DNA from: Guyparkeria hydrothermalis | Lineage (GTDB): Bacteria > Pseudomonadota > Gammaproteobacteria > Halothiobacillales > Halothiobacillaceae | Assembly (NCBI RefSeq): GCF_023555385.1 | Contig: NZ_JAJSED010000001.1 | Location: 868,001-932,000 of the forward strand | Reading direction: 5' to 3' | DNA length: 64,000 nt | Shown here: positions 1 to 64,000 of the stretch, one piece after another | Layout of the letters: each line of letters begins with the position of its first letter | How positions within the stretch are numbered: position 1 is the first letter of the stretch | Made by a program: the position numbers and the translations under genes | Notes under the pieces: generated by a model | Told to the model about the DNA's origin: nothing | The model's database searches: none | The model's input: the letters and a program-made list of their open reading frames with translations, nothing else

Positions 1-299
1 AACAGGCCGATGCACTGACACGTCTGGTCGAGGATCTGGACATGGCGCGTGAGCGCGGCTCCATGATTCACGAGCAGCTGCTCACACGCCTGTCGGACCA
101 GCTCAACACCCGCATGTACCTGCTGTCGATCGTCGCGGCGATCTTCCTGCCGCTGGGCTTTCTCACCGGCCTGTTCGGCATCAATGTCGGCGGCATGCCG
201 TGGGTGGAAACGGATCTCGGCTTCTGGTGGGTCACGCTTCTGGTCGCGCTCATCGCCGGAGGGCTGGGCATCTGGCTCAAGCGCCGACGCTGGTTCTAG
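1..299 (+). CDS. ZntB/CorA-family divalent metal transporter, C-terminal part
   Basis: The reading frame is open from the first bases of the window (codons start at base 3), so the 5' end lies outside. What remains is the end of the cytoplasmic helix followed by the two C-terminal membrane helices typical of CorA-type channels. The loop carries LFGINVGG, with GIN in place of the GMN signature of classic CorA; GIN is typical of the ZntB zinc-transporter branch. The protein ends in a basic tail (KRRRWF), as expected for a cytoplasmic C terminus. It converges on a ZIP transporter gene that ends 5 bp away, so two metal-transport genes meet tail to tail. Metal specificity cannot be read from this part alone. 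Confidence 0.85.
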   Translation, partial: QADALTRLVEDLDMARERGSMIHEQLLTRLSDQLNTRMYLLSIVAAIFLPLGFLTGLFGINVGGMPWVETDLGFWWVTLLVALIAGGLGIWLKRRRWF

Positions 300-303
300 G
301 CTC

Positions 304-1137
304 TCACCCCAGCGCCACGTCCAGAACCATCATCACGGTGAAGCCGCCGATCACGCCCAGCGTGGCGGCATCGGCATGTCCGCTGCGCTGCGCCTCGGGG
401 ATCACCTCCTCGACCACGACGAAGATCATCGCCCCGGCAGCGAAGGCAAGCGCGTACGGCAGGACCGGCTCCCAGAACAGCACCGCCGCCGCACCGATCA
501 CCCCGGCAATCGGCTCGACCGCGCCGGACAGCTGCCCGTACCAGAAGCTCTTGAACCGTCCCACGCCTTCCCGGCGCAACGGCATGGCCACGGCCATGCC
601 TTCGGGGAAGTTCTGGATACCGATGCCGACGGCCAGCGCGATCGCCGCTCCCAGGCTCGCATTATCGAAACCATGAGCCAGCGCCCCGAAGGCAACGCCG
701 ATCGCCAGTCCCTCAGGAATGTTATGAAGGGTGATCGCAAGCACCAGCAGCGTCGTGCGCCGCCAGGTCGTCGAGAGGCCCTCGGCTTCGTCAATCGGCG
801 CATTGAGATGCAAGTGCGGCAGAATCATATCGGTGCCCCGCAGGAACACCGCTCCGAGCAGGAACCCGACGGCGGCCGGGAACCAGGCCGGCACCGCCAG
901 ATCAGCGGCCATCTCGATCGAGGGCGCCAGCAGCGACCAGAAGCTCGCCGCAATCATCACCCCGCCCGTGAATCCCAGCAGAACGTCCAGCAGACGGCGA
1001 TTTTCGCGGTCCGTGAAGAAGACCGGCAGGGCGCCGGCCGCCGTCATGCCCCAAGTGAACAGGGTGGCGACCAACGCCTGCATCACCGGCGAGGCACCGA
1101 GAAAGGCCTCGACCGGGCTCGTCATGAACTCGGGCAT
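304..1137 (-). CDS. ZIP-family metal transporter
   Basis: A 277-residue polytopic membrane protein with about eight hydrophobic segments. The two metal-binding helices of ZIP transporters are clear: HNIPEG near residue 140 and QNFPEG near residue 175, followed later by EEVIPE. ZIP proteins import Zn2+, Fe2+ or Mn2+ across the inner membrane; this length and the paired H/Q-N-x-PEG motifs fit the bacterial ZupT/GufA-like group. The substrate is not determinable from sequence. It reads toward the ZntB-like gene and no terminator is evident in the 4-bp gap. It is transcribed away from the EAL-domain gene at 1301. Confidence 0.92.
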
Positions 1138-1300
1138 CCAGACTCCTGTACAACGTTCATGGTGGACCCCATCGCGCGGACAGGCGGGCCGTCCGTTTCT
1201 CAGGATAGCGCGCAGATCCCATGACGTGTGGCGAGCGTGCAGTTTTGCCCGCCGATTACTAATCTCGGGACCACTGACAAGTCAATGACATGGAGGCCGC

Positions 1301-3577
1301 GTGAACCAGTCTACGCGTGCCCGGCAGCCAACGTCCGCAGAGCGGCCGACGGTGAAACGGATTCCCCTTTCTCGACAGGCGCCCCGAGCGGTCGTCGCCC
1401 TGTGGCTGTTTCTGGGCGGCGCCCTCGCCCCACCGGCACCAGCCATTCCGGCCACCTCAACCGCCACGCCCTCCCTCGACCGCGCGTCGATATTGTTTGC
1501 CGGATCCCGGAACTACCCACCCTTCGAATGGGAGACCACCGATGGCGAGGCAAAGGGCTTTCTGATCGAGCTTGAGGACACCCTCGCCGCTCAGGCCGGC
1601 ATTACGGCCCGGCACCAGCAAATGGAATGGCGCCTGGCGCCCTACGCGCTCGACCACGGCGAAGTCGATGCCGTGCCCATGTTCATCTCCGAGGAGCGCC
1701 GCAAGCGTTTCCGCTTTACCGACCCGTTCTACTACGTCACCCACGCGATCTATGGCCGCCGCAACGGCCCGACGGCTGGCGACGTTGCAGACCTCGCGGG
1801 ACATTCCGTCGCCGTGGTGGGCAATAGCTACGCCGCCGAGCAACTGCGCGGGGCCGCGCAAACGGTCCAACACCTGGAACTGGAGGACATCGCGACCGCT
1901 CTCCGTGCCGTGGATAACGGACGAGCAGACTTCGCCGTGCTGGCCACCCACACAACGCGCCGCCTGATTGCCGACATGGACCTGGCAATCGACCAGGTCA
2001 GCCCACCGATCTGGCCCCGAGCCTACGCCTTTGCCGTCGACAAGGACGAACCCGAATTATTCCGCTGGCTGCAGCATCAACTGCAGCTCAGTCATGCCAA
2101 CGGAGGGTATTACCGAGTCTACGAGAACTGGAGAAAGGAGCTGGAATGGCATCGCCCCGGCATAATCGAATTCATCGCCAAGTACAGTTGGCTGGTCGCG
2201 CCGATCCTGACCGTCCTGCTGCTGGTGAGCCTTTGGTCCTGGCTGCTCCACCGACGCGTCGAGAGTCGCACCGCCGACCTGACACAAGCGCTCGACCATC
2301 GCCGCGAAGCAGAGGAGAGGCTTGCCCATGCCGCCCTGCATGACACGCCGACCGGCCTGCCGAACCGGGCCCACTTCCTCGAGGAGCTTACCCGGCTGGC
2401 CGCGAAACATCCGGCGCACGAACTGACGGTCGCGGCGATCCGCCTCAACGGGATCGAGGAGGTCATCCTCACCTTCGGCAACGCGGTGGGCATGGAGTTG
2501 CTGCGCGCTTTCGGCAGCCGGTTGTACAGCTACGGGTTCGAGGCGGTCGGCTATCTGGGATCGGGGGAATTTTCGGTGGCCAGTCACCGCCCCCTGTCGC
2601 CGGAGCACCTGATCCGGGTCATCACGGTGCCCGTCCAGCTCGAGCAGATGGAGATGGATCCACGGCTCTCCATCGGTGTGGTCCGTGACCAAGCCAACGA
2701 CTCATCGGAGGAGTTGCTGCGCAAGGCACGCACCGCCGTGGCTGCGGCCGCGGAAAACCGACGCACGTGGCAGACCTACGAGCCCGACATCGAACCGAAC
2801 CCGCGAGACCTCCTGCTGCTGCGCGACTACTGGCACCGAGGTACCCGCGACATGGAGGCGTACCTGCAACCGCAGATCGACCCTGTCAGCGGTCGTGTGA
2901 TCGGTGCCGAGGCGCTCGTCCGCTGGCGTCATCCTGAACATGGCCTGTTGTCTCCCGGCGTGTTCATCCCGGTACTGGAAAAGTCCGGGATCGTCTATCG
3001 CGTCACGGAGTGGATGGTCGATCAGGCTGTGCAACTGGCACGCCAGTACCGACAGGCAGGCCGGCCCTGCCCCATCTCGGTCAACATCGCGGCTAGCGAC
3101 ATCCTCGAGCACGACGTCGTCGGGATGGTCCGCGCGACTCTGGCCCGACATCAGGTTCCCGCCAGCGATCTGCGTCTGGAAATGACCGAAACGGGACTGA
3201 TCACCGAGCCGGCCCGGGTGCGAGGCGCCCTTGAACACTTGTGCAAGACCGGCGTGGAATGCTCGGTGGATGACTTCGGCACGGGGTATTCCTCGCTGTC
3301 GTATCTGAGCGACTTTCCGGTCAGTGCGATCAAGATCGATCGCCGCTTTGTCGCCGGGATCACCGGGTCAAGCCGCCTGCTCTCCATCGTCCGGACGGCA
3401 GTCGAGCTGGCGCACGAGCTCGGCCTGCACGTGGTGGCCGAGGGCGCCGAGGACGGTGAAACCGTCGAAACGCTGCGCTCGATCGGCTGTGATGCCGTAC
3501 AGGGATTCGTGTACGCCACGCCGATGCCCGCCGCCGAATTCGACCACTATCTGTTGCAGCATGCCGCGGTAGGGTGA
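1301..3577 (+). CDS. periplasmic solute-binding domain - degenerate GGDEF - EAL phosphodiesterase
   Basis: A 758-residue sensor protein starting at a GTG. It has an N-terminal hydrophobic segment (about residues 31-45), a family-3 solute-binding domain in the periplasm (about 63-285), a membrane helix (about 297-315), a GGDEF-like domain (about 340-480) and an EAL domain (about 500-750). The cyclase motif is degraded to GSGEF, so diguanylate cyclase activity is unlikely. The EAL domain keeps the residues needed for c-di-GMP hydrolysis: EALVRW, SVNIAA, EMTET, DDFGTGYSS, IKIDRRF and VVAEGAED. The likely role is to lower c-di-GMP in response to a bound amino-acid-like ligand, with the GGDEF-like domain regulatory. 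The ligand is unknown. Confidence 0.9.
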   Translation: MNQSTRARQPTSAERPTVKRIPLSRQAPRAVVALWLFLGGALAPPAPAIPATSTATPSLDRASILFAGSRNYPPFEWETTDGEAKGFLIELEDTLAAQAGITARHQQMEWRLAPYALDHGEVDAVPMFISEERRKRFRFTDPFYYVTHAIYGRRNGPTAGDVADLAGHSVAVVGNSYAAEQLRGAAQTVQHLELEDIATALRAVDNGRADFAVLATHTTRRLIADMDLAIDQVSPPIWPRAYAFAVDKDEPELFRWLQHQLQLSHANGGYYRVYENWRKELEWHRPGIIEFIAKYSWLVAPILTVLLLVSLWSWLLHRRVESRTADLTQALDHRREAEERLAHAALHDTPTGLPNRAHFLEELTRLAAKHPAHELTVAAIRLNGIEEVILTFGNAVGMELLRAFGSRLYSYGFEAVGYLGSGEFSVASHRPLSPEHLIRVITVPVQLEQMEMDPRLSIGVVRDQANDSSEELLRKARTAVAAAAENRRTWQTYEPDIEPNPRDLLLLRDYWHRGTRDMEAYLQPQIDPVSGRVIGAEALVRWRHPEHGLLSPGVFIPVLEKSGIVYRVTEWMVDQAVQLARQYRQAGRPCPISVNIAASDILEHDVVGMVRATLARHQVPASDLRLEMTETGLITEPARVRGALEHLCKTGVECSVDDFGTGYSSLSYLSDFPVSAIKIDRRFVAGITGSSRLLSIVRTAVELAHELGLHVVAEGAEDGETVETLRSIGCDAVQGFVYATPMPAAEFDHYLLQHAAVG

Positions 3578-3660
3578 GCCCGCCCTGAAATGTTCCGCGG
3601 TGGACATCTACACTCATTCAGCAGCCCGTCCATTCACAACCGTCTGGGGAGGGAGATGAA

Positions 3661-3867
3661 ATGAGTGACAACATGCTCAAAGTGATCGAGGTACTGGCCG
3701 AATCGGACACCTCCTGGGAGGATGCCGCCAATCAGGCCATCGCCAAGGCCAGCCGCAGCGTGCATGGCATCAAGTCGATCTACATCAAGGAATTCGAGGC
3801 CAAGGTGGAAGACAACCGTATCGTCCGCTACCGGATCAATGCCAAGATCACCTTCGCTCTCGACTGA
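3661..3867 (+). CDS. dodecin family flavin-binding protein
   Basis: A 68-residue protein covering the whole dodecin fold: an N-terminal beta strand (KVIEVLAES), a helix with SWEDAANQAI, then VHGIKSIYIKEFEAKV and a final strand. Dodecins assemble as hollow dodecamers that store riboflavin or FMN in the cytoplasm. A strong Shine-Dalgarno (GGGAGGGAG) lies before the chosen ATG. The gene stands alone and is followed 26 bases later by a strong hairpin terminator. Confidence 0.93.
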   Translation: MSDNMLKVIEVLAESDTSWEDAANQAIAKASRSVHGIKSIYIKEFEAKVEDNRIVRYRINAKITFALD

Positions 3868-3892
3868 CATCTTCTGCCATGCAGAAACACGT

Positions 3893-3918
3893 CGGCCCGG
3901 GACATCCCGGGCCGTTTT
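3893..3918 (+). terminator. rho-independent terminator after the dodecin gene
   Basis: A perfect 9-bp stem CGGCCCGGG/CCCGGGCCG with loop ACAT is followed by TTTT. It ends the dodecin transcript and separates it from the convergent dehydratase gene. Confidence 0.85.
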
Positions 3919-3944
3919 CGTTGTCACATGCCGGCGTTCGGCGA

Positions 3945-4292
3945 TCAGAATGCCGCCGCCTCCTTGTCGGTGCGCGCGGCCATCACGAAATCGTTTCGGT
4001 GCAGCCCTCCGATCTTGTGGCTCCACCAGGTCACGGTCACCCGCCCCCACTCCGTCAGCAGGGCCGGGTGGTGGCCTTCGCGTTCCGCGATCTCGCCAAT
4101 GGCGTTGGTGAATGCGAGGGCCTGGGCGAAATTCCCGAAGCGGTAGACCCGCTCGAGTTGTCGCACGCCGTCACGGGTAATCACCTGCCAGCCCTCGTCG
4201 ATCTCCTTCTGCAGGCGAGCGATCTCGTTGTCGTCGAGGGTGGGCGCGTCAGCCCGACAGGCCTCGCAATGCGTGTTTGCCAGTTCGCTCAT
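3945..4292 (-). CDS. phhB: 4a-hydroxytetrahydrobiopterin dehydratase (PCD/DCoH family)
   Basis: A 115-residue protein with the pterin-4a-carbinolamine dehydratase signature: EGHHPALL, then [20 protein letters not shown], supplying the paired and single catalytic histidines. It dehydrates 4a-hydroxytetrahydrobiopterin during cofactor recycling; in bacteria lacking an aromatic hydroxylase it may serve pterin or molybdopterin metabolism. The start at 4292 is chosen because GAGGAGG lies about nine bases upstream and it yields the conserved MSELANTHC-type N terminus with two cysteines; a longer frame to 4361 lacks family similarity. No aromatic amino-acid hydroxylase is seen in the window. Confidence 0.9.
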
Positions 4293-4568
4293 CTCGGTAA
4301 AACCTCCTCGACAGTCATTCCCAGGGCCACGTCGTGCCCAGCTGGGACCGACGTCGGGCAAAAAAATGTCGCCGAACGACTGTAGGCAACCGACACGGAC
4401 ACGTCTATCGATGTCCTTGTCCGGCCGGGCATATTACTTTGCATAGCTATCTAACTAAATCTGCACGACGCGCCCGTGGGCGCCTCGCATGCCAGTCGCC
4501 CGCGCCGCATCGCGCGGCTGTAATGACGGCCAGCCCCGTGCAGACACTACGAATACCGAGGTACAACC

Positions 4569-5465
4569 ATGACCGAAACCCAACACAACCACCGACTGGG
4601 CCTGATCTTCATGGCCCTCGCCGTGCTGACCATCCCGATGTCGGACAGCATCGCCAAGTGGCTGTCGACCGAGCTGTCGGTGGGCGAAATCGCCTGGCTG
4701 CGATTTGTCTTCCAGACCCTCTTCCTGCTGCCATTCGTGGCCCTGTACTGGCGCGGGGGGCGATTCCGTCCGCTCCATCTGGTCCTGGGCGCGCTGATCT
4801 CAGCATCAATCGTTTTCCTGTTCTGGGGCCTGGCCCACCTGCCCCTGGCCAACAACATCGCATTGTTCTTCGTCGAGCCACTGATCCTCGTGATCTTCTC
4901 CGCCCTGTTCCTGGGCGAGCGCATCACCGCGCGGCGCTGGATCGGGGTACTGGGCGGCCTAGTTGGCGCCGTGGTCATCCTGCGTCCCAACTGGAGCGCC
5001 TACGGGCTCGCCTCGTTGCTGCCGATCGCCGCGGCGGCCTGTTACGCCGGTTACCTCACCGCCACGCGCGCCTGGGCCAGCGCGCCCCGCCCGAGCGATG
5101 CCCTGGTGCTTCAGTTCTGGGTGGGCGCGGCCGCCTCATTGATCATGCTGGGCTTCGTGATCCTGGGTCAGGGATGGGGCTGGTCGATTGCCCGCTGGGA
5201 CATACCGGCGCCACACGAGTGGGTGTGGCTCGCTGCCGCGGGGGTACTGGCCGCCTTCGCCCACGTCCTGATCGCGATGGCCTTCGCCCGCAGCGATGCG
5301 AGCCTGCTGGCCCCGCTGCAGTACCTGGAGATCTTCGGAGCGACGATCCTCGGCTGGCTGATCTTCAGCGAGTGGCCGGATGCCCTCACGATCCTCGGTG
5401 GCCTGATCATCATCGCCGCAGGCCTGGTGGTAATCCGCGAACGTCCCGCCGACGCACACCCCTGA
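4569..5465 (+). CDS. EamA/DMT-superfamily transporter
   Basis: A 298-residue membrane protein with ten hydrophobic segments arranged as two EamA repeats (about residues 9-140 and 150-290). This is the layout of drug/metabolite exporters such as RhtA and YdcZ relatives. The first repeat has the usual glycine/proline-rich end (LGERITARRWIGVLGG) and the second its counterpart (IFSEWPDALTILGG). It probably exports a small metabolite across the inner membrane; the substrate cannot be named. It is a single-gene unit ended by the bidirectional terminator at 5493. Confidence 0.88.
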   Translation: MTETQHNHRLGLIFMALAVLTIPMSDSIAKWLSTELSVGEIAWLRFVFQTLFLLPFVALYWRGGRFRPLHLVLGALISASIVFLFWGLAHLPLANNIALFFVEPLILVIFSALFLGERITARRWIGVLGGLVGAVVILRPNWSAYGLASLLPIAAAACYAGYLTATRAWASAPRPSDALVLQFWVGAAASLIMLGFVILGQGWGWSIARWDIPAPHEWVWLAAAGVLAAFAHVLIAMAFARSDASLLAPLQYLEIFGATILGWLIFSEWPDALTILGGLIIIAAGLVVIRERPADAHP

Positions 5466-5492
5466 TCCCGGCTGCCACGAAACACCGGGCAC

Positions 5493-5520
5493 AAAAAAAT
5501 CCCGCCGAGGTGGCGGGATT
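5493..5520. terminator. bidirectional rho-independent terminator
   Basis: A 9-bp stem AATCCCGCC/GGCGGGATT with loop GAGGT sits between the convergent EamA and aldolase genes. A run of seven A on the left gives a U-tract for the minus-strand aldolase transcript; the plus side is T-rich. Confidence 0.85.
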
Positions 5521-5548
5521 GTTGTTGCTACCGGGCAGGAGGCCCTGA

Positions 5549-6595
5549 TCAGGCGCTTTCCATGTCCGGGCTGTACTTGCCCTGGCTTGCCATGCCGTTG
5601 AACTCGGCACGCTTGAGCGCGCGCTTCTGGGCTTCCGCCACGTGACCCGGCTCGCCCTTCCAGTACTCGAGCGCCGGGCCCTGGATGGCACGGGCATAGG
5701 AGAAGGTCAGTGCCCACGGCAGCCGGTCGCCATGGCGCTCGTGCATGGCATTGAGGTGCGCGGTGGACTCTTCCACGCCCTGGCCGCCGGAGAGGAACAC
5801 CACGCCGCCGAGTGCGGCCGGCACCGTGCGCAGCAGGGTCTCGACGGTGCGGTCGGCGACCTCCTCGACGCCGGCACGGTTGGAGGCGCCCTTGGCAGAG
5901 ATCACCATGCTGGTCTTGAGGATCACGCCCTCGAGCATGACGTTCTGGTGATAGAGCTGACGGAAGACCTCGTTGAGCTCTTCCTCGGTCACCCGCTCGC
6001 AGGTGGCGATGTCGTGGTTGCCGTCGATCAGGACCTCCGGCTCGATGATCGGCACCAGACCGGCCTCCTGACACAGGGCAGCATAGCGTGCCAGTGCATG
6101 GGCGTTCGCCTCGATGCAGCCACGGGTCGGCAGCCCCTTGGCGGTGTCGATCGCGATCACCGCACGCCACTTGGCAAAGCGCGCACCCATCTCGTAGTAC
6201 TCGGCAAGACGCTCGCGCAGGCCGTCGAGGCCCTCGGTCACCTTCTCGCCGTCCGACCCGGCCAGCGGCTTGGCGCCGGTGTCGACCTTGATGCCGACCA
6301 CCTGGCCGCGGTCACGCATCACGTCGATGAACGACTTGCCGTCCGCCGTGGACTGGCGAATGGTCTCGTCGTAGAGGATCGCGCCGCTGACGTACTTCTC
6401 GAGATCCGGCGTGGTCAGCAGCAGTTCGCGGTACTCGCGACGCTTCTGCTCGGTCGGATCGATACCGTTGGCCTCGAAACGCTTGTTGCAGGTGCCGTTG
6501 CTCTCGTCGATGGCCAGGATGCCCTTGCCGGGCGCAACCATCGCCTTGGCGGTCTTGATCAGTTCGTCGGCCTTCTCGGGACGATACGTAGTCAT
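5549..6595 (-). CDS. class I fructose-bisphosphate aldolase
   Basis: A 348-residue aldolase of the animal-like class I type, which forms a Schiff base and needs no metal. Recognisable landmarks are ILAIDESNGTCNKRFE near the N terminus, FAKWRAVI with the catalytic Lys of strand 5, EGVILKTSMV with the Schiff-base Lys, and LSGGQGVEEST. It interconverts fructose-1,6-bisphosphate with glyceraldehyde-3-phosphate and dihydroxyacetone phosphate, serving glycolysis, gluconeogenesis and the Calvin cycle. The start at 6595 has AAGGAGAT just upstream and gives the family N terminus MTTYRPEKADEL; an in-frame ATG at 6658 is less likely. Single gene with its own terminator. Confidence 0.95.
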   Translation of the reverse strand: MTTYRPEKADELIKTAKAMVAPGKGILAIDESNGTCNKRFEANGIDPTEQKRREYRELLLTTPDLEKYVSGAILYDETIRQSTADGKSFIDVMRDRGQVVGIKVDTGAKPLAGSDGEKVTEGLDGLRERLAEYYEMGARFAKWRAVIAIDTAKGLPTRGCIEANAHALARYAALCQEAGLVPIIEPEVLIDGNHDIATCERVTEEELNEVFRQLYHQNVMLEGVILKTSMVISAKGASNRAGVEEVADRTVETLLRTVPAALGGVVFLSGGQGVEESTAHLNAMHERHGDRLPWALTFSYARAIQGPALEYWKGEPGHVAEAQKRALKRAEFNGMASQGKYSPDMESA

Positions 6596-6693
6596 GCGCG
6601 ATCTCCTTGATTCAATGAATGAAATCGTGTGATGGGAATCGGCGAAAGAAACGACCACGACCTTAGTCCCTCGAGGGGCGTTTTTTCAAACCG

Positions 6694-7149
6694 TCACAGG
6701 TACGCACCACCCCCGCCAACCACGATACTGATCAGCCCGAGCCAGAGAATGACGTGCACCAGACGACGGATGCGCGGGATCATCTCGCCGGCCCGAGGCC
6801 AGTCCTCGGCCGCCACTGCGGCATGGAGTTGGCGATACGGACCGAAGGCCAGAACGACGAACGCGATAATGGTCAGCCAGCCGAACAACTGCATGGCGTG
6901 CAGGTAACCGGCCGATGCGAAGCCGCCGAAGGCGGTGAACAGCATGCCGTAGCCGCTGACCAGCAATGCGGCGATCAGCGCCCAGACCCAGCGGAAAAAG
7001 CGGGTGAACACCCGGTCCCAGAGCGTCACCCGGTCCGGACCGGACAGGTAGCCCACCGACGGACGCAGGATCACGTAGGCGTAGAACACCCCACCAATCC
7101 ACAACACGGCCGACAACAGGTGGATCACATTGAGCAAAGCGGTCATCAC
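6694..7149 (-). CDS. CopD-like integral membrane protein
   Basis: A 151-residue protein with four predicted membrane helices and the opening LNVIHLLSAVLWIGGVFYAYV, resembling the CopD/DUF2269-type family in which conserved His residues near helix ends may bind copper or heme (here HLL, HAMQLF and HVILW). Two in-frame ATGs (7149, 7146) follow GGGAG. Its neighbours are the aldolase downstream and djlA upstream, 22 bp away on the same strand, so it may be cotranscribed with djlA. The function is not established for this family. Confidence 0.75.
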   Translation of the reverse strand: MMTALLNVIHLLSAVLWIGGVFYAYVILRPSVGYLSGPDRVTLWDRVFTRFFRWVWALIAALLVSGYGMLFTAFGGFASAGYLHAMQLFGWLTIIAFVVLAFGPYRQLHAAVAAEDWPRAGEMIPRIRRLVHVILWLGLISIVVGGGGAYL

Positions 7150-7170
7150 GTCGTCTCCCTTCTGATTGAA

Positions 7171-7953
7171 TCAGTCTCGCACCTGACGTGACCGTTTCAC
7201 GGTCTCGTAGGCATTCTGAATTTCCTGGCTGCGCTCCTTGGCCAGCTCGACCATGGAATCGGGCAGCCCCTTGGCGATCAGCTTGTCGGGGTGATGCTCG
7301 CTCATCAGCTTGCGGTAGGCGCGTTTCACCTCGGCATCGGTCGACTGCTTGTCCACCCCCAGGGCCTGGTAGGCATTGTCCAGTGCGGCCGCCGTCGTCG
7401 GCGCACCCGGCCCCTGCTGGTAATGGCCCGCCAGCAGGGCCTCCAGACGGGCGAACTCCGCATCCGACAGTCCCAGGGCATGCGCGATGCGCATCAGGGC
7501 CTCGCGCTCGGCCGGCTCGATCCGGCCATCGGCGAACGCCGCCTGGATCTGGATCTCCAGGAACACCCGCAACAGGGTCGGCTGGCTGCCGCAGATCCGG
7601 ACGAACCGCTCGATAACCGGCTCGGGATCGAAGTCGGCCGCCTTGCCGCGATTGAACGCCGCGATCGCCTCGCGCCGCCGCGGCTTGGTCAAACGCATCT
7701 GCGTCATGATCTGCTCGGCCGCACGTATCTCGGCCTGTGTCACCTGACCGTCGGCCTTGCAGACGTAGCCGAGTACCGTGAACGTGGTATCGAAGAACGT
7801 CTGCTGCACTTCCAGCAACCGGCCACCAACCTGCTTGATCCGACCGAGGAACCGGTCGACGAAATGCCCCAAGAGCAGGCCGATACCGGCCCCGACCCAA
7901 CCAAAGATCCAGAAGCCGATACCGGCGCCAAGCGCTTTTCCAATCCAGGACAT
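7171..7953 (-). CDS. djlA: DjlA-like co-chaperone (membrane anchor, TerB domain, C-terminal J domain)
   Basis: A 260-residue protein. A glycine-rich N-terminal membrane helix (about residues 8-30, GAGIGFWIFGWVGAGIGLLL) is followed by a TerB-like helical domain (about 55-170) and a C-terminal J domain (about 195-258) with the essential HPD tripeptide in SEHHPDK. DjlA anchors DnaK stimulation to the inner membrane and is linked to envelope and capsule regulation in E. coli. The start at 7953 is preceded by GGGGACA and gives the short N terminus seen in the family. Its start lies 65 bp downstream of the lactate permease stop, so an operon with that gene is possible. Confidence 0.88.
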   Translation of the reverse strand: MSWIGKALGAGIGFWIFGWVGAGIGLLLGHFVDRFLGRIKQVGGRLLEVQQTFFDTTFTVLGYVCKADGQVTQAEIRAAEQIMTQMRLTKPRRREAIAAFNRGKAADFDPEPVIERFVRICGSQPTLLRVFLEIQIQAAFADGRIEPAEREALMRIAHALGLSDAEFARLEALLAGHYQQGPGAPTTAAALDNAYQALGVDKQSTDAEVKRAYRKLMSEHHPDKLIAKGLPDSMVELAKERSQEIQNAYETVKRSRQVRD

Positions 7954-8018
7954 GCGTGTCCCCGTCTGTGAACCAGAGGTGCAGTTTGCCAAAAACGACC
8001 GGCCCGGAGTCGGTCGAA

Positions 8019-9779
8019 TCAGCGACGAGCCCGTGCGAATCGCATTAGACCGAGCATACCCAGCACCACCAGAACCCAGGCCGCGAACCATATATTGAGG
8101 CCGCCCACGATCAGAGCCATGCCAAGCATGCCGGCCGCCAGGACGTAATAGCCCATCGGAATCAGTGCCTTGCGGATCAGGTCGCCTTCCCGGCCGGCCA
8201 GCCCAACCGTCGCCGAGGCGGCCACGACGTTGTGGACGCAGATCATGTTGCCGGCTGCGCCGCCGACCCCCTGCAACGCGACCACCCAGGCCGCCCCGTC
8301 GACACCGAGACCGATTTCCCCGGCGGAGGCGAACTGGAACAGCGAAAACATCATGTTGCTGATCGTCGCCGAGCCGGCCATGAAAGAGCCCATCGCCCCG
8401 ATGAGCGGCGCGAAGATCGGCCAGAATGGCCCGGCCAGCGACGAAACCCCATCGGCCAGCAATAGCGGCATGCTGTCAAAGGGCGATGCCTGACCGGAAT
8501 GGATGAACACCTGCACCATCGGCACGGCGAACGCCAGCGCCAGGGCGGCGGAAAGCAGCACCCGAGCGGACTGCCGCCACGCACGCCGGTAGGAGCCTGG
8601 ACGCCGATGCATCCGGTGGAGAAAGAAGGTCAGCAGCGAAACCACCACCAGGATGAAACCAGGCAGGTAAAACGGCTGGGCGGAGGTACCGATCTCGGTG
8701 CCGAATATGCCGGGCCACTCGAGCGTCAGGGCCGGCGAGCGCAGCCAGTCACGCAACGGCGTCACCGTTCGACTCAAGACCAACAGCCCGACCACAAGCA
8801 CGTAGGGAAGCCAGGCCAGCCACAACGGCATGCGCGTGCCCGACGGCACGCCCTGAAGCTCGTCCTGCAGTGCACTGACCCAGTCCGGCTGCCAGCGACT
8901 GCGCGGCTCGAAATCGAACACCTGCCGCGGCGTGAAAAGCCCCCGCCGAGCCGCCGTCACCACGACCAGCAGGCCGACCATACCTCCGACCAGTGAGGGA
9001 AACTCGGGCCCCAGCCACGCCGCGACGGCCAGGTGCGGCAGCGTGAAGGCCGCCCCTGCAAACAGCGCGAACGGCCAGGCCGCCAGCCCCTCGCGAAACG
9101 ACCGTGACGCGCCGAAGAAGCGCGTTAGCAGCGCGACCATGACCAGCGGCATCAGCACGCCCACCAGCGTATTGATCACGGCGGTATATAACGTGATTTG
9201 TTCGAGATAATCCGGAAACAGGGGCACCTCGAGCATTGCCTCCACCGCGGGGTGCCCTGCAAGCCCGGCATTCACCCCGACCAGCACCGGTGTGCCCACC
9301 GCGCCGAAAGCCACCGGCGTCGACTGCACAATCAGCGCGGAGAGCACGGCGGCCATGGCGGGGAAGCCGATCGCCACAAGCAATGGTGCGGCAATCGCCG
9401 CCGGGGTGCCGAAGCCTGCGGCGCCCTCAAGCAGGCTGCCAAACAGCCAGGCCACGATGATCGCCTGAACCCGTCGGTCCGGCGATATGTTGGTAAAGCC
9501 CGTCCGGATCGACTCGATCGCACCGGACTCACGCAGGGTATAGAGCAGCAGGATCGCGCCGAAGACGATGCTGAGAATATTCGCCGCCGTGACCAGCCCG
9601 TGCATACTGGCCGCAGCGGCAGCCAACGGATCCGTCCGCCATACGAACAGCGCGAGCATGACCGTCGTCAGCCAAGCCACCGGCATTGCGCGCGAGGCGG
9701 GCCAGCGCCGCACGACCAGCAACACGAACACGGTTGCCAGCGGTAGCAGAGCGAGTGCGGACAAGACTCCTAGCGGCAT
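8019..9779 (-). CDS. lldP: L-lactate permease family transporter (LctP)
   Basis: A 586-residue protein with about 13 membrane helices. Family landmarks include [33 protein letters not shown] and, near the C terminus, [16 protein letters not shown] and [16 protein letters not shown]. LctP proteins import lactate or glycolate by proton symport across the inner membrane. In an autotroph, glycolate made by the RuBisCO oxygenase reaction is a plausible substrate, but no lactate or glycolate oxidase gene is nearby. Two strong palindromes lie upstream (9830-9849 and 9861-9876). A Shine-Dalgarno AAGGGAC precedes the ATG. Confidence 0.92.
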
Positions 9780-9829
9780 CTCAGCGTCCCTTCCTTAGTG
9801 GGCCATCGGGAGAATCTTTGCCTTCCAGT

Positions 9830-9849
9830 GCACGAATGGCAATTCGTGC
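9830..9849. promoter_or_regulatory. 20-bp inverted repeat upstream of the lactate permease gene
   Basis: GCACGAAT-GGCA-ATTCGTGC is a perfect 8-bp inverted repeat 50 bp before the permease ATG. It has no T-run, so an operator is more likely than a terminator. No regulator gene is adjacent. Confidence 0.5.
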
Positions 9850-9860
9850 CTGAGCGATTT

Positions 9861-9876
9861 CCTGTTCATGAACAGG
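9861..9876. promoter_or_regulatory. 16-bp perfect palindrome upstream of the lactate permease gene
   Basis: CCTGTTCATGAACAGG is fully self-complementary. It lies 82 bp before the permease start and abuts the terminator of the preceding gene. Possible operator; the spacing does not fit a LexA box. Confidence 0.45.
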
Positions 9877-9901
9877 AAAGGCCCCGTTACGGGGCCTTTT
9901 T
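9877..9901. terminator. terminator below the acidic secreted protein gene
   Basis: Stem AAAGGCCCC/GGGGCCTTT with loop GTTAC. On the minus strand it lies about 20 bases after the stop of the gene that ends at 9922 and is followed by TTT; the plus side has five T. Confidence 0.8.
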
Positions 9902-9921
9902 CAGTGCGATTTCGCAACCGC

Positions 9922-11070
9922 TTAGTGAATCGGCTCGTGGACGAACTCGATCACCGCGCGGGCGTCGTCGGCCGCGGTGGCGAAGGCCTCGGCGCCCGAA
10001 CCGCTGTAATCCTGGGACTCGAACACCACGTCCATGATCGGGCGCGTGACCTCCGTGTAGACACCGTCCCCATCGGGATCCGAGAGGTACGTGACTGTAT
10101 CGGGATACCTAGCCGCTCGATCGTAGCTGAATCCGCCAAGGTCGTAATAGCCGTCATCCGGATTGTTGATGCCCAGGATGCTGTTCAGGTAGACGACCGT
10201 GTCTACGGTGATCTCCTTGGTCTTCGACGAGGCGGCACCGAGAAAGGCGGCCGCGTCGGCCAGCGTCCAGCCATCCGACTCGAGCGCCTCCTGATACAGC
10301 GACAGATTCTCCAGCGGCGAATCGATGGTGTAGCTGGCGCCGTCGGCATCCACGATGATCAGGCGACCGGCCGCGTCACGCTCCAGAACCCCGTCAGCAT
10401 CAAGGCCAATCGTCCGCTCCGCCTCGGCCAGTGCGTGGGCCAGCACGGAAGCCGGCGCCCGGCCAACGTTGAGCCGCTCGAACTCGACCTCTTGCAGCGC
10501 CGCCTCGTCGGCCACTTCGCCGAAACCTTCGGCGTCCGGCTCATCGGACTGATAGGGGATGACATTACCCTCCGCATCCACGAACTGCACCCGGCCGAAC
10601 TCATCGAGATCCGGCGAGCCGTCAGATTCACGCAGGATCACGTACAGGTCGCCGTACAGGCTGCCCTTCCCAGCCGAGCCACCTTGCATGCTGTCGAGGT
10701 TGTCTCGACCCTTGCCACGGAAGACGCTGTCGACCAGCTGCTGACTGCCGCTACCGGCATGACCACCGCCCTTGCTCCCCGAACCGCCGCGATAACCGGG
10801 CCCTTTCTTGCCATGGTCGCTATCGGTGTGACCATCATCGCCATCGTCCGTGTGTCCGTCGGTGTGCATGCTGCCCGTGTCATGGCCACCGCCACGGCTG
10901 CCCGAGGAATGACCGCCCGAGGTGTGCCCATCCTCGGCCGCATAGGCGGCGGACGCACCGATCAACGGGGTCGGCGCGAGTGCGGGAACCGCCAGCAGGC
11001 CGGCAACCGCCATACCGGCGACCAAGAGGCGGGGCGAAAAATATCGTCTTGTCTGGACTGGTTCCGTCAT
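9922..11070 (-). CDS. secreted acidic Gly/His-rich protein, paralog of the 11183-12403 gene
   Basis: A 382-residue protein of unrecognised family. It starts at 11070, with GGAGGTG just upstream, and has an N-terminal export segment (LLVAGMAVAGLLAVPALA, ending near AYAAED). A low-complexity stretch rich in Gly, His, Ser and Asp follows (about residues 45-110), then a conserved region opening with GSLYGDLYVILRESDG. Two short Asp-rich motifs (LDADGVLERD, SDPDGDGVYTEV) look like calcium-binding loops. The C terminus EFVHEPIH is shared with the neighbour. The two paralogs and the upstream outer-membrane barrel gene lie in one direction, which suggests a shared envelope or surface role. No cysteine is seen in the mature part. 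Confidence 0.85.
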   Translation of the reverse strand: MTEPVQTRRYFSPRLLVAGMAVAGLLAVPALAPTPLIGASAAYAAEDGHTSGGHSSGSRGGGHDTGSMHTDGHTDDGDDGHTDSDHGKKGPGYRGGSGSKGGGHAGSGSQQLVDSVFRGKGRDNLDSMQGGSAGKGSLYGDLYVILRESDGSPDLDEFGRVQFVDAEGNVIPYQSDEPDAEGFGEVADEAALQEVEFERLNVGRAPASVLAHALAEAERTIGLDADGVLERDAAGRLIIVDADGASYTIDSPLENLSLYQEALESDGWTLADAAAFLGAASSKTKEITVDTVVYLNSILGINNPDDGYYDLGGFSYDRAARYPDTVTYLSDPDGDGVYTEVTRPIMDVVFESQDYSGSGAEAFATAADDARAVIEFVHEPIH

Positions 11071-11120
11071 CGGACACCTCCATCTTGCTGCATCGGACCG
11101 GCCAATACCCCGGTCCGAAC

Positions 11121-11148
11121 AAAAAAGACCCCTCGGCGAGGGGTCTTT
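11121..11148 (-). terminator. rho-independent terminator between the two acidic paralogs
   Basis: Stem AAAGACCCCTC/GAGGGGTCTTT with loop GGC and a six-base U-tract on the minus strand. It ends the transcript of the 11183-12403 gene, so the second paralog probably has its own promoter or is reached by read-through. Confidence 0.85.
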
Positions 11149-11182
11149 CGTCATTAGCCTTGCCGTTGCATGACGGCGTTCA

Positions 11183-12403
11183 TCAATGAATCGGCTCGTG
11201 GATGAACTCGATCACCTGCAGGGCATCGTCGGTAGACAATGCATAACCGGCTGCGCCCTCGCCCGTGGCAGTTTCGCCATCGAACACCGCATCAAGCAGC
11301 GGCTCGGTGACCGTGACGTAGGTCCCGTCCCCTTCCGGATCGCTCAGGTAGGTCACGGTGACCGGGTCGAGTTCGCCATCGCCGTCAGCATCCACGGTCG
11401 ACGTGTAGGCCGCGGTGCGGTCGTAGGTGAAATCGGTCAGGTCCACCCAGTCGATGGTGGTTTCGCCCGTGTCGGGGTCGGTCACCTCTGGGTTCAGCCC
11501 CAGGATCGAGTTCAGGTAGACCACCATGTCGAGACTCACCTCGCCAAACTTGCTTGCCGCAGCAGCCAGCAGGGAGTCCGTCTGTTCCAGTGTGAACGTC
11601 TCGTTACCGTCGATGTCGTCATTCAGTCGCACGATGGCGTCCTGATACAGGGCCAGGTTCTCCAGCGGAGAGTCGATGGTGTAGACGATACCGTCGGCAT
11701 CCTCGATCACCACGCGGCCGGCGGCATCGAACTCGAGTACGCCATCCGCATCCAGGGCGATGGTCTCCAGCGCCGTGTCGAGAGAGTGGCTCAGGACGGC
11801 TTGCGGCGAACGGGCGAGGTTCAAACGGTCGAATGCCACTTCCTGCAGCAGGGCCTCGTTTTCAGGGCTGAATTCCGTGAAGCCCTCGTCTTCCGGATCA
11901 TCGGAGAGGTAGGGGATCACGTTGCCCTCGGCATCGAGGAACTGCAGTCGGCCTTCATCGTCGAGAACTGGTGCGCCTGTCAACGGGTCTCGCAGCACCA
12001 CGTAGAGATCACCGTAGAGATCCCCCTTGGTGGTGCCGGCATCCGGGTTGCCGCCGCCCATGTCACCGCTAGGTCCGTCGCCTTCCGGCGGGCCCTTGTC
12101 GTCGGGTCGGCCCGTGATGTCGAGGCTATCCCGACCACCCGCGCCGTGACCGCGCAGGACGTCACCGACGTCCATGGAGCCTTGTCCGCCCGACATGCCA
12201 CCATGCCCACCGATCTGTCCCTGACCCTTCATCTCACCTCCAGCGCCTTGACCGGCACCAGCAGCGGCCTGTGCCGAACCGATCGGCATCAAATTGTGGG
12301 TATACGTGCTTCCCAGCAGCGGGACTGCGAGCACTCCGGCCACGGCCAGACTGCCAGCGACCAGCGTGTGGCGGAATACCGGGTTGTTATGACTGCGGTT
12401 CAT
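11183..12403 (-). CDS. secreted acidic Gly-rich protein with Ca-binding-like loops
   Basis: A 406-residue protein, paralog of the gene at 9922. An export segment (about residues 12-48, ending near GSAQAAAG) is followed by a Gly/Met/Gln/Asp-rich linker (about 50-125) and the conserved region beginning KGDLYGDLYVVLRDPLTG. Shared blocks are FLDAEGNVIPYLSDDPEDEG, IDSPLENLALYQDA, VVYLNSILG, VTYLSDPEGDGTY and the final EFIHEPIH. DADGDGELDPV and DPEGDGTYV resemble EF-hand or thrombospondin-type calcium loops. A near-perfect Shine-Dalgarno (GGGAGGTGA) and a good sigma70 promoter (12440-12468) suggest high expression. The family is not recognised; a surface or matrix protein is an inference. Confidence 0.87.
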   Translation of the reverse strand: MNRSHNNPVFRHTLVAGSLAVAGVLAVPLLGSTYTHNLMPIGSAQAAAGAGQGAGGEMKGQGQIGGHGGMSGGQGSMDVGDVLRGHGAGGRDSLDITGRPDDKGPPEGDGPSGDMGGGNPDAGTTKGDLYGDLYVVLRDPLTGAPVLDDEGRLQFLDAEGNVIPYLSDDPEDEGFTEFSPENEALLQEVAFDRLNLARSPQAVLSHSLDTALETIALDADGVLEFDAAGRVVIEDADGIVYTIDSPLENLALYQDAIVRLNDDIDGNETFTLEQTDSLLAAAASKFGEVSLDMVVYLNSILGLNPEVTDPDTGETTIDWVDLTDFTYDRTAAYTSTVDADGDGELDPVTVTYLSDPEGDGTYVTVTEPLLDAVFDGETATGEGAAGYALSTDDALQVIEFIHEPIH

Positions 12404-12438
12404 AGGTCACCTCCCTTTATCATCAGTAGACCTAATGT

Positions 12439-12456
12439 GCTTATAACGACATAAGC
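12439..12456. promoter_or_regulatory. inverted repeat overlapping the -10 box
   Basis: GCTTAT-AACGAC-ATAAGC, a perfect 6-bp inverted repeat with a 6-bp spacer, covers the -10 box and part of the spacer of the promoter at 12440-12468. Its position suits a repressor operator. Confidence 0.45.
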
Positions 12457-12468
12457 ATCTTTTAACAA
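12440..12468 (-). promoter_or_regulatory. sigma70-type promoter for the acidic protein gene
   Basis: On the minus strand, TTGTTA (12468-12463) and TATAAG (12445-12440) are separated by exactly 17 bp. The -10 box matches five of six consensus bases and the -35 four of six. The ATG at 12403 lies about 37 bp downstream, leaving a short leader. Confidence 0.6.
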
Positions 12469-12595
12469 GAGGAACTGCGATCAAACTTTTTGCAGAGTCC
12501 CTTGTGTCCCTTATAAGGCGACCTGCAACCGTATTGCCGCCGCCAACATCACGAACATAGACCAGCGAGCCACGCATATTCAAAAGAGGAGATGC

Positions 12596-12623
12596 AAAAA
12601 AAACCCGCCTCCGAGGCGGGTTT
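12596..12623 (-). terminator. rho-independent terminator after the triple-barrel gene
   Basis: Stem AAACCCGCCT/AGGCGGGTTT with loop CCG, and an A-run that becomes the U-tract on the minus strand. It lies 27 bp after the stop at 12650. Confidence 0.88.
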
Positions 12624-12649
12624 AGCTGGATGGGTTTGACCAACATGAT

Positions 12650-15340
12650 TCAGAAGCGGTAACCCACCCCGAGCCGGAACTCATCGGTCTCGTTATCCAG
12701 GCTCACCGTGTCGGTATTCCCGTGGGTGGTCTCGAACGCGAGCTCGCCATAGTCAGTGCGGTTGTAGTCGAAACGCACGAAGGTGTTCGGCGTGAGCGGC
12801 ACCTCGGCACCCAGACCGTAGCGATTGCCAATCTCCATCTCGTCCCGGTTAATGTCGTTGCGCCGATCACCACCCTTCACATAGCGATAGTTGAACTGGC
12901 TCCGGGCCTTGCCCAGGCGGGCATAGAGCAGCGTCCCGTTATCCAGCTGATAGCCGAGGCGCGCCGACAGGGCCTGACCCCCTTTCTGCTCCAGCGAGAA
13001 ATTTCGGCCGGTGGGGGTCCGCACGTGCTGCCACTCGGCGTTGCTGTTCTCCACATCCGCCTCAAGGCCGAAGTAGACACGATCCCACTGCCAGCCGTAG
13101 CCGGCGAATATACCGGCACTGGCTCCGGCATCGCCAAAGTCGGCCGTCAACCGTGAGCGCCCAGGGTTGGAGCCACCGTCGTTATGGATCGCATCCAGAT
13201 CACTGCGCAGCTGTGTCCGACCGATCTGGGCCCCGGCGTAGAAGCCGCTGATGTCCCCATCGGTCGGGTCCACCACCTGGTAGTCCTGTGCGCCGAAGCG
13301 CCAACCGAGACCGATGCGGAACAGCCCCTCGCGGGTATGGAAGTTCTCGATCGAATCACGCGTGGTGTCGTAGACCACGTCGTAATCGTCATAATCGGTG
13401 ATGCTGTAATCCATGCGCCAGAACAGGTGCTTGCCTGCCGGCACGTCCACACCGACGCCGAAGCGCTTGCCGGTCTGGCGATCCGAGTCGTCAGCCGCGT
13501 TGGCGGGCGCGTCGTTTGCCTGGTAGTAGGTGTCGAATTCGCTACGAACCAGGCCGGCCCGCGCATACAGCAGCGAGCCGTTGCTCAGCACGCGGCCACC
13601 GCGCAGGCTCGCGCCCCAGCTGTCGTTCATGTCGAGCGAGAACGTGCGGCTGGACGACTTGTTCTTGGCGTGGCTCCAGTCGGCCCCGCTGCGCGCGCCC
13701 TCGATCTCGACGCCGCCATACCAGTGATCCCGGTTGGTCATGCCCCAGCCGGCAAACAAGCCGGAGGTCCAGCCCTGTCCGGCCATGTCGGCTTCATCGT
13801 TGCCCTGATTGCCCCGCGGCCCCTCGGTAGCTGTCGCCAGACCACTGATACCTGCCTGGGCACCGGCATAGAATCCGCCGCCCAGCCCGGCACCGCGCGT
13901 CTCGCCCAGACCAGAGAACGTACCGGCCACCACCGGTGTGTCGCGCACGGGGTACAACAGCGCCTTGAGACGGAGGTAGACCTGATCGCGCTGGTAGTTG
14001 CCGTCAAACAAGTCGCCGTTGTAAACGTCCTGGTTGGACTTGTAATTGAACGGATCGCGGTAATCGGAATCCCGCTGGTAGTGCCGATAGTCGAGCTGGA
14101 GCAGCAGGTTCCGGCTCAGCTTGTATTCCACGCCGAAGCCAGCGCCGATCAGATCATCGGTGCGATCGACATTTTGATACTCCGCCTGGCCGTAGGATGC
14201 GAGAGCCGAGAGCGTGGTGCGCGGCGTCAGCCGATGCTCGGCCAGCACCTCGGCGCGGCTGTAGAGATAGCTGGAGGCGAAGTCCGGCGCGCCGTCGGCA
14301 AACTGCCAGTAGGTGGTTTCCTCGAGCGAACGATCCACCGACCCGCGCACCCGAGTGAAGGGGGTGGCCTGCCACGTCAGGCGGGCACCGAAGTCGGGCC
14401 GGGTAATCGAATCGAAGCGCGGATCATCGAACGACTGGTGCAACACCCCAGCGTAGACCTCGCCCTCAAGCGTCGGCCCGTAGTTGAAGTCGATGCCGGC
14501 GGCGGCCCGGTAACCATCCGAGTCCCGCTCGAAGCCGTAGTCATCACGGTCCGTTTCGTAGCGTCGCCTCTCGGCCGAAGCCTGGACGAACGGACGGATC
14601 TGCGCCGATTGCAGATAGGTCAGCCGTGCCCCAAGCGCGTAAATGTCGCGATCGCGGTCGTCGTGGTTGATCTCCGTGCCGTCGGCATTGACGCCATCCT
14701 CGTAGTCGATCCGCTGAGCGGTGCCCCCCAGGCGCAGGACAGTCTGGCCAATCCGGCGGGCGTAGCCCCCATGGGCGTCGAGGCTGTCGTACTGGATCGG
14801 TTCGACCCCCGCAGCCCCCTCAGGCGAGGTCCGATCCTCGTGGTCGCGACTGATGCCCAGGCCGCCGAAGACGTTGGAACGCTCGTTGATGTCGTAACGG
14901 CCATCGGCGTTAAGCCAGTAGTCGTTGTAGTCCTCGTCGTCGTTATCACGGTAGCGCGCCAGGTTGGCCCCGGCGTTGAAATTGAGCTCGTGGCGTTCCC
15001 AATCCGAGCGCACCGCCAGACTGGGTGTGAGGATGCCGACCGTGTCCGATGTTTCTTCCTGAATGGGGCCGCTCGGGTCGTTCCATTTGTCGACAGGAAC
15101 AGAGCCGTTCACGCCGTAGATATTGGAGTCGTATAGCGCGGTCACGCTCAACTGGGGGAAGAAGCGGAAGCCCCCGGCCGCCCAGCCACTGGACCTATCG
15201 ACATCGTCGGCCGTCACGGCCTCGCCGGGTGTCGGTGCCGCCCCACCCTCGGTCTTCGTGGACTCCTGGGCCCCGGCCGTACCGGCCGCCGTGATACCCA
15301 GTGCCAGCGCAATGTGCAAAGAAAGCCTGCGTTTATGCAT
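12650..15340 (-). CDS. outer-membrane protein with three beta-barrel domains
   Basis: An 896-residue exported protein. The signal peptide is MHKRRLSLHIALALGITAAG with cleavage near AGAQES. The first part (about residues 50-445) resembles the large outer-membrane barrels seen with exopolysaccharide loci (BBP2/EpsL-like): PQLSVTALYDSNIYG opens it and alternating polar/aromatic strands follow. Two OmpA-like eight-strand barrels follow, each opening with GFYAGAQ (about residue 470 and about 695) and ending in GLGWRFG or GVGYRF. A C-terminal Phe is the standard outer-membrane insertion signal. The two small barrels share YGGVEIEG/YFGLEADVE, GSLLYARAG/GTLLYARLG and RMDYSITDYDDY/RFDYNRTDYGE. The start at 15340 has GGGAGGATC upstream. 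It precedes the two acidic secreted proteins on the same strand. Confidence 0.85.
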   Translation of the reverse strand: MHKRRLSLHIALALGITAAGTAGAQESTKTEGGAAPTPGEAVTADDVDRSSGWAAGGFRFFPQLSVTALYDSNIYGVNGSVPVDKWNDPSGPIQEETSDTVGILTPSLAVRSDWERHELNFNAGANLARYRDNDDEDYNDYWLNADGRYDINERSNVFGGLGISRDHEDRTSPEGAAGVEPIQYDSLDAHGGYARRIGQTVLRLGGTAQRIDYEDGVNADGTEINHDDRDRDIYALGARLTYLQSAQIRPFVQASAERRRYETDRDDYGFERDSDGYRAAAGIDFNYGPTLEGEVYAGVLHQSFDDPRFDSITRPDFGARLTWQATPFTRVRGSVDRSLEETTYWQFADGAPDFASSYLYSRAEVLAEHRLTPRTTLSALASYGQAEYQNVDRTDDLIGAGFGVEYKLSRNLLLQLDYRHYQRDSDYRDPFNYKSNQDVYNGDLFDGNYQRDQVYLRLKALLYPVRDTPVVAGTFSGLGETRGAGLGGGFYAGAQAGISGLATATEGPRGNQGNDEADMAGQGWTSGLFAGWGMTNRDHWYGGVEIEGARSGADWSHAKNKSSSRTFSLDMNDSWGASLRGGRVLSNGSLLYARAGLVRSEFDTYYQANDAPANAADDSDRQTGKRFGVGVDVPAGKHLFWRMDYSITDYDDYDVVYDTTRDSIENFHTREGLFRIGLGWRFGAQDYQVVDPTDGDISGFYAGAQIGRTQLRSDLDAIHNDGGSNPGRSRLTADFGDAGASAGIFAGYGWQWDRVYFGLEADVENSNAEWQHVRTPTGRNFSLEQKGGQALSARLGYQLDNGTLLYARLGKARSQFNYRYVKGGDRRNDINRDEMEIGNRYGLGAEVPLTPNTFVRFDYNRTDYGELAFETTHGNTDTVSLDNETDEFRLGVGYRF

Positions 15341-15543
15341 CCGAACGATCCTCCCTGGTGCCCGGGCCTGGATTGCCGACGGCATCACTACGCCCGGTCT
15401 GTTCTTATCGTTTGTCTGTCATAAATAGCGCCGAAGGCCGGTCTTGTCGAGCAAAACCGCGTTGCCACGTTGTGTTCTCGCAACAGCCGGAGCGCCCCAA
15501 ACTGCACTGCAGCGGAACACTCCAGCGAACAACCATCCCGGTC

Positions 15544-15843
15544 TCAGCCCCGGACGAGCACAGCGCCCGGCGGCACGGGGTTACCGAGCTGTTCACAGTC
15601 ACCCGGCTCCGGCTGATCCTCGGGTGCACGATCCGGATACCACAGGCGGCATTTCCCCGCCGGCGGCAACTCACTCGCCGGCAGGATCACCGGATCGAGC
15701 GAGGTATCACCTCCCGGATAGACGATCACCGTGCGCTGGTCCCCGTCGGAGCCGCCCAGTGCCGCACAGCCCCCGAGAAGGACCGCTGCCCCGAAAACGA
15801 TTGCACGACCCAGTATCGCGACGAATTCCCGGGGCGCCCTCAT
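15544..15843 (-). CDS. small lipoprotein
   Basis: A 99-residue lipoprotein: the signal peptide ends in the lipobox LLGGC, giving a lipidated Cys near residue 26. The C-terminal half has a motif I have seen in small proteobacterial proteins, GKCRLWYPDRAPEDQPEPGDC followed by VPPGAVLV, with two cysteines that could form a disulfide in the periplasm. Its ATG overlaps the stop of the upstream AgcS symporter by 4 bp (ATGA), so the two are translationally coupled. The function is unknown. Confidence 0.8.
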   Translation of the reverse strand: MRAPREFVAILGRAIVFGAAVLLGGCAALGGSDGDQRTVIVYPGGDTSLDPVILPASELPPAGKCRLWYPDRAPEDQPEPGDCEQLGNPVPPGAVLVRG

Positions 15844-17201
15844 CGGCCCGCCCCCTGATTTTCGGGACGGGCGAAGTATTCGCGGGTGATCGCGAAGACG
15901 GTGCCGGAAAGTGCGATCAGCGCGATCAGATTGGGCACGGCCATCAGGGCGTTGAGGATGTCGGCCACCAGCCAGATCAGCTCGAGATTCGCTATCGCGC
16001 CGACGAACAGCGCCCCGACCCAGACGTAGCGATACGGCAGGATCACCTTGACACCGAACAGGTACTCGGCGGCCCGCTCACCGTAATAGCTCCAGGCCAC
16101 GATGGTGGTGAAGGCGAACAGCACCAAGCCGGCGGTGACCACCCAGTTACCGCCACCGAGGCTCTCGGCAAAGGCCGCCGAGGTCAGCGCCGCCCCGCTC
16201 TCGCCGGTGGTCCAGACGCCGGAAAGCACGATCACCAGCGCGGTCATGGTGCAGATAACGATGGTGTCGATGAAGGTGCCGAGCATCGCGATGGTGCCCT
16301 GGCGGACCGGGTCGTTGGTGCGTGCCGCGGCGTGCGCGATCGGCGCCGAGCCCAGGCCCGCCTCGTTGGAGAAAATGCCACGGGCCACGCCGAAACGGAT
16401 CGCCGCCCAGACCGCCGCGCCGGCAAAGCCGCCGGTCGCCGCGGTGCCGGTGAAGGCATCAGAGACGATCTGCGCCAGGGCCGCCGGCACGTCGGTGATG
16501 TTCATCAGGATGATCACCAGAGCGACGAGGACGTAGAGGATCGCCATCGTCGGCACCAGGTATTCGGCAAGGTGCGCGATGCGGCGGATGCCACCGATGA
16601 TCACCACGAACACCAGCACGGCCAGCACGACGCCGGTCAGCCAGTCGGGGATGGCGAGATTGGTCTCGAGCACATCGGCCACGGAGTTCGCCTGCACGGT
16701 GTTGCCAATCCCGAAAGCGGCGATCATGGCGAACAGGGCGAACGCGGCACCGAGCCACTTCCACTTCGCACCCATGCCGTTCTTGATGTAGTACATCGGC
16801 CCGCCGACGTAGCGCCCACGCTCGTCAATCTCGCGGTAGCGCACCGCAAGCACCGCCTCCGCGTATTTCGTCGCCATGCCCACCAGCGCGGTCAGCCACA
16901 TCCAGAAGATCGCACCCGGACCGCCCAGGGCGATGGCCGTGGCCACCCCGGCGATGTTGCCGGTGCCGATGGTGGCCGACAAGGCGGTCGCCAGTGCCTG
17001 GAACGGTGTGATGTCACCGCGGTCCTCGGCCCCGGCATGCCGGCCTCGGAACAGCTGCCGGAAACCGTAGCCGAGCCGGCGAATCGGCATGCCGCGAAGA
17101 CCTGCTGTCAGGTACACCCCCGTACCGAGCAACAGGGCCAGCATGACCGGCCCCCAGACGAATCCACTGATGCTGCCGAGAAACTCCGTCAAAGCGTCCA
17201 T
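15840..17201 (-). CDS. alanine/glycine:sodium symporter (AgcS family)
   Basis: A 453-residue membrane protein with about 11 helices and the AgcS signature region: [20 protein letters not shown] near residue 85, GPMYYIKNGMGAKWK, and [20 protein letters not shown] near residue 265. The family imports alanine or glycine with Na+ or H+ into the cytoplasm. A related copy lies at 27306-28682. It overlaps the small lipoprotein gene by 4 bp and is divergent from the Lon-like gene at 17408. Confidence 0.93.
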   Translation of the reverse strand: MDALTEFLGSISGFVWGPVMLALLLGTGVYLTAGLRGMPIRRLGYGFRQLFRGRHAGAEDRGDITPFQALATALSATIGTGNIAGVATAIALGGPGAIFWMWLTALVGMATKYAEAVLAVRYREIDERGRYVGGPMYYIKNGMGAKWKWLGAAFALFAMIAAFGIGNTVQANSVADVLETNLAIPDWLTGVVLAVLVFVVIIGGIRRIAHLAEYLVPTMAILYVLVALVIILMNITDVPAALAQIVSDAFTGTAATGGFAGAAVWAAIRFGVARGIFSNEAGLGSAPIAHAAARTNDPVRQGTIAMLGTFIDTIVICTMTALVIVLSGVWTTGESGAALTSAAFAESLGGGNWVVTAGLVLFAFTTIVAWSYYGERAAEYLFGVKVILPYRYVWVGALFVGAIANLELIWLVADILNALMAVPNLIALIALSGTVFAITREYFARPENQGAGR

Positions 17202-17407
17202 CGTCTCTGCTTAACTCCCTTGCGATTTCCGGCCCGGGCAGCGCCCGCGGCATGGCACAACAGCATCAAACCCTACCCCGTTTGACCGCCACATGGCCAG
17301 CGTCCGGTGGCGGCGTCCCTGCCGAATCTGCCAGACGCGGTCAGGCACGTCCGTGCGTGCTAGTCTCGACTCATCTTCCCCGACAACCCGGACCCGAGAG
17401 GATACCG

Positions 17408-19798
17408 ATGGCAGATGAGCCCAAACGGCTGGACGCCGATCTGCTCTACCGGCCCTGCCACGCCGGCTCGCTACCCTTCGAGAGCACAGCCGAACTCGAG
17501 CCGCCCACGGCCGCCCCCGGCCAGGACCGTGCACTGGAAGCCCTGTCCTTCGGCACGGAGATCGGCGACGGCGGCTTCAACCTCTACGCGCTCGGCTCCG
17601 AGGGCCTCGGCAAATACGCGGTGGTTCGCGAATTCCTCGAGAAGCGTGCCCGCGAAGACACGCCGCCGCCAAGCTGGGCCTACGTCTTCAACTTCGAGAA
17701 TCCTGACCGGCCCAAGCTGCTCGAGCTGCCCGCAAAGGCCGGCCGCGAGCTGCAGAAGGACCTCGAGACGCTGGTAAAGGAATTCGGCACCGCCATCCCG
17801 GCAGTGTTCGAGAGCGACGAGTACCACAACCGCATCCAGGAGATGCGCGAGGCATTCAAGCGAAGGCAGCGCGAAGCCATCGAAGCCATCAGCGAGGAGG
17901 CGGAAAAACGCCACGTCACCATGTTGAGCACGCCGTCCGGCTTCACCCTCGGCCCCTACCGTGACGGCAAGATCCTCGATCCGGAGGCCTTCCACAAGCT
18001 GCCGGAAGAAGAACAGAAGGAATGGCAGGCGGCCATCAACGAGCTCGAGGAAAAGCTCAAGCAAACCTTGCAGCAGATCCCGAAATGGCAGAAGGAAGCC
18101 CGCGAACAGTTACAGCAACTGAACGAAGAGATGCTCGGCGTGGCGGTGGGCCAGCAACTCGAGGCGCTCAAACGGCGCTGGGTGACCTTACCGGCTGTCA
18201 CCGATTACCTGGGCGCGATCCGTGACGACATCATCTCGCACGTCAACGACCTGGACGAGGACGGCAGCACGGTACCCGAGGAGATCCTCAACCAGTACCA
18301 ACTCAACCTGATCGTGGACAACGCCGACCTCGACGGCGCCCCGGTGATCTACGAAGACCTGCCCACTCACGCCCGATTGATCGGCCGGATCGAGCACTAC
18401 TTCCGCGAAGGGGCCCTGTTGACGGACTTCCGGCTGATCCGTGCCGGTGCCCTGCATCGCGCCAACGGCGGCTACCTGATCCTGCACGCCCGCCAGATCC
18501 TGATGCAGCCGTTTGCCTGGGAAACGCTCAAGCGCGCCCTCTACGGCAGGCAGGTGCGGATCGAGTCACTCGAGCAGCTCTATGCCGTGTTCACCACCAT
18601 CACGCTCGAACCGGATCCGCTGCCGCTCCAGGTCAAGGTGGTGCTGATCGGCGACCGGCTGCTCTATTACCTGCTGTCCGAATACGACCCCGACTTCGCC
18701 CGACTGTTCAAGGTCCAGGCGGACTTTGAGGACAACCTCGCCCGCCAGCCCGAAAACGAGATGGACTATGCCCGAACGCTGGCCGCGATCGCCCAGCGCG
18801 ACGGGCTGCGCCCGCTGGATCGAAGCGCGGTCGCCCGCACCATCGAGCACGCCAGCCGCCTGGCCGGGGACCGGGAGAAACTCGCCGCCGGCACCCGTCC
18901 GCTGTCCGACCTGCTCGCCGAGGCCAACCATCTGGCCAGCTCGAGCCACGCCGAGGAGATCAGCGCCCACCACGTCGAGGCCGCCATCCGCCGGCAGGAG
19001 AAACGGGCCGAGCGGCTGCGCGAGCGGGCGGTCGAGGCGATCCTGCGCGAGACCATCAATCTGCCGACCCACGGCGAGCGGATCGCGGCAGTCAACGGCC
19101 TGGCCGTCTCCCAACTGGGCGATTTCACCTTCGGCCTGCCGACGCGCATCACCGCCACGGCCCGCCCCGGCCGCGAGCAGGTTGTCGACATCGAGCGCCA
19201 GGCAAAGCTGGGCGGAAACATTCACGCCAAGGCAGTGATGATCCTGTCGCGGTATCTCGCCAGTCATTACGCCCCGGACGGTGAACTGTCCCTGTCGGCC
19301 AGCATTGCCTTCGAGCAACTCTACGGCTCGGTCGAGGGCGATTCGGCCTCGGTGGCCGAGCTCTGTGCGCTGGTCTCGGCGATCGCTCGCGTGCCGATCC
19401 GGCAATCGTTCGCCGTGACCGGGTCGCTGAATCAGCTGGGCGAGGTGCAGGCGATCGGCGGTGTCAACGAAAAGATCGAGGGCTTCTTCCGCATCTGCCG
19501 GGAGCGCGGTCTCGACGGTCACCACGGGGTGATCATCCCTCGGGCGAACCTGCCGCACCTCATGCTCGATCACGAGGTGCGCAGCGAGGTCGCCGCCGGC
19601 CGCTTCCAGCTGTACGCCGTCAGCCACGTCGACGAAGCGCTGCAGCTGTTGACCGGCATGCCGGCGGGCGACGCCGATGCCGACGGGAAATTCCCCGCCG
19701 ACAGCCTCAACCGGCGCGTGGCTGACCGGCTGGCACGGTTCGAGCGTGCCACGCGGCACGACCACGACCGTTCCGGGCCGCACGACGAACATGGCTGA
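17408..19798 (+). CDS. Lon-family ATP-dependent protease (LonB/YcbZ-like)
   Basis: A 796-residue protease. The N-terminal P-loop region has GSEGLGKY, where Tyr replaces the usual Ser/Thr after GK. A coiled-coil-rich insertion follows (about residues 110-260), then an ATPase core, and a C-terminal Lon protease domain (about 580-770). The catalytic dyad is visible as the Ser in EGDSASVAEL and the Lys in GGVNEKIEGFF. It probably degrades damaged or regulatory proteins in the cytoplasm. The start at 17408 (GAGAGGAT upstream) gives the family N terminus. Its last 8 bp overlap the start of the universal-stress gene, so the two are coupled. Altered nucleotide binding is possible. Confidence 0.88.
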   Translation: MADEPKRLDADLLYRPCHAGSLPFESTAELEPPTAAPGQDRALEALSFGTEIGDGGFNLYALGSEGLGKYAVVREFLEKRAREDTPPPSWAYVFNFENPDRPKLLELPAKAGRELQKDLETLVKEFGTAIPAVFESDEYHNRIQEMREAFKRRQREAIEAISEEAEKRHVTMLSTPSGFTLGPYRDGKILDPEAFHKLPEEEQKEWQAAINELEEKLKQTLQQIPKWQKEAREQLQQLNEEMLGVAVGQQLEALKRRWVTLPAVTDYLGAIRDDIISHVNDLDEDGSTVPEEILNQYQLNLIVDNADLDGAPVIYEDLPTHARLIGRIEHYFREGALLTDFRLIRAGALHRANGGYLILHARQILMQPFAWETLKRALYGRQVRIESLEQLYAVFTTITLEPDPLPLQVKVVLIGDRLLYYLLSEYDPDFARLFKVQADFEDNLARQPENEMDYARTLAAIAQRDGLRPLDRSAVARTIEHASRLAGDREKLAAGTRPLSDLLAEANHLASSSHAEEISAHHVEAAIRRQEKRAERLRERAVEAILRETINLPTHGERIAAVNGLAVSQLGDFTFGLPTRITATARPGREQVVDIERQAKLGGNIHAKAVMILSRYLASHYAPDGELSLSASIAFEQLYGSVEGDSASVAELCALVSAIARVPIRQSFAVTGSLNQLGEVQAIGGVNEKIEGFFRICRERGLDGHHGVIIPRANLPHLMLDHEVRSEVAAGRFQLYAVSHVDEALQLLTGMPAGDADADGKFPADSLNRRVADRLARFERATRHDHDRSGPHDEHG

Positions 19799-20627
19799 GT
19801 CGCACGTCCTGGTGCTGCTGGACACCTCGCCGGCCAGTGAGGCAGCCCTCGACAGCGCCGCTCGACTGGCCCGCCATCACCAGCTGGAGCTGATCGCGCT
19901 GTTCATCGAGGACCAGGACCTGATCGCCTCGGCCGGACACGTGTTCACGCGTGAGATCAGTCTGCTTTCGGGCGAGGCCCGCCCGTTCGACCGCGAGATC
20001 CTGCTCTCCCGCCTCGCCCGCCAGCGGCAACAGATCGAGACGCGTCTGGCATCGCTCGGGGGGCAGGAACGCCTGCGATGGCGACTGGACGTGGTGACCG
20101 GCCCGGTAACCGAAAACATCCTCGAGGCGGCGCTCAATGCCGAGTGGGTGGTGTTGGGCAAGGCGGGCTGGTCGGCATCACGAGGCGGCCGACTGGGCTC
20201 CACGGCGCGGCACTTGGTGGAGAGCACCGGTAGCCGGCTGCTGCTTTGGGAGGAGCGTGCTTTTGCCCCCCAGGCGGCCATCGCGGCACTGGTCCACGAC
20301 CCGGCGAGCGGGGATGCGGTGGTCGAGACCACCCGCCAGCTCGCCCTCGCCACTGAGCGCAGCGCCCGGCTGCTCCTCCTGCCGGACGTCGATCCGAACT
20401 CCCTGCCGGCATTGGCCTCGTGGCAGCAACAAGGGCGACCTGCCGTGACCGTCGAACGGCTGACCGGTCGCGGGGCCGAGGCGCTGCGCCGTTCCCTGCA
20501 GGCCCAGCCGGCGGCCGCCCTGGTGATCGACGACGCGGGCGCCTTCGCTCTCGACCTGCCGATGGCCGACCTGATCGCCCGCATCGACATCCCCATCATC
20601 CGCCTACCCTCCCCGGCAGCGGCCTGA
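19791..20627 (+). CDS. universal stress protein family, tandem-domain
   Basis: A 278-residue protein. The first half begins HVLVLLDTSPASEAALDSAA and continues to WVVLGKAGWSASRGGRLGST, a UspA fold with a partly degenerate ATP loop. The second half is a weaker repeat (AAIAALVHDPASGDAVVETT to IDIPIIRLP). Such tandem Usp proteins act in the cytoplasm under stress. The ATG lies inside the end of the Lon-like gene (8-bp overlap), which implies coupled translation and a shared stress role. Confidence 0.8.
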   Translation: MAESHVLVLLDTSPASEAALDSAARLARHHQLELIALFIEDQDLIASAGHVFTREISLLSGEARPFDREILLSRLARQRQQIETRLASLGGQERLRWRLDVVTGPVTENILEAALNAEWVVLGKAGWSASRGGRLGSTARHLVESTGSRLLLWEERAFAPQAAIAALVHDPASGDAVVETTRQLALATERSARLLLLPDVDPNSLPALASWQQQGRPAVTVERLTGRGAEALRRSLQAQPAAALVIDDAGAFALDLPMADLIARIDIPIIRLPSPAAA

Positions 20628-20628
20628 G

Positions 20629-20660
20629 CAAAAAAACGGCCGCCCCGGGAGGGACGGCCG
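20629..20660. terminator. terminator between the Usp and DsrE genes
   Basis: CGGCCG...CGGCCG arms enclose CCC-GGGA-GGG, giving a hairpin of about 9 bp. The left A-run (20629-20636) makes a U-tract for the minus-strand DsrE transcript; it may also stop the plus-strand Usp transcript. Confidence 0.75.
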
Positions 20661-20687
20661 CTCGCTCAAGCCGGCAGGCGTTGCAGT

Positions 20688-21131
20688 TCAGTAGCTCAGC
20701 GCGACGAGATCGTCCTGCGACAGCAGCTTGAACAAGATATCCGGCTTGCCCAGCTCGACCCCGTCGATCAGGTCGTCACGCGTCAGACCACACTGACGCA
20801 TGCACATCGGGCAGATCAGCACACGGGCGCCGTTCTTCATCGCCATCTTCAGGGTCTCCTGGGCGGTCCGTTCGGTCGCCCCCAGCATGTCCTGCTTACG
20901 ATCCTTGGCGGCGAGATACACGCCGCGCACGTTGAGGTACACGACCACGTCGTGCCCCCGCTTGGCCGCATTGTAGGCCTGTGCGGCTGCCATGCCCGCC
21001 GGCCAGACTTCGTCCGTGGTCAGGTTGTAGAACAGGGTGTTGCCCTTGTCGGCAGCGGCCATGGCATGACCGGAACCGACCAGAGCAAGACCGAAGACGA
21101 ACGTGGCGAAAAGGCGCTTGAGCATCGACAT
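20688..21131 (-). CDS. secreted DsrE-family protein
   Basis: A 147-residue protein with a cleavable signal peptide (MLKRLFATFVFGLALVGSGH, cleavage near AMAAAD) and a DsrE/DsrF-like fold: GNTLFYNLTTDEVWPAGMAA, GHDVVVYLNVRGVYLA and CPMCMRQCGL. The three cysteines in CPMCMRQC could carry persulfide; cytoplasmic DsrE and TusD relay sulfur, but this copy is exported. A Shine-Dalgarno AGGAGG lies 5 bases before the start. It follows three DUF2173-like genes on the same strand (88-bp gap), suggesting a sulfur-related operon. The role of the exported form is inferred. Confidence 0.85.
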   Translation of the reverse strand: MSMLKRLFATFVFGLALVGSGHAMAAADKGNTLFYNLTTDEVWPAGMAAAQAYNAAKRGHDVVVYLNVRGVYLAAKDRKQDMLGATERTAQETLKMAMKNGARVLICPMCMRQCGLTRDDLIDGVELGKPDILFKLLSQDDLVALSY

Positions 21132-21218
21132 GGTTGCCTCCTGTTGCGATTGGATGAACCCGGATCGCGAGTCTAGGCAACATACCGGTGGCGTGTCAGG
21201 ACACGGCCGGGTGTGACG

Positions 21219-21557
21219 TCAGACGTTGAAAGAAACCTGCGCCAGGCCCTCCATCACCTCGTCGAGGCTGGCACGGCTGTTCTCGATTACCGCGACCATG
21301 CTATCCACGCCGCAGACCGAACGATGCACGCCGTGCACGATCCAGCCACGCGCTGGCGTCCAGCCGGGTTGATGGGCGAACAGGGCCATCTGGTCGGCAT
21401 GACCCTGCGTTACCAGCTTGAGGTCGTTCGCCAGACGGGTCAGCCGATCGATGTCGTCGGGAGACAGGTAGCCGTGGACCTCCCAGGGCTCACCTGTCTC
21501 ATCGCGGAAATGCACCACCGCCTCGACACCCGCCAGATTGAGAAGTTGCTGGTACAT
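21219..21557 (-). CDS. DUF2173-like protein, third copy of the array
   Basis: A 112-residue protein aligned with its two neighbours: MYQQLLNLAGVEAVVHFRDE, PDDIDRLTRLANDLK, ARGWIVHGVHRSVCGVDSMV and ENSRASLDEVMEGL. The family is roadblock/LC7-like in length and pattern. This copy keeps a single Cys in the SVCGVD position where the first copy has SLCVMGN. No N-terminal export signal is seen, so it is cytoplasmic. It begins 11 bp after the stop of the second copy. The function is unknown; regulatory dimerisation is an inference from the fold. Confidence 0.75.
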   Translation of the reverse strand: MYQQLLNLAGVEAVVHFRDETGEPWEVHGYLSPDDIDRLTRLANDLKLVTQGHADQMALFAHQPGWTPARGWIVHGVHRSVCGVDSMVAVIENSRASLDEVMEGLAQVSFNV

Positions 21558-21568
21558 CGGCCCGCCGC

Positions 21569-21907
21569 TCAGGGCCCGAAGGCCCGGTAAGCCGCATCGT
21601 AATCGGCGTGTTCGTTGCTCAGCACCACGGCCTGGTGGCCGCGCGACACTGTCGACCAGTCCAGACCGACAAAGGTGAAACCGCGAACGGGGTAGAACCC
21701 CTTGGTGTCGCTCACGCCCTCCCAGCCACGGGCCTGCATCGCACCGATGGCGCGATTTGCCACGCACAGGTGACCGAGCAGATCGATCGTCTCCCGGTCG
21801 ATCACCGACTCATCGGGAATGAGCGTATCGAGCGGTCGACCGTCCTCGTCGAACTGGAAGGCCGCCACTGCGCCCGGTACCGAACTCAGCGTTTTTAGAT
21901 TCGTCAT
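21569..21907 (-). CDS. DUF2173-like protein, second copy of the array
   Basis: A 112-residue protein: MTNLKTLSSVPGAVAAFQFD, DRETIDLLGHLCVANRAIGA, and GFYPVRGFTFVGLDWSTVSR. This is the closest of the three to the usual DUF2173 pattern in which a Cys-Ala-Asn segment and a KGF-like strand are conserved (here CVAN and RGFTF). DUF2173 proteins are common in sulfur-oxidising proteobacteria. It lies 33 bp after the first copy and 11 bp before the third. Confidence 0.78.
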   Translation of the reverse strand: MTNLKTLSSVPGAVAAFQFDEDGRPLDTLIPDESVIDRETIDLLGHLCVANRAIGAMQARGWEGVSDTKGFYPVRGFTFVGLDWSTVSRGHQAVVLSNEHADYDAAYRAFGP

Positions 21908-21940
21908 CGTCGCGACTCCATCGTTCAGGGCACCGTCAGA

Positions 21941-22321
21941 TCAGGAGGCGGCTCGGGTGGGACCCACCTGCCACCCCCGCATCAGAGACAGTACCGATTT
22001 CAGTGAAGCGTCACCGTTTTCGATGACGCAGTAGGCATTCCCCATCACACAGAGGCTGCGCTTGTCGCCGTGGACCACCCACCCGCTGGCCGCAGCGGCC
22101 TCGACGGGCGGTTTGCCTGACGGGACGGGTGGACGGGCGAACAGGTTCACCAGGTCCTCTTCCATGTCCACAGCCGCGGTGTTGGCCCGACAGAGGGCGG
22201 CGAGCAAGCGCCTCTCTTCGTCGGACAAATCACCCTGGTGGTGGCTCTGGTTATCTTGATAGGTGAAATCGCCTGCCGCGACGACACCTTCCAACGCCAT
22301 CAGATCGCTGACCAAATTCAT
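21941..22321 (-). CDS. DUF2173-like protein, first copy of the array
   Basis: A 126-residue protein starting MNLVSDLMALEGVVAAGDFT, followed by LSDEERRLLAALCRANTAAV and GWVVHGDKRSLCVMGNAYCV. The SLCVMGN segment matches the DUF2173 consensus I recall from Acidithiobacillus and Thioalkalivibrio proteins. An insert (FARPPVPSGKPPVEAAAASG) separates the two halves. The start at 22321 follows GGGGAG-like sequence; a longer frame to 22375 is less likely. It is the first gene of the presumed operon with two paralogs and the exported DsrE protein. Confidence 0.78.
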   Translation of the reverse strand: MNLVSDLMALEGVVAAGDFTYQDNQSHHQGDLSDEERRLLAALCRANTAAVDMEEDLVNLFARPPVPSGKPPVEAAAASGWVVHGDKRSLCVMGNAYCVIENGDASLKSVLSLMRGWQVGPTRAAS

Positions 22322-22516
22322 TGTTCTGACTCCCCTGTACCGAATGCTCCCATTGGAAGTACATAGCCACGCCAAGTTCAGCCGCTGCCATTCGGGATTT
22401 CTATTTCGACAGGAGCCGACTTATGTACGGCGGAAGGGATGGGAGCGGGATGGGGGCCGGGGCGTTGGGCTCGTTTCTAATGCCCGGAGAACGCCCCAGC
22501 CGGGAGAAGGCGCTGA

Positions 22517-24244
22517 TCAGGCGCCAGCTGGTGATGCCGGACGATCGCCGGGGACACGAACCCGGTTGCGCCCGTCCTGCTTGGCACGATAGAGGCTTCG
22601 GTCGGCCCGGTTGATCAGTTCCTCGATATCGAACACCACGGCGTCGCGCGCGGCGACTCCGAAACTTGCCGTGATGGGAACTTGCTTCCCATCGACGACC
22701 ACCGGCGCGTCGGCAAGCTTGGCGCGCAATCGCTCGGCCAATGCCACGGCTTCGGGAAGAGCGGTGTCGGGCAGCAGCACGATAAATTCCTCACCACCCC
22801 AGCGCGCGATGATGTCCTGCTTGCGGATGATTTCCTGAACCCGATCCGCTGCCGCACGCAATACGGCGTCCCCGGCGGCGTGGCCGAAACTATCGTTGAT
22901 GCGCTTGAAGTGGTCGAGATCCATCAGGATCACCGACAGGCGACAATCCGCTTGGCAGATTTCCGACCAGAGCGGGCGCGACAGGTCGTAGAACGCACGT
23001 CGGTTGTTCACACCGGTCAACGGATCGATGCTTGCCAGCCGTTCGGCACGCTGACGCTGGGCCTGACCGATACGGAACTGGTAGGTCAACGCCAGGGCCA
23101 GCAACGTCGCGTCCAGCAGCATGCCGATATCCACGGCCCGGTACGTCCAGATGCTGAAAGGAATCACGCCCCAGACCGACAGGGCCGTCAAGGCGGCGCC
23201 CACCATCGCCGAAACCGCCGCCAGCAGGAAATAGTGGGCCGAGGATAAGCCCGCACGCACCGACATCACGCCCAACGCGAGCATGATCACCGTGAACAAC
23301 GTCACGAAACTGAAGGCCAGCAGCAATGCCGGGGCCTGCCAGTCTAGCAGCACCATCAACCCGAGCATCACCATCCCAGTGCCGATGTAGCCCAGCACCG
23401 CTTGGTGGACTCGCGGGAAGTAGTGCCGGGTCTGCAAGAAGCTGATCGCAAAGAACAAGCCGCTGCTGGCATAAAGCATCATCAGCACCGGTTGCGACCA
23501 CTGCGCCCAGACCGGGCTCTCCGACCACCACCAGGCATAGGCATGACCGGTGTAGGAGATGTTCATCAACAGGAAGAAGGCGAGATAGACCGAGTACAAC
23601 AGGTAACGCGAGTGACGCAGCCCGATGAACAGCATCAGGTTGTAAACGATCAGGGCCACCAGGAAGCCGTACAGAAAGCCGTAGCTGTATGCGGTCCAGA
23701 GCGTGCGATCGCCGAGTTCGGCTTCCGTTTCCACGTACAGCGGGAAGACCATCGGATCGGGCGTGGCAACCCGTACCAGCACGTCGGTCGTGCCGGCGGG
23801 GAACTCGCGTTCGAAGCTCAGCCCGATACTGTCGCGCGGCCGGTCAGCGTAGGGTAGCCGGTCACCCAGTCGTTGCTGCCCGACCCAGCGCCCGTCGTGG
23901 CGGAAATGAAAGCTCACCTCGTCGAGCCATGCCGTCTCCACCGACAGGATGCGCGTCACCGGGGACGGGCCGGGGTTGTGCACCCGCATGTGGATCCACA
24001 CCGGTGCGGCACCGATGCCGAATGCCAGAACCGACGAGTTGGAGGGTTGAAACCGGCCGACCTGGAACGCCTGCCAAGCCGCCTCTCGCGAGAGCGACTG
24101 GTCGACATCGGCCAGTACGCTGAGCGACCGACCCACCGGGTTGGCCACCTCGCCGCCCAGCGCGATCGCCCCCTTCGCCACCGGCGAGGCCGGTATGCCG
24201 GGAGCGAGCACAAGGAGCAGCAGGGCTGTGAGCCAGCGGAACAT
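22517..24244 (-). CDS. diguanylate cyclase with 7TMR-DISM sensor
   Basis: A 575-residue membrane protein. A signal peptide and periplasmic 7TMR-DISMED2-type domain (about residues 30-175) precede seven membrane helices (about 185-385) and a GGDEF domain (about 405-565). The cyclase motif is intact (RWGGEEF), preceded by an RKQD inhibitory I-site five residues upstream, so it should make c-di-GMP and be product-inhibited. MDLDHFKRINDSFGHAAGD marks the metal-binding strand. The periplasmic ligand, often a carbohydrate or small acid in this class, is unknown. It stands alone between the DUF2173 array and the YecE-like gene. Confidence 0.92.
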   Translation of the reverse strand: MFRWLTALLLLVLAPGIPASPVAKGAIALGGEVANPVGRSLSVLADVDQSLSREAAWQAFQVGRFQPSNSSVLAFGIGAAPVWIHMRVHNPGPSPVTRILSVETAWLDEVSFHFRHDGRWVGQQRLGDRLPYADRPRDSIGLSFEREFPAGTTDVLVRVATPDPMVFPLYVETEAELGDRTLWTAYSYGFLYGFLVALIVYNLMLFIGLRHSRYLLYSVYLAFFLLMNISYTGHAYAWWWSESPVWAQWSQPVLMMLYASSGLFFAISFLQTRHYFPRVHQAVLGYIGTGMVMLGLMVLLDWQAPALLLAFSFVTLFTVIMLALGVMSVRAGLSSAHYFLLAAVSAMVGAALTALSVWGVIPFSIWTYRAVDIGMLLDATLLALALTYQFRIGQAQRQRAERLASIDPLTGVNNRRAFYDLSRPLWSEICQADCRLSVILMDLDHFKRINDSFGHAAGDAVLRAAADRVQEIIRKQDIIARWGGEEFIVLLPDTALPEAVALAERLRAKLADAPVVVDGKQVPITASFGVAARDAVVFDIEELINRADRSLYRAKQDGRNRVRVPGDRPASPAGA

Positions 24245-24370
24245 CGGTGGTCACCAACTCCCTTGGTGGTGCGCTACGGCGGTATTTTGAAAAGGTATCA
24301 CAGGCACGTCCGCCGGGCTCCCCTACTCTCCGGACATCCGCTGGCCACCAGTGAGGTTGCTGGCAGGGGT

Positions 24371-25093
24371 CTAGCGCTCGAGTCGCGACAACAGTCGTGC
24401 CGCATCCTCCGGTGCCTGGCCCTCGGCGTCATTGTCGAAATAGCCGTAAACATCCCGCCCGGCCGCGACCCATCCGCGAATCCGTTCGGCCCAGTCGTCC
24501 AACGTGGCGTCCGAATATCGGCCCTGGTAGCGCCCATCGCTGCCGTGCCAGCGCAGATACACGAAATCCGCGGTGGTCCAGCCGGGCGGCGCCTCCCCTT
24601 CCAGATCGAACAGGCAGAAAGCAGCACGATGTTCGACCAGCAGGTCCGTCACCGACTCGGTCCACCAACTCGGGTCGCGAAACTCGAACGCATAACGATG
24701 CCCCGATGGCAGGGCCTCGAGGAACGCGGCAAGCCGATCGGGATTCACGCGCCAGCGTGGCGGCAGCTGGAACAGAATCGGACCGAGCCGGTCACCGAGT
24801 CGCTCGATCTTCTCGAAGAAGGCCCCGGTGCTCTCGAGCGGGTCCTTCAGCTTCTTCATGTGCGTGATGTAGCGGCTGGCCTTGACCGCGAAGCGAAAAT
24901 CCGACGGCACGGCTTGCCGCCAAGCATCCAGCGTTGCCTCGCTTGGCAACCGGTAGAAGGTGGCGTTGATCTCGACGCTGGCGAAACGCTCGGCATAGAA
25001 CGACAACCACTCGGACGCCGGCAACGAGGCCGGATAGAAGACTTCCCGCCAGTGGCGGTAATTCCAGCCGGATGTACCCAGGTGATAGCGCAC
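24371..25093 (-). CDS. DUF72/YecE-family protein
   Basis: A 240-residue protein of the DUF72 family with a TIM-barrel-like fold. Landmarks are YHLGTSGWNYRHW at the N terminus, SVEINATFYRLP, FAVKASRYITHMKKL, LGPILFQLPP, YAFEFRDPSWW and VYGYFDNDAEG. The GTG at 25093 is preferred because GGAGGG lies just upstream and it gives the usual VxxGTSGW start; an in-frame ATG at 25126 adds 11 residues without a good ribosome site. The family's reaction is not known. Confidence 0.88.
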   Translation of the reverse strand: MRYHLGTSGWNYRHWREVFYPASLPASEWLSFYAERFASVEINATFYRLPSEATLDAWRQAVPSDFRFAVKASRYITHMKKLKDPLESTGAFFEKIERLGDRLGPILFQLPPRWRVNPDRLAAFLEALPSGHRYAFEFRDPSWWTESVTDLLVEHRAAFCLFDLEGEAPPGWTTADFVYLRWHGSDGRYQGRYSDATLDDWAERIRGWVAAGRDVYGYFDNDAEGQAPEDAARLLSRLER

Positions 25094-25237
25094 GAGCCCT
25101 CCAGCGCCGGGAAACGGACACCACACAGGCTAGCAGTCGCACGGACACTTGAAGCCACAGCGAGCGACCTTACCCCTCCAATCGTAAACGGATTCTCACG
25201 TTTGGCCCACAAACCGTCAGGTGGGAGGGAATCGCAG

Positions 25238-25810
25238 ATGTGGCACATCCATCAACGCCATACCCCGCGCCAGTCGGACCTGCGCCGCTACTGGAAGGTG
25301 ATGAGCCTCTCGGAGCGCTTCGAGCAGGTCATCGCCGCGGTACTCGGAGTCATCATCGCCGTGGTCATCCTGCTCGCGCTGTGGGAGCTGATCCGGCTGG
25401 TGATCGACACCCTGTTGCTGCAGCACCAGAACGTGTTGGCACACAGTGTGTTCCAGAAGCTGTTCGGCTCGATCCTGACGCTCCTGATCGCGATGGAGTT
25501 CCAGCACTCGATCATCAAGGTGATCGAGCGGCGCGAACACATCATCCAGACCAAGATCGTCGTGTTGATCGCCCTGCTCGCGCTGGCGCGGAAATTCATC
25601 ATCCTCGACACCAACTCGACCTCGCCGACGATGATCCTGGCCCTGTCTTTCGGCGTGCTGGTGCTGGGGAGCGTCTACTGGCTGATCGAGCAGCGCGACG
25701 CCACACGGCGGCACCAGGAAGCCGACTCGAAAGTCATCCGAACCGAATCACCGTCCGAGTCACGGGCGGGCGAATCGCCGTCGGTCGGCCACCGCAGCGA
25801 CTCCGACTAG
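25238..25810 (+). CDS. PsiE-family phosphate-starvation-inducible membrane protein
   Basis: A 190-residue protein with four hydrophobic helices (about residues 28-150) and a Ser/Glu-rich cytoplasmic tail. The conserved core includes LFGSILTLLIAMEF, the following HSIIKVIERREHIIQTKIV and LARKFIILD. The start at 25238 follows GGGAGGGAATCGCAG. PsiE is part of the phosphate-starvation response in E. coli, but its molecular role is unknown. It is divergent from the YecE-like gene and converges on the GGDEF gene that ends 7 bp away. Confidence 0.87.
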   Translation: MWHIHQRHTPRQSDLRRYWKVMSLSERFEQVIAAVLGVIIAVVILLALWELIRLVIDTLLLQHQNVLAHSVFQKLFGSILTLLIAMEFQHSIIKVIERREHIIQTKIVVLIALLALARKFIILDTNSTSPTMILALSFGVLVLGSVYWLIEQRDATRRHQEADSKVIRTESPSESRAGESPSVGHRSDSD

Positions 25811-25817
25811 CAAGCGG

Positions 25818-27197
25818 TCAGCTTGCCAGCGCCTCACCCGCACCGTCCGCAATCACCCGGTCGCGCCCGCCGGCCTTGGCCGCGTACAGACGCGCGTCCG
25901 CCAGTCGCATTAGCGGCTCGGCGGCGGTCAGCCCGTCGTTGGAGGAACAGGCCAGGCCGATGCTGGCGGTTACCGACAGGTTGTGGCCGGCGACCTCCAC
26001 CGGACTCTGGCTGATCGCGAAGCGGATCCGTTCGGCCACGTCGCGGGCATCCTCAACGTCGGACCCCGGCAGGATGGCGATGAATTCCTCGCCCCCGTAG
26101 CGCATTACTACATCCCCCTTGCGCAGCATCTCGCGGATGATGCCGGCCGCACGCACCAGCACCTTGTCGCCGGCAAGGTGACCATACGTGTCATTGAGGC
26201 GCTTGAAGTGATCGAGGTCAACAATGATGAGTGACAGTGGGGTCTGGCTGCGCTGGATGCGGGCCAGTTCCTCGTCCAGCCGCTTCATGCCGAAGCGCCG
26301 GTTGTACAGGCCTGTAAGCGGATCGAGTGCGGCGACGCGCTGCAAATCGTCGTGCAGCAGCGCGTTGTTCAGTGCCAAGCCCAGCCCCTGGATCATCAGC
26401 GGCAGCAAGCGCAGGGTCCGCTCGGTGAACGGCTGGGCCGCCGCGAGAACCACCCAGCCGAGCAGCAGACCATGATGACTGATCGGCAGGAGAAGCACGT
26501 CACTGGGTGTGAAGTGCGAAAGCACCGCGTCGACCTTGACGGCCGCCGGCAGGTCAAAACGACGCACCTTCGCCTTTTCGTGGGCGGCCTGCAGCGCTGG
26601 GCTCCTCAGGATGGCATCCGGCTCGATCAGAGCCTTGGACGCCGGAATGGTCCAGTCGCCCTGCTTTTCCAGGATGATCGCGCCGCCATCGGCATCCGAA
26701 TGCTCCATCAGCAGCGTCAGTGCCTGGTCACTCAGATCAGCGAGGTCCAGCTGGCTGGAAAGTGTGTTGTTGAAATTCTGGATGCGTTCCTCGACACGGT
26801 GAGCCGAGTGCAGCGCCTGCAGCAGCGCGTTGTAGCTGTTGGCCACCTCGCCGAGCTCGTCTTCGGCCTGTTCCTCGAGGCGACAGACCGCCGGGTCGCA
26901 TTCGGACCAGTCGCCCGAATAGGTCGCCTGGTCCATTGCCGCACGCACCTTGCGCATCCGGCAACTCAGGCGCCGCAGCCGAGGGCGCACAATGCGGCTG
27001 GCCAACGCGAAGTTCAGCCCGCCGACGATCAGTCCCGCCGTGAGCGTGGTGCCGATGAATGTCGCCGAAAGGGCCAGGTCGGCCGAAACACCCATCTGCA
27101 GGGCGACAACCGGAAAGATCGCCCCCATGAGGATGCCCATCGACACCATGCCCCAGGCGAGCGCACGAAAAACGTGCTTCGATGCCTGCAGTTTCAT
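25818..27197 (-). CDS. diguanylate cyclase with HAMP- and GAF-like regions
   Basis: A 459-residue protein. Two N-terminal membrane helices (about residues 12-70) lead into a HAMP-like stretch (IVRPRLRRLSCRMRKVRAAM) and a GAF-like sensor (about 150-290), then a GGDEF domain (about 300-450). YGGEEF is intact, with RKGD as the inhibitory I-site five residues upstream, so c-di-GMP synthesis is expected. An inverted repeat (27224-27241) lies in the leader. It is the third c-di-GMP enzyme in the window. The signal it senses is unknown. Confidence 0.9.
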   Translation of the reverse strand: MKLQASKHVFRALAWGMVSMGILMGAIFPVVALQMGVSADLALSATFIGTTLTAGLIVGGLNFALASRIVRPRLRRLSCRMRKVRAAMDQATYSGDWSECDPAVCRLEEQAEDELGEVANSYNALLQALHSAHRVEERIQNFNNTLSSQLDLADLSDQALTLLMEHSDADGGAIILEKQGDWTIPASKALIEPDAILRSPALQAAHEKAKVRRFDLPAAVKVDAVLSHFTPSDVLLLPISHHGLLLGWVVLAAAQPFTERTLRLLPLMIQGLGLALNNALLHDDLQRVAALDPLTGLYNRRFGMKRLDEELARIQRSQTPLSLIIVDLDHFKRLNDTYGHLAGDKVLVRAAGIIREMLRKGDVVMRYGGEEFIAILPGSDVEDARDVAERIRFAISQSPVEVAGHNLSVTASIGLACSSNDGLTAAEPLMRLADARLYAAKAGGRDRVIADGAGEALAS

Positions 27198-27223
27198 CCT
27201 TAGATTTCCTTGTTATTTTTTGT

Positions 27224-27241
27224 CCGATACGTCCTTATCGG
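27224..27241. promoter_or_regulatory. inverted repeat in the leader of the GGDEF gene
   Basis: CCGATA-CGTCCT-TATCGG, perfect 6-bp arms, lies 26 bp before the ATG at 27197 within an A+T-rich leader. It could be an operator or an RNA hairpin. Confidence 0.35.
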
Positions 27242-27305
27242 CGCGGAACATTAGCACATCGCAATATATTCATTTCCATACAAATGGCGTGGAATTACCG
27301 ATGCC

Positions 27306-28682
27306 TCAGTCGGCGCCGCGCCGGCTGAAATACTGGCGGGTGAGTCGCGCGACCAGCGGCGAGAGCAGCAGAATGGCAATGAGGTTGGGAATCGCGATCA
27401 GGCCGTTGGCGATGTCGCACAGTGCCCAGATCAGTTCGAGATTCATCACGGCACCCAGCGGCAGGAGCATGGCGAAGACCCGCCGGTAGACACTGACGAT
27501 CCGGGTGCCGAACAGGTACTGCGAACCCTTCTCTCCGTAGTAGCTCCAGCCGATCACGCTGGAAACGGAGAAGAAGATCAGTGACAGGCTCACGGCAAGC
27601 TTGCCCAGGTCGGGCACGGCGGCGTTGAACGCCATCGTGGTCAGTGCCGCGCCGCTCTCACCGGTCTGCCAGACGCCGGTGGTCAGGATGACCAGCGCGG
27701 TGAGCGTGCAGACGATCAACGTGTCGAACAGCGGCGAGTTCATCGCCACCAACCCCGCCTGTACCGGGTGCCCGCTGCGGCTGGCCGCCAGCGCGATCGG
27801 CGCGGTGCCCAACCCCGCCTCGTTGGAGAAGATGCCCCGAGCCACGCCGAACTGGATCACCGCCATCAGCCCCGCCCCGGCGAAACCACCGACCGCCGCC
27901 GTGCCGGTAAAGGCATCGCGGACAATGGTGGCAAGGGCCGCCGGGATGGCCTCGGCATTGATCCCCAGCACCAACAGCGCGCTGCCGACGTACAGGAGGA
28001 ACATCAGCGGCACCAGCCGTGAAACCACCTGGCCAATCCGCCGAATACCGCCGACGATCACCAACCACACCACCCAGGCGTAGAGAACGCCGATGATCAG
28101 CTTCACGCCAAGGACCAGTGCCGGGTCGTCCGCGTAACCGAGGATGTCGCGCAGCGAAAACTCGAGGGTGTCCGCCACCGAGTTGGCCTCGACCATGTTG
28201 CCCGTCCCCATCGCGGCGATCACCAGGCAGGCGGCGAAGAACATCGCCATCGGCTTCCAGCGAGGACCCAGCCCCTGCTCGATGTAGTACATCGGCCCAC
28301 CGACATACTCGGCGCTCTCCGAGCGATAGACACGAAAATGCAGCGCGAGCACCGTCGAGGCGTACACCGTCGCCATGCCGACGATGGCCGTGATCCACAT
28401 CCACAGGATCGCTCCCGGACCACCCAGCGCGATCGCCGTGGCGACCCCGGCGATGTTGCCGTTGCCGATCGCCGCCGACAGCGCGACGGTCAGGGCGCTG
28501 AAATAGCTCAGTTCGCCTTCGGCCGCGGCCTCGCGACGCCCGAGCAGCCGGATGGACAAAGACAGGCGAAACACCTGGATCAGGCGCAGGCGGATCGTGA
28601 AGTACAGCCCCGTTCCCACCAGCAGCAGGATCGTGACCGGCCCCCAGACGAAGGCATTGATCGCGTGAACCGCCTCTTCCAT
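27306..28682 (-). CDS. alanine/glycine:sodium symporter (AgcS family), second copy
   Basis: A 458-residue protein with about 11 membrane helices. [20 protein letters not shown] and [20 protein letters not shown] match the family and the paralog at 15840. Differences at the N terminus ([20 protein letters not shown]) and in the central loop suggest a separate substrate or regulation. GGGAGAGG precedes the ATG. It is divergent from wrbA and follows the GGDEF gene's promoter region. Confidence 0.93.
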
Positions 28683-28825
28683 GTGCCTCTCCCGTGGCCC
28701 CGCTCAACCTCGCGTCCACTGGGCCCAGTATGGCTCAGTCCCGCACCGTGGTCGCCCGGCAATTCCGCGCCGGTCGTCTACCCTTGCCCTACCCGAATTC
28801 GCAACAGGCAATCACGGAGTTTTCC

Positions 28826-29425
28826 ATGAGCAAGGTTCTCGTTCTCTACTATTCCATGTACGGCCATATCGAAACGATGGCAGAAAGCATCGCCGAGGGC
28901 GCAGGTCAGGTCGAGGGCACCGAGGTGACGGTCAAACGCGTGCCCGAGCTGATGGACGAGGAAACCGCGAAGAAGGCCGGCGCCAAGCTCAATCAGGCCG
29001 CCCCGATCGCCGATCCCAAGGAACTCGGCGACTATGATGCGGTGATCATCGGCACCCCGACGCGCTTCGGCAACATGGCAGCGCAGATGCGCAACTTCCT
29101 CGACCAGACCGGAAGCCTGTGGGCCGAAGGCAAGCTGATCGGCAAGGTCGGCAGCGTGTTTACCTCCACGGGCACCGGCGCGGGCAACGAGACCACCATC
29201 ACCTCCACCTGGAACACGCTGGCCCATCTCGGCATGGTCATCGTCGGTACGCCCTACGGCATTCCCGAGATGTTCGACATCTCCGAACCCCGCGGCGGCG
29301 GGCCCTACGGCGCCGGCACCCTCGCCGCCGGCGACGGCAGCCGCCAGCCCAGCCCGATCGAGCACACCATCGCCCGTTATCAGGGCCGGCACGTGGCCGA
29401 GATTACCGCCAAGCTTACGAGTTGA
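28826..29425 (+). CDS. wrbA: NAD(P)H:quinone oxidoreductase, WrbA type
   Basis: A 199-residue flavodoxin-like protein. It opens with [20 protein letters not shown], the FMN-phosphate loop, and has [33 protein letters not shown] and [20 protein letters not shown], all hallmarks of WrbA. The enzyme reduces quinones by two electrons and protects against oxidative stress in the cytoplasm. CGGAG lies before the ATG at 28826; an upstream in-frame ATG at 28694 is unlikely. Single gene. Confidence 0.94.
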
Positions 29426-29610
29426 TTCTCGTACGACGACACACCATGTCGGGCACGATCACGCCCCTGCGCAGATAACAAGGCACCGGCACTCCGTCGC
29501 TGCCAGAACCGGCACTTGCGCAAGGCAATTGGCGCCGCTAATGTTCACTTTCCCCGCGTGGCTCAAGGACGAGCACGCTTTCGCCCCACCCCACTTCCAA
29601 GGAATGGAAC

Positions 29611-30168
29611 ATGATGCGAACCCTGCTCGGCATATTGGTACTCGGCGCTCTGGGTGGCTTCTGGCTGACACAACAGACGCCAGGGAATGAATACACCACC
29701 AAGAACCGCCTGCTGCACTTCCTGACCGTTGATTCGAAGATCAACCTCTATCTGTCCGATCTCGATTCGTCACTGACCGAATCCGACATCAAGGAGCGGT
29801 TCGCGAATCTCGCCCTCGACTGCGGATCGGAAGCCTCTGACCTGGGCGATCGGTCCTGCTACGCCCCGATTCAGGCGGTCAACGATATCGATGCCTGGTT
29901 TGCGGTGTTCTTCTTTCAGGACCAGGAACTGTCCGGCGTGAAAATCGACTTGCCTCCCTCGGGCCACGCCCCCATGTCCAGCGCGCTCCACCAACGTCAC
30001 GGTGAGCCACGCGGCGTCAAAGTGAGTCGCGACCAGGAGACCACCAACCAGTGGTACCTCCGAAATGGTGCGGTCGTCATGAACCGAGATGTCGCCGATG
30101 AAGCGCTTTCGATGGTGTACTGGGCGTCGGTCGAGAGCGTGGTACGCAAGCGGATGAGCGAGCGCTAA
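29611..30168 (+). CDS. uncharacterised membrane-anchored protein
   Basis: A 185-residue protein of unknown family. One N-terminal hydrophobic segment (LLGILVLGALGGFWLT) suggests export or a single anchor; the rest is soluble. Two cysteines (LDCGSEAS and DRSCYAP) are 15 residues apart and could form a disulfide outside the membrane. The region QVNDIDAWFAVFFFQDQELS is aromatic and the C terminus (VVRKRMSER) is basic. AAGGAA precedes the paired ATGs. It stands alone between wrbA and the CapA-like gene. Confidence 0.75.
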   Translation: MMRTLLGILVLGALGGFWLTQQTPGNEYTTKNRLLHFLTVDSKINLYLSDLDSSLTESDIKERFANLALDCGSEASDLGDRSCYAPIQAVNDIDAWFAVFFFQDQELSGVKIDLPPSGHAPMSSALHQRHGEPRGVKVSRDQETTNQWYLRNGAVVMNRDVADEALSMVYWASVESVVRKRMSER

Positions 30169-30303
30169 CGCCTTAGCGTGGCCCCGACACTCAACGGATG
30201 CTTCCCTCGCTTTCCCCCAAGCCTCTGCGACCGGTCGACGGCCAGCCCGTTCTGGCCTTTAATCCCTAAACAGGCAAACCCATGAGGCCGGTCGCGAGCC
30301 ACG

Positions 30304-31431
30304 ATGTCCACTCCCGCCACAGCCAGATCATCCGGTGAACTGCCGCTGCTGTTCGGGGGGGACGTGATGCTCGGGCGCGGAATCGATCAGATCCTGCCCT
30401 CGCCGTCCGACCCCGTCCTCTACGAGGACTACATCAAGGATGCCCGGGGGTACCTGCGCCTGGCCGAGCGCGCCAATGGGCCGGTGCCACGTGCCGTCGG
30501 ACCCGGCTACGTCTGGGGGGCGGCACGTGACACGCTCGCCGATCCGGCTCGACGGCGCATCCTCAACCTCGAAACCGCGATCACCACCAGCGCCACGCCG
30601 TGGCCGGACAAGGGCATTCACTACCGCATGCACCCGGCCAACATCGCCTGCCTGACGGCCGTCTCACCCGACTGCCTGGTGCTGGCCAACAACCACGTGC
30701 TCGACTGGGGCCGAGCGGGCCTGACGGAAACGCTCGAGACGCTGGAGGCCGCCGGCATTCCGTTCGTCGGTGCCGGTCGCGATCACGAGGAAGCCGCTCG
30801 CCCCACCGTTCTCGCTGGTGCGAACGGTCAGCGTCTGCTGGTGTTCGCCGTCGGTCATGGCGACAGCGGCGTCCCGGCGGACTGGGCGGCCACAACCGAC
30901 CGCTCCGGGGTTCACTACCTGCCCGATCTCGACGACGAGGCAATCGAACGACTGGCTGACCTTGTCGACTCTCACCGCCGACCGGGCGACACGGTGGTGT
31001 TCTCGATCCACTGGGGCAGCAACTGGGGCTACCAGATTCCCGAAGCCCATCGGCGCTTCGCCCACGCCCTGATCGACGTCGCTGGTATCGACCTGGTGCA
31101 CGGCCACTCCTCGCATCACCCGCGCGCCTTCGAGGTGCACAACGAGCGGCTGATCCTCTACGGCTGCGGTGATCTGATCAACGACTACGAGGGCATCGGC
31201 GGGACCGCGCCCTACCGTTCGGACCTGGCCGTGCTCTATCGCTCCACCCTGCGCAACGGCCAGCTTCATGCGCTTGAGCTCGACCCATTCGCTATCCGGC
31301 GGCTGCAGTTGCAGTCCTGTTCACGACCGGATCGGGAGTGGCTTGCCGGCATGCTCGATCGGCAGGCGCAACGCTTCGGCGGCGAAGTAAGCGATACCGG
31401 TACCCGGCTGGTCTGCCACTGGGACGGGTGA
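30304..31431 (+). CDS. CapA-family protein (metallophosphatase-like fold)
   Basis: A 375-residue protein with the CapA/PgsA pattern: LLFGGDVMLGRGID, LNLETAITTS, LVLANNHVLDWG, VVFSIHWGSNWGYQIPE and HGHSSHHPRAFEVH. Asp and His residues in these blocks form the metal site of calcineurin-like phosphoesterases. CapA proteins are linked to poly-gamma-glutamate export, but many homologs have unknown substrates. No export signal is present, and no other capsule gene is nearby. The ribosome-binding site before the ATG is weak. It converges on the ribonucleotide reductase gene, 6 bp apart. Confidence 0.87.
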   Translation: MSTPATARSSGELPLLFGGDVMLGRGIDQILPSPSDPVLYEDYIKDARGYLRLAERANGPVPRAVGPGYVWGAARDTLADPARRRILNLETAITTSATPWPDKGIHYRMHPANIACLTAVSPDCLVLANNHVLDWGRAGLTETLETLEAAGIPFVGAGRDHEEAARPTVLAGANGQRLLVFAVGHGDSGVPADWAATTDRSGVHYLPDLDDEAIERLADLVDSHRRPGDTVVFSIHWGSNWGYQIPEAHRRFAHALIDVAGIDLVHGHSSHHPRAFEVHNERLILYGCGDLINDYEGIGGTAPYRSDLAVLYRSTLRNGQLHALELDPFAIRRLQLQSCSRPDREWLAGMLDRQAQRFGGEVSDTGTRLVCHWDG

Positions 31432-31437
31432 GCCGCG

Positions 31438-33240
31438 TCAGTCCGACTCGCGATCGATCCCGCAGCAAGGCGTAGCGGTATCGACGCCCTGAAGCACCTC
31501 ACCGGTAACGGGATTGGGTCGGTAGGTGGTGCACCCTTTCAACCCGAGTTCGAAGGCGCGCTGGTAGATCGCCTCGAAGTCCGTGAACGGCATCGACTCG
31601 GGAACGTTGATGGTCTTGGAGATAGCGCTGTCGACGTATGGCTGCAGCGCGGCCTGCATGGCCAGATGCGCCTCCGGGGACAATGCCTCGGCCTCGACGA
31701 AGGCCGGCGGCAAGGACCCGTCGAGGTGCTCAACCTGCCAGCATCGCCAGGCGGCATCCTGCATGACGAAGCTCTCCCGGCGACCGTCGGCGGCAAACAC
31801 CGGCCGGCACAATTCACGTCGGAACACCGGCTCGACACCCGAAGAAACATTTCCGGCCAGCAGGCTGATGGTGCCGGTCGGCGCGATCGCGGTCAGGTGA
31901 CTGTTGCGAATGCCGTCACGAGCGATGCCGGCGCGGATGTCGCCCGGCAGCGCCCGCACGAACGGCCGATCGAGAAATGCTGCCTTGTCGAAAAAGGGAA
32001 ACGGCCGCTTCTCGTGGGCCAGGTCGATGGAGGCCCGGTACGCCGCGTGAGTGATGGTCGCCATCGCCGCCGCTGCCTGCTCGCGTGCCTCGGTGCTGTC
32101 GTAATGGAGCCCCAGCATGATCAGCGCATCGGCCAGCCCGGTAATGCCGAGTCCCAGGCGTCGACTGTTGCGGGCCTGCTCGCCCTGGGCCGGCAACGGA
32201 AAGTGCGAGGCGTCGATCACATTATCGAGAAAACGAACAGCCTGTGCCGCCGTTTGCGCGAGCGCGTCATGGTCGAGCCGCGCCGCCTCGCCGAACGGAT
32301 CGAGCACGAAGCGGGTCAGGTTGACCGAGCCGAGGTCGCAGGCGCCGTACGGTGGCAACGGGATCTCGCCGCAGGGATTGGTCGCGCTGATCCGCTCGCG
32401 CTCGCCGAGGTTGTTCCACTGGTTGATCCGGTCGACGAACAGCACGCCGGGCTCGGCATGACTGTAGGTCGCCCGCATGATGTGCTCCCACAGGTCGCGG
32501 GCGCGCACTCGCCGGATCACGCGGCAGGCGACCGGCTGCTCGAAGCCCGGCCATTCGCGTCGCACCTCATCGCCGGTACCGACCTCCCCGTCCAGCGCCA
32601 CCGAGGGAAACACCAGCGGCCAGTCGGCATCGGCATGCACCGCGGCCATGAAGGCGTCGCTCACCAGCACCGAGCAGTTGAAGTGCGTCAGTTCGCCGGC
32701 CTGATGCTTGGCATCGATGAAGGCCTCGATGTCCGGATGATCGACGCGCAGCGTCGCCATCATCGCGCCACGCCGGGCGCCGGTGGAAAGGATGGTCGCG
32801 CACATGCTGTCCCAGATGCGCATGAACGACACCGGTCCCGAGGCAATGGTCCCGGCGTGGTGGGCTGCCGTCCCGGCCGGCCGCAGGGTGGAAAAGTCGT
32901 AGCCGACCCCGCCACCCTGCTGCATGGTCAGCGCGCCTTCCTTTAGCGCCTCGAAGATGCCATCCATGGAATCCTCGATCCGCCCCATCACGAAGCAGTT
33001 GAACAGGGTCACCTGCCGGTCGGTTCCAGCCCCGGCCAGTATTCGCCCGCCAGGCAGGAAGCGAAAATCGGCCAGTAGGTCGCGGAAGCGTCGTTGCCAC
33101 ACGGCCGGCTCGGCCTCGACCTTCGCCAGGGCCGTGGCCACCCGTTGCCAGGTCGCTTCGATGTCCGCCTCGTCGGCGTACCGGTAGCGGCTGGCCCAGA
33201 TGTGGCGGGCGATCGCGGTGTCGAGTGTCGCCGCTGCCAT
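31438..33240 (-). CDS. nrdJ: adenosylcobalamin-dependent ribonucleotide reductase (class II)
   Basis: A 600-residue reductase. It has FRFLPGGRILAGAG, FNCFVMGRIEDSMDGIF, GGGVGYDFSTLRP, NPCGEIPLPPYGACDLGSVN with the thiyl-radical Cys, and APTGTISLLAGNVSSGVEP. The C-terminal CC in TPCCGID is the likely redox-active pair. It makes deoxyribonucleotides with coenzyme B12 and works with or without oxygen. No small subunit gene is nearby, consistent with class II. It is the last gene of a tight three-gene operon, 7 bp after the hydrolase. No cobalamin riboswitch was recognised. Confidence 0.93.
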   Translation of the reverse strand: MAAATLDTAIARHIWASRYRYADEADIEATWQRVATALAKVEAEPAVWQRRFRDLLADFRFLPGGRILAGAGTDRQVTLFNCFVMGRIEDSMDGIFEALKEGALTMQQGGGVGYDFSTLRPAGTAAHHAGTIASGPVSFMRIWDSMCATILSTGARRGAMMATLRVDHPDIEAFIDAKHQAGELTHFNCSVLVSDAFMAAVHADADWPLVFPSVALDGEVGTGDEVRREWPGFEQPVACRVIRRVRARDLWEHIMRATYSHAEPGVLFVDRINQWNNLGERERISATNPCGEIPLPPYGACDLGSVNLTRFVLDPFGEAARLDHDALAQTAAQAVRFLDNVIDASHFPLPAQGEQARNSRRLGLGITGLADALIMLGLHYDSTEAREQAAAAMATITHAAYRASIDLAHEKRPFPFFDKAAFLDRPFVRALPGDIRAGIARDGIRNSHLTAIAPTGTISLLAGNVSSGVEPVFRRELCRPVFAADGRRESFVMQDAAWRCWQVEHLDGSLPPAFVEAEALSPEAHLAMQAALQPYVDSAISKTINVPESMPFTDFEAIYQRAFELGLKGCTTYRPNPVTGEVLQGVDTATPCCGIDRESD

Positions 33241-33247
33241 GGGTCGA

Positions 33248-33895
33248 CTAGCCGGGTATCAGCCAGCGGGTAAACCAGTCCGCGGCCAGCTGGGCCGCCT
33301 GGAACAGGGTGCCCGGTTCCTCGAACAGGTGGGTCGCGCCCGGCACGATAGCAAGCTCGCAGGTCGCTCGCATCTGTGCCTTCGCCCAGCGGTTGAGCTC
33401 GATGACCTGGGTATCCGCCCCGCCGACGATCAGCAACGTGGGCGCCTCGACCAGCGGCAGGGATTCGCCGGACAGATCGGGACGTCCGCCACGCGAGACC
33501 ACCGCCTGAGCCATGCCGGGGAGTCGCGCAGCGGCATTGAGCGCGGCGGCCGCGCCGGTACTGGCACCGAAATACCCCTGCGGGAGGCCGGCAAGTTCGG
33601 GGTCGGCATGGGCCCAGGCAGAAGCCTGCGCGAGCCGTTCGGCAAGAAGGTCGATGTCGAAGCGTTTCTCGTAGACCCGGTCTTCTGCCTCGCTCAACAG
33701 GTCGAACAACAGGGTCGCCAGGCCCACCTCGCGCAACTGGCGTGCGACGAAATGGTTTCGGGGACTATGGCGACTGCTGCCACTGCCGTGGGCAAATATG
33801 ACCAGCCCGCGCGGATTGGCGGGCATACCGAGGATGCCCTCGTGGATCATGCCGCTGAGTGACATGGAAACGGTTCGTTCGGTATCAGGGGCCAT
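33248..33895 (-). CDS. alpha/beta-hydrolase (dienelactone-hydrolase-like)
   Basis: A 215-residue hydrolase: the nucleophile elbow is GASTG (Ser), the acid is likely in GGADTQV, and the His in GATHLFEE. LVIFAHGSGSSRHSPRN forms the oxyanion region. It starts 3 bp after the phosphoribosyltransferase stop, and that pair also occurs as a single fused protein in other bacteria. The substrate is unknown. Confidence 0.88.
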   Translation of the reverse strand: MAPDTERTVSMSLSGMIHEGILGMPANPRGLVIFAHGSGSSRHSPRNHFVARQLREVGLATLLFDLLSEAEDRVYEKRFDIDLLAERLAQASAWAHADPELAGLPQGYFGASTGAAAALNAAARLPGMAQAVVSRGGRPDLSGESLPLVEAPTLLIVGGADTQVIELNRWAKAQMRATCELAIVPGATHLFEEPGTLFQAAQLAADWFTRWLIPG

Positions 33896-33898
33896 GAC

Positions 33899-34528
33899 CT
33901 ACCTCTCGCATTCCTCGAGCATGGCGACCACTTCCTGGTCGGATACCTGGGCGAACGAGCCGTAGTACGCCCCCACCGCCCCCAGATAGTGGTCCGTGAT
34001 CTCCAGGGCAACCAGTTCGTCCGCCTCGGTTTCCAGCGTGGCCGCGGTCGAGGCCGGCACCACCGGGATGGCGACCACCACATGGGCAGGCTCACGGGCG
34101 TCGGCATCGCGGATCGCCGCGCGCATCGTCAGGCCGGTCGCGATGCCGTCATCGACGATGATCGCGATCTTGCCGACCACCGAGGGCGAGTCCGCACGGC
34201 CGTAGAGCCCGCGGCGCCGGCGCGCCTCGGCCCGCTCGCGTGCCTCCGCAGTGGCCAGCCATTGCGGATCGACGGCCGCCTCCTCACGCGGATTGCAGAC
34301 CCGCTGGCCATGTTCCGGCACCGCGCAGATGGCGTATTCGGGCTGCATCGGGTGGCCAATCTTGCGCGGGATCAGGACGTCCAGCGGCATGTCGAGCCGC
34401 CGGGCCACTTCCTGCCCCAAAGGGACCCCGCCGCGCGGCAGCGCGTAGACCACGCCCTCCTGTCCGCGAAACTTGTCCAGTGCCTCGGCCAGCTGACGAC
34501 CGGCCTCTCGTCGATTCGCGAAACGCAT
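33899..34528 (-). CDS. phosphoribosyltransferase family protein
   Basis: A 209-residue protein with the type I PRT signature IAIIVDDGIATGLTMRAAI, which binds PRPP, and an N-terminal YALPRGGVPLGQEVARRL block. This group usually sits beside or is fused to an alpha/beta-hydrolase, as here. The start at 34528 has AGGAGGG upstream; an ATG at 34555 lacks one. First gene of the operon ending in the class II ribonucleotide reductase. The base it acts on is unknown. Confidence 0.88.
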   Translation of the reverse strand: MRFANRREAGRQLAEALDKFRGQEGVVYALPRGGVPLGQEVARRLDMPLDVLIPRKIGHPMQPEYAICAVPEHGQRVCNPREEAAVDPQWLATAEARERAEARRRRGLYGRADSPSVVGKIAIIVDDGIATGLTMRAAIRDADAREPAHVVVAIPVVPASTAATLETEADELVALEITDHYLGAVGAYYGSFAQVSDQEVVAMLEECER

Positions 34529-34803
34529 GGCGTGCCCTCCTGACATACCGTCCACCCCAACTGACTATAGCCATTCCTCGTCATACTGCCGGCCGGGGAA
34601 ATCGCGTATTTTTTTGCCGCTGATCAATTGCTTGGACGCGGGCGAAATGAATGGTTCCACCTGCTACCTTTTGGGTGACGTGCCGCGAATCGGGCGGTGC
34701 GCGGCCGGCCTGATGCCGGAGACAAAGAAACCAGAGACGGGCGACACACTCCGATGACCATCGGATCGCCCGATCGGCCTTCATTCCACAGGAGGGAAGC
34801 GCC

Positions 34804-35421
34804 ATGAGGAAAAGCACATTCGTTCGCGAACTGACCGCCTGCTCGCTGGCAATCGCCCTGGCGGGCGCAGCGCCGACGGCAGTGGCCGATAATGACCAGC
34901 CGCGCCGCGGCATGATGGGGCCGGGCATGATGGATGGCTACGGCCCCTACGGGCCGGGCTACGGCATGCAAGGTGCCGCCCCCTGCGTACCGGGCGGCTA
35001 CGGACCGGGCATGATGGGCCCCGGGATGATGCACGGTTACGGTCCGGGCATGATGCAGGGCTATGGCCCGGGCTACGGACCCGGGATGATGCCCGGCTAT
35101 GGGGCCGGAATGATGCAGGGCTATGGCCCGGGCATGATGGCGCCGGGCTACGGCACGGGCTCCAGCAATCTCGGCCGCCTGACCGAGAAGCAGCGCGAGC
35201 GGCTGCGGGAACTCCAGCAGGAAGAGCAGCAAGAACACCTGGAGTTGATGCAGCAGATGCAGGAGCACCAGCGTGAGCTCTACCGCATGCAACTCGCCGA
35301 TGACCCGGATTACGAGGCGATCAAGAAAAAGTCACGCCATCTCAACGAACTTCAGCAGGAAATGGCGGAAGAACGCATTGAAATGCACCGGAAGATGCGA
35401 GACATCCTCGAAAAGGAGTAA
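34804..35421 (+). CDS. exported Met/Gly/Tyr-repeat protein with Spy/CpxP-like helices
   Basis: A 205-residue protein. The signal peptide (TACSLAIALAGAAPTAVA) is followed by about ten copies of a GYGPGMM-type repeat (residues 36-115) and a helical, Glu/Gln/Met-rich C-terminal part (RLTEKQRERLRELQQEEQQE onward) resembling the periplasmic chaperone Spy. The methionine-rich repeats could bind copper or silver ions. GGAGGGAAGCGCC precedes the ATG. A strong terminator follows. The neighbouring SHOCT protein has a similar Gly/Met-rich N terminus. Metal binding is inferred. Confidence 0.85.
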   Translation: MRKSTFVRELTACSLAIALAGAAPTAVADNDQPRRGMMGPGMMDGYGPYGPGYGMQGAAPCVPGGYGPGMMGPGMMHGYGPGMMQGYGPGYGPGMMPGYGAGMMQGYGPGMMAPGYGTGSSNLGRLTEKQRERLRELQQEEQQEHLELMQQMQEHQRELYRMQLADDPDYEAIKKKSRHLNELQQEMAEERIEMHRKMRDILEKE

Positions 35422-35440
35422 ACGGACCAACCCAGCATGC

Positions 35441-35474
35441 AAAAGGCCGCCCGAGCGATCGGGCGGCCTTTTTT
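35441..35474 (+). terminator. rho-independent terminator after the Met-repeat protein gene
   Basis: A 14-bp stem AAAAGGCCGCCCGA/TCGGGCGGCCTTTT with loop GCGA and a following T-run. Confidence 0.93.
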
Positions 35475-35531
35475 ATGCACCTGCCAGGTCGGGCGCAGCG
35501 AGTGCCGCCCCGACCTCGGCCGATGCCGGAT

Positions 35532-35801
35532 TCAGTCCTCGAGTCGGCGGCGGCGCTCCTCGAACTCCTCGTGGTCGATCTCGCCACGCGCATAGCGCTC
35601 GCACAAGATGTCCAGTGCCCGGTTGGACCGCCGTTCGTTGCGCGACTCGTCGTCCGAACGCGGCCGCGGGCTGACGAGCGACTTGATCAATACCGCAATT
35701 GCCGCAATCAGCAGCCCCCAGAAAAGGATCATCAGGATCCAGCCGCCGAAACCGAACCCCATGCCGGCATGCGGCATGGCGCCGTAACCCCAGTCGTACA
35801 T
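35532..35801 (-). CDS. SHOCT-domain membrane protein
   Basis: An 89-residue protein with a Gly/Met-rich N terminus (MYDWGYGAMPHAGMGFGFGG), one membrane helix (about residues 21-42) and a C-terminal SHOCT domain (RALDILCERYARGEIDHEEF). SHOCT modules are short and often found on small membrane proteins, possibly for oligomerisation. AGGAGG lies 6 bases before the ATG. It converges on the Met-repeat gene, whose terminator lies about 58 bp away. Confidence 0.85.
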   Translation of the reverse strand: MYDWGYGAMPHAGMGFGFGGWILMILFWGLLIAAIAVLIKSLVSPRPRSDDESRNERRSNRALDILCERYARGEIDHEEFEERRRRLED

Positions 35802-35906
35802 GCATCGCCTCCTGTTTGATGTTCGAACCGAAAATGGCGGGGTGCGTTGACCCTGTCATCAGTCTAGACACCCCCGCCGGGCGTACGCATGCCATCGCCG
35901 GACCAA

Positions 35907-36050
35907 TCAGAATCCGTAACCGAGCAATCCCAGAATACCCAGCGTGATCAGGTAGATCGCCACGATGTAATTGAGAAGCTTGGGAAAAACCAGGATCAAG
36001 ATACCGGCCCCCAGCGAGATCAGCGGCGCGAGTTCGATGTGAAAAGTCAT
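35907..36050 (-). CDS. DUF3096-like small membrane protein
   Basis: A 47-residue protein, mostly hydrophobic: it begins MTFHIELAPLISLGAGILIL, then has FPKLLNYIVAIYLITLGILG. This matches the short DUF3096 family, two helices joined by a P-K/R-L-L-N-Y turn. AAGGAAGGAG precedes the ATG. It is too short for routine ORF calls but has a clear ribosome site and family pattern. The function is unknown. Confidence 0.75.
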   Translation of the reverse strand: MTFHIELAPLISLGAGILILVFPKLLNYIVAIYLITLGILGLLGYGF

Positions 36051-36146
36051 GACGTGCTCCTTCCTTCGTGTCGAGTATCCACATGGCCGGCGGCAGACCG
36101 GCCATGGGCTGATCCTGCGTCAGCCCGGCAGCGCTTGTCCACCACC

Positions 36147-36770
36147 TCAGAGGGCGCCGGCGTCACGCAGCGCCTCGGCGAGACGCTCGGCCATGGCGCG
36201 ATATCCGTCGGCATTGAGGTGGACGGCGTCCGACTTGTAGCCGGGGCGGCGCAACAGACTCGCGACCAGATCCTCGACCAGTACCACCTCGTAGAATGCC
36301 GCCAGTTCCTCGTACAACGGCGCGGACCGGGAGAACAGGGACTTTTCCGGCACACCCACCAACACGACCGCGATGTCCCGACTCCGGGCGATCTCGATCA
36401 TGCGGCCGAGGTTGCGCTTGGCCTCACCCAGATCCTGATTGCGCAACACGTCGTTGCCGCCCATCAGCAGGATCATCAGTGCCGGATCATGCCGATCCAG
36501 CACATTCGGCAAGCGGTCGAGGCCTTCAGCAGTCGTCTCGCCGGCCACACCGGCATTCACCACCGGATGCCCGGTAAGCGCCGCGAGCTGCTCGGGATAG
36601 GCCGCCTGCGGCGCGGCCCCGACGCCCTCGGTCAAGCTGTCGCCGAATGCCAGTATGGTGTCATCCTGCGCCAGTGGCTCAAGCGGCTTGTCGCCGCAGC
36701 CAGCCAGCCCGAGCAGCAACACGGCGAGCCATCCGACCCACCAGCGGGTCACGAATCGTTCGCGTTTCAT
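36147..36770 (-). CDS. GDSL-type esterase lipoprotein (TesA-like)
   Basis: A 207-residue lipoprotein: the signal peptide ends in LLGLAGC. The SGNH hydrolase motifs are present: FGDSLTEG (Ser), NAGVAGET (Gly), GGNDVL (Asn) and DAVHLN (Asp-His). The enzyme cleaves esters or thioesters in the periplasm, as TesA/arylesterase relatives do. The start at 36770 has GGGAGGGG upstream. It is divergent from the CsoS1D gene with a 209-bp intergenic region. Confidence 0.9.
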
Positions 36771-36979
36771 CGCCCCTCCCTGAAGCATTTCGCCCTGCCG
36801 AGCGCGATCGGTGTCCGGATCATCAGACACATGGCAAGGGATACCGACACGCCGATCACGCTCAATCGTATGGCAACCATAAGGGATCGCAATTCCTCAC
36901 AGGTCAGCCTGATGGTAGACTCCGCGGCACTCGACCTTTGCTGATACATGAATCGCCCGCGCGGCAAGGCCCCCACTCG

Positions 36980-37594
36980 ATGATCGAACTACGGACGTAC
37001 GTCTTTATCGACTCGCTCCAGCCCCAGTTGGCGGAGTACTTGGCGACGGCGTCCCAGGGCTTTCTGCCGGTGCCGGGCGACGCCTGCCTGTGGGTCGAGG
37101 TCTCGCCGGGCATGGCCGTTCACCGCCTGACCGACATCGCGCTCAAGTCCTCCAGCGTGCGCCTCGCGCAGCAGGTGGTCGAGCGGGCCTTCGGCTCGAT
37201 GGTCATCCACCACCGCGTGCAGAGTGACGTGATCCAGGCCGGCGACACGATCCTCGACTACCTCGGCCGCCAGCAGACCGAACGTCAGCCCTGCGAGATC
37301 GCCTGGCAGGAGATCATCCGCGGCATGACGCCGGACCACACGGTACTGATCAACCGTCAGAACCGTCGTGGCAACATGATCCTGCCCGACCAGAGCATGT
37401 TCATCCTCGAGGTCGAGCCGGCCGGTTACGTTGTCTACGCCGCCAACCAGGCGGAAAAAGCTGCCAACATCTCGCTGATCGACGTGCGCGCCGTGGGCAA
37501 GTACGGCCGCCTGACGATCGCCGGCACCGAGGGCAACGTCGACGAGGCCGCCCGCGCCGCCATCGCTGCCGTGAAGAACCCGGCCTTCACCTGA
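36980..37594 (+). CDS. csoS1D: CsoS1D-type carboxysome shell protein (tandem BMC)
   Basis: A 204-residue tandem-BMC protein matching the CsoS1D sequence I recall from alpha-carboxysomes: [67 protein letters not shown] and [20 protein letters not shown]. CsoS1D forms pseudohexameric trimers with a large gated pore in the carboxysome shell; the ER of VVERAFG is the pair implicated in gating. The other carboxysome genes (cbbLS, csoS2, csoSCA, csoS4) are not in this window, so this is a satellite locus. A Nudix gene starts 4 bp after its stop. Confidence 0.85.
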
Positions 37595-37598
37595 TCCC

Positions 37599-38150
37599 AT
37601 GCACCGCTGCGACCTGCTGGAACAGCTAGCCCGCTACGAGACCCGCCATCTCGACGAGGCGGCGTTCGTCCAGCGCGCTCGCAAGTTCGTCGCCACGCAC
37701 CCCGACACCTTCTACCGCGAGCACCTGCCGGCACACGTCTCGGCCTCGACGTGGGTGGTCAACCCGTCGCGCACCGCCGTGCTCCTGATGCACCACCGCA
37801 AGCTCGACCGCTGGCTGCAGCCGGGCGGCCACGCCGATGGCGACACCGACATGCGCCTGGTCGCGCTCAAGGAGTGCGCCGAGGAAACCGGTGTCTCGCC
37901 CGAACACATCCGCCTGGTCGATGACGGCATCTTCGACGTCGATATCCACGCCACCCAGGAACCGCACCCGGACGCCCAGGAACACGACCATATCGACATC
38001 CGCTACCTGGTGGAGATCGACGATCGTGTCCCGGTGCCCGGCAACGAGGAGTCCTTCGAGCTGCGCTGGGTAGAGATCCCCATGGTCGCCCGACTGAGCA
38101 ACAGCCGCTCGACGCTGCGCATGCTCGACAAGACACGCAAGATGCGCTGA
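37599..38150 (+). CDS. Nudix hydrolase
   Basis: A 183-residue protein. The Nudix box is present in a variant form: GGHADGDTD, then KECAEETG, retaining the metal-binding Glu residues (EE) but with Thr and Lys where the consensus has Glu and Arg. Substrates of such enzymes are nucleoside diphosphate derivatives or other pyrophosphates; none can be named. It lies 4 bp after csoS1D and is probably cotranscribed, suggesting removal of a damaged or inhibitory metabolite in a carboxysome context. That link is an inference. Confidence 0.9.
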   Translation: MHRCDLLEQLARYETRHLDEAAFVQRARKFVATHPDTFYREHLPAHVSASTWVVNPSRTAVLLMHHRKLDRWLQPGGHADGDTDMRLVALKECAEETGVSPEHIRLVDDGIFDVDIHATQEPHPDAQEHDHIDIRYLVEIDDRVPVPGNEESFELRWVEIPMVARLSNSRSTLRMLDKTRKMR

Positions 38151-38171
38151 CCCTCACCACAAGCGCCAACG

Positions 38172-38201
38172 AAAAAGCCCGGATCCAGTGGATCCGGGCT
38201 T
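38172..38201. terminator. bidirectional terminator after the Nudix gene
   Basis: A 12-bp stem AAGCCCGGATCC/GGATCCGGGCTT with loop AGT. A run of five A at the left gives the minus-strand U-tract for the gene ending at 38241. Confidence 0.8.
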
Positions 38202-38240
38202 CGTCATTCTGGGGCCGCTCAAGGCGGCCCGAAAGGCCGT

Positions 38241-38465
38241 TTAGCTTGCCTTGGCCAGGTCGCGGGCACGATCGACCGCGTCATCGAACACCGTGGTCTC
38301 GTAAAGAGTCTCCATGTCACCGGGCACGGCCATGCGCCCGTTTGTCGATCCCTTGCGGGGACGCCTCGATGGGCGTTGTACCAGGTACATGCCGTCAGTG
38401 GCCTGTTCGACCAGGATGTTGCCGTTGCGGTAGAAACCGCGTTCCGCGTCCATCTTTTCTGCCAT
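38241..38465 (-). CDS. small uncharacterised basic protein
   Basis: A 74-residue protein with no recognised family: it begins MAEKMDAERGFYRNGNILVE, then has a basic RRPRKGSTNGRM block and an acidic helix (VFDDAVDRARDLAKAS). AAAGGTG lies 9 bases before the ATG at 38465; an alternative ATG at 38471 is closer to it. Cytoplasmic. Confidence 0.6.
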   Translation of the reverse strand: MAEKMDAERGFYRNGNILVEQATDGMYLVQRPSRRPRKGSTNGRMAVPGDMETLYETTVFDDAVDRARDLAKAS

Positions 38466-38725
38466 GAGCATCACACCTTTGTCGTGATTGCGGGCCACAC
38501 CGCCGAATCGCGGCCGGCCCAGGTGAGTGACACCCCCGACGCTTCGGCCGGGGCACTCCACCGGTTCACCTTAGGTCAGATGCCATCATGCTGTCATGGA
38601 AAAAAATCGAAGCGAGAGAAGACGTGGGGAAACCGTAACTTACCCACCCTGCTCTACGCCGGAATGCGCCCTGATGGCTCACGTAACCGTTTCGACATGT
38701 TCGAAAGCCGGCTCGGAGACCCGCC

Positions 38726-39652
<927 letters not shown>

Positions 39653-39813
39653 GGCGTGATTTCCCTCGGTTGGATGGGTGGGAACGAATGCCGCGCAGTG
39701 TGGCACATCAACCGAGGCGGAAGACCCTGACGGGTCGCGACCGATTGCTAGCGCACGGTCAGCGGAGATGTGTCTTCCGCATGCCCCGGTCATTTTCCCT
39801 GCCGGGCATCACG

Positions 39814-40983
39814 TCATTTGCCCTTCGAGGCCGGTCTCCGGCCCGCAGCCCCACCCAACGGCCGGTAACCGAGTCGGGCAATGGTGTTGGCGTGAAATCG
39901 TGCCGCTTCCGCCACGGCGGCACAGCCTTCATCCTCGGGCAGTACGTTGATCGCTGCGATCGTGTGACCGGCCAACGCACGGATGGCGGCATGGGCGCTA
40001 TCGGCCAGTCCCTGAGGGTTGTAGCCACCCTCGAGCATCAGTACCAGGCGGCTATCGCAGAGCTCTTCGGCCAGGGCGCAGACCCGCTCGGTGAGCGCGG
40101 CATAGCCGGTCTCGTCCATGGCGCAGGTCTGGTCGAGGTAGTGGCAGTCGAAACCGGCGGAAATCAGGATGAGGTCGGGCTCGAAGGCCCGCGCCGCCGG
40201 CTGGATCACCTGTTCGAACACAGCCAGCAAGGCCGCGTTGCCGCTACCCCGGGGGAGCGGCACATTGAGATGGAATCCATCACCGGGTCCGGTTCCGGTT
40301 TCCTCCAGATGCCCCGTGCCGGGGTAGAACGGCGCGGCGCAATGGCTGTCGACGACCAGCACGTCGGGCCGGTCATAAAATATGGCCTGCGTGCCGTTGC
40401 CGTGATGCATGTCCCAGTCCCAGATCATCACGCGGGCATGACCCAGGGCGGCTCGCGCGTGCGCGGCGGCCACGGCGATATTGTTGTACAGGCAAAAGCC
40501 CATGGGGTGGTCGGTGGATGCGTGGTGGCCCGGCGGGCGCACGATACAGAACGCGTGCCGGTCATCACCCTCGGCAACCGCCTCGACGGCGCTGATGCCG
40601 GCGCCCGCCGCCAGCCGCGCGGCCGCGACGCTGTCGGGTGATACCGCCGTCGTGTCCTGTGCAAGCCAACCCGAGCGACCGGCCAGCGATTCGATATAGG
40701 CCAGGTACGTGCCCGTATGCACGCGCTGCAGCTGGGCGGGGGAAGCGGCCGACAGTGTTCGCCACTGCAGGTCGTCGATGGGTTCGGCCCAGAGGCGATC
40801 GACGATCGCGGTCATGCGTGTCGGGCACTCGGGATGGGTATAGGTTTCCAGGCTGGCATCGGGGTATTGATGCGCGATCATCGTCTTGACGGCATCGCTC
40901 CATTCCGGGTGATCCGCGTCCCAGCCAGTTGGATTGTGAGCGAGCATGCGCGCGTCGTAATAGACCAGCATCGACTCCTCCAT
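39814..40983 (-). CDS. histone-deacetylase-family hydrolase (acetylpolyamine amidohydrolase-like)
   Basis: A 389-residue protein with all zinc-hydrolase landmarks of the arginase/deacetylase fold: RPPGHHASTDHPMGF, WDWDMHHGNGTQAIF, SAGFDCH and LEGGYNPQG. The Asp and His of DWDMHH and the Asp of GFDCH coordinate Zn. In bacteria it probably removes acetyl groups from polyamines or other small amines, or from proteins. Two in-frame ATGs compete (40983 and 40971); the second has GGAGG 5 bases upstream. It lies upstream of the DUF808 gene on the same strand. Confidence 0.9.
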   Translation of the reverse strand: MEESMLVYYDARMLAHNPTGWDADHPEWSDAVKTMIAHQYPDASLETYTHPECPTRMTAIVDRLWAEPIDDLQWRTLSAASPAQLQRVHTGTYLAYIESLAGRSGWLAQDTTAVSPDSVAAARLAAGAGISAVEAVAEGDDRHAFCIVRPPGHHASTDHPMGFCLYNNIAVAAAHARAALGHARVMIWDWDMHHGNGTQAIFYDRPDVLVVDSHCAAPFYPGTGHLEETGTGPGDGFHLNVPLPRGSGNAALLAVFEQVIQPAARAFEPDLILISAGFDCHYLDQTCAMDETGYAALTERVCALAEELCDSRLVLMLEGGYNPQGLADSAHAAIRALAGHTIAAINVLPEDEGCAAVAEAARFHANTIARLGYRPLGGAAGRRPASKGK

Positions 40984-41131
40984 CTCGGCCCCTCGGGGAC
41001 GGTGTGGGACTGCACCGACTGGTCGAGCGACAGGTGATACGCAGTGCCCATCGAGCCATGGGCGACAAGCCGGATTGACCGCTTTTGCAATCCGTAATGG
41101 GTAACCGCCCGCGACGGATCCCGGTGGCCGC

Positions 41132-42037
41132 CTAGTCAGGCATTTCCGCCTCGTCCTCCGGCACCACCGGCCGGCTGCGATAGGGATAGTTCTTCAACCG
41201 GGTGTCGCCGCGCGTGTGCGACTTGGCGACGGTCTTCTCGGGGTCGATCCAGTCCTCCCAGCGGAAGTCCTCGATCACCTTGGCCTGGTAGCTCTCCCCC
41301 AGCGGGTGCTCGAGGATGTCGTTGATGTGCTGCCACTGGTAGTGGCGCATCAGGTCGACCTGGTAGGGCGTCGGATTGCCGCCCGCCTTCTTGACCACCG
41401 CCTTGAGCGCCTTGACCTTCTCCATCGACACCTTGGGTTGCCAGTCGATCTCGCCAGGCAGTACCACCGGCTCGCCGGGAATATTGTTGATGCCCTTCTT
41501 CCAGGTGGCGAGCACCGCCGTGCCGGTATCCTCGCGATAGAGAAGGATCGCGTGGCTGTAGTCCTTGTCCCTGAAGAAGCCGAGCGTGCCGTACTGCATG
41601 CGTGCACCGGTCAGGTACGCGACCGCGTCCGACCAGCAGGGCGAGGTGCCGCTGATGCCGCGCAGCACGCTGCGGTCGATGATCCCGTCGGGAAACAGCG
41701 TCTGAAAAGCCACCCAGGCAGCGTTGGCCGCGTGCGTGGTGCCCTCGCAGTCGTGGCCGTGGAAACGCACCAGGTCCTTCAGGGTGACCGGGTAGGTGTA
41801 AGGGTAGTAGCGCCCCTGCGTGCCGCGCGTCGCCAGCATCTGGAACACCGGCGCGTGGGGCTTGGCCACCATCGAGGCGTACCAGGTCGGCTCACGATCC
41901 GGTGCCTCGACGCCCGTCTCGACGAACATCGTCCGCCCCTGCTCGAAGGTCGGCTCCCCGGCGAACCCGACCGATGACATGCCCAAAAGGCCGATCGCAG
42001 CGAATGAGGCGATCACGGTTTTCCAATTCGGTTTCAT
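41132..42037 (-). CDS. exported FmdE-domain protein
   Basis: A 301-residue protein. A signal peptide (TVIASFAAIGLLGMSSVGFA, cleavage near GEPTF) is followed by an FmdE-like domain, marked by RFHGHDCEGTTHAANAAW and ISGTSPCWSDAVAYLTGARM. FmdE was described with formylmethanofuran dehydrogenase in methanogens, but isolated copies occur widely; His and Cys residues probably bind a metal. The C-terminal 100 residues (KALKAVVKKAGGNPTPYQVD onward) are extra. GGAGGG precedes the ATG. No molybdenum enzyme gene is adjacent. The function is unknown. Confidence 0.78.
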   Translation of the reverse strand: MKPNWKTVIASFAAIGLLGMSSVGFAGEPTFEQGRTMFVETGVEAPDREPTWYASMVAKPHAPVFQMLATRGTQGRYYPYTYPVTLKDLVRFHGHDCEGTTHAANAAWVAFQTLFPDGIIDRSVLRGISGTSPCWSDAVAYLTGARMQYGTLGFFRDKDYSHAILLYREDTGTAVLATWKKGINNIPGEPVVLPGEIDWQPKVSMEKVKALKAVVKKAGGNPTPYQVDLMRHYQWQHINDILEHPLGESYQAKVIEDFRWEDWIDPEKTVAKSHTRGDTRLKNYPYRSRPVVPEDEAEMPD

Positions 42038-42171
42038 GGCACGGACCCTCCACGCAAGCCCCTTCAATCGTGGACAGGTCTCGCAGCTCATGCGCCGTCA
42101 TGCATACCCTGCCCTTGGCCGAGCATAGGCCGCAATCGAGCGAAAACAACGCCGCCCCTCAGGCACTCGCG

Positions 42172-42194
42172 AAAAAGCCAGGCCGGCGCCGGCT
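42172..42194 (-). terminator. terminator after the cupin gene
   Basis: On the minus strand AGCCGG...CTGGCT with loop CGCCGGC (one G-T pair), followed by TTTTT. It overlaps the gene's stop codon region. Confidence 0.6.
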
Positions 42195-42511
42195 CAGTCG
42201 TAATGAACCGCCAGCCAGATTGTGTCCTCGTCCGGCGCCGTCCAGGCGACGCGATGGCGACGATGCGCGGCAATGCTCAGGTGATCGCCAGGACCGAGGC
42301 TGACCTCCTCGCCATCCTCGAACGCCACCACGCCGCGCCCCCTGAGCACCACCACCCACTCGTTGCGCGGCTCGTCGTACCAGCCGGAGGCCGGTGAAGC
42401 GTGACCCCGCGAAACGATGCGCTCGACCGTGACGTTGCCGGCCTCGACCAGGGCGTCGAACCATTCGTCCGGCAGCTGCGCGGGCAGGTTTTCAAACAGA
42501 TTCGCCGTCAT
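42194..42511 (-). CDS. cupin-domain protein
   Basis: A 105-residue single-cupin protein: RIVSRGHASPASGWYDEP, WVVVLRGRGVVAFEDGEEVS and LGPGDHLSIAAHRRHRVAW. Metal ligands are the His of RGHASP, the Glu of NEWVVV and the His of HRRHRV. Cytoplasmic; role unknown. The ATG at 42511 has GGAGGG upstream. Confidence 0.85.
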   Translation of the reverse strand: MTANLFENLPAQLPDEWFDALVEAGNVTVERIVSRGHASPASGWYDEPRNEWVVVLRGRGVVAFEDGEEVSLGPGDHLSIAAHRRHRVAWTAPDEDTIWLAVHYD

Positions 42512-42668
42512 GCGCCCTCCATCATTGCGTAACGTTCCTCGCCCCGAGACATACACGGTCAGGCGCGCACCCGCTTTTGACAATAGCCAGGCTCATTACT
42601 AGCTTCCGGAGGTCGTTCGCCCCACCGGAGGGCGATGACCCATTCTCCAATCTCTGGGAGGAACTCTC

Positions 42669-42866
42669 ATGGCTTCAGACCGCATCGAAGGCAACTGGAA
42701 ACAGCTCAAGGGCCGCATCAAGCAGGAATGGGGACAACTCACCGATGACGACCTGGACGAGGCCGAGGGTCATCGCGATTACCTGATCGGCAAGGTCCAA
42801 GAGCGCTATGGCATCGCAAAGGAGCAGGCACGGGAGCAGGTGGAAGCATTCGAACGCAAGCTTTGA
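42669..42866 (+). CDS. CsbD-family stress protein
   Basis: A 65-residue hydrophilic protein with the CsbD pattern: IEGNWKQLKGRIKQEWGQLT and HRDYLIGKVQERYGIAKEQA. CsbD proteins are abundant after osmotic or general stress; their role is unknown. GGGAGG lies upstream. A hairpin (42881-42905) follows. Confidence 0.92.
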   Translation: MASDRIEGNWKQLKGRIKQEWGQLTDDDLDEAEGHRDYLIGKVQERYGIAKEQAREQVEAFERKL

Positions 42867-42880
42867 ACTTCCGCTCGACG

Positions 42881-42905
42881 GTCGCTGATCCCTGAGATCA
42901 GCGAC
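42881..42905 (+). terminator. hairpin after the CsbD gene, no T-run
   Basis: Perfect 10-bp stem GTCGCTGATC/GATCAGCGAC with loop CCTGA starts 15 bp after the stop. No U-tract follows, so it may stabilise the mRNA end rather than terminate by itself. Confidence 0.55.
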
Positions 42906-43013
42906 CCGATCAACCCTCTCCCCTCTCAAGCTCACAGCCCGTCACTACGGGCCGCGGCTATTCAAGTACACGACATTCGAATGCCGCCAACACGACGGCA
43001 CGAAGTCGCCCCT

Positions 43014-44216
43014 TCAAGCAGAGACAATCAACTGGGCATCGTTAAGCTCGGCCAGCAGCGAACCCACGTCGGCCTCGATGCGCGCCGGCGACACATCCGG
43101 GAAGTGTTCGACGAGCAGTTCACTCACCTCCCTTCCGGACATCGCCTCCTCCTGCAGCAGCCCCCAGACCAGATGGCCAGTGCCGTTCAGGCGGTGGATG
43201 GCACCACTGGAAGGCTCGATCAGGAAACGTTCGTCGCCCAGTTCGTATTCACGCAGGCCCGACGCCACGCACCAACGATCATCGATAGCCACCGGTGCGG
43301 CAGTCGATCGAGCCGGGGATTCTTCCCACTGGGCGCCGGAGGCCTTATCGATGCTGTCGATGACCCCCGGAAGCGACGTGCGCAGGCAGCGGGCCGCCGC
43401 CAGGGGCTCGGGGTAGCGCAGCAATCGGCACGGCAATGAACGCATGAGGGGAAGGAAACGCTCCATCAGCGCCTCGCTGGGCAGATCGTGGGCGAAATGC
43501 TGGCGCAACAAGCGGGTGAGCCCCTCGCCCGGCGCCAGCGGGACGAGCTCCGGCTTGCCGAGTTGCTCGTCACGCTCCAACAGGACCACGGCACCCAGCG
43601 GCAGGCTCTCGCCGTGACGCGCGAGTTGCCCTTCCGGCAGGTTCAGATAGCGATAGCGGTGATCTTCCGCCGCGGCGTGCGCGGCGGTGTAATTGTGAAG
43701 GGCGACATCCACCGCCGGAGGCGTGGGAAGCGGCAGGCGCAGTCGAGGCGAGATGCCCAGCGCCATGCCTCGCCCACCGTCCTCGAGCACCAGCACGTCG
43801 TCACCGAACACTCGCAACCCGCCACCGGCAAGCGCCGCGACCAGGGTGCTCTTTCCCGCACGATGCGTCTCCGGGAACAGCACCAGACGGCCGTTGATTT
43901 CCACCGACGCGCAATGGAGCCCGACCAGATCGGGGTGCAGGGACAGATACCGTTCGACCAGGTCCGCAGTGACACTGCAAACCGCCGCCACCGGCGATTC
44001 GTGCGTCACGCCCTGGGGGTAATTCGGGGAGATTTGGCGGCATGCCGGCGCGTCACCGGCAATGCGGATGTCTGGTGCCGGACCTTCGCCCTCGATCACC
44101 GTCATCCGCCAGCCCGGCAGCGCGGTCTCGAGGAGGCTCGGAAACTCCGGGCACCCGGATACGCGGATTACCCGACCGAGGCCCGGCAGGAGGATGTCAC
44201 GAACGCCACCCGGCAT
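43014..44216 (-). CDS. HPr-kinase-like domain fused to a C-terminal PqqD domain
   Basis: A 400-residue protein. The middle (about residues 115-260) has an HPr-kinase-like P-loop, HCASVEINGRLVLF then ETHRAGKSTLVAAL, and a paired-Asp motif VFGDDVLVLED like the catalytic Asp block of HPr kinase. The last 90 residues are a PqqD-type peptide-binding domain (WCVASGLREYELGDERFLIE, AIHRLNGTGHLVWGLL). PqqD domains act as recognition elements for ribosomally made peptides, and HprK-like kinases phosphorylate some of them. The ATG at 44216 overlaps the stop of the upstream His-rich gene (TAATG), so the two are translationally coupled. The fusion of two normally separate partners is unusual. The product is not known. 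Confidence 0.85.
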   Translation of the reverse strand: MPGGVRDILLPGLGRVIRVSGCPEFPSLLETALPGWRMTVIEGEGPAPDIRIAGDAPACRQISPNYPQGVTHESPVAAVCSVTADLVERYLSLHPDLVGLHCASVEINGRLVLFPETHRAGKSTLVAALAGGGLRVFGDDVLVLEDGGRGMALGISPRLRLPLPTPPAVDVALHNYTAAHAAAEDHRYRYLNLPEGQLARHGESLPLGAVVLLERDEQLGKPELVPLAPGEGLTRLLRQHFAHDLPSEALMERFLPLMRSLPCRLLRYPEPLAAARCLRTSLPGVIDSIDKASGAQWEESPARSTAAPVAIDDRWCVASGLREYELGDERFLIEPSSGAIHRLNGTGHLVWGLLQEEAMSGREVSELLVEHFPDVSPARIEADVGSLLAELNDAQLIVSA

Positions 44217-44527
44217 TACCAACGGCTGGGATGCAGGAGGATGTTGAAGTGCATGCTGCTGTCGTGGTGATCGTGGTGGTGGCGACGCCGACGACGGTAA
44301 TCGTCGTGATAGTAGTGACGCTCTTCGTAGTAGTGATGATCGTGATGCCCACTCGGCCGGCTGTAGCTCGGGTGGGAATAATGGCCGTGATGCCCGCCGT
44401 GATGAGGCGGCGCCGCCCGAGCGACGTTGACCAACGTCGGCGCGACATAGGCGCCGGCCACGCCCGCGCCCAGCGTTACTAACAGGCGGCGACGACGATC
44501 GATACGGTTCGACTTGTGGTCACTCAT
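44216..44527 (-). CDS. Tat-exported His/Tyr-rich small protein
   Basis: A 103-residue protein. The N terminus has a twin-arginine signal (DRRRRLLVTLGAGVAGAYVA, cleavage near ARAAP). The mature 65 residues hold 19 His, 7 Tyr and 7 Ser, including SGHHDHHYYEERHYYHDDY and RRRRRHHHDHHDSSMHF; there are no cysteines. The composition suggests metal binding. Its stop overlaps the start of the HprK-PqqD gene by one base. It may be that enzyme's substrate or a metal-binding partner; both are inferences. AAGGGGA lies 6 bases before the ATG. Confidence 0.82.
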   Translation of the reverse strand: MSDHKSNRIDRRRRLLVTLGAGVAGAYVAPTLVNVARAAPPHHGGHHGHYSHPSYSRPSGHHDHHYYEERHYYHDDYRRRRRHHHDHHDSSMHFNILLHPSRW

Positions 44528-44773
44528 AAGGAATCCCCTTGTCACGGTTCATGGTGATCCCGGCCATTCGTCACGAGGCCGCTTCATCCTTCGGACAGCC
44601 GAAGAACCGGAAAGTGCCAAAGATCGCCCCAGGGTGCACCACGACAGGATTGCCGACCGCTCGATACGACACGAAAAAGCTGCCGAAGAACACGGTCTTG
44701 CCGCGCCACCCCGCCAGCCGGCAGCCGGCAGCACCGATGCCGGTCGAACCGATCGCCGCGCGCATTCCCGTCG

Positions 44774-45304
44774 TTAACGAGTCTCCGGCGGCAACATCGG
44801 CCGTGCAGGCCGGAATGCTTCATGGAACGAGACGACACCCCGAGGGACACGGCCCTCGAACGGCAGGACGAAGAAGACCTCGGCCGGCACCCCATCGACG
44901 GCAAGATCCGTTGGGTGCCGGAAACCGAAGCGGGGGTAGTAGTCCGGGTGGCCGACAAGGCAGCACCCGCGGGCGCCGAGGCGTTTCAGGCTCGCCACTC
45001 CTTCGCGGATCAGGGCCGCACCGATGCCCTGGCGCTGGCAATCGGGGCGCACGGACACCGGTCCCAGCGCGTACCAGCCAGGTGCTCCGTCGGAGATCGT
45101 CACCGGCGAGAAGGCGATATGGCCCACCACTTCGCCATCACACTCGGCTACCAGGGAGACGGCCAGGGCCCCGGCGGCTCGCAGCACCTCGATGACGTAC
45201 GGCTCGTTGTGGTCACTGATCTCGAGCGGCGCGAAGGCCGCCTTCGTGACCTCGCCGATCGCCTCGGCATCAGTGGACGTCTCGGTGCGGATGATGAAAG
45301 GCAT
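44774..45304 (-). CDS. GNAT N-acetyltransferase
   Basis: A 176-residue acetyltransferase. The acetyl-CoA site is VRPDCQRQGIGAALIREGV, followed by LKRLGARGCCLVGHPDYYPR and FRHPTDLAVDGVP, the pattern of the YhbS-like group. Its closest relative in the window is the gene at 60964-61488. The ATG at 45304 has GGAG 8 bases upstream; a GTG at 45310 is possible. It is upstream of the His-rich peptide gene with a 246-bp gap. Confidence 0.9.
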   Translation of the reverse strand: MPFIIRTETSTDAEAIGEVTKAAFAPLEISDHNEPYVIEVLRAAGALAVSLVAECDGEVVGHIAFSPVTISDGAPGWYALGPVSVRPDCQRQGIGAALIREGVASLKRLGARGCCLVGHPDYYPRFGFRHPTDLAVDGVPAEVFFVLPFEGRVPRGVVSFHEAFRPARPMLPPETR

Positions 45305-45915
45305 ACCCACGGCTCCACTGGAACGGTTGAGAAGCGCCCACCCGAGGCCGGGCCGAAACGCGCCGTGGGCGCCGGAACGTTTTTCGTCACCGGTCCGGCC
45401 ACATGATCTGTCACGGACATTATCCGGAAAATCAATACACCATCCGGAAAATAAATATAACCCGTTCGAATTACAGACGGGCGCCCATATTTCCCCGAAA
45501 ACATAACCGCAACTTTAGTACGGTTATTCCGTCGAGAAACGCGGCCGTAAATCACCACCACTCGCCGATAGAAAGACGCGAACCCGCACCTTCACCGGAT
45601 GCCGCAGAAGCCCCGTTAGCGCGCCATTTCGCCTACAGTGGATACATCCGCCAGCCGCACAACGTTACCGATCAGTCACTTGCGACCAAGACATGACGCA
45701 CACCGTATTTGCCGCCCACTCGTTAATTCGTGTAGCTTCCGGAAACTGAAATTAGGTTGTACTAAGAACCCGAAACTGTGATAAGAAGTTACGAGCCTAA
45801 GCAGGCGAGTCGATTCACCAGTTAACTACATAATGGTTTTCTAATTTACTGAGCAACGGTTTCCCGATCCCCGTCCACCCCAATTCCGAGAGCTTTCAAG
45901 CCAAGGAGGGCCACA
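45305..45915. other. 611-bp A+T-richer intergenic region between GNAT and coxB
   Basis: No coding frame with a ribosome site or family similarity was found. It holds the tandem repeat at 45422-45457, several A+T-rich stretches, and the divergent promoters for the GNAT gene and the oxidase operon. Base composition is visibly lower in G+C than the flanks. A small RNA cannot be ruled out. Confidence 0.6.
45422..45457. repeat. two tandem 16-bp direct repeats with 20-bp period
   Basis: ATCCGGAAAATCAATA and ATCCGGAAAATAAATA differ at one base and start exactly 20 bp apart (about two helical turns). They lie 118 bp before the GNAT start. TCCGGAAA recurs at 45738-45745. Likely binding sites for a regulator acting on the same face of the DNA. 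Confidence 0.6.
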
Positions 45916-47055
45916 ATGATGTGGAAAAAACTGCTACTGGTTCCGATAACCCTGATCACAGCGGCCCAGGCCGCTGCGCAGGAGGAACCAAGCGCCTTCA
46001 ACATGACCCGCGGCGTCACCGAAATCAGCCGCGACGCCTTCGACATGCACATGCTGCTTTTCTGGATCTGCGTGGCAATCGGCGTTGGCGTATTCGGCGT
46101 CATGACCTGGTCGCTTATCCGGCATCGGCGCTCCCGCGGTGCGAAGGCATCCAAGTTCTCGGAAAACACCACCGTCGAGGTGGTCTGGACCATCATTCCG
46201 GTCCTGATTCTCGTCGGCGTAGCCGTTCCCGCTACAGCCGTGTTGATGAAGACCAACGAACCAGCACCTGAGCCGGACGTCGTCGTCGACGTCCACGGCT
46301 CCCAGTGGAAGTGGGAATACGTCTACCCCGACGAGGACATCTCCTTCGTCAGCAACCTGGCCTCCGGCAGCCGCGATGCGAGCCAGATGAACGCCAAGGA
46401 GAACCCGGCCGACAACCCCAACTACCTGCTGGATGTCGACAACCCTCTCGTCGTGCCGACAGGCAAGGACGTTCGGTTGCGCATCACCAGTGACGACGTG
46501 ATCCACGCCTGGTGGGTACCGCAGCTGGGCTTCAAGCGGGACGCGGTTCCCGGCCAGTTCAACAATGCCGACATCCGTATCGACGAACCCGGCACCTACC
46601 GCGGCCAGTGCGCCGAGCTGTGCGGTTCGGGGCATGCCTACATGCCCGTCGTCGTGGAGGCGGTAACACCCGAGGAATACGACAAGTGGGTGGCCCAGAA
46701 GCAAGAGGCTGCCGCCAAGGAAGCGAAGCAGGCTTCCGCTCCGTACAACTTCGAGGTGGCCATGAAGCAGGGCAAGAATGTCTACGACTCGGCATGTGCC
46801 TCCTGCCACCAGGCCAACGGCAAGGGCGTCCCGGGCACCTTCCCGGCGCTGGAAGGCGGCGAGATCACCACCGGCCCGGTGGACGGCCACCTGAAGATCG
46901 TGATTCACGGCAGCGAGAAAAACCCGGTCATGCAGGCCTACGGCGACAAGCTGAGCGATCGCGAGATCGCAGCCGTGGTCACGTATGAACGAAATGCCTG
47001 GAGCAATGACACCGGTGACCTGGTCACCCCGGAAGCAGTGGAGGCGGCACGATGA
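45916..47055 (+). CDS. coxB: cytochrome c oxidase subunit II with fused cytochrome c
   Basis: A 379-residue protein. Signal peptide (about 1-21), two membrane helices (about 45-65 and 85-110), a CuA cupredoxin domain and a C-terminal cytochrome c domain. The CuA ligands are seen in DVIHAWWVP and CAELCGSGHAYM. The heme site is CASCH with axial Met in NPVMQAYG. Subunit II accepts electrons from cytochrome c at the periplasmic face; the fused heme marks a caa3-type enzyme. AAGGAGG lies 7 bases upstream. It overlaps ctaD by 4 bp. Confidence 0.96.
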   Translation: MMWKKLLLVPITLITAAQAAAQEEPSAFNMTRGVTEISRDAFDMHMLLFWICVAIGVGVFGVMTWSLIRHRRSRGAKASKFSENTTVEVVWTIIPVLILVGVAVPATAVLMKTNEPAPEPDVVVDVHGSQWKWEYVYPDEDISFVSNLASGSRDASQMNAKENPADNPNYLLDVDNPLVVPTGKDVRLRITSDDVIHAWWVPQLGFKRDAVPGQFNNADIRIDEPGTYRGQCAELCGSGHAYMPVVVEAVTPEEYDKWVAQKQEAAAKEAKQASAPYNFEVAMKQGKNVYDSACASCHQANGKGVPGTFPALEGGEITTGPVDGHLKIVIHGSEKNPVMQAYGDKLSDREIAAVVTYERNAWSNDTGDLVTPEAVEAAR

Positions 47056-48683
47056 GTCAAACAGCGGATTCCGTACTCGATCAGATGGAACACGAACACA
47101 GTCATCACGGGCCGCGTAAGGGCCCGCTGCGCTGGCTGCTGACGGTCAACCACAAGGACGTCGGCACCATGTACATGGTGCTGGCCCTGGTGGCCCTGCT
47201 CGTCGGCGGCGTCATGGCGCTGCTCATCCGGGCCGAGCTGTTCCAGCCGGGGCTGCAGCTGACACAGCCCCAGTTCTTCAACTCGCTGACCACTATGCAC
47301 GGCCTGACCATGATCTTCCTGGCGATCATGCCGGGGCTGACGGGCCTGGCCAACTGGATGGTGCCGTTGCAGGTCGGCGCGGACGACATGTACTGGCCGC
47401 GCGTCAACAACTGGGCGTTCTGGATGCTGCCACCGGCGGCGATCATGTTGTGGATCGGCTTCTTCATGCCGCAGGGCGCACCCGGCGGTGGCTGGACCCT
47501 GTACGCGCCGCTCTCGTCGACCTACGCCCCGCCGTCGATCGATTGGGTGATCATGGCGATCCACATCATGGGCATCTCCTCGATACTCGGCGCACTGAAC
47601 ATCATCCTCACGATCCTGAAAATGCGCGCCAAGGGGATGCGGCTCTGGGACATGCCGCTGTTCACCTGGACCTGGCTGATCACCGGCTTCCTTCTGCTGC
47701 TGGCGATGCCGACCCTAGCGATCGCGGTCACCATGCTCCTGACCGACCGGCACCTGGGTACAGCCTTCTTCGATGCCACCAACGGCGGCGACCCGGTGTT
47801 GTTCCAGCACATCTTCTGGTTCTTCGGTCACCCCGAGGTCTACATCATGATCCTGCCGGCCTTCGGCATCGTCTCGGAGATCGTGCCGGCCTTCAGCCGC
47901 AAGCCGCTGTTCGGCCGCACGTCGATGATCTGGGCCGTGATCGCGATCACCTTCCTGTCGGCGATCGTCTGGGCGCACCACATGTTCACGGTGGGTCTGC
48001 CGGTCGAGGCGCAGGTGCTGTTCATGTACACCACGATGCTGATCGCGATCCCCACGGGCATCAAGATCTTCAACTGGGTCGCCACCATGTGGCGGGGGTC
48101 GATGACGTTCGAGGCACCGATGCTGTGGGCGCTCGCCTTCATCTTCCTGTTCACGATCGGCGGCTTTTCCGGGCTGATGCTGGCCGACGTGCCGGCTGAC
48201 TACCAGTACCACGACACCTACTTCGTCGTAGCGCACCTGCACTACGTCGTGGTGACCGGCTCGCTGTTCGCGATCATCGCCGGGGTCTACTACTGGCTGC
48301 CCAAGTGGACCGGCCACATGTACAACTCGGCACTCGCCAAGTGGCACTTCTGGTTGTCGGTGATCTCGGTGAACGTCACGTTCTTCCCGATGCACTTCGC
48401 CGGTCTGGCCGGCATGCCGCGCCGGATTCCGGACTACCCGCTGCAGTTCATGGACTTCAACATGATCTCGACCGTGGGCTCGTTCGTCTTCGGCTTCTCC
48501 CAGCTGCTGTTCATCTGGCTGATCATCCAGTCGGTCCGTGGTGGCAAGAAGGCGGGCGACCGTCCCTGGGATGGCGCGAAAGGTCTGGAATGGACCCTGC
48601 CCTCTCCGCCGCCGTACCACACCTTCACCGAGCCGCCGTCTCCGCAGACGGTTCGCGAGGAAGGCCCGCACGGCTATCACTGA
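47052..48683 (+). CDS. ctaD: cytochrome c oxidase subunit I
   Basis: A 543-residue protein with 12 membrane helices and the heme-copper oxidase ligands: TMHGLTM for low-spin heme a, FFGHPEVYIMILP with the Cu_B His and cross-linked Tyr, WAHHMFTVG with two Cu_B His, and VVAHLHYVVVTG with the heme a3 and a His residues. This is an A-type oxidase with the K-channel Tyr. It reduces O2 to water and pumps protons. It overlaps coxB by 4 bp (ATGA). Confidence 0.97.
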   Translation: MSQTADSVLDQMEHEHSHHGPRKGPLRWLLTVNHKDVGTMYMVLALVALLVGGVMALLIRAELFQPGLQLTQPQFFNSLTTMHGLTMIFLAIMPGLTGLANWMVPLQVGADDMYWPRVNNWAFWMLPPAAIMLWIGFFMPQGAPGGGWTLYAPLSSTYAPPSIDWVIMAIHIMGISSILGALNIILTILKMRAKGMRLWDMPLFTWTWLITGFLLLLAMPTLAIAVTMLLTDRHLGTAFFDATNGGDPVLFQHIFWFFGHPEVYIMILPAFGIVSEIVPAFSRKPLFGRTSMIWAVIAITFLSAIVWAHHMFTVGLPVEAQVLFMYTTMLIAIPTGIKIFNWVATMWRGSMTFEAPMLWALAFIFLFTIGGFSGLMLADVPADYQYHDTYFVVAHLHYVVVTGSLFAIIAGVYYWLPKWTGHMYNSALAKWHFWLSVISVNVTFFPMHFAGLAGMPRRIPDYPLQFMDFNMISTVGSFVFGFSQLLFIWLIIQSVRGGKKAGDRPWDGAKGLEWTLPSPPPYHTFTEPPSPQTVREEGPHGYH

Positions 48684-48778
48684 GACGGACCTGAGCGAAC
48701 TCGGCCACAGGCGCAATGAACGGAATCTCGACGCCAGTGAAGAACTCTCGCGGCGGCGCCACATGGCGAGGAGCGAAC

Positions 48779-49558
48779 ATGGCAACGGCCAGGGACAACC
48801 GAACGGCAGACCTCTCCGGTGAGGCTGCCTCGGTGACGGGGGCCTCTCCCCGGGGCCGTCGATTCCGACCTGCCCTGGTGCAAACCCTCGCCACGCTGGT
48901 CCTGCTGCCGGTCTTTATCGGGCTGGGTAGCTGGCAGGTTCAGCGGGCGGCGGAAAAGCAGCAGTTGCTCGAAGCCGAGTCGGCGGCCAGGCAGGCCGCA
49001 CCGGTACCCGCCGGATCACTCGGCCCGACCAACGTGCCGTTGCACGCCCGCGCCAGTGGCCAGTACGACGACCACCTGTTCCTGCTGGATAACCGGGTAC
49101 GGAACCGGCAGGCGGGCTACGAAGTGCTGGCCCCGTTGCGCATCGCCGACGACGAGGCGGTGCTGGTCAACCTCGGCTGGGTGTCGCAAGGCGAAAGCCG
49201 TCAGCAACTACCCGCCGTCGAGGTGCCAGCGGGAACGGTGCATGTCACCGGCCTGGCCATGACGCCCGAAGCGCCGCCGTTCGCCTTGTCCGATCGTGAA
49301 ACCTTTGCCACCGGCTGGCCCAAGGTAGTGCAGACCGCCCTGCCCGAAACGCTGGAGAAGGAACTGGGCTTCGGGCTACGACCGGTCGTGCTCTACCCCG
49401 ACGGGTCGGAGGTCGCGGCACACAAGGTCGAGGTCATGCATGAGTTCGGGCCGTCACGGCACCACGGCTACGCAGCGCAGTGGTTCGGATTCGCGATGGT
49501 GCTGATCATCGTCTACCTGTGGCACGGCCTGCACCGGGGCAGACAAAGGAGAAACTGA
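48779..49558 (+). CDS. SURF1-family oxidase assembly protein
   Basis: A 259-residue protein with N- and C-terminal membrane helices flanking a periplasmic domain. LVLLPVFIGLGSWQVQRAAE at the start, LFLLDNRVRNRQAGYEVLAP, VLVNLGWVSQGESRQQLP and GYAAQWFGFAMVLIIVYLWH at the end define SURF1, which helps heme a insertion into subunit I. The start at 48779 has GAGGAG upstream. Confidence 0.92.
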   Translation: MATARDNRTADLSGEAASVTGASPRGRRFRPALVQTLATLVLLPVFIGLGSWQVQRAAEKQQLLEAESAARQAAPVPAGSLGPTNVPLHARASGQYDDHLFLLDNRVRNRQAGYEVLAPLRIADDEAVLVNLGWVSQGESRQQLPAVEVPAGTVHVTGLAMTPEAPPFALSDRETFATGWPKVVQTALPETLEKELGFGLRPVVLYPDGSEVAAHKVEVMHEFGPSRHHGYAAQWFGFAMVLIIVYLWHGLHRGRQRRN

Positions 49559-49572
49559 AATTGGATGCAGTG

Positions 49573-50133
49573 ATGACGAATGCCAATCGACGGCAGTGGA
49601 CCATTCTTCTGAGCCTGGCGGCGGTCTTCATCCTGCCACTGGCCGCATCGTGGACCATGTACACCCTCCAGCCGTTCGAGAAACGCGGCGGGCTCGAACA
49701 CGGCGAGTTGATCACTCCCGTCGAGCGGGTGCCGGTAGCGGGACTGACAACGCTTGACGGCGAGCCGGTCGACCCCGGCCTGTTCAAGGGTAAATGGACC
49801 TTGCTCCACCACGTGCCCGCCGGCGAGAACCAGGTCGGCTGCGACGCAGACTGCCGTTCGCTCATGGACACCCTCCGCCGGGTTCGCCTGGCGCAGGACG
49901 AAGCGATGCGGGCCGTGCAACGGGTCCTGCTGGAGCCGGCTGGCACCGGTCAACCCGCGGATTTCGACAAGGGCTTGCAGGTGCTCGAAAGCAACCAGTG
50001 GCCGCTGAAGAAAGGATCCGTCTACGTGGTGGATCGGCAGGGTTTCCTGGTGCTGCGCTACGACCCCGGGTTCGATCCGCAGGGGTTGCTGGAGGATCTC
50101 GAACGCCTGTTGCGTCTGGCTGGGGAGGCTTGA
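49573..50133 (+). CDS. SCO-like membrane-anchored thioredoxin-fold protein of the oxidase operon
   Basis: A 186-residue protein with one N-terminal helix (ILLSLAAVFILPLAASWTMY) and a thioredoxin-like periplasmic domain. WTLLHHVPAGENQVGCDADC places a CX3C where SCO proteins have their copper Cys pair. GSVYVVDRQGFLVLRYDPGF resembles the SCO C-terminal strand, but the usual His ligand is not evident. Such proteins commonly occur between SURF1 and ctaA. The ATG at 49573 is chosen; a TTG at 49561 is possible. Role in copper delivery or redox is inferred. Confidence 0.8.
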   Translation: MTNANRRQWTILLSLAAVFILPLAASWTMYTLQPFEKRGGLEHGELITPVERVPVAGLTTLDGEPVDPGLFKGKWTLLHHVPAGENQVGCDADCRSLMDTLRRVRLAQDEAMRAVQRVLLEPAGTGQPADFDKGLQVLESNQWPLKKGSVYVVDRQGFLVLRYDPGFDPQGLLEDLERLLRLAGEA

Positions 50134-50134
50134 C

Positions 50135-51193
50135 GTGGTGGACTTCAAGTCTGCAAAACAGCGCGCCGTCACCCAGGGCGACGGACGCACCTACCGCCGA
50201 CTGACGTATCTCGCCACCATTCTCGCCCTGGTGGTGGTCGTGCTTGGCGCCTACGTGCGGATGACCGACGCCGGCCTGGGCTGCTCTGACTGGCCGGGTT
50301 GTTACGGCAACCTCACGGTCAGCTCGCCGGAGACCAACGGAACCCAGGTCAACGCGCTGAACCCCGACCAGGCGCTGGATGCGGGCAAGGGCCTCGACGA
50401 GATGATGCATCGCTATGCCGCCGGCGCCCTCGGCCTGCTGACCCTGATGCTGGTGGGCATCGGCTGGTGGTACAAGCGTCACCGCGCCATTCTGTCCACC
50501 CTCGCCGCGCTGTTCGCCTTCGAGGCCCTGCTGGGCATGTGGACCGTGACCATGCAGCTCAAGCCACTGGTGCTCACGGCCCATCTGCTCGGCGGGCTGG
50601 CCGTGCTCTCCATGCTCTGGTGGATATGGCTCGACAACCGCCACCGCTGCCTGCGCACGGCCGGGGCGACCCAGTTGCCGAAATCAACGGTGACTCCCGG
50701 CATGCGCGTGTTCGCCCTGCTCGGCCTGGTCTTGCTGATCGCCCAGATCTTCCTCGGCGGCTGGACCTCGACCAACTACGCCGGCCTCGCCTGCACCGGC
50801 TTTCCCGCCTGCAACGGCGAGTGGTGGCCATCAGCTGCCGACTACAGCGGCGTGTTCGGCCCGCATGAAGTCAAAGGTCTGCAGACCCCCGGCCTGATCG
50901 CCACCCAGTGGCTGCATCGACTGGGCGCGCTGGTGGTGTTCGTCGTCCTACTGGTCCTGACGATCAAGGTGAGCCGCATCGCCCCCAGACTGGCCCTTGC
51001 CGTAGGCACCCTGCTGGGCGTACAGATCACGATCGGCGCCGCCAACGTCCTGTTCGGCCTGCCACTGGCAACGGCCGTCGCCCACAACGCGGCGGCAACG
51101 CTGTTGCTGCTGGCGCTTCTCGCCCTCAATCACCACCTAAACAATCCGCTGACCCCCGCGATGGGTCAGGCACCGAAGGGAGTGTGCACATGA
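50135..51193 (+). CDS. ctaA: heme A synthase (COX15/CtaA)
   Basis: A 352-residue protein with eight membrane helices. VLGAYVRMTDAGLGCSDWPG, MMHRYAAGALG, LTAHLLGGLAV, FLGGWTSTNYAGLACTGFPA and QWLHRLGALVV supply the heme-ligand His residues and the conserved Cys pairs. It oxidises heme O to heme A. A GTG start follows GGGGAGG. It overlaps ctaB by 4 bp. Confidence 0.94.
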   Translation: MVDFKSAKQRAVTQGDGRTYRRLTYLATILALVVVVLGAYVRMTDAGLGCSDWPGCYGNLTVSSPETNGTQVNALNPDQALDAGKGLDEMMHRYAAGALGLLTLMLVGIGWWYKRHRAILSTLAALFAFEALLGMWTVTMQLKPLVLTAHLLGGLAVLSMLWWIWLDNRHRCLRTAGATQLPKSTVTPGMRVFALLGLVLLIAQIFLGGWTSTNYAGLACTGFPACNGEWWPSAADYSGVFGPHEVKGLQTPGLIATQWLHRLGALVVFVVLLVLTIKVSRIAPRLALAVGTLLGVQITIGAANVLFGLPLATAVAHNAAATLLLLALLALNHHLNNPLTPAMGQAPKGVCT

Positions 51194-52116
51194 ATGTTCG
51201 AGCACAGACGGTCGCTGCAATTGGCGCCTTCCCCTGGCGCGGCTATTTAAAGCTGTGCAAACCCAAGGTCGTCTCGCTGGTTGTGTTCACCGCACTGGTG
51301 GCCATGCTGCTGGCCGCCCCGCCGGGGGATCTGCCCTGGACGCTGCTGGTGGCCGGCACCGTCGGCATCACGCTCGCCGGTTTCTCGGCCGCGGCCTTCA
51401 ACCACGTCGCCGACCGCGAGATCGACGCCGCGATGGGCCGCACCAAGGCCCGCCCACTGCCCACCGGGGATGTCTCGAGAACCGCGGCGACCGTTTTCGC
51501 CGCCTTGCTCGCCGGGGCCTCGCTGGGGCTCCTGTGGTTCGCGGTCAACCCGCTGACCGCTGTCCTGACCATGCTCACCCTGGTCGGCTACGCCGTGGTC
51601 TACACCCGCTACCTCAAGTGGATCGGCCCGCAGAACATCGTGCTCGGGGGCGCCTCGGGCGCGGCACCGGCCCTGCTGGGCTGGACCGCCGTCACCGGCC
51701 AGGTCGGCTGGGAGGCCATCGCCCTGTTCCTGATCATCTTCGTCTGGACGCCGCCGCATTTCTGGCCGCTGGCGATCGCCCGGCGCGCGGAGTATGCCGC
51801 CGCCAAGGTGCCGATGATGCCGGTCACCAACGGCGTGGCGTACACCAAGCGTCAAACCCTGTACTACGCGATCGCCATGCTCCCCGTGAGCCTCCTTCCG
51901 GTCGCCGTGGGCATGAGCGGTCCGGTGTACCTGGTCGGCGCCACGCTCCTGAGCGGGAGCTTCATCCTGCGCGCCTGGCGGCTGATGCACACCGACAGCG
52001 ACAAGCAGGCAATGAAGCTGTTCGGCTTCTCGATCACCTACCTGACCGCGCTGTTCGCCCTGATGCTGGCCGATCACTACCTGCCGCTCGGCTCCCTGCC
52101 GACGGTAATCGGATAA
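51190..52116 (+). CDS. ctaB: protoheme IX farnesyltransferase (heme O synthase)
   Basis: A 308-residue UbiA-type prenyltransferase with about nine helices. The catalytic motifs are FNHVADREIDAAMGRTKARP and YTRYLKWIGPQNIVLGGASG. It adds farnesyl to heme B to make heme O, the substrate of CtaA. It overlaps ctaA by 4 bp and is 26 bp before the CtaG gene. Confidence 0.95.
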   Translation: MNVRAQTVAAIGAFPWRGYLKLCKPKVVSLVVFTALVAMLLAAPPGDLPWTLLVAGTVGITLAGFSAAAFNHVADREIDAAMGRTKARPLPTGDVSRTAATVFAALLAGASLGLLWFAVNPLTAVLTMLTLVGYAVVYTRYLKWIGPQNIVLGGASGAAPALLGWTAVTGQVGWEAIALFLIIFVWTPPHFWPLAIARRAEYAAAKVPMMPVTNGVAYTKRQTLYYAIAMLPVSLLPVAVGMSGPVYLVGATLLSGSFILRAWRLMHTDSDKQAMKLFGFSITYLTALFALMLADHYLPLGSLPTVIG

Positions 52117-52142
52117 GTTGACGGGCTGATGAGGCACCGACC

Positions 52143-53012
52143 ATGACGCTGCCCACCGTGCTCGAGGAAAGCCTCGCCTTCCTCCTGCCGTACGAATTCT
52201 CGCCGACGGTGCTGCTGGTCTGTGTCGCTGCCGGCCTGCTCTACCAGCGGGGCTGGCGACGTGCGGGCGGTGGCATCGGCCAGGCGGTGATGTTCTGGAT
52301 CGGGCTTGTCGGCATGTACGTCATGCTGCAGACCCAGTTCGAGTACTACGCCCAGCACAGCTTCTTCATGCATCGCTTGCAGCACCTGGTGCTGCATCAC
52401 GTCGCCCCGTTCCTGATCGCCGTCTCGGCCCCGGCAGCGATTCTCGGCGCCGGTCTGCCCGAGGTCGTCCATCGTCACGTCGTGGCGCCCATGCGCCGAA
52501 ACTGGCTGCTGCGTCACCTGTACGCCGCCATCCAGGAGCCACTGGTATCGGGCGCGATCTTCGTCGGCCTGATCTACTTCTGGCTGATCCCGTCGATCCA
52601 CTTCTACGCCATGCTCAACGTGCCGCTATACAACGCGATGAACTGGGGCATGGCCATCGACGGGCTGCTGTTCTGGTGGATGATCTTCAACCTGCGCGCG
52701 CCGGGCGTGAGCGACTTCCGCCACTACGGCTACCGCCTGCTGGTACTGGTCCTGGTGATGTTCCCGCAGATCGCGCTGGGCGCCTACATCGCCCTGAGCG
52801 ACCACGACCTGTTTGGCATCTACGCCGCCTGCGGGCGCATCCTGCCGATCACTCCCCTAGTGGACCAGTCGATCGGCGGCCTGCTCACCTGGGTGCCCGC
52901 TGCGATGATGAGCGTCGTTGGCGGCCTCGTGCTGATATACCGCTGGAAGCGCCAGACCCAACAGCTCGACAACCCCGTTTCCCCCACCCCCAACCTTGGC
53001 TGCGCGAGGTAA
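52143..53012 (+). CDS. ctaG: cytochrome c oxidase assembly factor CtaG (caa3 type)
   Basis: A 289-residue protein with seven membrane helices of the caa3_CtaG family: HRLQHLVLHHVAPFLIAVSA, YFWLIPSIHFYAMLNVPLYN and GLLFWWMIFNL. It is unrelated in sequence to Cox11 and supports assembly of oxidase copper centres. GAGG lies upstream. No Cox11 gene is in this operon, so this may replace it. Confidence 0.9.
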   Translation: MTLPTVLEESLAFLLPYEFSPTVLLVCVAAGLLYQRGWRRAGGGIGQAVMFWIGLVGMYVMLQTQFEYYAQHSFFMHRLQHLVLHHVAPFLIAVSAPAAILGAGLPEVVHRHVVAPMRRNWLLRHLYAAIQEPLVSGAIFVGLIYFWLIPSIHFYAMLNVPLYNAMNWGMAIDGLLFWWMIFNLRAPGVSDFRHYGYRLLVLVLVMFPQIALGAYIALSDHDLFGIYAACGRILPITPLVDQSIGGLLTWVPAAMMSVVGGLVLIYRWKRQTQQLDNPVSPTPNLGCAR

Positions 53013-53016
53013 AAGC

Positions 53017-53613
53017 GTGTCGCGATTCAAGACCCTTCTGACCGTTTGCCTGTTCCCGCTGGTGCTGCTCGGCTGCAGCGAGGAGCCACCGGGTGGCTGG
53101 CACGGCCACGACATCACCGGCGTCATGCCGGACCTGGAGTTCGAGCTGACCGACCACAACGGCGAGCAGGTCACCGCCGAGAAGTACCGCGGCAAGGTGA
53201 AGCTGATGTTCTTCGGCTACACCAGCTGCCCGCACGTCTGCCCGGTGGCCCTACGCAAGCTGGCCGCGGCAACCCGGGACCTGGGCGACCAAGCCGACCA
53301 GGTCGAGATCCTGTTCGTGGCGGTGGACCCCAAGCGCGACAAGAAGGTGCTCGACGAGTACGTCGCCGGTTTCAACCCCAACCTCGTCGGCCTCACCGGC
53401 ACGCAGGAACAGCTGAAGGAGGTCGCGAAGCGCTACCGTGTCGCCTTCAGCTACGAAGAACCGCAGGAGGACGGCTTCTACATCGTCAATCACAGCGGGG
53501 CGGTATTCGTCTTCGGCCCGCAGGGCAAGACCCGTCTGTTGATCGACGAGGAAACCAAGACAGCCAATATCACCGAGGACCTCCGGCACCTGATCGAGCA
53601 ATCAGCCGGCTGA
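53017..53613 (+). CDS. SCO1/SenC/PrrC-family copper chaperone lipoprotein
   Basis: A 198-residue lipoprotein (LVLLGC) with the SCO fold: MFFGYTSCPHVCPVALRKLA gives the CX3C, and YIVNHSGAVFVFGPQGK the His ligand. SCO delivers copper to CuA of subunit II. The GTG at 53017 follows GAGGT; a TTG at 52996 is less likely. Last gene of the oxidase operon, 4 bp after ctaG. Confidence 0.93.
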   Translation: MSRFKTLLTVCLFPLVLLGCSEEPPGGWHGHDITGVMPDLEFELTDHNGEQVTAEKYRGKVKLMFFGYTSCPHVCPVALRKLAAATRDLGDQADQVEILFVAVDPKRDKKVLDEYVAGFNPNLVGLTGTQEQLKEVAKRYRVAFSYEEPQEDGFYIVNHSGAVFVFGPQGKTRLLIDEETKTANITEDLRHLIEQSAG

Positions 53614-53661
53614 TTGCGTACCGGCGCCGGCGAGCGTCACCCTCACCCGCCGCCTCTTTCA

Positions 53662-54435
53662 TTACTCGACATCCTGCCTGGTTCGACAGGCGGGGAACGT
53701 CGAGCATCCCCAGAAACGCTTGCCGACATTCGCCCCGCGTTTCACCGTCCGCAACACCATCTCGCTACCGCACTTGGGGCAACGTCTCGCGGCATTCGGA
53801 TCGGCGCGCATTTTCAGCTGAGCCACATGCTGACGGTGCGTGGCACGTGTCGCGGCCAGCCGACCAGACCTGATCGCGGCAATCACCTGCCCCACCTGCT
53901 CCTCGTTGAGCACGGGCGTTCCAAACGAGCGGATGTAACGCACGTAGCCGCCGCCCGCCGTCACGTTGGCGGGCATTCGTGTCTTGAACGTGCTGTTGCT
54001 GGTGAAGACTACGACGGAGTGAATCACCTCGGCCGGCAGGTCGAGCATCGCCTCAATCGCCTTGACGTGCTTGTAGTTCTGCCGAAGCGGATTCTGGAAC
54101 GACACCGTCTTCCGGTAGATCTTCTGGGTCCATTTCGCCTGGTTCTCGCCGCCGAAGATCCAGCCCTTCATGTGCTTCGTCTCGACCACAAAGATGCCAA
54201 AACGCGAGACGAAAACGTGATCGATCTGCGTGGTGCCGTCCGGCGTGCGTAGAGTGACATTGTGCAGCGGGTGGTAATCGTCGGCGGGCAGCCGCCACCA
54301 TGCGGTGACCCTCACCAGAAGCTCGCCGAACATGCCCTTGAACCAGGGCGTTTTGGCCAGGGCAAGCACCACGGCAAGCGGGATCACCCACCACAAGGTA
54401 CCGAACGCATTCAGGATCGCGGGAAGGAAGTCCAT
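53662..54435 (-). CDS. NERD-domain nuclease-like protein with C4 zinc finger
   Basis: A 257-residue protein: an N-terminal membrane helix (about residues 10-25), a NERD domain (LHNVTLRTPDGTTQIDHVFV, GIFVVETKHMKGWIFGGENQ) and a C-terminal topoisomerase-type zinc ribbon (CPKCGSEMVLRTV, WGCSTFPACRTRQD). The Asp and Glu-x-Lys of QIDHVFV/VETKHMK are the predicted nuclease residues. It probably acts on DNA at the membrane. A decayed copy of its first 20 codons lies at 57038-57097. The ATG at 54435 has no strong ribosome site. Confidence 0.87.
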   Translation of the reverse strand: MDFLPAILNAFGTLWWVIPLAVVLALAKTPWFKGMFGELLVRVTAWWRLPADDYHPLHNVTLRTPDGTTQIDHVFVSRFGIFVVETKHMKGWIFGGENQAKWTQKIYRKTVSFQNPLRQNYKHVKAIEAMLDLPAEVIHSVVVFTSNSTFKTRMPANVTAGGGYVRYIRSFGTPVLNEEQVGQVIAAIRSGRLAATRATHRQHVAQLKMRADPNAARRCPKCGSEMVLRTVKRGANVGKRFWGCSTFPACRTRQDVE

Positions 54436-54607
54436 TTCGACGGTTATCCGGAAAAATCGAAGCGTATACCAACCCGGCGGACTGGAGAACAATGATGGCC
54501 CCATGCCCATCACTCACGGACAAACACCTGTCCTCCCGCGCAAAAGCCACGCCGCGCAGTACTACTCTTGTTCACATCCCGTCATGACGATCGATCGGAG
54601 GGTTGCC

Positions 54608-55495
54608 GTGAACAGCTGGTCCAGATATCTACTTTCGCTGCCTCTGTTGCTGGGCTCCTCCGTGCTCGCTGCCCAGGACGCCTCCCTTCCACCCTACGAG
54701 ATGGAAACCACGCGCGAGACGGTCAGGCTCGTCGAGGACGCGGCCGATGCCGTCAACCGCAAAGGGGAGTCGGTCTTTGCGGCGTTTCGTGAGCCGGGGA
54801 GCCGCTGGTACCGGGGTGACCGGTATCTCTTTGCCTGGGACCTGCAAGGCAACCGCAAGGTCTACCCGCCGGACCCCGAGCACGAAAAGCAGAACCTGAT
54901 CCGTCTGAAGGACGTCGGCGGCAAGCCGATCGGGCGGATGTTCGTCAGGGCCGCCAAAGAAGGCGATGGCAAGGGCTGGGTGCACTACCAGTGGAATCGC
55001 CCCCACGACCTTCAACCGATCTGGAAATCGACCTACATCGTGCGTGCCCACTCGCCCTCCGGAACCGACTACCTGATCGGTAGCGGGGTGTACCGGGGCG
55101 GCATGGAGAAGGCCTTTCTCGTCGAAGAAGTGGAGGCGGCCGCCGATCTGCTGCGACAACAGGGAAAGGACGCATTCCCCACCCTGCGCGACCCCACAAG
55201 CCGCTTTTTCTTCCATGACACCTACGTGTTCGTCACCGCCGACAACGGCGTGGAGTTGGTCAATCCCGCCTTTCCCGGCATCGAGGGGCGCAACCTCTGG
55301 GATGTCCGGGACAGTACGGGCAAATACCTGGTGCGCGAGTACATCGAACTGGCCAAGGAACAGGGCCATGGCTGGGTGACCTACCACTGGCCGCGGCCAA
55401 CCCAGCCTCAGGCAGATGCCCTCAAGACCACCTACGTAAGGAGCGTCGAGGTGGGTGACGAGACACTTATCGTCGGTGCAGGCATGTATCAGTAA
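54608..55495 (+). CDS. exported double-Cache-domain protein
   Basis: A 295-residue secreted protein. The signal peptide (YLLSLPLLLGSSVLAAQ) is followed by two Cache-like repeats (about residues 40-165 and 170-293), each with an R-W/F-Y/F...DTYVF/RYLFAW strand and a GSGVY/GAGMY end. Cache domains bind small ligands outside the membrane; this one lacks a signalling output and may be a soluble binding protein. GTG start with GGAGG 6 bases upstream. Confidence 0.82.
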   Translation: MNSWSRYLLSLPLLLGSSVLAAQDASLPPYEMETTRETVRLVEDAADAVNRKGESVFAAFREPGSRWYRGDRYLFAWDLQGNRKVYPPDPEHEKQNLIRLKDVGGKPIGRMFVRAAKEGDGKGWVHYQWNRPHDLQPIWKSTYIVRAHSPSGTDYLIGSGVYRGGMEKAFLVEEVEAAADLLRQQGKDAFPTLRDPTSRFFFHDTYVFVTADNGVELVNPAFPGIEGRNLWDVRDSTGKYLVREYIELAKEQGHGWVTYHWPRPTQPQADALKTTYVRSVEVGDETLIVGAGMYQ

Positions 55496-55536
55496 CGTCC
55501 GCCGGCGAGTGAACCGGACCGGGTAACCAAACGCCC

Positions 55537-56883
55537 TTACACGTCAGGTTCAGTCCGGGAATCCAGTTCGGAGGTGTGATGGGCCAGTTGCTCACGGAGG
55601 GCCTCTAGCAGCAGTTCGACCACCGTGGCCCACGCTATCCCCAGCGCCAGCCCCAAAACGATTCCCGACGGTGCGGCCCAGCCTGCCACGAGCGTTCCCA
55701 GCCCGACGGCAAAGAGGACGAAGGTGCCGATGCCGGCGCAAAGCACCGCGGCCCGCCAGTTCCACATCCTGAAAGTGAACGCCGTGGTTTGAACCACGAG
55801 AGCTGCCGCAGCCGTGACGGGTACCGAAGGAAACTCCGCATTCGGGACCACCCCGGCCAGCGCGAAGCGATCGAGCACATAGGCGCCGCCGACTGCGAAG
55901 GCGAGACCGAAGCCGATTCGAAGCGCCGCGCCCCACCCCGCACGCCAGAGCACGAACGCCATTAACGGGATCGCCACCGCAAGAATCCCCGGCCAGTGAA
56001 ACGCCTGGAGACCGCCGCGCGCGAACGTGACGGCCTGGTCCGTTCTCACCTCACCAATCCATTCGAGAACGGGAAAGTCGACCAGCGCGAGGCCGCCGAC
56101 CGCCCATGTGTGGCTGAGCACCAGGACGATACCGCCAACCGAGCCAAACAGAGCGAGGAAGCTAAACGTCAGGCTCAATCCATGGGCCATGCTTGGACTG
56201 AGCCGCCGAGCCAGCCAGCGAAGACCCGGGGCGAGCGTGCGGGCGATTCCGTCGGTGCCGGTAACGCGCAGAGCGACGAGGAAGACCTCTTCCACCCGTC
56301 GCCGGTTTGCCGCGATGCGGACCGCCACCCAGCGAATGACCAACGCGGTGATGAAAAGGATCAGTATCAGAAGAGCGGCCGTCCCAGTCACCTCCTGCAG
56401 AACGTCCCAGGATGCCCCGAGCACGACGCCGAGCGTGCTGAACGTAACCGCCCAGGCCACGCTCGCCGGCACGTCGAACAGCAGGAACCGGCGATAGGAC
56501 AACTGCGAGGCACCAGCGAGAAAAGGCACGATGATTCGGGTGGGCGTGGAGACTCGGCCCAGCACGATCGCCCACTCCCCTCTGCGCTGCATGAAGCCCT
56601 GCACGTGCCGGATGGACGGGCCGAAGAAACGCTGCAGGGGCGCCCATTCAAGCACTCTGGCGCCCCAGTGGCGGCCGATGAAAAAGCCCGTCGCATTCCC
56701 CAGGATCGTGGCAAACACCACGACACCCACCAGCGGGCCCATCTCCACCTGACCACGAGAAGCGAGGATTCCGCCGATCACCACGGCGAGCTCTCCGGGT
56801 GTCACGAAGCCGAGAAAGAATGCGGCCTCGGCCCAGCACAGCACGCCCAGCACGACATAGATCGTCAGGGGCGAGAGCTGCAA
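55537..56883 (-). CDS. DedA-like/degenerate PAP2 fusion membrane protein
   Basis: A 448-residue protein. The N-terminal half (about residues 5-195) is a DedA/SNARE-associated domain: EAAFFLGFVTPGELAVVIGG and GRVSTPTRIIVPFLAGASQL. The C-terminal half (about 225-440) has the helical layout of a PAP2 phosphatase, but PSGH is replaced by PSVP and the later His-containing motif by AAPSG, so phosphatase activity is unlikely. Such fusions occur where the PAP2 half is active; here it appears to have decayed or taken another role. DedA proteins act in membrane homeostasis or lipid flipping. Confidence 0.82.
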   Translation of the reverse strand: MQLSPLTIYVVLGVLCWAEAAFFLGFVTPGELAVVIGGILASRGQVEMGPLVGVVVFATILGNATGFFIGRHWGARVLEWAPLQRFFGPSIRHVQGFMQRRGEWAIVLGRVSTPTRIIVPFLAGASQLSYRRFLLFDVPASVAWAVTFSTLGVVLGASWDVLQEVTGTAALLILILFITALVIRWVAVRIAANRRRVEEVFLVALRVTGTDGIARTLAPGLRWLARRLSPSMAHGLSLTFSFLALFGSVGGIVLVLSHTWAVGGLALVDFPVLEWIGEVRTDQAVTFARGGLQAFHWPGILAVAIPLMAFVLWRAGWGAALRIGFGLAFAVGGAYVLDRFALAGVVPNAEFPSVPVTAAAALVVQTTAFTFRMWNWRAAVLCAGIGTFVLFAVGLGTLVAGWAAPSGIVLGLALGIAWATVVELLLEALREQLAHHTSELDSRTEPDV

Positions 56884-56963
56884 CGCCGATTGAAGAAGAT
56901 CGTCGATGAGTGCCCCCGTGTGCGGTTGAGAGATAGCCGAAAAGTATAGCCAGCACCGACACG

Positions 56964-57014
56964 ATATACCTCCGTGTACTCGGTCCCGGTGAGGAAATCT
57001 CGGATCAGGGCGTC
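56964..57014 (-). pseudogene. fragment of an ATP-grasp ligase gene
   Basis: About 17 codons read DALIRDFLTGTEYTEV, matching QALIQDFLAGTEYTVG in the intact ATP-grasp gene at 61548-62579 of this window. No surrounding part of the gene is recognisable. DNA identity over about 46 bp appears to be around 80 percent by eye. Confidence 0.7.
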
Positions 57015-57037
57015 CTTACCCGTGCGATCCCCATGGT

Positions 57038-57097
57038 TAGGTGGATCAACCACCACGTTGTTCCACGTGCACTCAGGATCGCGGGAAATAGGTTCAT
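57038..57097 (-). pseudogene. fragment of the NERD-domain gene (first 20 codons)
   Basis: Reads MNLFPAILSARGTTWWLIHL, against MDFLPAILNAFGTLWWVIPL at the start of the intact NERD gene (54435). The frame then leaves the match and reaches a stop. It lies 24 bp from the ATP-grasp fragment. Confidence 0.72.
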
Positions 57098-57318
57098 TGG
57101 GTCGATGCTCCTGGAAAGGGCGGAGGTCCGACTCCGTCGCCGTCGTTGCCGAGCCTCATAAGGCGACGATGGACACCGGCGCCTCTCGGATAGCGATTGC
57201 CTCCGTTCATACGGTCACCGCAGGAAGGCGGAGATAGCAACGCATCCGGCGTTATGAGACTGCAGGAACTGGCTGACGGGATCCCCGTTGTGGCAGGCGG
57301 CGAGCAGATATTCGGCCG

Positions 57319-57981
57319 CTAGCGCGCGATGAGCCTTTCGCCTCCTTCACCTTCTTCCAAGCCCCCGACGGGCCTGACACGCCACCAGGCCCAGACAGCG
57401 CTTCCCTCGATCGCGCAACCCAGCCGCCGCAGCCACTCGGCAACCTTGTGATTGGAGTTGTTCCAGAATGCATACGGCTCGGGATGCTCGACAAAGGTCA
57501 AATCGTAGACGGCGTTGTACTTCGCGCCGGCGGCGTTTGCCCGATGATAGGCCTCGAGTGAGGAACGCAACGCGGTCACCCGGTCCATGTCGACCGTCAC
57601 CTCATGGATGTCCTGGATGCCGACGCGAAGCCCCTCCCGCACGCCCTGCTCCGTCGCAGGCTCGCCGGTGAGGCTGCGCCCCAGGCCGGCACGGCTCGGC
57701 CAGAGCAGGGCCCGGCTGGCCTCGATCGTCCCCGTATCGATCTCGGCATACCAGCCCCAGTCACCGTAGGCATAGCGAACGAAACCATGCGCGTGCGGGA
57801 GCACCAAACTGGAATGGCGACCATGGTCCAGCACCAAGACAGCCTGCGGGCGATCCACCGACTCCGGGGGCACGATGGTGGTGGCGCACCCGCTGGACAA
57901 CAGGACGGCACTGCTCGCCAGGGCGATGAAAGAGGACGGCGCGGAAAGGCGCTGGAAGGTTGCCGTGATTCTCATCGACAT
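57319..57981 (-). CDS. DUF2459-like lipoprotein
   Basis: A 220-residue lipoprotein: SSAVLLSSGC gives the lipidated Cys. VLVLDHGRHSSLVLPHAHGF, GDWGWYAEID and NNSNHKVAEWLRRLGC match the DUF2459 pattern (HGxHTxLVLP...NNCN), with N-S-N replacing the usual N-C-N, so the conserved Cys has been lost there. DUF2459 proteins may have a peptidase-like fold; this copy may be inactive. The ATG at 57981 is the best of three close in-frame starts. Confidence 0.78.
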   Translation of the reverse strand: MSMRITATFQRLSAPSSFIALASSAVLLSSGCATTIVPPESVDRPQAVLVLDHGRHSSLVLPHAHGFVRYAYGDWGWYAEIDTGTIEASRALLWPSRAGLGRSLTGEPATEQGVREGLRVGIQDIHEVTVDMDRVTALRSSLEAYHRANAAGAKYNAVYDLTFVEHPEPYAFWNNSNHKVAEWLRRLGCAIEGSAVWAWWRVRPVGGLEEGEGGERLIAR

Positions 57982-58416
57982 GGGTCCGATCATGAGCGAA
58001 ACGGCCGCCACTGTCTCCCGGCATAGAGCAGACCGACTATCTCGACGGGGCGACTGCCCCCTCGCCTCCCGCACAGTGTCACCCAGGCGGCCACGAGAGT
58101 TATGCATCCACGAGGGTCACAAGGCGCCCCTTGCCCCAAATCGAGGGGAGGCACGCGGCGAGTCTCAACACGGTAGACCGAGCCAAGCGCCCCATCAGGC
58201 GCTACATTCGCATCAGTGAAGGCCCTGGACAGCGCCTTTTTTCGCCACCGGACACCTTGCCCGATCACATCGCCGCTTTCGGGCCCGGCAACGAACCCGT
58301 AAAAGCCGAACCCGCCGGGCTTTCCGGCCCCAGGGGCGCAGCACCAGTCGCTTACGCCGGGCCAGCCCGTGTGGGTCGAGCACCCGAATGAGGCCGATAA
58401 CGGGATACAGCTTTCT
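57982..58416. other. 435-bp region with no convincing gene
   Basis: Open frames on both strands lack family similarity and ribosome sites. A wide-loop hairpin AGGCGCT (58197)/AGCGCCT (58231-58237) followed by T6 may be a plus-strand terminator. The promoter of the UMF1 transporter should lie near its end. Confidence 0.5.
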
Positions 58417-59691
58417 ATGTGGAAAATCCTGACCGACAAGAAAGTGCTCTCCTGGGCGATGTACGACTGGGCCAACTCGGCATTTGCGGCCGTCATGCTC
58501 GCCAGCATCTTCCCCGTCTTTTTCAAGGAGTATCTGAGTGCCGGTCAATCCGTCACGACCAGCACGTTCCATCTCGGCATGGCCAATTCCATCGCCGGCA
58601 TCGTCATCGTGTTGCTCGCACCGATCCTAGGCGCCATCGCGGATGCTGGCGAGGCCCGAAAACGCATGCTGCTCTCTTTTGCTGCATTGGGAATGATCAT
58701 GACTGCCGCGCTCTACGGCGTGGCACAAGGAGCCTGGTTGGCTGCAGCAACCTTATATGTTCTGGCTGTGGTCGGCTTTATGGGCAGCGTGATCTTTTAC
58801 GATGCCCTTATCGTCAAGGCGTCTCGGCCAGAGCATTACGACCTGGTATCCGGCTACGGCTATGCGCTCGGCTATCTGGGGGGCGGGATACTGTTGAGCG
58901 TCGATATTCTGATGACGGCCTACCCGACCTGGTTCGGCTTTGTCGACAGCACCGAGGCCGTGCGTTTTGCCTTTGTCAGCGTCGCCATCTGGTGGGCGGT
59001 GTTCACGCTACCGCTACTTTTCAACCTGCCGGCCGACCGGGGCGGAGCCCGGGTCGGCCTGAAGCGTGCCGTCACGGGCGGTTTTCGCGACCTGTACAAG
59101 ACCTACCGCGATATCCGGCAATACAAGTTGGTCTGGTTGTTCCTGGTGTCCTACTGGCTGTATATCGATGGCGTCGACACGGTGGTGCGCATGGCGATCG
59201 ACTTCGGCCTGTCCATCGGCTTCGACAGCCAGGATCTGATCGTGGCGATCCTGATCACCCAATTTGTCGGCTTTCCCGCGGCGCTGCTATTCGGGCTGCT
59301 CGGCGAGCGGATTGGCCCCAAGGCGGGGATCCTGATTGCCCTGGGGGTCTATTTGCTGGTCACGATCTGGGCCTACTTCATGCAGCAGGTCCAGGAGTTC
59401 TACATGCTCGCCGTCGTTATCGGCCTGGTGCAGGGCGGGGTGCAATCCCTGAGCCGATCGCTGTATGCAAGGATTATCCCGGCCGACAAGGCCGGCCAGT
59501 TCTTCGGCTTTTACAACATGATGGGCAAGTTTGCCGCCGTGATTGGCCCGGGGTTGATCGGAACGGTGGCTTTCCTGACGGACAGCTCGCGTCTGGGCAT
59601 TCTGTCGGTGATTGCCCTGTTCCTGGCTGGCGCCCTGTTGCTGTGGAAGGTCGACGTCCGGGAAGGCGAGCGCATCGCCCGCCGTGCGTAA
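58417..59691 (+). CDS. MFS transporter, UMF1 family
   Basis: A 424-residue protein with 12 membrane helices. The family N terminus is SWAMYDWANSAFAAVMLASI, with GAIADAGEARKRML and SYWLYIDGVDTVVRMAIDF. UMF1 (BtlA/Atg22-like) proteins are transporters of unknown substrate, perhaps amino acids. The ATG at 58417 gives this conserved start. Base composition around codons appears slightly lower in G+C than its neighbours. Confidence 0.88.
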   Translation: MWKILTDKKVLSWAMYDWANSAFAAVMLASIFPVFFKEYLSAGQSVTTSTFHLGMANSIAGIVIVLLAPILGAIADAGEARKRMLLSFAALGMIMTAALYGVAQGAWLAAATLYVLAVVGFMGSVIFYDALIVKASRPEHYDLVSGYGYALGYLGGGILLSVDILMTAYPTWFGFVDSTEAVRFAFVSVAIWWAVFTLPLLFNLPADRGGARVGLKRAVTGGFRDLYKTYRDIRQYKLVWLFLVSYWLYIDGVDTVVRMAIDFGLSIGFDSQDLIVAILITQFVGFPAALLFGLLGERIGPKAGILIALGVYLLVTIWAYFMQQVQEFYMLAVVIGLVQGGVQSLSRSLYARIIPADKAGQFFGFYNMMGKFAAVIGPGLIGTVAFLTDSSRLGILSVIALFLAGALLLWKVDVREGERIARRA

Positions 59692-59881
59692 GATAACGCA
59701 GGCGCGTTTATTGTTCCGGCCGGGTCGAGCCTCACCCTTGCCCGGCTCGCCTCTGCGCGAGTGGAGTCTATAGTTCGGAGACACCGATTTCTTTTGCCAA
59801 CCACGTTGCAGGTGTCGCGGAGTGCCCACCCAGGCCCGTCTGGAAACGGCATTCCGGACCGCGGCCCCGAGGAAGGTTGTG

Positions 59882-60937
59882 ATGAACCCCCTGGAATGGA
59901 CCATTGGCCAAATCAACCTGATGGACGCCCTGGTTGCCGCGAGTGTCGCGCTGGGCGTCTTTGCCCTGCTCTTGGTGGCCCAGCGCGTACTCCTCGCCCG
60001 CTGGGCCAAGTTCGCCGAACACACGAGCAACTCCCTCGACGATGATCTGGTGGCGGTACTGCGGCGCACCCAGTGGTGGTTCCTGCTGGTGGTGGCGCTT
60101 TACCTCGGCACGCTCTACCACGACCTGCCGCCCCAGGGCGACCAGTTCGTCCAGTCGGTGACCGTGCTCGGCCTGCTGGTGCAAGCCGGCTTGTGGTCCA
60201 GCACCTTTCTCGTCCAGCGACTGGAGCGCTACCGGCTGAAACGGCGCGAGACCGACCCCGGCAGCGCCATGACCCTCAGCGCGGCCGGCTTCCTCGGCCG
60301 CATCGCGCTGTGGTCGTTCGTCCTGCTGCTCGCCCTCGACAACCTCGGTATCAACGTCACCGCCCTGATCGCCGGGCTGGGCGTGGGCGGCATCGCCGTC
60401 GCTCTGGCGGTACAGAACATCCTCGGCGACCTGTTCGCCTCGTTGTCGATCGTGCTGGACAAGCCCTTCGCCGAAGGCGACTTCCTGATCATCGACAGCC
60501 TGATGGGCAACGTGGAACACGTGGGGTTGAAGACCACCCGCCTGCGCAGCCTGTCGGGCGAGCAGCTGGTGTTCTCCAACTCCGACCTGCTGCAGAGCCG
60601 CATCCGCAACTACGGGCGCATGCACGAGCGGCGCGTGGTGTTCGAGATCGGCGTGACCTACCAGACCCCGCGGGCCAAGCTGGAAATCATCCCCGAGATC
60701 ATGCGCGAGGCGGTGGAGGCATCGGAGGGCACCCGCTTCGACCGCTCCCACTTCAAGGCCTACGGCAACTTCTCGCTCAACTTCGAGACGGTCTATTACG
60801 TACTCAGCGCGGACTACGCTCAATACATGGACGTCCAGCAGGCGGTGAACCTGCACATCCACCAGCGCTTCGAGGAAGAAGAGATCGAGTTCGCCTACCC
60901 CACCCAGACGGTGTTCATCGCCTCACCCAACACCTGA
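59882..60937 (+). CDS. MscS-family mechanosensitive channel
   Basis: A 351-residue protein with four membrane helices and a cytoplasmic vestibule. The pore helix is GLGVGGIAVALAVQNILGDL, followed by FASLSIVLDKPFAEGDFLII. SNSDLLQSRIRNYGRM and the later AVNLHIHQRFEEEEIEFAYP match the cytoplasmic domain. It releases solutes on hypo-osmotic shock. GAGGAAGG lies upstream. Confidence 0.93.
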   Translation: MNPLEWTIGQINLMDALVAASVALGVFALLLVAQRVLLARWAKFAEHTSNSLDDDLVAVLRRTQWWFLLVVALYLGTLYHDLPPQGDQFVQSVTVLGLLVQAGLWSSTFLVQRLERYRLKRRETDPGSAMTLSAAGFLGRIALWSFVLLLALDNLGINVTALIAGLGVGGIAVALAVQNILGDLFASLSIVLDKPFAEGDFLIIDSLMGNVEHVGLKTTRLRSLSGEQLVFSNSDLLQSRIRNYGRMHERRVVFEIGVTYQTPRAKLEIIPEIMREAVEASEGTRFDRSHFKAYGNFSLNFETVYYVLSADYAQYMDVQQAVNLHIHQRFEEEEIEFAYPTQTVFIASPNT

Positions 60938-60963
60938 TCCGAGTTGGCACTCGTCTCCCGCGC

Positions 60964-61488
60964 TTACGGTGACGGCGCTGCCGGGCCGGTGGCCGCGAAC
61001 GCCGCATGGAAACCGACGGTGCCGCGCGGCACGGGACCGTCGAACGGCAGGACCAAGAAGGCCTCGGACGGGACACCCTCGACGCGGAGAGCGGACGGAT
61101 GCTCGAAGCCGAAGCGCGGGTAGTAGTCCGGGTGGCCGACCAGGCAGCACCCGCGCGCGCCCAGACGCTTCAACTGCGCCAGCCCCGCGTGGATCAGCGC
61201 CGCGCCGACGCCCTGCCGCTGGTACTCGGGCAGCACCGACACCGGCCCGTACCAGCCGGGCGTGCCGTCGGAGATCGTCACCGGTGAAAAGGCGATGTGG
61301 CCGACCACCTGCCCTGCCCTTTCGGCAACCAGCGAGATCGTCAGCGCCCCGGCAGCGCGCAACGCGTCGATGATGTATTGCTCGGTGTGATCGCTGATCT
61401 CGAGGGTCGCGAATGCCGCCCGCGTCACCTCGCGAATGGCCGCGAGATCAGCGGGCTCCTCGGGGCGGATGTCGATGGCGTTGTCCAC
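60964..61488 (-). CDS. GNAT N-acetyltransferase, second YhbS-like copy
   Basis: A 174-residue paralog of the gene at 44774-45304: LPEYQRQGVGAALIHAGL is the acetyl-CoA site, and LKRLGARGCCLVGHPDYYPR is identical in both. The GTG at 61488 has AGGGAAAG upstream and gives the same length as the paralog. It is the last gene of a set with ATP-grasp and a further GNAT. Confidence 0.88.
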   Translation of the reverse strand: MDNAIDIRPEEPADLAAIREVTRAAFATLEISDHTEQYIIDALRAAGALTISLVAERAGQVVGHIAFSPVTISDGTPGWYGPVSVLPEYQRQGVGAALIHAGLAQLKRLGARGCCLVGHPDYYPRFGFEHPSALRVEGVPSEAFLVLPFDGPVPRGTVGFHAAFAATGPAAPSP

Positions 61489-61547
61489 GGGCTTTCCCTG
61501 GCAGGATGGCCGAACGACCCGGTCGCTTAGGTCGGCACCCCGGCCGC

Positions 61548-62579
61548 TCAATCCAGCAAGCCGCATCTGCGCGCCGTGGCCTCCAGGATCATGCGCCAGA
61601 GCGTGCTGTAGTCGTAGCCGGCCCAGCTGGCCATCAACGCCATCTTGCCGTTCCAGCTCCAGGTGGGGTTGTAGTTGGCATCCAGCAGGCGCGGCACGCC
61701 GTCGACACTGGCGCGGAAATCGAACCGGGCGTAGTCACGGCAGCCCAGGCGCTGGAACAGTCGCACGCTGTTGTCCACCAGCTGGGCGTAGGTGGCATCG
61801 TCGATGTCCGCGCGCCGGAATTCCAGCTGCTGCCAGTACGGGGATTCCGGATCGGCCTTGGAGCCGTAGGACAGGATCGGCGGCAGGCCGGGGTCGAGGT
61901 GGCTGTAATCGATCTCGAGCGGCGGCAGCACGGTGAAGTCGCCGGGATTGCCGATCAGGCCCACCGTGTACTCGGTCCCGGCAAGGAAGTCCTGGATCAG
62001 GGCCTGCGGCCGGTCGAGCTCGTCGCGCAGCCGCTCGAGGTAGGCCAGCGCCTCAACGTCGTTGTGCACCACGCAGTCGCGCGTGATCCCGACGCTGCCG
62101 TCGGCCGCGTTCGGCTTGATCAGCGCCGGGTAGAGTTCCGGCAGGATCAGCGGATCGGCGGTCAGGTCGACAAAGGTTTCGTTGGGCACCGGTATGCCGA
62201 TACCCATCGCCAGCGACCGCACCATCGACTTGTCCGTGCTCAGGCCCATGGCGAAGGAACCGGCCCCGGTGAAGGGGATCTCGAGGATCTCGAGCAGTGC
62301 CGCCACCAGAGTGTCGTGACGCACCACGTTGCGATAGCCGGTGTCGCAGAGGTTGAGCACCAAGTCCGGCGCGGCCTCGCGCAGGTCCTCGTACAGGCGC
62401 AGGTGATCGTCGTAGTAGCTGAAGCGGAAGCCGTCCAACGGCTCGAGGGCCTCGCGCAGGCGGCGGATGTCCTCGAAATCCTCCTCGGTCAGGCGCCCCT
62501 CCGGACGGTAGGGATACGGCAGGCGCGGATCGCCGAACAGCACGCCGACATGCAGCGGTGGGGTAGCGTTGCGACTCAT
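61548..62579 (-). CDS. ATP-grasp ligase, D-Ala-D-Ala-ligase-like
   Basis: A 343-residue protein with the D-Ala-D-Ala ligase layout: an N-terminal domain (VGVLFGDPRLPYPYRPEG), the ATP-grasp core (TGAGSFAMGLSTDKSMVRSL, YPALIKPNAADGSVGITRDC) and a Mg/ATP end (RFDFRASVDGVPRLLDANYN). It should join a carboxylate to an amine with ATP. No murein genes are near, and the flanking GNAT genes suggest an N-acetylated dipeptide-like product; that is an inference. It overlaps the next GNAT by 4 bp. A fragment of a related gene lies at 56964-57014. Confidence 0.88.
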   Translation of the reverse strand: MSRNATPPLHVGVLFGDPRLPYPYRPEGRLTEEDFEDIRRLREALEPLDGFRFSYYDDHLRLYEDLREAAPDLVLNLCDTGYRNVVRHDTLVAALLEILEIPFTGAGSFAMGLSTDKSMVRSLAMGIGIPVPNETFVDLTADPLILPELYPALIKPNAADGSVGITRDCVVHNDVEALAYLERLRDELDRPQALIQDFLAGTEYTVGLIGNPGDFTVLPPLEIDYSHLDPGLPPILSYGSKADPESPYWQQLEFRRADIDDATYAQLVDNSVRLFQRLGCRDYARFDFRASVDGVPRLLDANYNPTWSWNGKMALMASWAGYDYSTLWRMILEATARRCGLLD

Positions 62580-63196
62580 GAGTGTTCCCTCCCGGTGTCC
62601 TGGGCCGCCGGTTGGCCGGCGTTCTCGCGCCAATGGGCCTCGCGGGAGGCCTGCGAGTCAGGGTATTCCGGCGCCAGCATCGACATCACGTACATGGAAA
62701 GGTAGTGATCGTCTTCCTTGACGCTGTCCCGGCTGACCCCTTCGGTGACAAAGCCGAGTCGACGATAGAGACGCCGGGCCGGTTCGTTGCCCTTGAGCAC
62801 CGTCAGCCACAGGCGGTGGAACGCGAGCACCTCGAAGCAGTAGCGCGTCAGCAGCGTCACCGCCTCCTTGCCGAAGCCCCGCCCCTTGCGAGCAATGACC
62901 AGGCGACGCAGCAGCAGGGCGTCATTGGGGTCACAGTGGCCTTCCAGCACCACGAAGCCGACCGGATCGCCGGAACGCATCTCCTCGATGATCCAGTGCG
63001 TGCAGTCCGCCGTCTGCATGCAGTGCCGGTGGTCGGCGGGACTCCATTGTTCGATGTAGTCCACGTTGTCGACGTGGCGCTCGAGGTCGACGACGAATTC
63101 GATCTCCGCATCACTGGTCGAGCGCAGCCGCAACCGGCGGCCTGTCAGCACCGGCTGCGGTGGCGCCTTCCTGTTCACGTGCTCGCTCGACGGCAT
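62576..63196 (-). CDS. GNAT N-acetyltransferase (RimJ/RimL-like)
   Basis: A 206-residue acetyltransferase. LRLRSTSDAEIEFVVDLERH opens the domain; RRLVIARKGRGFGKEAVTLL is the acetyl-CoA loop and LKGNEPARRLYRRLGFVTEG the final helix. It is a distinct GNAT from the YhbS-like pair. The ATG at 63196 has GGAGGG upstream. Its stop overlaps the ATP-grasp start by 4 bp. It is divergent from the M20 peptidase gene. Confidence 0.88.
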   Translation of the reverse strand: MPSSEHVNRKAPPQPVLTGRRLRLRSTSDAEIEFVVDLERHVDNVDYIEQWSPADHRHCMQTADCTHWIIEEMRSGDPVGFVVLEGHCDPNDALLLRRLVIARKGRGFGKEAVTLLTRYCFEVLAFHRLWLTVLKGNEPARRLYRRLGFVTEGVSRDSVKEDDHYLSMYVMSMLAPEYPDSQASREAHWRENAGQPAAQDTGREHS

Positions 63197-63351
63197 CGTG
63201 CGACCCTCCATTCGCCCCGGGGCGCGCTCGCGCCTCTCCACCGAATCTAGTCAACACCCCGCCCCCTGTCGACGGCGCGCGGCACGCCATGGCCGGGCCG
63301 TGGGCCGGTGCACTATGCTCATGTCGCGGCCGACAGATAGGAGGTCTCCTC

Positions 63352-64000
63352 ATGGTTCGACGTACGTCGTTCGCCGATGCGGACCAGATCCGCGACCGGC
63401 TGGTGTCGCTGATCCGGATTCCGTCGATCACCGGCCAGGAAGATGCGGCCATCGCCCAGATCGCGGATTGGCTGCAGGAACTGGACGCCGAAATCGACTA
63501 CTGGAACGACGGGATCGCCTCGCTGCAGCGCGACCCCCGTTACCCGGGCCACGAGGTCGAACGGGCCTGGGCACCGGTTGTGGTGGGCGTGGTGCGCGGC
63601 GACCGGCCGGGCCCGTCGGTGCTGCTCACCGGCCACGTCGACGTCGTGCCACCCGGCGACTACGGCCCTTGGAACGACGAGCCCTTCTCCGGCGTCATGC
63701 GCGACGACCGGATCTACGGCTGCGGCGCCGCCGACATGAAATCCGGCCTGATCGCGGCCATGACCGCCTTCGCCGCGTTCGCCTCCGGCGAGCGTAACTT
63801 CCCGGGTCGCGTGGTATTTGCGGCCGTGCCGGCCGAAGAGGACAGCGGACTCGGCACTTTGGCCGCCATCCGCGGCGGCTGGGACGCCGACGCGGCCATC
63901 CTTCCCGAACCGACCATCGTCGATGACATCCCGGAACTGGTGATCGCGCACGCCGGGGCGATGTCGCTGAAGATCGAGGTGCCGGGCCGCGCCGCGCACG
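63352..64000 (+). CDS. M20-family metallopeptidase, N-terminal part (runs off window)
   Basis: The first 216 codons of an M20 peptidase: TGHVDVVPPGDYGPWNDEPF (metal His and Asp), GAADMKSGLIAAMTAFAAF (bridging Asp) and VPAEEDSGLGTLAAI (catalytic Glu pair). Related enzymes are ArgE/DapE/carboxypeptidase-G2-like and hydrolyse peptide or acyl-amino-acid bonds. GGAGG precedes the ATG. It is divergent from the GNAT/ATP-grasp genes and may act on their product. Confidence 0.9.
   Translation, partial: MVRRTSFADADQIRDRLVSLIRIPSITGQEDAAIAQIADWLQELDAEIDYWNDGIASLQRDPRYPGHEVERAWAPVVVGVVRGDRPGPSVLLTGHVDVVPPGDYGPWNDEPFSGVMRDDRIYGCGAADMKSGLIAAMTAFAAFASGERNFPGRVVFAAVPAEEDSGLGTLAAIRGGWDADAAILPEPTIVDDIPELVIAHAGAMSLKIEVPGRAAH

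Follow-up and report, generated by a model that had tools for sequence, protein, structure and literature searches.

Several bacterial peptide pathways pair an HprK-like kinase with an RRE that recognises the leader of the kinase's substrate. In the Bsf lasso peptide system, BsfK phosphorylates a serine of a peptide with a YxxPxL motif, a reaction that an RRE speeds up; the same study reports that exchanging BsfK G163 for Ala lowered both solubility and activity, and that exchanging G166 for Ala did not lower activity (PMC10368454). The RREs TbiB1, LppB, PbaB1 and TfuB1 have been solved with, or shown to bind, leaders carrying a [YW]xxP motif, and the description of LppB assigns N33 to fixing the kink at the leader Pro and D70 to a hydrogen bond with the leader Tyr (PMC13381572). 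A further combination, HPr-rel-A, consists of an HprK-related kinase (TIGR04352) and a PqqD-type chaperone (TIGR04353); our literature search, which lay outside most subscription journals, found no paper on it. Here, we describe a locus in which kinase and RRE form one protein, encoded next to a small peptide with a predicted Tat signal. The same search, with the same scope, found no description of such a pairing.

Results

The window, a stretch of 64,000 nucleotides from Guyparkeria hydrothermalis, contains two overlapping genes on its minus strand, to which all features given below belong. The downstream gene (43014..44216; stop codon at 43014-43016, ATG at 44216-44214) encodes a fusion of an HprK-like kinase and a PqqD-type RRE of 400 residues. 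An alternative in-frame TTG start is possible at 44222. The upstream gene (44216..44527; stop codon at 44216-44218) encodes a Tat peptide precursor of 103 residues. As the initial annotation had described, stop and start meet in a TAATG (44214..44218) in which TAA (44218-44216) and ATG (44216-44214) have one base in common, an arrangement that likely couples the translation of peptide and fusion. Upstream of the peptide gene, an AAGGGG picked out by eye (44535..44540) likely serves as its ribosome-binding site. A scan of positions 42860-44800 returned no promoter-like and no terminator-like sites, and carries no information either way. A phage origin of the pair was rejected, as neither protein had a match in PHROGs up to E 0.1.

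The N-terminal part of the fusion had no match in the Pfam search, and only a partial match to NCBIfam TIGR04352 (32.1 bits; curated cut-off 200 bits). We regard it as HprK-like because of its fold: in the AF2 model of the protein (m5df2d317754a; pLDDT 90), the kinase domain (residues 1-291; 43344..44216) matches the HprK structures 3tqf and 1ko7 with Z 13.0 each over residues 96/97-291, and PEPCK structures with Z up to 14.9. When residues are paired with BsfK by motif spacing, the putative catalytic H101 (43914..43916; BsfK H148, the His of the lasso-kinase motif), the GKS and D139-D140 (43797..43802; BsfK D186-D187) keep the BsfK spacing and are present in 35 of 35 aligned rows. The P-loop, P115-E-T-H-R119-A-G121-K122-S123-T124 (43845..43874), has P115, R119, G121, K122 and S123 in all 35. 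Two of its three BsfK glycines are replaced, with E116 at the position of G163 and R119 at that of G166; across the aligned rows, the former position is E, D, S, A, Q or N, and the latter is invariably R. We count these replacements against the reading of the domain as a peptide kinase. The retained H, GKS and DD favour that reading, in which the domain would phosphorylate serine in the peptide.

The C-terminal domain (residues 313-400; 43017..43280) is a PqqD-type RRE by Pfam, fold and profile matches. It scores 45.8 bits against PF05402 (PqqD; cut-off 23.4), and its model superposes on TbiB1 in the TbiB1-leader complex 5v1v with Z 12.6 and an rmsd of 1.7 over 86 residues, so that the earlier reading of the protein as an HprK-PqqD fusion is upheld for both halves. 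Its best PDB matches by sequence are the RREs of lasso and LPP systems, with profile matches to TbiB1 (1.7e-8), LppB (1e-6), PbaB1 (4.5e-5) and TfuB1 (0.09). N344 (43185..43187) aligns with LppB N33 and is N in 32 of the 34 fused rows and D in the other two, with a third D in the kinase-only row L042, which this tally leaves out; D383 (43068..43070) aligns with LppB D70 and is Asp in all 34 fused rows covering the position, with LppB numbering counted along the profile alignment. L042, whose RRE is a separate protein, also keeps this Asp, as does a reverse-order fusion (L085) that lies beside a YTPP peptide. Judged by alignment, the residues with which LppB holds YxxP are thus largely kept in the fused RRE, which may well bind the leader motif of the Tat peptide.

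The predicted Tat signal of the peptide spans residues 1-38 (44414..44527), with an Arg run within 44486-44497 and an ARA end; its cleavage site and hydrophobic stretch were assigned by eye. Only seven columns are invariant across the 35 aligned peptides, namely R12, R13, L16, G20, Y27, P30 and A38; these include the twin Arg and the Ala at the cleavage site. The window peptide scores 12.2 bits against the Tat model TIGR01409, below the cut-off of 16.7, which we count against the proposed mechanism; a relative (L082) scores 20.2. TatC is present in seven of seven genomes, and Tat-dependent export is the predicted route. Inside the signal lies YVAPTL (44432..44449), a YxxPx[LVMF] motif that we propose as the RRE-binding motif, containing the invariant Y27 and P30. 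YxxP occurs in 35 of 35 listed peptides, with Met at the last motif position in one, although this count leans on selection, as the final listing pattern required YxxP and chose start codons mechanically: no motif was required in listing 15 of the peptide loci, and the reading of the remaining 20 used a filter holding [YFWL]xxP. As a control, [YW]xxP was found in 2 of 30 other Tat-signal matches (30 of 54 matches, from three genomes), one of the two not being Tat-like by eye. The motif overlaps the hydrophobic region of the Tat signal, which we count against its reading as an RRE-binding site.

Whilst the signal is constant, the mature parts are of several types (YSRPS, GGS and PSV), and the conserved feature of the core is serine-rich repeats, with YSRPS in most. 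In the window peptide, the proposed phosphorylation region is the YSRPS-type serine repeat SHPSYSRPSG (44348..44377), and the C-terminal NILLHPSRW (44219..44245) is identical in the six aligned Guyparkeria peptides despite synonymous change. Serine makes up 10-24% of the mature parts of the 35 peptides and, as Tyr is absent from 5 and Thr from 22, no other hydroxyl residue occurs in every one of them; in 17 of the 35, S-x-x-S spacing shows no over-representation. The six Guyparkeria copies show the peptide to be under purifying selection, with a dN/dS of 0.04 in the SRPS stretch and of 0.21, the highest finite value, in the His/Arg stretch; dN is higher than in the His/Arg stretch at the N-terminal tip and in the 39-50 linker, where dS is saturated or nearly so. 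The initial annotation had made His-richness the defining feature of the peptide. This view had to be abandoned: mature His ranges from 0 to 19 across the 35 loci.

The pairing itself recurs widely. Of 36 distinct loci with a kinase followed by an RRE (6 from Guyparkeria, 24 from Halomonadaceae and 6 more distant), 35 have the Tat peptide gene directly upstream; the 36 include L042 (G087), in which kinase and PqqD are encoded by separate genes that overlap. Among 11 Guyparkeria genomes, the six with the kinase are also the six with the peptide, and among 151 Halomonadaceae genomes, strong matches to the kinase (E below 1e-130) and to the peptide (E below 1e-25) fall in one and the same set of 20. 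The samples comprised 369 genomes for the class search and 398 for the phylum search, and a contig scan used two short patterns. Left out of the 36 were weak or partial matches, namely lone kinases, lone PqqD proteins and reverse-order fusions (L007-L010, L027-L038, L052-L060, L078-L080; the kinases among them were read, and the lone PqqD loci L030, L031, L037 and L038 were only scanned); L062, which has the same peptide as L019; L011-L015, under which five loci among L002-L006 appear as named records; and entries that repeat a counted locus, cover part of it or are an earlier, shorter version of it (L021-L026, L039, L044, L045, L049-L051, L061, L070, L086-L089, L146-L156). Considering both this recurrence and the purifying selection on the peptide, the pairing of fusion and Tat peptide is not due to chance. 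Neither of the two outcomes that the initial annotation had given as refuting its reading, a failed PqqD assignment or fusion homologues that never occur with such a small gene, was observed.

Several loci count against the mechanism that we propose below. G403, with split genes and a canonical P-loop, keeps the D383-type Asp, and no such peptide was found there; no Tat peptide was found within 1.5 kb flanks of the reverse-order PqqD-HprK fusions L052-L055, nor around the two of these re-read with 6 kb flanks (L090, L091). A peptide copy persists beside a truncated kinase relic in L012, and in two Halomonadaceae genomes (G755, G800) the peptide has weak matches (near 1e-6) at sites remote from every counted fusion.

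Around the pair, we compared 21 neighbourhoods by clustering ORFs of at least 90 aa in flanks of up to about 6-7 kb, some of them shorter. Kinases cluster in all 21, peptides in 16 by BLAST with the other five recognised by pattern, and no third gene is conserved, the largest other cluster of real genes being found in 9. On this comparison, the neighbouring GNAT, cupin and CsbD genes were rejected as members of the unit. The GNAT gene had earlier been suggested to belong, yet its region clusters with only two other Guyparkeria loci of the 21, at other distances; the cupin gene is downstream of the pair in the window and upstream of it in L006.

We also read 12 HPr-rel-A loci. Eight have a Tat-type protein upstream, seven of these with a signal that ends in Pro-hydrophobic-Thr; the proteins are about 190-240 aa long and have an SGxxSGNLS-like element in place of the YSRPS repeats. 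An RRE scored at E up to 0.05 in 8 of the 12 loci (L137-L139 weakly), with the D383-type Asp in none; five of these eight have an identified Tat protein, and none has Tyr at the motif position. Aligned by eye, the remaining RREs have L (L140), I (L143) and possibly D (L142) there, with L135 left aside. The upstream Tat-type proteins hint at a wider rule.

Discussion

Our results suggest that the products of the two overlapping genes are probably a small exported peptide and the enzyme that modifies it, and a minimal, two-gene peptide modification system is the explanation that fits best. We consider it fairly probable that the Tat signal has a second role as RiPP leader: with the precursor held by the RRE, the kinase would phosphorylate serines of its mature part, and Tat would export it. 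In such a mechanism, the twin-arginine signal, whose hydrophobic stretch ends in Tyr-x-x-Pro-x-Leu, would also serve as a RiPP-type leader, and the C-terminal RRE of the fusion would bind this motif in the cytoplasm and present the mature part to the HprK-like domain of the same chain. The latter would phosphorylate serines of the mature repeats (YSRPS in the window peptide), after which the modified precursor would pass to the Tat translocase and signal peptidase would cut off the leader at the conserved Ala. The bound RRE may also keep unmodified precursor from export. This model builds on what is observed, namely the pair and its co-occurrence, the conserved motif and RRE contacts, the folds and the catalytic H, GKS and DD, and from these it predicts binding, serine phosphorylation, Tat export and a control that holds the precursor until it is modified. 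The earlier suggestion of a peptide modified before export gains support in this way, with the modification itself as its predicted part.

Could the fusion instead be a Tat-signal chaperone with a nucleotide switch, in which ATP at the altered P-loop gates release to TatBC? The replacement of P-loop glycines by E116 and the invariant R119, the location of the motif inside the Tat signal, and a constant signal in front of very different mature parts would all suit such a role, and dedicated Tat proofreading chaperones do exist, serving redox enzymes. However, the aligned rows invariably keep the H, GKS and DD found in active lasso kinases, at the same spacing, and the serine-rich repeats are retained and, in Guyparkeria, constrained; moreover, BsfK G166A is reported to be still active (PMC10368454). 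We hold a chaperone to be unlikely, if worth serious thought. That PEPCK structures stand above HprK in the Foldseek ranking and by Z raises the possibility that the domain transfers another group to the peptide, be it several phosphates per Ser, a nucleotidyl group or by a PEPCK-like reaction, but HprK and PEPCK have a common fold, and the pairing with an RRE is that of peptide kinases. The LPP kinase does put several phosphates on one Ser (PMC13381572); nonetheless, we find such a transfer distinctly unlikely.

The peptide could also be an exported His-rich metal-binding protein, to which the kinase is incidental or regulatory, considering its 20 His in 103 residues and the 11-20 found in the six Guyparkeria copies. 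This role is not favoured, because mature His varies so widely (0-3 in 12 of 29 non-Guyparkeria loci and 0 in 4, with the kinase-peptide pair intact) and because, among segments with a finite dN/dS, the ratio peaks in the His/Arg stretch; we judge it very unlikely. As for a chance neighbourhood of unrelated genes, we found no point in its favour, and the peptide gene at 35 of 36 loci, the same genome sets in two families, and a kinase in 21, a peptide in 16 and the next real cluster in 9 of 21 neighbourhoods leave it a practically negligible probability.

Returning to phosphorylation ahead of Tat export, it may be one case of a general strategy, in which a Tat signal serves as RiPP leader and an RRE-kinase reads its motif, phosphorylates serines of the cargo and gates export. 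We find this quite possible, though we lean slightly against it. Such a strategy would have two branches, the fused YxxP type, with its repeat peptides, and the orphan HPr-rel-A type, whose Tat proteins carry SGxxSGNLS; the Tyr-binding Asp would be present or absent according to the motif. What is exported would be a disordered repeat peptide, phosphorylated beforehand, in which, for the YSRPS type, Arg and phosphate alternate. The Tat proteins directly upstream would be the candidate substrates of HPr-rel-A. If the mechanism is true, two genes suffice for a peptide-modification pathway, and a single chain unites recognition with catalysis; an ordinary export signal used as leader lets one motif solve both maturation and secretion; and secreted phosphoserine repeat peptides are to be predicted in these bacteria.

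How does the pair compare with known systems? LPP RiPPs (LppA/LppB/LppK; PMC13381572) likewise combine an HprK-like kinase with a PqqD-type RRE and a YxxP leader, lack a cyclase and yield a linear peptide, and LppB N33 and D70 match N344 and D383 of the fusion; however, they are found in Bacillota and have a discrete RRE, whereas the fusion, hosted by Guyparkeria, members of the Halomonadaceae and further Pseudomonadota, joins RRE and kinase, uses a Tat signal as its proposed leader, and has a serine-rich repeat as core and no third gene conserved in 21 neighbourhoods. Membership of the LPP class (discrete RRE, SpI-like peptidase, NTP transferase, MsbA-like transporter) was rejected, the RRE being fused and no third gene exceeding 9 of 21. 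With phosphorylated lasso peptides, the pair has in common the YxxPxL leader, the HprK-like kinase and RRE-assisted precursor phosphorylation of Bsf (BsfK/BsfB1; PMC10368454), as well as the leader-binding PqqD-like RRE of paeninodin (PadeB1; PMC5067487), and differs in its fused RRE-kinase, its two replaced P-loop glycines and its Tat leader. No macrolactam cyclase or B2 peptidase is conserved in the 21 neighbourhoods, compared by ORF clustering, and lasso membership was rejected. DUF2063/DUF2282 systems also tie an RRE to a precursor with an export signal, there of the Sec type, yet the study describing them found no specific RRE motif (PMC12710340), in contrast to the invariant motif inside the Tat signal of the 35 aligned peptides. 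HPr-rel-A similarly unites an HprK-related kinase with a PqqD-type protein, but as separate genes, and scores of 32.1 bits for TIGR04352 (cut-off 200) and 17.6 for TIGR04353 (cut-off 35) place the fusion outside it. Tat proofreading chaperones of the TorD/DmsD/NarJ type are, like the proposed role of the fusion, cytoplasmic holders of a Tat signal until maturation; their fold is unrelated to that of the RRE-kinase fusion, and the Guyparkeria holder also carries the putative modifying enzyme. The fusion-peptide pair would work like the RRE-guided kinases of lasso and LPP peptides, yet stands outside LPP, lasso and HPr-rel-A systems alike.

Results

On the minus strand of the window, which comes from a one-contig genome of 2.39 Mb (G000:C1:868001-932000), the ORF of the 103-aa peptide (44216-44527) precedes that of the 400-aa kinase/RRE fusion (43014-44216), whose start shares one base with the peptide's stop, so that the one-base overlap with a small Tat gene claimed in the initial annotation is present. 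The PqqD domain of the fusion matches Pfam at 45.8 bits (cut-off 23.4), and the N-terminal part has only a partial match to TIGR04352 (32.1 of 200 bits), so that the fusion does not score as a member of the HPr-rel-A system. A cupin protein at 42197-42511 (minus strand) aligns with the C-terminal portion of TIGR03890 nif11_cupin (86 bits, cut-off 159), and a similar cupin ORF lies directly upstream of the pair in the Guyparkeria locus L006.

Homologs of the same domain order were gathered from 57 relatives, a named genome collection, and 369 class, 398 phylum and 151 Halomonadaceae genomes (the family of genome G388, so assigned since its member G897 carries the contig and peptide of Vreelandella jeotgali), giving 36 distinct loci: 6 from Guyparkeria, 24 from Halomonadaceae and 6 more distant. 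The fusion and the upstream Tat peptide are one unit: a small Tat gene lies immediately upstream on the same strand in 35 of the 36 kinase-then-RRE loci, bearing out a pairing that had been put forward from a single genome, and it is separated from the kinase by -7 to +12 nt in 32 loci and by +54, +113 and +160 in the other three (starts chosen mechanically). A separate search for the peptide hit exactly those 6 Guyparkeria genomes, out of 11, that carry the kinase. Of the 151 Halomonadaceae genomes, one set of 20 holds all matches to the kinase below 1e-130 and all those to the peptide below 1e-25; weak matches outside these 20 were a few to lone kinases (~1e-11) and two to the peptide (~1e-6, genomes G755 and G800). 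When 21 neighbourhoods were compared, the kinase cluster covered all 21 and the peptide cluster 16 by BLAST, the remaining five peptides being recognised by pattern, and the largest other cluster of real genes held nine loci, bigger ones being antisense or shifted frames over the kinase and peptide genes.

The sole exception among the 36 is genome G403, where a pattern search found no such peptide within 6 kb. Kinase and PqqD are split genes there, and their substrate may be located elsewhere; the pair (L081, 5942-7079) keeps the Tyr-binding Asp and a canonical P-loop. Genome G087 also has split genes, yet the peptide is present. Guyparkeria sp. SCN-R1 has, ~3.2 kb upstream of its intact pair, another peptide gene accompanied by the relic of a truncated kinase (L012, 2129-2604), and this peptide copy persists without a kinase of its own.

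Seven columns are invariant in the 35 aligned peptides: the twin Arg (R12, R13), L16, G20, Y27 and P30, which form the YxxP of 'AYVAPTL' where the hydrophobic stretch ends, and A38, the Ala at the probable cleavage site; the 35/35 count for YxxP leans on selection, 15 loci having been listed without a motif filter and the rest with it. As a control, [YW]xxP was found near 2 of 30 other Tat-signal matches in three genomes, one of the two not Tat-like in appearance. The mature parts differ in kind and are Ser-rich. Guyparkeria and Halomonadaceae peptides carry YSRPS-type repeats, with 1 to 12 SRP each; those at loci L041, L042 and L083 are rich in Gly and Ser, L082 has SRGSWGS and L043 has PSV repeats. 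Compared with shuffled sequences, SR[PG] is enriched (p < 0.05) in 30/35 peptides and S-x-x-S in 18/35, and since Tyr is missing from 5 mature parts and Thr from 22, Ser is the only hydroxyl residue common to all 35. Among the six Guyparkeria copies, dN/dS came to 0.09 in the signal, 0.13 in the linker, where dS nears saturation, 0.04 in the SRPS stretch and 0.21 in the His/Arg stretch; across the nine C-terminal residues, NILLHPSRW, it was 0 (pS 0.42). Most YSRPS-type peptides end in RW; L047 ends in RGW, and RW is missing in L019, L073, L074 and the five distant peptides.

The fusion model (pLDDT 90, pTM 0.87, alignment of 35 sequences) has two domains and, at 286-303, a linker of low confidence. 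HPr kinases (3tqf, 1ko7) are matched by residues 96/97-291 at Z 13.0, and PEPCK by the larger kinase part at Z up to 14.9. The PqqD call, for which a structure search had been proposed, was upheld: residues 313-400 match TbiB1, a lasso RRE whose structure was determined in complex with the leader (5v1v, Z 12.6, rmsd 1.7 over 86 residues). A sequence profile of the fusions gave nine matches in the PDB (E up to 1). Its RRE part found TbiB1 (1.7e-8), LppB (1e-6), PbaB1 (4.5e-5) and TfuB1 (0.09), and its kinase part found HprK 3tqf (0.2); the other four, to midasin, are taken as chance.

Lasso and LPP RREs bind [Y/W]xxPx[L/V/I/F/A] (PMC13381572, PMC10368454); in LppB, N33 fixes the Pro kink and D70 hydrogen-bonds the leader Tyr (PMC13381572). 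N344 and D383 of the fusion align on these residues (LppB numbers counted along the alignment), and D383 is Asp in 34/34 fusions covering that position, as in the separate RRE of L042 and in L085, a reverse-order fusion. These alignments lead us to expect that the fused RRE recognises the Tat signal by its YxxP. L085 (genome G230, minus strand, 10783-9130) is a PqqD-HprK fusion adjoining a Tat peptide of 90 aa that contains YTPPAV and Ser-Trp repeats; the fusion is followed by a gene resembling, by eye, a nucleotidyltransferase. No Tat peptide was found near the reverse fusions L052-L055, L090 and L091, so the Tat-peptide rule is not general to all RRE-HprK fusions. At L009 (genome G048, 1318-1995), a PqqD protein in which Glu replaces the Tyr-binding Asp lies next to a Tat-type peptide of 54 aa that contains FVPPAI.

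In the kinase tree, the Guyparkeria sequences (L001-L006) form a single clade (support 1.00). The clade groups with L020 among the Halomonadaceae sequences (L016-L020, L040, L046-L048, L063-L077, L084; support 0.93, root arbitrary), a placement suggestive of horizontal transfer.

Discussion

We infer that the RRE binds the peptide, that the peptide's serines are phosphorylated, that it is exported, and that this export is gated. Translation of the two genes is probably coupled, and the fusion would therefore be made beside its peptide; the RRE would capture the Tat signal via YxxP whilst the kinase domain phosphorylates Ser of the mature repeats. Release would then expose the signal to TatBC (TatC was found in 7/7 genomes), and signal peptidase would cleave after the invariant Ala, discarding the motif and leaving, for the YSRPS type, a product with Arg alternating with phosphoserine.

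BsfK, the HprK-like kinase of a lasso-peptide system, requires H148, G163, K169, S170, D186 and D187, with G166 dispensable (PMC10368454); H101, K122, S123, D139 and D140 of the fusion are counterparts of five of these, at the same spacing and invariant in 35/35. The G163 position holds E, D, S, A, Q or N and the G166 position an invariant Arg, and because both are replaced, nucleotide handling, judged from sequence, may be altered. These lost P-loop glycines are why we retain the idea that the fusion is an ATP-gated chaperone, which we nevertheless consider improbable; a peptide kinase is our preferred reading.

Our literature search found no paper describing the fused kinase/Tat-peptide pair or HPr-rel-A Tat proteins. 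Amongst the best 12 HPr-rel-A loci (L134-L145; 16/143 genomes over cut-off), a Tat-type protein of ~190-240 aa with an SGxxSGNLS-like element, exact in five, lies upstream of the kinase in eight (L134, L136, L139-L143, L145). Seven of these eight have a Pro-hydrophobic-Thr signal end, and four proteins compared with Pfam and NCBIfam gave no family match over cut-off; we regard these Tat-type proteins as candidate HPr-rel-A substrates. None of eight scoring HPr-rel-A RREs has Asp at the D383 position (L142, whose RRE has no score, possibly does), and at the five of those loci with an identified Tat protein none of these proteins has the Tyr.

The fused pair works like the RRE-guided phosphorylation of lasso and LPP systems. 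However, it is a member of neither, because its RRE is fused to the kinase, a Tat signal serves as its leader, and no gene beyond these two is conserved across the neighbourhoods compared. Alongside the HPr-rel-A loci, it suggests a common principle behind both.
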